A DNA stretch of 64,000 nucleotides. Source: Sycon ciliatum. Taxonomy: Eukaryota; Porifera; Calcarea; Leucosolenida; Sycettidae. Below the pieces are notes generated by a model. It did no database searches and was not told the origin of the DNA. It saw only the letters and a list, made by a program, of their open reading frames with translations. The stretch spans positions 6,772,524 through 6,836,523 of the forward strand of contig NC_088647.1 of NCBI RefSeq assembly GCF_964019385.1. Reading direction: 5' to 3'. This document shows positions 1-64,000 of this stretch, piece after piece; the first letter of the stretch is position 1; each line of letters begins with the position of its first letter. The position numbers were made by a program, and so were the translations under genes.

Positions 1-3000
1 GGGGTGTGTCCAAAACAGATCCATAGTGAGTCTTGTTGCTGGTGTATATGTGTAACAGGGTTCTAGCGTGGACAGAAGGTGGTGGTGGTAGGGGTGTGGG
101 GAAACAAACAGTGTACCTCTTTTTCTTTTCTTTTTCACGTTCCACTATTGCCTTGTCACACAAAATTCGACGAGCACCCAGAACGATTGATTTGTGACCG
201 CATTCTCGTTGAGTGACCTGAATATATATATTTTTTAAATGAGCAGAGTGGTGCGCTATCAAGAGTAGGGAGCACACCATCAGAGTAAGGGGCATTGCCC
301 CCCCCCCCCCCCCTTTGGCTAGAACCTTGTGTATTTATGTTGTTGTAGTGGTAGTTCGATGCTACCTTGTCTTTCATATCTGTAATGATTGACACTGAAT
401 CGTAAGTGTGATGGCAACCCGTGAAATGATGGCAATGCTTGGCCTAGAAATTGGCAAGCTAAAGTAAAGATAAGGAGCCGTCCGTAAAATTCAAATAAAA
501 AAGGAAACCCGGAAAGTGGAAAGTTGGAACTGCTTGTCGGCCGCTAAAGCGGCAGGCAGGCTTTGAGATTTTCAGCACACTCCTCATGGCAAGCTTGCAG
601 AGGTAGGGTTACAGGCTAGGTTGGAGCACCATTGGGTTAGCTTTGAACTCCAGCATGTAAACACTGCATGCCTAGCTTCAAGCTACAACACTGCATTCCA
701 TAATAATCATTTCATTTGACAATCGGGTGGGACCAAAATGCAGGGCTACTGCCACCTGCTATCTTGAATTAGTAGCAGCTAGAGACAGTCATCCAAGTAG
801 CCCTTTATGCAGGAGGCCTTCCTTAATTTAATAAAAGGGTTTTGAAGTGTTCACCCCATCACTTGGCGTCAGGCTCCATTGTGTCGTATGACCTGTGTTC
901 CCTCCACTAGTGCACTGTTAACATGTTGCCTCTGATTACTTATTGCTACTTCAAAGTTCAATGCTGATTATTGGTCACAGCTAACTTACTTGTGCAAGCA
1001 TGTCCTTTCACTCACTGGATACTGCACTGCACTGCACTGGTACACTGTACTAGTTGTTGTGGCTGTGCATGTGGGTGTGAGTGTGTTTGCACTGAAATGC
1101 CCAAAGGTAAGTACCCGGGATATTTCAGCCTAGTGTTGGCATCTGTCTGGCTCCGTGAGCCACTAGAATTCTGATATTCCGTCATTCACATTCACGACAC
1201 ATGCGATCATGAATGACGTATCAGGCAGCTCTGGAGTACTCAGTGGAGCTCTGCAGGAGTTTTCGAAAGGGAGAGGCTTTGGCAATGGTGTTTTCAAGTG
1301 CGTGTGGACAGACTTGTTTGAGTGTGGTACAATCATTGTATCCGGCCTGGCACTCAGTTACATCTGCTGGACCTAGTCAGCTAGTGCATGTTCCAAAGCC
1401 ATGTACATGTACTTACAAAAAAAATTAGTTTTAGTCGTGATACATACCACCAGACAGTGGCACCATGTAGCACCAGTTGTCGTGTTACTGTTAGGGTTCA
1501 ACCTTCTTTTCACATACATGTACGGATGTACCGATGTATTGGGTTAGAAAAGTTGCCTGACGATTGAAAGACTCAAGAAACTCGGAGTAGCAACGGATTG
1601 TGTTTTCTTGGGGAGGACCGCTTCCAGTTCCATTGTGTACTAGCTCCAGTGCACCCCATGCCCAGCGCTGTTGAGCCCTCTTTGCGGTGGACTGGACCAC
1701 TTCCCCCTGTGTACCAATGTACTAGTATTAGATAGATAGGCCGTGTTTGACAAGCTGTCAACGGGATCACCAACACCAGTGGCAATTATGTGGTAGTGCT
1801 TCTGCTATGCGTGATCAAGGTGATGCGCTACCAGATATGCACCTGAGAGATAACAATAATGATCACAATAATTATGTATAGAAACATAGGGCCTAGGGGA
1901 GGAGATATAAAAAAAAAAGAAAAGAAAAGGGGGGGGGGTGGGAGTATACAAAGAGTATGATGAACACTACGTCCACAACACAAAACATTAGTAAAGCAGG
2001 ATTCATCATTGTTAGGATCATCCCCATGCTCATTTTCTGAACATTCATCGGAAACACCTGGGTGTCGCCGCCGTGCGGGTGGATCGATCTATGCCTATGG
2101 CCCAGTACTACCAGTAGGCAGTAGATCTAACTTCTAAGGCTACTAACTAAGGCCAGTGGTACTTTGATCTGCAAGGGTCGCGATACGAAACTCACAGCGA
2201 AACGCTGTGGCTATGCTATCACCAGATCACGCCAGTATCAGCGTGACATCGGAGGGAAATGATATGGCAGCCACGGGGACCGCGTACCGGGCGATAGTAT
2301 TGACTATTGTGATGTGAGGAATTGACCCATGTTTCCGACCGCTGATCATCAGTCAGAAACCGCGATCGTTTCTGTACTGTCTTTCAAGTGACTGAGAACT
2401 CTCAGTCTGAGTGAAATCTGAGCGATCTGGTGCGAAGGCCACATCGTTCGCGTGTAAACATCGCATTGATCGCACCCCTTCGATTAGATGGTTTTCGGCA
2501 GCAGTAGAAAATGCCAGGGGTTCAAGTAAATAATAAGTGACCGGTATTACGTGGGCGAAAGTTTGTAGTTTTCTTCTTTCTCTGTGGGTAAGTATTAGTT
2601 AGTTTGACTTCACTCGGCTGTTGAGCAATAGATCATTATGCGCAGTCAGACTGCCTCCTGCCTGAGTCCTGGTTCAGTTGTGTTTCGCGAGGTGCGCACG
2701 AGACGTGCTTTCTTTCCTGGAATGGTTCGTTGTACACAACAGCAACCAGTGGCCCGTGGCCCCCTTATCGTCCACGCGTTCGACGTAGACACTTATGTTA
2801 TTAGCAAGAGTAGTACTCTTGTTATTAGTAATTAGACAGACGTAGTTCCATCTGTGAAAAAAAACTTGGGAGAGCTAGAGTGAGTAGAGAACCGGCATCG
2901 CGCCTACATCGAGCGTGGAGTACACGTACCGCCGTCAGCCGGTAAGTACAGTATTATACAGTGCGAGTTAGTTCGTGTCGTCTGTCGAGTGCACTTTCAT

Positions 3001-4621
3001 CCTTGCTGTCCTCGCTTCATCATAATCAGATAATAGCCGCGTCACACTGCATGACTGTATCAATGTAGTCGCAATTTTGACGTTGCATTGTTTCCTGCGC
3101 TTCCGACCAAGCGTTAGCCAAGGTTCGTCAGGAGAAAAAGAAAATTCTGTGAGCGTGTTCCGTGTGCTGCTGAAGCTAGTGAAGGACTCTGGAGTCTGTC
3201 GTGATCATTACCGAAGTAAGAAGCGTTTGTATTCTACATTTAACCAGATGGAACCGTTGGCACTTGTCAAAACAATGAACTGACAGTGACCATGTACTCG
3301 AATCCTGCATCGTCCAAACGATCGAAACTGGTTTTTAAAACATGTTTTTCGTCTTGGGTGGGCGGTATGGAACTTTTGATTTCGGTTTATCGATGAGTCT
3401 TTGTGTGTGTGTGTGTGTGCGTCTGTGTCTGTCTGTCCGTCTGTCTGTGTCTTTGCAGTGTTTTTGCTTTCGTTGCCCGAGACCAGACGACTCAGCGACA
3501 CCGCTGTCGCATCTATCGGTGCAAGATTTCCGGCAAGAAGATTGCGCGGGTCCTGCGCACAGCCTGCGACCAGATCCTGCAGGAGCGCAAGATGAAGCAG
3601 GACGGCGTGGAGAAGCCCAGGACGGAGGACACCATGGACGGTGTCATGTACAACACGCCGCGCAGCGGAAACGCACCGCCGCTCGTACAATCACGCTCCT
3701 CCTCGTCGTCGTCAGCAACGATCGGCTCCGACAGCTCTGCTGGCGGGTCGTCGACGCAAATAGATCGCTCGGCAACACCGGACGGGGCTGTTCAGGCACC
3801 CGAAGAGAGTACGTTGATAACCATAGACACATGGCCCGGGTATCCTAGTGTGTGCAACATGAACACAAATTGTTTGACATTGTTGGCCAAACTGGCAATA
3901 CCAGGGCTGCCACACTTGGAGGGAGACGAATCTGACAGGGGTGCGGGGGTGTCCCCGTCGGGGGTGCAGGGGGCAGGGCCCCCGCGGTGAATTTTTTTAA
4001 GAAAATGGCTTGCTGTTGGGGCCCCAGAATACAGCACGCGTGCATTTTACAGCTACATGTACATGTACAATGACCGGCCAAACGCGACCTGGAAGCGCCG
4101 AGTTAATGGCCAACTCGACTAAAAAGCGCTCAAAATAAAATAATCGATTGTCCCTCTTCGGGACCAAAATCTGTCGGTTTGTCGGACAGGCGATCAAAAA
4201 TCGGACAATTTCCGAAAAATCGGAGCAAGTGGCAGCCCTGCAATAGATGCACAGTCATGTAACTACCTGAGCTGCATACATGGTATGTCTGCGAAAAAAA
4301 CCCGCATCACGCAGGAATGGTACTCGCAATCTTTCGCTCAGAAAGCGTTAGCCATGTCACTCCACAAAATGGTCCCAGTGATATAGATAATGTCGCTCCA
4401 CCAAAGGGCCCACTGATATAGATGACTACTGTAGGCCGTTGCATGATCTGCATGGATTGCAATGATGAAAAGTCTGAACTCCTAATGAAAACACTCACCT
4501 TGGTGTCCATGATGTAATGATGAGAGTGAGCAGTAATTTATACTGTTGTGTTGCTCTCTGTCTGTCTCTGTATGTTTGTCTCTGTCTCTCTCTCTGTGTC
4601 TATGTGTCTCCTTATCTCTCC

Positions 4622-4677
<56 letters not shown>

Positions 4678-6725
4678 CTCTCGCTCTCTCGCTCTCGCTC
4701 TCAAGACATTGACCCGTTACTTCGGGAGCACAAGGAATGCTTTGCTGCAACGTATCTCGGCTTCACCGACGTCCCATCTAGTTCCGGTAAGTATGCGTGT
4801 TGACATTGGTCCAGCTTCGGACTAAAACATATTATACCCTTTGTAGTTTGTAAGGGAGACAATGATTATTGCAGTTGTCTAGACTATGTATGGTGTCCAG
4901 TTTTGGCACGGTGATAATGTTTGGCAGCCTGGGGGTTGGTCGCCGACAATCAACAACACTAGTACCGTAGGAACAAACTTCAAAGTAAAAAATCAATAAA
5001 AACAAAAACAAAAGCAAACAGGGCGCTCACGAAGGGCTACCACTCGAAACACACTGCTAGTCACTAAAACTGTTTTCAAAATATTGATCAACGTTTTTGG
5101 TCTATGGCTATCATCAGCTAACTAGCGTTACAGGCATGAAGCTGCAGCTGCAGCGAGTGTCCAGACTGGTCTTACGTGATTCTGCATGTGATTCTATTGC
5201 CGTGATGCGTGGTCATGTGTGCAGGTGTGGAAACCATTCGCAATGCAGTCAGCAAAATGCAGCACACCTCACAGGACAACTGGGTGGAGGTGATCGTGGA
5301 AATATCGTCGGTGAAAATCGCCCTGATTGATCAAAAGGTGAGGGCGTCAAACATGGTCGAATCACGCAGCATATCATCCTAACCATACACATCATGCTAA
5401 CCATACACATCATCCTAACCATACACATCATGCTAACCATACACATCATCCTAACCATACACATCATGCTAACCATACACATCATCCTAACCATACACAT
5501 CATCCTAACCATACACATCATCCTAACCATACACATCATGCTAACCATACACATCATCCTAACCATACACATCATCCTAACCATACACATCATGCTAAGT
5601 ACATGCCATAGTACTGTGTCAGGCTGAAAGGCTAGGACGATAGCTACAACGGTCGAACAGCTGTCTGGAGGAATATTGTGTTTTACCAGTTGTAAGTCCG
5701 GGTATAAGTCGACCCCCAAACTTGGGGCCTCAATTTACCGGTTTACGGGCAGTTCTACCCCGGTTATAAGTCGACTACTGTAAGACCAGTAATAAATAAT
5801 AAATAAAATTCACGGTTCGCGTGAGACTCGGCTGCAAGCCGAGTTTTCCGCATCCGCCATGGGAACGCCACCACCCTCTAGGATCAAGGCGCAGGTGCAG
5901 CGCCTAAACGGTGGGAGTAATGTTAACGAGAGCATTTTAAACATCTTGTCTTACAGTGCTACTTCCCTTTTTAGGTCATTAAAAGGTCATTAAAAGGTCG
6001 ACCTATAACCGGTAAAATATGGTATTACCACCAGTATGGAATTACATGCTGGTCGTTTGTTGTGTGAGTTTGCGAGAGTCCAAAGAGACGGGCGTGTTGG
6101 GTCATCTTTGAGCGCATTCTGGGCCTATAAGAAACTGAATTGTCTACCGCCTCCACGTCGCTTATTCATTACCTGCTGTGTTGACTTCTTCACAACAACA
6201 GTCCTACAATGGTTTATTCGAAATGTTTGTCCTTCTTGCAGACGCAAGTGACTTTCAAAGAGCACCGGATTCGCTTCCTCACCTTCTTGGGGATGGGCAG
6301 TGACACATCGTAAGTACAGTGCACCGACAGTTCTACACAGACACACCTGGGTTTAACGACCACTTTTGCTTGCACCGTGGGGTGGTCGCTTAAACCAGGT
6401 TTTACTGTAGTACTAGTAGTGTAGGTGTTTGGTTGTTTATAAATGTTTACAATAGACTGAGTGGAATAATGGATGGAATACCAGGTTGAATACCAGCAGT
6501 GTAATTGCAACATGCACCTGATGGAGAATCCAGCTGCTCCCATTGGTGAAGCTTGCAGTTCCTGTCGACTTGGATAGTCAAGTTTTGGTCAGGGAGGTAG
6601 GAAGTGGGTGTTCCAACGTAGGTAAGAGCCAAGTTCTCCAGTATCACTGCTGAAGTCACTACACCTTGATCTGTGTGGCCGTGGCATTGCAACAATTGTT
6701 TCTGTTTGGCCAGGGTTACCTGTGC

Positions 6726-6783
<58 letters not shown>

Positions 6784-9700
6784 ATGTGTACATGCGTGTG
6801 TATACGCGCATGCACATACCCGTGTGCTGCACAGATACTGTGGATACATCATGAGCAGTGGCAAGGACAAGTTCTGGTGTCACGTATTCCTCTGCGAGAA
6901 GACCAGTGGCAAGCTGGTGATGGCATTGCAGAGTGCGTGCAAGGTAGGCGCACACTCTCAGCCGGGGCTCATCGCGGATGGGATGCTTTGAAGCATCAGT
7001 GTTGCTTTCCCTCTGCCGGGTTCATGCATAGTACGTGTACAGCTCCAGTTAGTAGTGACGTGTACATAGCAAGGAAGGGAATCTGCTCAATGCTCATACC
7101 CTCGAGCACCTGGTAATTCAGGAGAAGCATGCTGTAGATCAGAAAGTTGTAGAGGAGAAGCTTACTTTAGATGGAGCACTGTGTCTACAGGGGCGCCGGA
7201 AGGTATTTTAGTGTGGTACGGTCAGCCATCTGAAGTACAATTTACTTGTGGGGGAGGGATGGCTGAGCCGGAAAATTTGGAAATTTAGAGCCCAGATTAG
7301 TGTATTTTATTGATTCACGGGGTGACTGGGACAAAAAGTGGTACGGTCAATACCGTAGTGACCGTACCATGTGCAATGCCCCTGGTCTACATACACTGAT
7401 GAGTGACTGGCAAACTAACCTGTTTCACAGCTCTGTTGCGAACACTTGCCCCATGGCTTGTCCTTCCCACTCTCCTCCAGGCTCGTTTCCAGCGTGTTGT
7501 GGACACGCAAGATACGGAGGAGAAGGCGGACCACCTGGTGAAGAAGTACCTCAAACCCGCCGCCACCCCGGCTGCACCGACGTCATCGGACGACGCACCA
7601 CGGCCTACGCCGGCTCCGCGTGCACCAAAACCAACTGTATCAAAACCGGCACCTGTGAGTTACAGTCCAATACCATAGAGTGGTTTCACATCTTTGGTCA
7701 TGTGACTAAATTTGTGTAGAAAGTGATCGGGTCATGTGGACAGTGGAACCAACATGGCTGACGTCACGTGACCCATAGATGCAGGGTTTGAATGGAGTTG
7801 GAACCAACATGGCCGATATCACATGACACATAGATGCAGGGGTTGAATGGAGTTGGAAGTTGGAAGCAACATGGCTGTCCCGCATGGTCATGTGATAGCT
7901 GTGAAACCAGCACTCTATACGGTGACAGTAGTACGTGTTGCTAGACCTGTGTTAGCAACCATTCCGATACGAAACCATGTGTATTGTAAAATTGTTTTAC
8001 TTTTAAATTTTCTAGGGCCCTTCCGCTCCTGTAAATACTTGGAACATGTACTTCAAGTACTGAAGACTGCCATGTATGTGCGTGTGCGTGCGTGCGTGTG
8101 TGTTCGTGTATCTATTCATGTCCACCTACTCGCCTCCAGGAGAGTGCGTTCTTGTCGGTACTGCAGAAGCTGAATCGTGTTGCTGGCCGACCAGCGGTGA
8201 GTCTGCTCACTTAGTCGGTACATGATGCATAGCACTACTGTTGATGGCGTGTTGATGGCGTCACGTTATCCGTGATGTCGTGTGTTATTGTCTTATTGAT
8301 GGTTTGTACCCACGTCTGGGATTGGGTTAGGATTAGGGTAAGGACTTTGGTTGCTGAGGCAAATGTGATGGTGAAGAGGAGATGAGTACTGTCCTCTATA
8401 ATAATAATAGTAATATAATGTCAAGCTGACAAGCTCATTGGAACAAAAGGGCTCTAATGCCTCCTGGTTCTGTGGTCATAATTCTGCTGGGATGACGACT
8501 ACACCATAGCTCAGTGGTTAGAGCATCGCTAGCTACAAGCGAGGGTCCCTGGTTCGAGTCCTGGTGGTGACAGTCAATTTTTTCTTCAGACTTTTCCCGT
8601 TTGTGTCTTTCCCTCAAACTAGTCAAAATTCTCCACGAGCTACCTATACCATTGATGTTAGCCGTGTTCTCTAAATGATCCCTTTGTTGTTTGTTGCAGA
8701 CATCTGGCAACAATACTTACTTTCTCTCCGTCGCCGCTAAGTACTACGGAAGTGAAGATGTCTACACTGCCTCGGCCGGTGTCAAGTACGTGCAAGAGCC
8801 GTTCAAGGTAAGCAGTGGCTGCGGTTCCATCCTTTGAGGCTGGCTAGTGCGTTGATTTTTATTTTATTAATGCGATTAATAGTATTAGTGAAGCGGACAT
8901 TACAAAATGATGAATGAGAATACATGTATCTAAAATGGTTGTTCCTAATCGATTTTCTTGAGACTATCATCAGGGAAAATCGTCTCACAATAGAGGCTAC
9001 ACGGAGAAACAAACTACTTATAGGTTATCGGATAGTGGGAAGTATACAAGGTGAGGTGTGAAAAAAAAACTAAAGTGGGAGAGAAGACGAAAGAAATTAG
9101 AAGAAAAGATGTGAGAGTGTTCTGACGGTGTGAGCTACTACATAAGGTGAGTGAAATGAAGGCGTGGAAGCAGGTGGATGTGATAGAGTGAGGAACTGTG
9201 AGGTGTAGCCTCTATTGTGAGACGATTTTCCCTGATGATAGTCTCAAGAAAATCGATTAGGAACAACCATTTTAGATACATGTATTCTCATTCATCATTT
9301 TGTAATGTCCGCTTCACTAATACTATTAATCGCATTAATAAAGTTATTGTCTCCTCGTCGCCTTTTGATTTTTATTTTGTTTAATACCGTTCAGCTCCAG
9401 TATGGTATGGGTTGTCACTACATGTATTCGCTGCCGGTGTTGAGACCACAGTGAAGCCTGTCTAAGACGACCGCTCGAGGGACCTTCACAATGTGGTCTC
9501 TGTTACCAGGTGGTCTCCTTATCCAGGGCCACCAGTCTGGAAATAGCATCGCTTGTCCTGGTTCCAATGCAGTTGGCGTCATGCTTGTTTGTACTCAGTT
9601 GTTACAAAGTTGTCAACGACCTGACGTCACACTTCGAAGCCCTATTATAGGCCATACACACGGAGTAGAAAAGAGAAGAAACGAAGATTCTTTGCTAGCA

Positions 9701-12700
9701 ATGCAATGAGACTGGCAATAATGATTGGTATTAGAACCCTGGTGCTAGTCACTCCGTTCTTGTGCAATGTGTTGTTTCATCTGCCCTTGCAGAGGTTAAC
9801 CAGTGCTGGCCGCGTACCCGTGAGCTGCAAGTGCGAAGTGGACTCCAACGGCGTGCACCTGTCCGACGCAAAGTCCAAGTTTGACTTGTGGTGTCCAATT
9901 GACAAGATCACGTTTGTCACCGTCATCAGGTACTAAAGCGGTATTACATCGTACAGCGCTATACGGGAAGCAATCACAAAACCACTGCCCATGGCATGGC
10001 ATGCAGTGTTTGTGCTGCGATGTTGGAATATTTGTACAAGTACACCATGCCGCACACAGTCACATGCACCCACCCATACACATGCACACTTGTACTTGAA
10101 CTCATTGTGTGTCATGTATTTTTGATGTTGAAACGTTTCTTCAAAGAAAGAAATGTATTGTCGGCTGATGGATCCTATGCCTACGCCGGGCAATACATGC
10201 ACGTCGCTCCTTGCACGGCGTTTCCTGCAAAGTTATATTCCGTCAACAGCACGACACAATAATATACCTACTTGGGTGTTAAAGGGGAAGTTAAGGCAAA
10301 AATTAAAATTTCACCAGTTGTAGTCTTCGGGGTGCTGAGTCGAATGGTCGTGGTCCGAGGAAGCTGAGACGCTCCCTTCCTACTTGAATCCCAATCGAAC
10401 TCGCGTACTTCCACCGAAACTGGGTGACTGCGCCCTACTAGATGGGGATTTGTATGCAAAATGTCACTAAAAGCGCCATTTCGTTCTTATAAAAGCACGG
10501 ATGACCGCGATTGGCCCATGTGTTGTAGTCTTTTGGACGCTGAGTCGACTGGTTTTGGTCCGAAAAGGCTGCGATGCAGCGTTCCTCCTTTATTCCCAAT
10601 CGAGCATGGTTGAAGAAGCAGTCACGTGCTCCTGCGTACACCAGTCACCTGGTCACCGTGCCTGCAGGGTACAACTTACTAGCCTGTTTGACCTTTTTTG
10701 GGTGCAGTCCTGTCACTCGAGTTGAACTCGAGTTGAACCTTGGTGTGAAAGTTGTCACCTGCTGGCGTGGTGACCAGGTGATTTGGGCACCCAGGACCAC
10801 GTGACCGCTTCTTCAACCATGTTCGATTGGGAATAAAGGAGGAACGCTGCATCGCAGCCTTTTCGGACCAAAACCAGTCGACTCAGCGTCCAAAAGACTA
10901 CAACATATGGGCCAATCGCGGTCATCCGTGCTTTTATAAGAACGAAATGGCGCTTTTAGTGACATTTTGCATACAAATCCCCATCTAGTAGGGCGCAGTC
11001 ACCCAGTTTCGGTGGAAGTGCGCGAGTTCGATTGGGATTCAAGTAGGAAGGGAGCGTCTCAGCTTCCTCGGACCACGACCATTCGACTCAGCACCCCGAA
11101 GACTACAACTGACCCGCGCTCTGCGAAAACCGACCTTAGGTGCTTCGTAATTTTTTCGAGAAAAAGAACAAAACGTCACGATCTGTCGATTTTTGAAGAT
11201 TACAAAGTGAGAGTCATGGCGGAACGAAGCAGAAGACGGTCGCTAGCTCAAATTGCTGTGGGCTTCTCCCCAGAGGTTTTAGCCGAACTCCTTCACGATG
11301 AATAGTCATTTTTTGGCCTGGTCCAATCGCAGTTCTGATGACAGCAGTGCCGAGGAGAGTCGGATGTGGAATCGCACGATTTATCGCAGGACGTAACGCT
11401 GATCGAGCTGGACGGTGATGCGGAGGAGAATTTCGATCAGGCGTCAGTTCTGCCACCAGCCCACCCCCTCAATGCCGGCAATATACAGAGTGCAGACCAA
11501 GAAAAATCGGTTCAAGTACTGTCTACAATCCAGGAGGCGCGTGACAAGTTAGTTTGACAAGCGCTGTAGGTGTTCCGCACTGGTGCTGTTTCAAGAGCAT
11601 GACACTTGAAACCTTGCTTACACTTACAGCGCACACAGCGCAGGTCCTGATCAAAACAGATTGCTACTTGTGTGTAGGCGGAAAGCTAGACGTGCTCAGG
11701 AGACGTGGTGAGGCTACCCAGTGCGTCCAGCATGCTGGGAGATGTGATAGATGGGGCTCAACAATACTACTCTGAACTACTAAGTACAGTCAGTGGCTGG
11801 TGTGGAAGTCATGTACATGCATGTCAGGAAGTCTTTGTGTGTGCCCCCAGGATCAAGCCCTGGGTGCTGAAATCTACAGGCTGCTGTCAGTGCAAGTGAA
11901 ATCAGCCCAACACAGAACTCTGGAATGCACTGCCTGTGGAAGATGTTGTGGAGCTGAAGCATTTTATAGAGCATTATGCTATGCTAGTATTATGCTATAG
12001 TTCATGGCCTCCCTTATTAACCTGCGGCTCCACATGGGCACAACAAGCCAGTACCAACCTACATGTATTTGCCCAGTATCACTACGAAGAAGCTTGTTCA
12101 CCAGGCGTTCACAAAGCCTGGTGGCAAAGCTGCATACAGTACGTTTGGCAAGATTTGGATTTGATATCACGGATTACGAAACAATGTGTGTGGCTGATGT
12201 AGACATAACTAGATGTTCTAACTACCAGTACCAGATAAAACTATCAATATCCTTTAACCCGGCATTGATCTTAGCTTCTTCACTACTTTGCACCTGCCTC
12301 TACGCATCATTTCGGCTGGCATATCCTCAAACAGAGCCAAATACCTCTTCCACCAGATTCGTGAGCAACACCATCCACAGAACAGAGATAGAATGTGTCT
12401 ATCTCCACAACAGGAAGATCCAATGCCATCATAAACCTTTCCTTTTGAGGATTATGACATACAGATTTATTCTGCAAAGTTTGGTTGCAATCATCCTGCT
12501 TGAATTCTCATAGCATGGGTTCCAAAATGTAGCATAAAATCCTGGATTTTTGCTATTTTTCCTCCAAAAATTGCAGAAAAATTGCAAAGAAATTGTCATT
12601 GTATCTAACTGAATATGTATGCAATCCACCTAAAACTTCACCAGAAGTTGAAGAAAGGGTCATGGGTCAACAATCCAGCACAAACTCAATTTCGCCAAAA

Positions 12701-15700
12701 TAGCACCTAAGGTCGGTTTTCGCAGAGCACTGGTCAACTGGTGAAATTTTAATTTTTGCCTTAACTTCCCCTTTAAACTTTCCTAGGAGTGATCTGCTGT
12801 GTGTATATGCAAGAGTACATGAAACCCAGAGTGTGCAGCTTGGGGCCTTTTCTACTATGGGTGTCTGTGATTACATCATATTTGGCGCAGATCTGAGGCG
12901 CGAAATGGCGTAGTGTGTACAGCTGAACTGCAGTTGTGCAGAAAAAGACCTGCTTGAATCCTGCTTGTACGCACTGCATCACTAAAATGATGTTATCATG
13001 CCGTGATAATGTAATCAAGCCGTGATAGCAACCCATCCGAGCTGCACACTCTGGTTTTCATGTACTCTTGGTATAATGTGTACGTGTGCGTTTGTCTGTG
13101 TGTCCCAGCAATCACATCTGCTTCATTGCCGACTCCAGCGGGCACAACCTCTGCCACGTGATAGGCCCAGATAAGGCAACGGTGAGTGCCATGCATTCCC
13201 AACCACGCCGAACACCACTGCAGGTTAACGTCCGTGCAAGGGTTGCTTGATTTTTAGCGAACCGACTGTGCATTTGTATACCGCAGGCTTTCAACGCACC
13301 TAAACAATAATAAACCCTTTTTGAGGCAAAGACTTTCGGTGGGGTCCGCCAATGAATACCGACCGAGCCTTGCACAAAAGCCGTATTTGAATGGAAACAG
13401 GCCTCTAATAGAAGCCGCATTTTTACACAAATCAAATCGAAAGCTGCAAAGTAGCCACGGCTTCAAAACGTGACAACACCGGTGCAGTGCAGGGAATAAT
13501 ACGATATGGCCAGGATCGTCTTGTGTACAAAAAAATTCACGTTTCGCGTGAGACTTGGCCAAAGGCCGAGTTTTCCGCATCCGCAGGAACGCCACCCTCT
13601 CAAGGCTAGATGTATAAGGCGTCGCAGGTGAAAGTGATCTGTTGGTAATCGTATATACAGTCAACTTCGCTAATAACGACTTCGGATATAACGACAATTC
13701 GCGAATAACGACAGAATTTCCATGCCCAGAGCAAAGTCCCATCTAACTGTATACATTTAACTTCGGATATAACGACTATCTGAATAACGCCAGTTCGCGA
13801 ATAGCGACATGATTTTAGTGCCCCGAGGTCATATTCACTGCTTGAATACAGACTTTCTGGGTTTTTGACAGCTATTTCAAGTACCTGTCATGCAGAAGTA
13901 CCAGAACCCGTGGCGATGGATAAGGCACACATACAAGAAGATACAGCCAGGGGGGAGGGGGGCTTTTTCTTTTGCTTCAAAATACATGTAGTTGGAATGA
14001 TCAGTACATGTAGTTGTACATGATTGCACATTAATCTTCATACATGTACATGAACATGTCCCTGTAGATGGCTCCAAAAGGCTAATTTTTCAATTTATTT
14101 CCCTTGGATATTGACTTTATAGTTTCTTTCAATAGATGACTTGCACAAAGATTGTCTGGGTTCGAGACGGGGCAAGTGCACCTTCTGACTCTGACTTCCC
14201 CACCTTTTGAGTTCGTGACTTTCGAAGTTTCGCTTTTTGCCTGACGAACACTGAGCTAGTTTTTTTGGCTAGAGAGTAGAGTTGTTTTGATTCGGCTTGT
14301 ATCGTCATGCCGAAGCGCTGCTACGCTCATGAATGCACTAGCAGACGAGAGATGGAACTGAGGCTCCCATTCCATACGTTCCTTTTGGAGCCGGCCGGCC
14401 GGGAGGCAGAAAAAATGAGGGGATATTATTTTAGTATCATTAGTGTAGGCTGCAACAAGCACGTCGTGGTCCTGAAGTGTGACTACTTTCCCGCAGTGGA
14501 AGTGAAGTCAAGCACAACGAAAGTTTGTGGACGTCTGAGAAAGAACTCGATTCCCTTCGATTCGGCTGCACTAGCTCCAGAGCGACCCCAGTCTCCTGAG
14601 GACAGACTGCGGAGAGGCCAGGAATGGAAGCCCAAACCACGAAAATGAGGGGTGGAAGGACTGAGTGTGAGAGCCAGATGGCCTTTAGTAGTACTTCAAG
14701 TAGTATCTGAGTTGAAGGAGAGAACAAGTGTGCTGGAGAAACGCTGCGAAGTCCTCAGGCCTGATGTGTACTAGCTACTGTTGAAGTCTCACTTGTTCCG
14801 ATATGAACACTTCATCAGCCCTGACTCTGAGCAGCTGTATCTAGACTTGGACTTAGGCCAGAGACATAGCATTGTAAACCTTACTGAAGCCATTATGTAT
14901 CCAATGCCTGGCTCTAGTGAGAAAGCAGTTTGCCGCAGGCTCGCAAACTATGATTGAATCAGGGAGTGGTGGAAAGTCACATTATACCTCCCCATGATTA
15001 GTTGGTAATGACGACGATGCGGCTCCGGCTGGGTTTCAGTCTTAGAAAGGATTTGTTGGAGCATCATCAAACAGTGCATTCGCATTCATCATACACTGGC
15101 TCCGTTGCCTACAGTAATTCACATTTTGACGGGGCGCGCTGGGAGGATACGGAAGGAGCGGCGGGAACCATTGGAGTGCTCATGATGCTGGTTAGCGGAG
15201 ACCGATGAGTCAGGAACGGGAACGCAACCGCACTACTGTACAGATCAGGAAGCGATGGAAGAGTTGAAACTGCTCAGCCTTCCATGCCATGTACAGGGAC
15301 ACAAGCGTAAAAATGGCTACATTTCAAAAGTGAACTGGCGATGGCATTGTGTGGCGACGAACACAACTGCAACTGTTCAAATTTCAGCATTTCGAACATT
15401 ATGCTTCCCATGATAACTCACCGAATGGCTCACATGACGGAGTTGTACATTACCAGGCTAGGATTATCATTTGCTATATTTATGGATAGTCCTTGAGTTT
15501 TCAGATGAAGTGCTTTATCTTTTACCTGTCGTTCCTTTAGTATGGCACAATGTCCATGGCTGCTTCCTTGTCTTCATAACAGACTGGTATAATCAGCATG
15601 ATTCTGCTTTTTTTTAGAAGAAATAAAACTTTCCTTTGGGAAAGGAAGCCCAGAAACGTCAACCCCCATGGACTGTGCTTTATGACTCTCGTCCATCGAC

Positions 15701-16817
15701 GTTAACCGTCGCAATCAAAATAATAGGAGATCCTCCAGATAGGCGTTAGCCTTTGGGTAATCCTGAAATAAAGATTCTTATTATTAATAACTGCTGCATG
15801 TATGTTGTGCTGTGCGAACCGTACAAGATTTTTACAGCTCACCCACGCTATATCCCGTACCGTTAGCGTTACATTGAATATGAACTAGGCTAGCACAGTT
15901 ATCTGGTTATCCTTCGTTCTTTTGATGGCGGCGGGTAGCATGGAACTTGACGTGTTCTTGGGATCCTCGTGCAACACTTGCTGTTCCCGGATGCCATATT
16001 ATTGGGTGCATCGAGGTTGCTTCTATGCTCACTGTTGTTTAGTAAGACAATTTTTTATAACTGTTTCACCGAAGAATAAGGCAAAAGTATTTTGGGTTGG
16101 TTTGGACGCCTGGCTTCTCTTCACATAATAATACAGTCATGTACTTCCACTCAGGGAGTAGTACAATACCTGCTTCCACTAACCCTACAAGTGCACATGC
16201 ATGACTCATGAGCTGCTGAAGACAGTGACGGTACTGATCATGTACATGTACATGCCGTGCACCGTTCATTCATGCTGACACTAGTCTACAGACGGTGTAG
16301 GGTGCCCGCAGTGTAGCCTGGGTGCACAGGGTGCACTTGCCCCGTCTCACTCGCGGCTCGGATCTTTGTGCAAGTCATCTATTGCAATACGAAAATAAAG
16401 TACAAATTGACGTGGAGCATGAAAAGAGCTTCATTTCGATATGCATGTCATACTATACAAAATATGGGTTCACATACATTCAAATGGGACTTCGGATATA
16501 AGGACACTTCGCGAATAAGGACACTTTTCTGAAGCCCCGCCGAATGTCGTTATTCGCAAAGTTGACTGTACCTCGGCAGTGTGCAAGACAGCACATATGG
16601 AAGCCTGTGGAAATCCGAGAAATTTTGCAAACACTGTATTCCGCAGCGTTTGTGCCCGACTTGGTGGTAGCGTGTTGATTGTGGTATTGTTGTGCTGTGT
16701 GTTGCGGTGTAGGTGTCCCTAGCGGGAGTGTTGTCCAGCATTGAAGCAGCCATCGAGGAGCACGCAGAACGCATGTGTGGCGGACGACAAGTCGTGCTCA
16801 ACGACACTTCCAAGTAA
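1..16817 (+). CDS. Fe65/APBB-like adaptor with three PTB domains (5' end outside window)
   Basis: Twelve exons join in frame: 1-25, 3459-3808, 4706-4786, 5225-5337, 6242-6309, 6835-6943, 7481-7654, 8140-8196, 8700-8807, 9793-9929, 13109-13181, 16713-16817 (stop TAA 16815-16817), giving 465 aa in the window. All introns are GT-AG and all phases agree. The first 25 bases read WGVSKTDP plus two bases of a Tyr codon; exon 2 continues FAFVARDQTTQ, matching the late strands of Fe65 PTB1. Exons 3-7 form PTB2, with the Fe65-like stretch RIRFLTFLGMGSD and the C-terminal helix ending SACKARFQRVVD. A Pro/Ala linker follows, then exons 8-12 encode a third PTB-like domain (AAKYYGSEDV, NGVHLSDAKSKF, IDKITFVTV, HNLCHVIGP, final helix). 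Known Fe65 proteins (WW plus two PTBs) bind APP-type NPxY tails and act at membranes and in the nucleus. The WW domain and PTB1 start would lie upstream of base 1. Family call is firm; the third domain is by pattern only. Confidence 0.82.
26..3458 (+). other. Intron 1 of the Fe65-like gene
   Basis: A 3.4-kb interval between the partial first exon (donor GTGAGT at 26) and the PTB1 exon (acceptor AG at 3457-3458). It holds a poly-C tract at 299-314, short purine and (TG)n runs just before the acceptor, and no coding signal I can support. Consensus-like donors at about 2585 and 2941 have no recognisable exon in front of them. Confidence 0.6.
3900..4242. mobile_element. MITE with CAGGGCTGCCA-type terminal inverted repeats
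   Basis: The left end begins CAGGGCTGCCACACTTGG and the right end is its inverted counterpart AAGTGGCAGCCCTG. Similar CAATA bases lie on both sides, which may be a short target duplication. It sits in the intron between the PTB1 exon and the next exon. No coding capacity. Confidence 0.55.
4619..4702 (+). repeat. (CT)n microsatellite abutting an acceptor site
   Basis: A CT dinucleotide run directly precedes the AG of the exon starting at 4706, so it serves as the polypyrimidine tract of that 3' splice site. Confidence 0.9.
5373..5597. repeat. 18-bp minisatellite, about 12 copies
   Basis: The unit is CATCCTAACCATACACAT, with a recurring C-to-G variant (CCTAA/GCTAA). Copies are otherwise nearly identical. 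It starts about 35 bp after the donor of exon 5225-5337, inside the intron. Confidence 0.92.
5691..6024. mobile_element. MITE-like element with TATAAGTCGAC inverted ends
   Basis: GGGTATAAGTCGACC and CCGGTTATAAGTCGAC on the left are mirrored by GTCGACCTATAACCGG on the right. Between them lies a dispersed segment (about 5805-5925), also found at 13533-13630. Intronic; no coding capacity. Confidence 0.45.
5805..5925 (+). repeat. Dispersed repeat, copy 1
   Basis: Shares GCGTGAGACT-GG, CGAGTTTTCCGCATCCGC and GGAACGCCACC with 13533-13630. The CAGCGCCTAA-CGGTGGG end recurs at about 50398-50416 within a tRNA-derived repeat, so this may be part of a SINE family. Confidence 0.55.
6346..6408. mobile_element. 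Short hairpin MITE remnant
   Basis: CCTGGGTTTAACGACCAC is followed closely by its inverted partner GTGGTCGCTTAAACCAGG. This is a 60-bp foldback in the intron after the exon ending at 6309. Confidence 0.45.
6727..6782 (+). repeat. (GT)n microsatellite
   Basis: About 27 GT units, ending roughly 50 bp before the exon that starts at 6835. Confidence 0.92.
7744..7870. repeat. 55-bp tandem repeat, just over two copies
   Basis: The unit runs from GGAACCAACATGG to GGTTTGAATGGAGT. Two copies differ at several positions and a third partial copy begins GGAAGCAACATGG. Intronic. Confidence 0.75.
8497..8572 (+). repeat. tRNA-derived SINE head (tRNA-like, probably not a functional tRNA)
   Basis: An A-box-like TAGCTCAGTGGTTAGAGC and a B-box GGTTCGAGTCC stand at tRNA spacing. 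The anticodon stem TCGCT/AGCGA pairs perfectly. However, the loop AGCTACA lacks U33, the T-stem has a central mismatch and the acceptor stem has two mismatches. The segment lies in the intron before exon 8700-8807. Confidence 0.55.
8863..9342. mobile_element. Foldback element with identical 140-bp arms
   Basis: Arm 8863-9002 and arm 9203-9342 are exact reverse complements by eye, separated by a 200-bp spacer. A 14-bp direct repeat TTGATTTTTATTTT lies at 8852-8865 and 9365-9378. No ORF. It sits in the intron between exons 8700-8807 and 9793-9929. Confidence 0.85.
10281..12774. mobile_element. Large foldback transposon, interrupted by a second element
   Basis: The ends AAAGGGGAAGTTAAGGC and GCCTTAACTTCCCCTTT are inverted, and TTAA occurs at both borders (10279-10282, 12773-12776). 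The arms, about 10318-10625 and 10804-11110, are near-perfect inverted copies. Each arm is itself two degenerate direct repeats (motif GCTGAGTCGA-TGGT at 10337 and 10540) and carries a TATAAAAG box. A second copy at 45617-46480 has no insertion. Here a 1625-bp element occupies 11111-12735. Confidence 0.8.
11111..12735. mobile_element. 1.6-kb inverted-repeat transposon nested in the foldback element
   Basis: About 34-bp terminal inverted repeats share GCTCTGCGAAAACCGACC followed by TTAGGTGCT. The element is bordered by the direct repeat AACT (11107-11110 and 12736-12739). In the related copy at 46436-46445 the junction reads ACTACAACTGGTGAAA uninterrupted, which is the empty site. Short ORFs occur inside (for example 11215-11305 and 12004-12513 on +), but I recognise no transposase; it may be non-autonomous or decayed. 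Confidence 0.8.
12809..13073. mobile_element. MITE with CAAGAGTACATGAAA ends, uninterrupted copy
   Basis: The ends CAAGAGTACATGAAACCCAG and its inverse (TTTCATGTACTCTTG) bound about 265 bp. The internal sequence matches 28986-29061 joined to 36413-36596, the copy split by the BEL element. It ends just 36 bp before the exon at 13109. Confidence 0.82.
13533..13630 (+). repeat. Dispersed repeat, copy 2
   Basis: Same orientation and core as 5805-5925 (GCGTGAGACTTGG, CGAGTTTTCCGCATCCGC). It lies immediately before the pogo-like inverted-repeat end at 13658. Confidence 0.55.
14307..14648 (+). pseudogene. Possible THAP-type zinc-finger remnant
   Basis: The 113-codon frame begins MPKRCYAHECTSR, followed by LPFHTF and, after an unalignable middle, KCDYFPAVEV and GRLRKNSIPFD. 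This loosely follows the THAP order (Cys-x4-Cys, later Cys, basic stretch before a Pro). The spacing is broken and the CxxH pair is not convincing. It lies inside a transposon, which fits a decayed transposase-derived THAP domain. A chance resemblance is possible. Confidence 0.3.
15640..15790 (+). repeat. Non-LTR retrotransposon-like 3' end
   Basis: A run ending GGGTAATCCTGAAATAAAG then TTCTTATTATTAATAA resembles a LINE or SINE tail with a short AT microsatellite. The body is not recognisable. Confidence 0.35.
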
Positions 16818-17116
16818 TGACCCATCGAATGGAAACGATCAAATATGCCGTGTAGATACTTTACCTGAATCGAATGTGACTCAAATAACAGATCTTTCGC
16901 CCCTAGGCTTCTTCATCTCATAAGTATATTTGTCTAGAAATCAAGCTTGACTATTTCATTGCTGCTTCTTTTGACTGTTTCATCACTGCTTCAAACTTCT
17001 GCTGACCTTGACTAACTAATTTTTTATCAAACAAGGCACTCTTGACAACTTCAAATCATATCTTTACTACCATTCGTAATTATTTTTTACACGTCACTGA
17101 TGATGAAAGTGGTAAG
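16818..17116. other. 3' flank of the Fe65-like gene
   Basis: AT-rich sequence after the stop codon. I see no canonical AATAAA on the + strand before the MITE at 17117, so the end of the transcript cannot be placed. Confidence 0.5.
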
Positions 17117-17693
17117 GCCACCTAGAATTAATTCGTTGTTTCGGGTCACTTCACTCATCCGTACCAGGGTCGGTCGGTCGGGTTTATTTTTTATTTTATT
17201 TTATTTTTTATTTTTGTTTACGTCCATGTGCATGTATGGTACATCGAATAGCTTTTGAAGTTTTGTCCACCTAGCCAGTCGATCAAATCTGACTGTAGAG
17301 TGTAGTGTAGATAATCCAGCGCAGTCATTGTCCCATCAGATCCAGGTAGGTCCCCTCCAGGACCAGATCTTGGCCTCGCTGGCAAACGAGTCTGACGAGC
17401 AGCTCTCATCTTGAAAACAGCGACAAGGTGGCGGAGCTGATGCTGTTTCAGGACCGATTGCGGATCGGAGATAGAAGACAACGACGTTACGTCGTCACCA
17501 AGCGCTGCATCCTGTCATTTGGCTAGCCATGGCTGCTTCTGAGGTGGATATCTGGACTGCTATTATTAGGGTCGCGCCTGTACATAGTGTAGTCTGTACA
17601 TTTGCATGCACTATAAAAAAAAACATTTTGCGGTCGGGTGAAAAAAGACGGTCGGTCGGGTGACCCGAAACAACGAATTAATTCTGGATGGCC
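17117..17693. mobile_element. MITE with long inverted ends
   Basis: GGCCACCTAGAATTAATTCG at the left and CGAATTAATTCTGGATGGCC at the right are inverted. Both continue into CGTTGTTTCGGGTCA and then GTCGGTCGG subterminal motifs. About 577 bp, between the two convergent genes. Confidence 0.75.
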
Positions 17694-17740
17694 TAAATGT
17701 CTTTTTTTTTCTTTTTCTCCGTGTCACCGGTGGACCTGGG

Positions 17741-18023
17741 GCACACGGGCAGAACGAGAGAATATTTTCACAAGTTTTTTATTGCAGCCGTAAAATAATT
17801 ATGTGACAATAGCACCACTCGAGACGGATGCAACAAGTAATAATAGTAGTAGTACGAAACAGCCTGTTACGACGGCACACTGGGGCACACGGGCAGAACG
17901 AGAGAATATTTTCACAAGTTTTTTATTGCAGCCGTAAAATAATTATGTGACAATAGCACCACTCGAGACGGATGCAACAAGTAATAATAGTAGTAGTACG
18001 AAACAGCCTGTTACGACGGCACA
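17741..18023. repeat. 139-bp tandem duplication containing the ubinuclein poly(A) signal
   Basis: The block from GGGGCACACGGGCAGAACGA to ACGACGGCACACTGGG is present twice, nearly or fully identical. Each copy carries TTTATT (AATAAA on the - strand) at 17778-17783 and 17922-17927, so the - strand ubinuclein transcript has two equivalent poly(A) signals 300-500 nt beyond its stop. Confidence 0.8.
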
Positions 18024-18283
18024 CTGGGATAACAAAACAATAATGAAAAATCGATGAGCCGGAGAAAAAAGGGTCACAGCCGATTATTATAAGGCCACAC
18101 GGGCATAAAGAAGGATAATGAAAGATCCATGAGCCGGAGAAAAGGTCAGCCGGAGAAACTTTAAAAAATGAAAAGAAAACGATAAACCAATCGGACGCAA
18201 TGCGGGGTAAACCGATTTCACTAGTGTACAGTTACAGGTACCACAACTTACTTCACAACTTCAATTCCAGTGCAGACAATTAT

Positions 18284-47850
<29,567 letters not shown>

Positions 47851-48819
47851 ACTCTTCCACAAAGGGCAAATTGACGAAATCCTATACAGAAAACGGCAAA
47901 CTAGCCCTTTGGAGTCAAGAGCACATCTGCTGGGTATACAACAACTGCATTATACAGTGATGTGCATGCTTTTCAGAATGCTTCGCACCTCAATCACTTT
48001 GCTTCAACAAAACTGCACTCAACACTCCACTGCAGCCCAAAACATGGCACAAAAGTTGGTCTAAACTTCAGAATAACGAAGTGCGCATGCCTCGCTGCGG
48101 TGGTGCCTATGACAACACCAATGAGCGCGCTGATTCTCTGCGGGTTCTACACTCTGATGCGCTATCCAGCACTTTTATATCAAAACTGCAGCTAGCTCAA
48201 CAGACAACACCCTGCATGGTCGCTAGTACTAGTACTACGGGTCGAGTGGTACATGTACCGGTACTAACGCCTACTGTAGCGCTGATTTTACAGTGTAGAT
48301 CTCCCACCATGTACCAGCATGCTAGCAGTAGATCTACAGTAACTTTTTACTTGTACTTGTAGTAAAGTGTAAGCTACGAGTCGTAGATCTACTGCATGCA
48401 GTCACAGTGCAGTGCTAGTGCAGTGTAGATCTACACGGATCAGCCACACGTACACGCAGTGCAGTGCACACGTCATACCAAGAGTACATAACCCCGGGGG
48501 GTTATGTACTCTTGGTCATACTCAACCACTTCTGTGTGTGTACGTGTGTGTGTCTTCATCACTGATCATGCATGCATGCTGCTGGTCGATTTTTTGAACA
48601 GTTTTTACCTTGTCTGACACGGCTTGTGCTTTATCAGAGTTTATGTAATCAGTTATCTACGTCACATTGCATTGTATATTGTGCTGTTGACGTGTTGTTG
48701 CAGTTTGCAGCCAATGCAGAGTTTTCTCCTGTGCCTGTGGCCTGTGCTTGGATACTGGATAGATTTCAAACTCTTGAGGATCTCGAAATATTGCAAAGGT
48801 CTTTAGCACTCTTTCAACA
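47851..48819. promoter_or_regulatory. Divergent intergenic region between ubinuclein and RBX1
   Basis: 969 bp separate the two start codons, which point away from each other, so both promoters should lie here. I see no convincing TATA box. A palindrome of the CAAGAGTACAT family, CCAAGAGTACATAACC facing GGTTATGTACTCTTGG, sits at 48478-48517 and many short CTAGTAC/GTACATG words precede it. Confidence 0.55.
48478..48517. repeat. Palindrome of MITE-end sequence
   Basis: CCAAGAGTACATAACCCC and GGGGTTATGTACTCTTGG meet head to head. The outer 12 bases match the termini of the MITEs at 12809 and 28986, so this may be a solo-end remnant. Confidence 0.6.
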
Positions 48820-53336
<4,517 letters not shown>

Positions 53337-54952
53337 TATGCTTCACCGTATTGGTGTATGCCAGTGGTAGATGCTCCGGACCTGAACTTTAAAGAGCTAC
53401 CACTGTGCATGCCGACGGGTCTTCGCTGCCGAATGCAATGGCCAGTGACATACCGTACGTCCCTGGGTGGTGGTTGTGTTGCTGTTTTTTTCTTCTTTTC
53501 TCTCTTTCTTTACACTGACCTGTACATACCTATCTGTGGATGTATTGCGGCACCGGGTCCGTGTGTGTGTGCGTGCGTGTGTGTGTGTAGGTTTTATGCA
53601 ATGTACATTGCTGGTTTTCTTTCTTTCTTGTCGTAGTGCGTCCATTATGATTTTTCCTTTGACGTCATGTCTGTGCATAGGTCACACGACTCTTGTGTCA
53701 TGATACTGCTTCGCATTTGGTGTGTATATTTCTGGCGTGCTGTTGATTTGTTGCCATCTGCTGCTTGTCCCAACGCCTACACATTGAGTGTTCTCATTTT
53801 TACACCATAATTTAGAGTTCTGCGCCCATTTTATCAGATATACGTCCATGTCTTCTTGTATTCTTATTCTGTATCCCAGTGTATCTTATGAGTCATTCAC
53901 ATTAGGGCTAGATTGTTGTGTGCTTTGTGTCCCCTCCTTGTTTTCCTGGACTTAACCTTAGAAGTCACACTCGCTCTGTTTAAAAATGCGTTGAGAGCAA
54001 ACATTGCTTTTTATCCTGGTATGCGGTTGTTACTTTGACATGCGTGTGCGTGCGTGTACGTGTCTGACACTCACTTTCTTTTTGGATACCTCTCCCCGTT
54101 ACGTTAGCCTGCATGAGACCCGAATGACCAAATTCTGCCGGTGAGCGGTGTGTCTGTGTGTGCATGCATGCACGCATGTACTCAAGTATGCATGCATGAG
54201 TACAGGTGCCTGCTGAGGTGGTATTCAGGGAAGTACCTGCATGTAGTAGCAGCAGCAGCATCACTCAAAGTCTGCCATCATTTATAGCAGGCACGTACGT
54301 ACATGTATGTAAATATTGAATTTCTTTGATCTGTTCAAAAGCGAGAGAGAGGGAGAGAGAAAATAGCAAGCTATAATTGGCAGTTGAAGGTTTAGAAATC
54401 CTAAGTAGATGACACTAGCATAATCTCTTGTGATATTTGTTAGGAACAGCGTCCCTTTGAGTTCTATTGTTTAAAAAAATTCAATCCATAATTATATTTT
54501 TTGAATCACGAAAATCAAGCCGCCTGAAAAGCTGGTAAAGTACAGGCTGGGTATGTATGGTCTTGGGTGGTCAGGAAGGCCATACGAAATAGGTCTTCTT
54601 GAAGCCATTATTCGCATGTGATCACGGGGAAATACCTGCTTCAAAAGGCAAGGGTATATGTTTAGCTACAGGCAAGCACTTTATTTCTACATAAATAATA
54701 GTTCAAAGTAGCACAGAATTAACAATCATGATATTATTGCAACGTTGAGAGATAAGTACGCGTATGCAAGATTTGCCGGTGAGATCAAGATGAATTTAGC
54801 TTTGTGTTCATGCTGAAAGTGTCTTACTTCCAGACGCCGTACGAGGCGCTCAGCGTTGCTTGTCTGGCACAATTAGCATAGTACTACGCTGCTAGACTAC
54901 GCATGTGTTGCCATGACCATGAGTTTGTTGCCATGGTGCTTTAGATGGAGTA
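53337..54952. other. Convergent intergenic region between RBX1 and the MEGF-like gene
   Basis: 1.6 kb holding both 3' ends. AATAAA on the - strand at 54685-54680 is a plausible poly(A) signal for the MEGF-like gene, 270 nt beyond its stop. No canonical + strand signal for RBX1 was identified. Short CA/GC-rich and GAGA tracts occur; no gene is seen. Confidence 0.55.
54680..54685 (-). terminator. Candidate poly(A) signal of the MEGF-like gene
   Basis: TTTATT on + reads AATAAA on the - strand, 268-273 nt after the stop codon. Confidence 0.5.
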
Positions 54953-57900
54953 TCACACTCTTGCGCCGATTTCCTCGTACGGATTCTCAGCGGACACACC
55001 CATACCCATGCCTCTCTGGTTGTCGTAAAACGGATTCCGAGCCACTGAAGAACCCAGTGGTTGTCGCGTGCTATTGTTTCGCACCACGCCAGACTCGGTT
55101 GTTCCCGCGTACATTGGATTATCCATCGGCGGAGCCTGCCTGGGCATGCGCTCTATAGGCAGCATAGTGGCGTAGGTCCGCTCCTCGTCGTTGAAAGAAC
55201 TCTCATCCACCGGGGGCTTTTCGTTGGACATGTAGGTCGGATTGTCAAGTCCATCCTGAGCACAATACAACAGCCAGCACATAGCACAGAATGTATGAAA
55301 GTCGAAAACCTCTCATATAGGTCCCTGTTTTGAACACAAGCCTGCTTTTCAAGGTGGACCATCAGAACATCAGCCTGGTTTTCGTGTCTACATACATGAC
55401 AATACTGTACTTGCTTTAAATTCAAGCCCGATTTGAGTGATTGCAATAGTAGCCCAGGCCCGACATTGACGGCCGCAACATGAAGCCAGGCATTTGTACA
55501 CGGCACTACAGGGTGATAATTCCGCCGTTCATCAAGTAAGGGGTCGTCGCAAAAGTTTTTGTCGTCCCTGAAACGATCATCATTCGTTTGGAAGGGGAGG
55601 GGTGCGAGCCAAAATCGCAAGTCGACAGACACTGTACAATACAGAATATACATGCACATGCATGCGACTTTCGTCATCCAGCATAGCAAGCTGCGTTCAT
55701 TTCAGAGGGAGGGGGAGGGGTCCGAGTACGAAATGAACGATGTTCGTTTCAGGGACGACAAAAAGAACTTTTGCGACGACCCTCTAAGGCTCCTACGATT
55801 AGGTGATTGCCATCAGTTGCGGTGTCCTGTGCTATACGACTGGCTGTATGCATGGCTATGAGCAGCGAGTGAGCAGCATGTGGGTGCTACGTACCTCGTA
55901 TTCATCGGAGAGAGTGCGCACTGGCTGGTACGTGGGGTTCTCCTGAACCATGGCACTGGTCTCACGATAGGCGTGCGCCATTCGCATTGACTTCACTCGC
56001 CGGCTCCTGGACACGGGACAAAGAACACGGGAACACACACATCCAATGTGTTTAGCTTTCTATCCTGATTTCTTCTTGCCAGTGGAAAAGCTGTGGCACG
56101 CACAAGTTGCAACGCACAGTAACGTTACAATGAGATAGCACTCTGAACGCCTGAGAGCTGGCGCGGGAAAGGCTCTGGATTCATCTCCAAATGTGACAGC
56201 CTTGTGCATGCAGCTGAAAGTCCTCGCAAGCCACACAACACAGTAAGCACAGGATATCTCAATACCAGCCTACAAGTATCTCTTGACACAAATCAGCAAT
56301 GGGACAAAGCTATTTATTTGCTGCCAAGTTACCCCGAGTCTTCATTATTCACCAGTGTTCGAACAAGTACCTTTTGATGTAGAGCAGCGCGGCTATAGCT
56401 CCGATGGCAATGAGTGCAGCAATGACATAGACCGCGATGAGCCCTGGCTTGGTGGCCAAATCGGATGACTTATTAGCGTCTTGCGATGGACAGAAGAACC
56501 CAGTGACTGGGTCACATACGAAGACTTCTTCTGCGCATGTCGCTCCCCGCCAGCCGTCAAAGCAACTGTGAGAGGGAAATAGGAGCAAAGAAGTGCAACC
56601 AATCAGCTTGGATGAAGGAGAGCATTGGCTATCCAAAGCAGGGTCCTAATGGCGAAACCGACACTGTTTTGCACCCCCTCCCCACCCACACACACATTTG
56701 CACTTTCTCTCCTTGGGCAAGTCCCGTACCATAGGCAGCCACCGGTGACTGAAGTGCTACCGACTTACTCGCAGAACTGGTTGGTACCGTCGTTGATGCA
56801 AACACCCTGGAAGCAGAAGAATGACGACGAGCACGTGGGTGCCTGGGTGGTGACGGGCTGTGTTGTGATCTGGATGTGGCAGTTAGCGCCAGTGAAGCCC
56901 GCCGAGCAGTTGCAGACGCCGGTGATGGGATGACACGTGGCGCCGTTCTGGCAATTGCACAGGCTGGCGCAGTCCTGGCCGAATGACAGCGCGTCACAAG
57001 CTGCACGTGCAACAGAGAGCACACGTGTACAGAATATTTAGCTCACTCCTGCCACTCTCTAAAGCACATGATAGTCTTTTGTGTCAGTGCTGACAAATCA
57101 TTCGGGGATCAAAAACGAAAAAGGTATACAAATAAAGCTGCCTGCAAGGTATCAAAATTGCTCTGCGAATACACGCTAAGTTAGCTGAAGCACCATTAAG
57201 CTGCTTGTTCCATGGGTACTAAAGCTGTTCGATGTGGACATTGTAGAGCCAGCATAGCAGCATCACTTAGCTAATAAGTCAACGCATGCCCAGGGACAAG
57301 TCTCGTTCAGAACCTGTCCTGAACTGCAATGAACTTACGGAGTTGACAGTTTACTCCCTGCCAGCCTGGTGTACAGGAGCAGGCTCCCGTTGTAGTGTCG
57401 CAGCCAGCGCCGTTGACACACGTACAGTTTGTGCCACACTGGAGACCATACGTACCGGGATCGCACACTGCAGGGATGGAGAGATCAACAGCAACAGACC
57501 AGGCACAGTCACTATACTGCACTGCTCAAACCCAGTGCTCAGATTTGGGAGGTTGCATTCTCCCAGCACTAGGACATAAACAAGATACGGACAGAACAGC
57601 CGAAGGAAAGTGAGCAGCACTCGTGTGGGTGCTTTTGTACATCATGCACTACAGGGCAGATACTTTGGAGCTCACTCAGTACGTACTCTGATAAACCATA
57701 CTCTTGCTTAGTATGGCCCTTGTCCGGAGCACGGGTGCATGGATCAATGCTGAAGTATGCTAGGACAGGAAGTACCTCGGATTTTGAGTACACCTTCTTG
57801 CTGCCCATGGGGGGTATGGCTCATAAGTTATGAGAGTTCCACTGTATGTACAAATCAACTGGATGAGTATACACGTATTACTCAGTTTGAAAGTCATTAT

Positions 57901-60816
57901 CAACACATCCGCCCTGCCACTAACGTCAGGCTAACGTTAGCCAATAACGCTAGAAATACTTCTGCTCTGCAAGCACTCACCGTCTGAGCAGTTTGCTCCT
58001 CGGTAGCCCACGCATGTACAGCTGCCGTCAACGGGATCGCAGGCTCCGCCATTCTCACACGTACACAGCTGAGTGCAGTCATCGCCGTACACGTTGCCCA
58101 ATGTCACAGGATCGACAATATTGGCACAGCCTGCATCAGAATAACATATACAACGCACACATCAACACCATGATTTAACCTGGATTATAATGATCACAAC
58201 CATCTCTTTACCTTCGCCACTAAACCACATGTGTTACCCACCAGTATGTCAGGCCTTAGCTGGTGATAACACTATTATTTGAACCGGGCGGTCGGTGCTA
58301 TCAGTAACCTCTTCGCTGTCAGAAACCCTTCCAGGTATACCGAGCTGGGAATTTGATTTACTCAAAACAGAATAGATACTGGTGATGTGTGAGTAGCTTG
58401 GCCGTGCATGCTTACTTGTGGAGCAGTTGGTGTCGATAAATCCCGTTGTGCACGTGCACATGCCGCTCAGTGCATCGCACGCCGCACCGTTCTGACAGGC
58501 ACACACGTCCTGACACTCCAGCCCATAGTGTGACATGTCACACGCTGTGCAGCAGACCAGAGCAGAAACAAAGTTTGTTCAAATAAGTGCATCGACTGAC
58601 GCTTCTTCCTCCTGACCAGCCACAGCACAACTCTGGGGGGGGGGAAGCGGAACACCTTGACTGATAGTGGATAGGTACGGTTGAATGTAGCATTTTAAGT
58701 TTAAAAACTTTCTTCCGCTATCAAATCCGCAGCACTGTGCTGTCTGCCCAGTGAGTGTTTCTGGCATCTACAACATTTCATTGTTTCTACAGTGCTGCTC
58801 GGTGAAATCCAGTCGCGTCCCTCACGTTTGCGTCTTGCAGCATTTCGCAGCCCAGTCTTTGCAGGCCTAGGGCTGTGCAACGCTCGGCGCGTACTTGTGT
58901 CATGCGGCTGGATTTCATTGAGCAACACTGTAGAAGAGTTCCCCCCAGTGTGCGAGTAGTACTTACGCTCAGTGCAGTTTTCTCCTGTGAAACCGGTGCA
59001 CGTGCAGCTGCCAGTCATCGGGTCACATAGGCCATTGTTCTGACACGTACACTGCTCTATGCAACCAGGACCATACGTATGACTTGTGCAGCCTGTACCA
59101 GCACAAACACAAACAGACATGCACGCATACGCCAACCAAAACAGTGAGTTTTTGATAAAGGTAGACATTGGAATGCTGCCTGATAAAAGCATACACGCAA
59201 GCATGCAGTGTATTTTCATCACATGTTCCGCTGCCAATTAAATCTACGAGGTCATGCAGTAGAGCCAGTACTGGCCACCGACTGAGGCTGGTATTGAGTG
59301 TGAATGCAGCACGGGCAGTACTGCATGCATGGGCTGGGGTTGGTCTTGATGAGTGCATTGCTGATTGATAATGCTAACCTTGCGAGCAGTCGGTGCCCAT
59401 GAAGCCTGCCGTGCACGTGCACACGCCCGTCACGTGATCGCACGCTGCACCGTTCTGGCATGTGCAGGTGTCCATGCAGCTAATGCCGTAGGTTCCGGCC
59501 GCACATCCTGAAAAGCACATCGCAGGCAGAGAGATTAGCAGCAGTCAAGACAGGGGACATGAGTACTTGCACTAGGCATGAACAGTAACCACCGGCATCA
59601 TAAACAAATCAAAGAGTAGAATACCAGCATTTTCGCATGATCATTGTCACAAAACCTGACCGGATAGAGGATCATGATTTGAGTAGTTCATGACATAGAT
59701 CAGTATAGCAGAGAGTTCTACATTTCGAAACAAGCTTATCAGGCTCGTTCTGGAACAGGTGCTAGCTAGGTGGGTTGAAAGCGTAGTGTGATTTCGCTGT
59801 CAAGCACAGTGCATAACCGGTACCGGTGTGCCCACACATCTCAGTGCAATGTGCATTCTTACGTGTATCGCACGTCAGACCAGTGTAGCCACGGATGGTC
59901 TCGCAGTAGCAGGTTCCGTTGGCCTTGTCGCACATCGCTCCGTTCTGGCACGCACACGTCTGAGTGCAGTTATCGCCAAACATACCGGAGGGGCATTCTA
60001 CAAAGCCGCAGAACAGGGGGAGAATAGGTACAGTGTGATGTGGGACAAAGCACGGGTTCTTACCATCAGTACCAGCAATCATCTGGATCGGGTTTCGGGA
60101 GCAGTTGCCGCAAAGCGTTAAAGCTCGCCGCTTCCCCGGTTCCCCTGTCTGTTCAAGCGTTGCATAACATTTCACCTAACGGTTCAATAGAGGTTAGTTG
60201 ATTGCATTGACTGTGGTACCACAAGCACAGAGGTTAGTTGATTGCATTGACTGTGGTACCACAAGCACAAGGTCACCACTCCATGCAGAACATGTACGAT
60301 AGCATCCTTCACATAAACACTGTACATTTTAGCAGCGATTCTGTTCTAGGCTGTATCTGTGTTACAGTTCTGCAACACCACTATCACAGTTGAAAGAAAG
60401 GCTGAGTGTTGGCATGGGTACCACCGTCACTCCAGCAATCTTACCATTCTGACAGTGCTGGCCAATGAAGCCGGCCGGGCAGGTGCAGGAGCCGGTCACA
60501 TGATGACAGACTCCACCGTTCACGCAGGTGCAGAGGAGACTGCAGTCGGGACCGTGCGTTCCCATTGGACACCCTGTGAGCAGAGTACAGCACAAACACA
60601 GCAGCAGCAGTGAGTAAGGCAACCACCCTGATGTTCTGATGTTCCTTTCCCTAGTTAACTGGGATTATTGTACCATAGTGACTCTTGTCCTGTCAACTGT
60701 AGTGCAATCACCGCCAAGTAAATGCATGAATAGGTCAACAGATTGATATTATTGGTAAGCATGTTTTTAAGGCAATGCACAGGCAATGGACATAGAAGAG
60801 GCTGTATTCAACACAG

Positions 60817-60870
<54 letters not shown>

Positions 60871-63849
60871 ATGCGTGCATGTTTGCCGGTTCTCATCACT
60901 CACTCTGTTCGCAGTCGTCTCCTGCATAGCCGGCGGGGCAGTCACAGGTGCCATTCTTGAAGTTGCACACACCGCCGTTGATGCACGTACAGTTCTGCTC
61001 GCACGCGTCGCCAAACATTCCCGTCGCACATTCTGAAATAAAAGATAAATATTGCCACAGTCTCTCAGTCTTCACACAATACTGTCGTATTCTGTGCGAA
61101 CACAGGCCGTTGTTGACGTAGGGTAGTTAAAGCAGGTCAAACATGTAATGAAGGAAACTCGACTCTCTGCGTCAGTACTTCCATCCGGCACAAGGGTGCA
61201 TGTATTGTCAACATGTCCCTGGTCAGCAAGCCGTCAAACCCATGCATGATACAGTCAGTACCGGCGCTTGTAGGGAATCTCTAACTGCTACTACATAAGC
61301 CCACAGTGCACCGTACAGGCGGCATGCCTAGATGTACTTACGTTGGTCACACGATACGCCCAAGTAACCCGGCGAGCAGAAGCACATTCCGGCGATGTGG
61401 TCGCACACCGACGCGTTGGTGTTCACACAGCTGCAGATCTGGTTGCAGTCCTGGCCATACCGCTGCACCTGGCACTCTGCAGACACGCAGCAGAGGACAC
61501 ACAGAGTCAACAGAGAACACAGAGTCATGGATCAGACAGCATTCAATGTTATTATTGTTGAATCCTGCTATACCCATACATCCATCGGTGCATGTAGCCT
61601 ATATCAGTCATATCTTCGGAAAATTGTAGTCAAGTTGCTGTCTGATGATCGGTTAAAACCGTGAGTTACAGCATAAACGCTTTTGATTATTTTCAGTGTG
61701 TGTAGGAGCATGCAATGTGTCGGTGATGAAACTGGCAACATCGGTGGTAGGCGCTCCTCTAAACAGCTGTCCACGCAAGATGTACATATTAGACGTATTG
61801 CAAACACCGGGACATGGCTGTAGGGCTAGTCCCGGCTAGGTACATTGTGTGATCTTACCCTGGCCACAGTCAGCTCCACGATAGCCCGGCGTACACGTGC
61901 ACACACCGGTGACGTGGTGGCAGCTGGCGCCGTTCTGGCACGTGCACGTCTGGCTGCAGTCTTGACCATAGGTACCGGCGGGGCAGTCTGCAGGGCAGCA
62001 GCATTGAAGAGTGAGTAGACACACAAATACACAGGTCAGTCAGATCTATTTACACAATACCATATAGAATATACTGGAGCAAGTTGAAAGCACTCAGCCA
62101 CACTATGTAGATGTACAAGTATGCACAGCTACAATAAATAATTCCAAGTTGATACTCTGCGGATGGACAAGACAATGCACAAGGCGATGGTGAAGAGTCT
62201 GATGACAGACCCAAACGACTGGGCAGTGTGCTCCACTCACTAGCATCGCACAGTTCTCCCTGAAAGCCCGGCGTGCAGAAGCAGGTGCCGTCCACGGCGT
62301 TGCACACGGCGCTGTTCTGGCACAGGCACTTGTCTGTGCAGTTGAGACCAAACTTGTCCGGTGCACATGCTGTTGCAACAGAGAGTAGATACAGCACACA
62401 CGTTGGTGCAAGCTCAAGACACACATCCCTAGAAATATTCATACTCAATAACTCTTAGTGTTACCATGGAAATATGAGAAGTCGAAGATACTATCTAAAT
62501 GGTGACACAGTCAATTCTTAAAGGGGAGGCATATCAGCACAGTACCGTTGCCTTCGACCAACTTAACACCATGTCCTATCTGTATACTTTGTGCCGGGCA
62601 TGCATACCGTTGGTCGAATGTCAGGGCTCACCACGACCATACGAAATTCAAAAAGCGTCGACCACCATTTTGAAAACATGGCGATGCCGCCAAGGCCAGA
62701 GTTTGTGCAGTCATAGCGGCTACGCACCCGAGTTCATGTTCATCGATGTACAGCGATGTACAGTCTAGTCGTAAAATACCGGTATTTTACGACTCCCTGG
62801 TCTACTCTGTGAAGGGCCAGTGCCGAAGCGAATCTTGTTTGATGTTGGGCAAGACACGCGGAGAAGACGTCCTTTCTCCAAGCCATCTTGGTCATTTTTC
62901 TCAACCCGCTGGTGGGTGTCGACCAAGATATGTCCGTGAGGTACTGGTGAACTGGAGTCCTGGCATCTACAAGAATTTGACGCGCCTAGCTAACCAATGT
63001 TGTCAGTAGAACTCAGCGTTTCCTGATCGCGACTCGGCACACTCTTTTCTGTTTGGCCTCGCGGCTTTCACGCTGCGAATGGGGAGTTTCCTGGCCACAA
63101 ATGAATCCCTTAGTCATGACTATGATGAGAGGTGACTGGTATGATCCCTGACTGGCATGAGTCCTTAGCTTTAGTCAACACGAAGGTAAACTCTTCACTT
63201 GGAACGCTTGCTGTCTCCTCCGTCCTTTCTTGTTGCACTTGCAGATATGCGCACGGCTGCCAGTTTTTGTTGGTGCGCGCGGCGACGCACGGCCGACCTT
63301 GATGTCTTCAAAAAAGTAGAACGGCGGTTCTCCTTGGCCGATTTTCACCATCGATAGCTCATTTTCAAGGTCTTGGAATTCTCTATCGGTTTACCGTCCC
63401 CGATTTTTAATTTTCTCTTCATTCATTTGTTCGCACCCCTTCGCGTTTGATTGATTTCACCATCCGATCTCAGCCAAACGAAGGCCAAATCGAAAAATTC
63501 GAGACGGTAACCCTCCGAAGACACACCTTCTGAACACGAATCCACAATGGCCTAATGTCTAAAACCAACGAATACAGCCAAGCTCCACTCAGAAAACACC
63601 CCACAATTGCAAGAAACAGCCCGTTTTGCCGTGCGCTGATTGGTCAAATCCAAATGACCGTTATTGACGCTTTGTATGGTCGTGGTGAGTCCTGAATGTT
63701 CCGGTGTGCCCACTACTCACCATGCGTGCAGTCAGCTCCAATGAATCCGGCCGTGCAGTTGCAGTAGCCTGTGAAGCGATCGCATGTCGCACCGTTCTGG
63801 CACGTGCACACGTTGGCACAGTTTGGACCGAATTTTCCCGGCAGGCATT
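54953..63849 (-). CDS. MEGF10/Draper/CED-1-like EGF-repeat receptor (5' end outside window)
   Basis: Sixteen exons join in frame (805 aa to TGA 54953-54955): 63849-63721, 62369-62241, 61987-61859, 61476-61342, 61032-60904, 60573-60445, 59997-59863, 59507-59379, 59092-58967, 58544-58416, 58130-57981, 57467-57339, 57000-56769, 56565-56371, 56006-55895, 55255-54953. The first twelve each encode one 8-cysteine EGF/laminin-EGF module (for example [41 protein letters not shown]) and are phase 1 at both ends. Two more EGF parts follow, then a transmembrane helix ([20 protein letters not shown]), a basic stop-transfer (YIKRSRRVK) and a tail of about 140 aa with ENPTY, DNPTY, DNPMY, RNPFY and YATM. 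Such receptors sense apoptotic cells or particles through EGF repeats and signal via PTB/SH2 adaptors. Signal peptide and any EMI domain would be upstream. LRP- or scavenger-type receptors are alternatives. Confidence 0.88.
55535..55790. mobile_element. MITE with AGGGTCGTCGCAAAAGTT ends
   Basis: GGGTCGTCGCAAAAGTTTTT and GTCGTCCCTGAAACGA at the left are mirrored by TTTCAGGGACGAC and AACTTTTGCGACGACCC at the right; about 255 bp. It lies in the intron between the last two exons of the MEGF-like gene. Confidence 0.72.
58793..58934. mobile_element. Short MITE, copy 2
   Basis: ACAGTGCTGCTCGGTGAAAT at the left and ATTTCATTGAGCAACACTGT at the right are inverted. Same family as 52565-52694. It ends 33 bp before the exon 59092-58967 boundary, in the intron. 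Confidence 0.7.
60188..60270. repeat. 42-bp tandem duplication
   Basis: AGGTTAGTTGATTGCATTGA then CTGTGGTACCACAAGCAC occurs twice in direct succession, in a MEGF-like gene intron. Confidence 0.88.
60818..60870 (+). repeat. (GT)n microsatellite
   Basis: About 25 GT units; on the receptor sense strand a CA tract about 34 nt after the donor of exon 61032-60904. Confidence 0.92.
62370..63720 (-). other. Large intron of the MEGF-like gene
   Basis: 1.35 kb between two EGF-module exons. It contains ACCGGTATTTTACGACT near 62777 and GC-richer sequence than its neighbours, but no exon, inverted repeat or coding motif I can support. Confidence 0.45.
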
Positions 63850-64000
63850 CTGCAGCGAGGACAAGCAACCACAGTGAACATGCCTGTCAATGCGAGCATA
63901 CATATCCCACACACACTAGTCTAGACTTGCATATTTCAAGATTATACTCAGCGGCAATAGATCGATCTTCAGTGCTCAATTGTGTGAGTATCACTGCTAA

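Follow-up and report, generated by a model that had tools for sequence, protein, structure and literature searches.

In and upstream of the window analysed here, a 64 kb stretch (G000:C5:6772524-6836523) of a 538 Mb genome, lies what is most likely an Fe65 (APBB) gene encoding the domain series WW-PTB1-PTB2-PTB3, in which the third PTB is predicted to follow a proline-rich linker in frame. PMC8304848 describes Fe65 as the link from APP, the Alzheimer precursor protein, to regulators of actin and to the activation of genes; the members of the family have one WW and two PTBs, a domain set that is there called conserved.

Fe65 identity of the gene

The gene was rebuilt from the raw sequence. The 64 kb of the window contain no N, and the 40 kb before the window were also examined. 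Exon coordinates are given as window positions, with negative numbers for positions upstream of it. On the + strand, eleven exons between 3459 and 16817 join with GT-AG borders into a single 457-residue frame that ends at a TAA, the border of the last exon (16713) being supported by its acceptor. If PTB1, which begins before the window, is included in full, the frame stays open over 554 aa up to this stop. The earlier note had described five further in-frame exons at 8140-16817 behind an Fe65-type PTB1 end and PTB2, and these are indeed present in the same frame.

PTB1 is spread over three exons on the + strand. The first (-647 to -486) was placed by tblastn and its splice join. The middle exon (-102 to +25) ends in GVSKTDP plus two bases of a Y codon at the donor TA/gtgagt, and the split codon is completed by the exon at 3459. 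Two Fe65 PTB1 queries matched this middle exon in tblastn with E values of 8e-4 and 0.002. The third PTB1 exon, exon 1 of the eleven (3459..3808), encodes strand 6 to the C-terminal helix, followed by a Ser-rich linker, as judged from Pfam, the PDB and the exon model. Its first 47 residues match Pfam PID at 1.8e-6 (model positions 96-138 of 140) and APBB1 PTB1 at 1.5e-6. The complete PTB1 matches Pfam PID at 3.2e-18, and its best solved structure in a PDB search is APBB1 PTB1 (2.1e-16, residues 1-139 of 144). The N-terminal half of PTB1 alone retrieved only designed helical repeat proteins from the PDB.

PTB2 is encoded by five exons, also on the + strand and taken from the exon model. Strand 1 lies in exon 2 (4706..4786), and the helix with strands 2-3 in exon 3 (5225..5337), both in agreement with the match to APBB1 PTB2. 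Exon 4 (6242..6309) runs to the end of strand 5 and is followed by a phase-2 intron. Strand 6 to the C-terminal helix is found in exon 5 (6835..6943), and the end of the helix, together with the proline-rich linker, in exon 6 (7481..7654), which is also backed by splice scores. The best solved match of PTB2 is APBB1 PTB2 (3.5e-20), and the top six matches are all APBB chains. As expected, no relatives of PTB2 were found in prokaryote genomes.

A WW motif of Fe65 type was found 6.4 kb upstream of the window, in an exon at -6531 to -6307 that matches PF00397 at 1.4e-7. Its link to the PTB1 exons is frame-compatible and putative. The recovery of the rest of PTB1 and of an Fe65-type WW exon upstream therefore identifies the gene, at the level of its sequence, as Fe65 (APBB) with the predicted order WW-PTB1-PTB2-X. 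This bears out the assignment in the earlier note, which had recognised the end of PTB1 and PTB2 and to which the APBB1 PTB1 and PTB2 matches and the upstream WW exon can now be added.

The order WW, PTB1, PTB2 is the same as in the Fe65 family (APBB1/2/3 and C. elegans feh-1), and PTB1 and PTB2 are each closest to the corresponding domain of APBB1 among solved structures. Where an Fe65 protein has exactly two PTBs, with PTB2 at the C-terminus, a further PTB-type module follows here in frame as an addition. The gene thus differs from the family by a third C-terminal PTB-type domain behind a proline-rich linker of roughly 70 residues.

Sequence relationships of the third domain

The third domain is encoded by exons 7-11 of the + strand, and its strands and helices were named by alignment. 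Exon 7 (8140..8196), which has strong splice sites in the exon model, encodes a linker or helix before the domain (ESAFLSVLQKLNRVAGRPA). According to exon model and profile alignment, exon 8 (8700..8807) holds strand 1 (FLSVAAKYYGSEDVY) and a helix (AGVKYVQEPFK), and exon 10 (13109..13181) holds strands 6-7 (NHICFIADSSGHNLCHVIGPDKAT). Strands 2-5 (RVPVSCKCEVDSNGVHLSD...PIDKITFVTVI) were assigned to exon 9 (9793..9929) by profile alignment; this exon has a weak donor, and a phase-2 intron comes next. Exon 11 (16713..16817), one of 17 candidates, encodes a candidate C-terminal helix (VSLAGVLSSIEAAIEEHAERM...) and the TAA stop.

Neither the full nor the trimmed form of the third domain could be assigned to a Pfam family. 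In the PDB it gave seven matches, five of them to Numb-family chains (E 0.12-0.87) and two to non-PTB chains; the reversed sequence, used as a control, gave one unrelated non-PTB match. We also built a broad profile from 11 PTBs that does not contain the third domain. It comprises PTB1 and PTB2 of the window, the PTB2 fragments of APBB1 and APBB2, and seven PTB stretches of the same genome. The genome has at least 13 PID matches (the window's own PTB exons are absent among the matches listed), of which eight were obtained as loci and seven, all but L005, entered the profile.

Against this broad profile the third domain scored 17.1 bits, with a P of 2.4e-7; 2000 shuffled sequences all scored lower, the best of them reaching 7.2, and the reversed domain gave no score. 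The aligned part begins with strand 1 and extends as far as the onset of the C-terminal helix. When the third domain was searched along with the window's 1438 open stretches (30 residues or more), its E value was 3.5e-4; the four other stretches within the inclusion threshold were all PTB1 or PTB2 exons of the gene, which are themselves in the profile. An HMM search of the product of 8140-16817, as suggested in the earlier note, has a divided outcome, with no match to Pfam PID but a clear one to the 11-PTB profile.

When the PTBs were used separately, PTB2 of the same gene gave the best score (10.5 bits, 0/2000 shuffles as good). A profile of this PTB2 and the two APBB PTB2s reached 9.1 bits, again with 0/2000 shuffles as good. 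The two APBB PTB2 fragments alone were equalled by 263/2000 shuffles, and PTB1 alone by 1001/2000. A profile of five other PTBs of the genome was equalled by 78/2000 shuffles, and one of the seven own-genome PTBs, taken without Fe65, recognised the domain weakly (15/2000). In pairwise local alignment, 3/1000 shuffles were as good as the third domain against its own PTB2, as compared with 524/1000 and 137/1000 against the APBB fragments. BLASTP of PTB2 against the third domain reached only E 0.048, and hhalign of the single third-domain sequence against three PTB2s found nothing (200/300 shuffles as good). Based on these comparisons, we conclude that the predicted third domain is a diverged PTB, which among the PTBs tried is closest to its own neighbour PTB2. 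The proposal that a third PTB-type domain follows PTB2 in frame is in this respect upheld, by the profile score and by the single open frame.

The same proposal had placed the added domain closer to tensin-type PTBs, which belong to the same general fold class. For this we found no support. PF08416, which we take to be the tensin-type PTB model, matched PTB2 only, and that below its cut-off. The third domain has no match to it at E values up to 10 with the speed filters on, its PDB matches are Numb-family or non-PTB chains, and its best score is with its own PTB2. We therefore reject a tensin-type origin. Numb-family PTBs are the best solved matches of the third domain, though only at E 0.12-0.87. 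Elsewhere in the genome lies another PTB gene (L001), which looks Numb-like, and its PTB alone barely recognises the third domain (118/2000 shuffles as good).

The strong divergence and the lack of a Pfam match would also suit a module of the PTB/PH superfold that does not bind NPxY and has a structural or self-inhibiting role, or a domain that ends in another last exon than the one at 16713. The C-terminal helix of a PTB lines the peptide groove, and in the third domain this helix is unsettled, with 17 candidate last exons. Against this stands the broad-profile alignment, which covers the domain from strand 1 up to where the C-terminal helix begins. We consider such a reading possible, though distinctly less probable than a third PTB of the Fe65 gene.

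Searched in all six frames with the third domain, the genome gave five matches, each of them on one of the domain's own exons; far-diverged copies could escape such a search. As expected, no relatives of the domain were found in viral contigs.

Position of exons 7-11 in the gene

One alternative is that exons 7-11 belong to a separate single-PTB gene just downstream, which the gene model wrongly fuses to Fe65. Splitting the model at this joint costs no frame, the intron there being of phase 0, and 8072-8083 is an ATG-to-donor candidate whose donor scores well. The open stretch that leads into exon 7 (8035-8196), however, contains no Met. Splice sites were scored with a matrix trained on exons 1-6 only and ranked as percentiles of the AG and GT dinucleotides within introns 1-9. 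Both the donor that follows 7654 and the acceptor that precedes 8140 score well, and the acceptors and donors of exons 7 and 8 all lie above the 98th percentile. Further downstream the values are more mixed: exon 9 has an acceptor percentile of 0.972 and a donor of only 0.667, exon 10 an acceptor of 0.847 and a donor of 1.000, and the acceptor of exon 11 is at 0.936.

The gap between the two putative genes is just 485 bases long (7655-8139), contains neither AATAAA nor ATTAAA, and is ordinary in CpG. The 3' end after 16817 is likewise unmarked, with no AATAAA or ATTAAA up to 18,500, so that the poly(A)-signal test is neutral. The G+C content at third codon positions is the same on both sides of the joint, 203/298 = 0.681 in exons 1-6 and 109/160 = 0.681 in exons 7-11, at an intron GC of 0.46. 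Together with the intron position in the third domain, which is similar to that in PTB1 and PTB2 (see below), this makes a separate downstream gene very unlikely.

A second alternative is that both forms exist, namely a canonical two-PTB Fe65 whose mRNA retains the intron that follows 7654 and which would end in ...PAPVSYSPIP, and the spliced three-PTB form. Reading through from exon 6 does reach a stop after 7 codons. This argument is weak, since most introns would soon give a stop. We regard the coexistence of the two forms as rather improbable.

The last exon

The 3' end of the model leaves more room. A filter for terminal exons of 15-90 codons with an acceptor percentile >0.90, located between 13230 and 17000, gave 17 candidates. 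With the broad profile, the third domain scored 20.5 bits when it ended in the exon at 14275, 17.2 with 15838, 17.1 with 16713 and 15.6 without any last exon. The Fe65 profile ranked 16713 first (9.6) and 14275 second (8.9). The exon at 16713 encodes a helix-like stretch, and so do other candidate last exons. The exon at 16713-16817 chosen in the earlier note keeps the frame and comes first with the Fe65 profile, but only third of the 17 candidates with the broad profile, and the C-terminal helix and stop of the third domain may sit elsewhere. As the domain still reaches 15.6 bits without a last exon, its identity is independent of this exon, and for that reason the rivalry between last exons leaves the odds of the three-PTB reading unchanged.

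Possible origin and function of the third domain

PTB1 and PTB2 are both interrupted by a phase-2 intron immediately ahead of strand 6, which corresponds to column 79 of the broad profile. A phase-2 intron also interrupts the third domain, at column 75, where a deletion of three columns follows two residues later. This similar position would fit a common descent of the three PTBs within the gene. We regard it as supportive and not decisive, because the alignment is gapped at this point and the profile itself contains PTB1 and PTB2. The third PTB is perhaps a duplicate of PTB2. It could have arisen by an internal duplication, likeliest of PTB2 together with its phase-2 intron between strands 5 and 6, that was followed by fast divergence.

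In mammalian Fe65 the APP tail, GYENPTY included, is bound by PTB2, which can also form dimers by way of its C-terminal helix (PMC5425604). In the genome examined here, one match to APP_amyloid exceeds the Pfam cut-off; the frame that contains it ends in ...GFENPTYNFFEHLQEEA. At L018 (G000:C10:1422732-1422887, - strand) the genome encodes an APP-type transmembrane segment and a cytoplasmic tail with GFENPTY. The classical partner motif of Fe65 is therefore present in this genome, whose Fe65, APP and Numb-like genes together suggest an animal. By analogy with known Fe65, PTB2 would bind the NPTY-bearing tail of APP, and PTB1 and WW would recruit the usual Fe65 partners. The third PTB could offer an extra docking groove for the tail of a membrane protein or for an intramolecular partner. 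It could also alter the self-association of PTB2, which in mammals uses the PTB2 C-terminal helix. A bridge between three NPxY-type partners and a restriction to one lineage, as put forward in the earlier note, are likewise conjectural. Provided that the gene is transcribed in this form, that the third domain adopts a PTB fold and that a peptide tail is its ligand, all of which we infer, the product is most likely a four-module adaptor whose additional docking site lies on the C-terminal side.

A more speculative scenario, and a doubtful one at present, is that PTB2 was duplicated in one animal lineage to give a hub with three PTBs, in which PTB3 partly regulates APP binding. Here, PTB3 might occupy or release the groove of PTB2, or bridge APP to a second NPxY receptor. 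If true, this would be a natural experiment on the control of the APP-Fe65 complex.

Fe65 has seemingly been lost in arthropods, and the phylogeny of the family is said to need further study (passages of PMC8304848). Among the matches listed in the open-licence literature we found no description of a third PTB in Fe65 or of the Fe65 architecture in early animals, and the passages of PMC11405698, PMC8304848 and PMC3082566 do not mention such a domain either. It is quite possible that databases already contain orthologues of this architecture that have escaped notice. Three PTB domains have been predicted in HMTK1 of Monosiga, which shares this number with the gene described here but is a choanoflagellate tyrosine kinase and not an Fe65; a WW domain is not mentioned for it in the passages of PMC3082566. 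The finding concerns a domain architecture rather than a novel type of system. An Fe65 with a third PTB would demonstrate that the valency of this adaptor can change, and would serve as a comparison case for the requirements of PTB2 self-association and APP binding.

Other features of the locus

From within the intron that splits PTB1 on into the exon at 3459, the window has a CpG observed/expected ratio of 0.97-1.28 in 6/6 bins of 300 bases (2101-3900), and GTAAG-type donors are found in this region at 2588, 2942 and 3216. The region may act as an internal promoter and supply alternative first exons, which would yield a form that lacks a complete PTB1.

Several repeats lie within the gene. 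The intron between WW and PTB1 contains about 2.3 kb of a near-pure ACT triplet repeat, ~766 units long (L012:6946-9260, window -3054 to -740). An 18-base tandem repeat (5334-5639) starts in the last bases of a PTB2 exon and comprises 12 register copies of a 108-base reference that are 69-100% identical. Positions 8500-8572, which lie in the intron that separates exon 7 from exon 8, resemble a tRNA (Rfam tRNA, 38 bits) and were called by ARAGORN as tRNA-Pyl with the anticodon cta. This element is probably the tRNA-derived head of a SINE and not a suppressor tRNA. Two foldbacks are found in introns of the gene, one with 140-base arms that are 100% complementary (8863-9002 and 9203-9342) and one with 363-base arms that are 96% complementary (10315-10677 and 10749-11111).

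Elsewhere in the window, a 2066-codon open frame on the + strand (29477-35677) belongs to a retrotransposon of BEL/Pao type, with Pfam matches to Peptidase_A17 (1.1e-45), RVT_1, Integrase_H2C2, DUF1759 and DUF5641.
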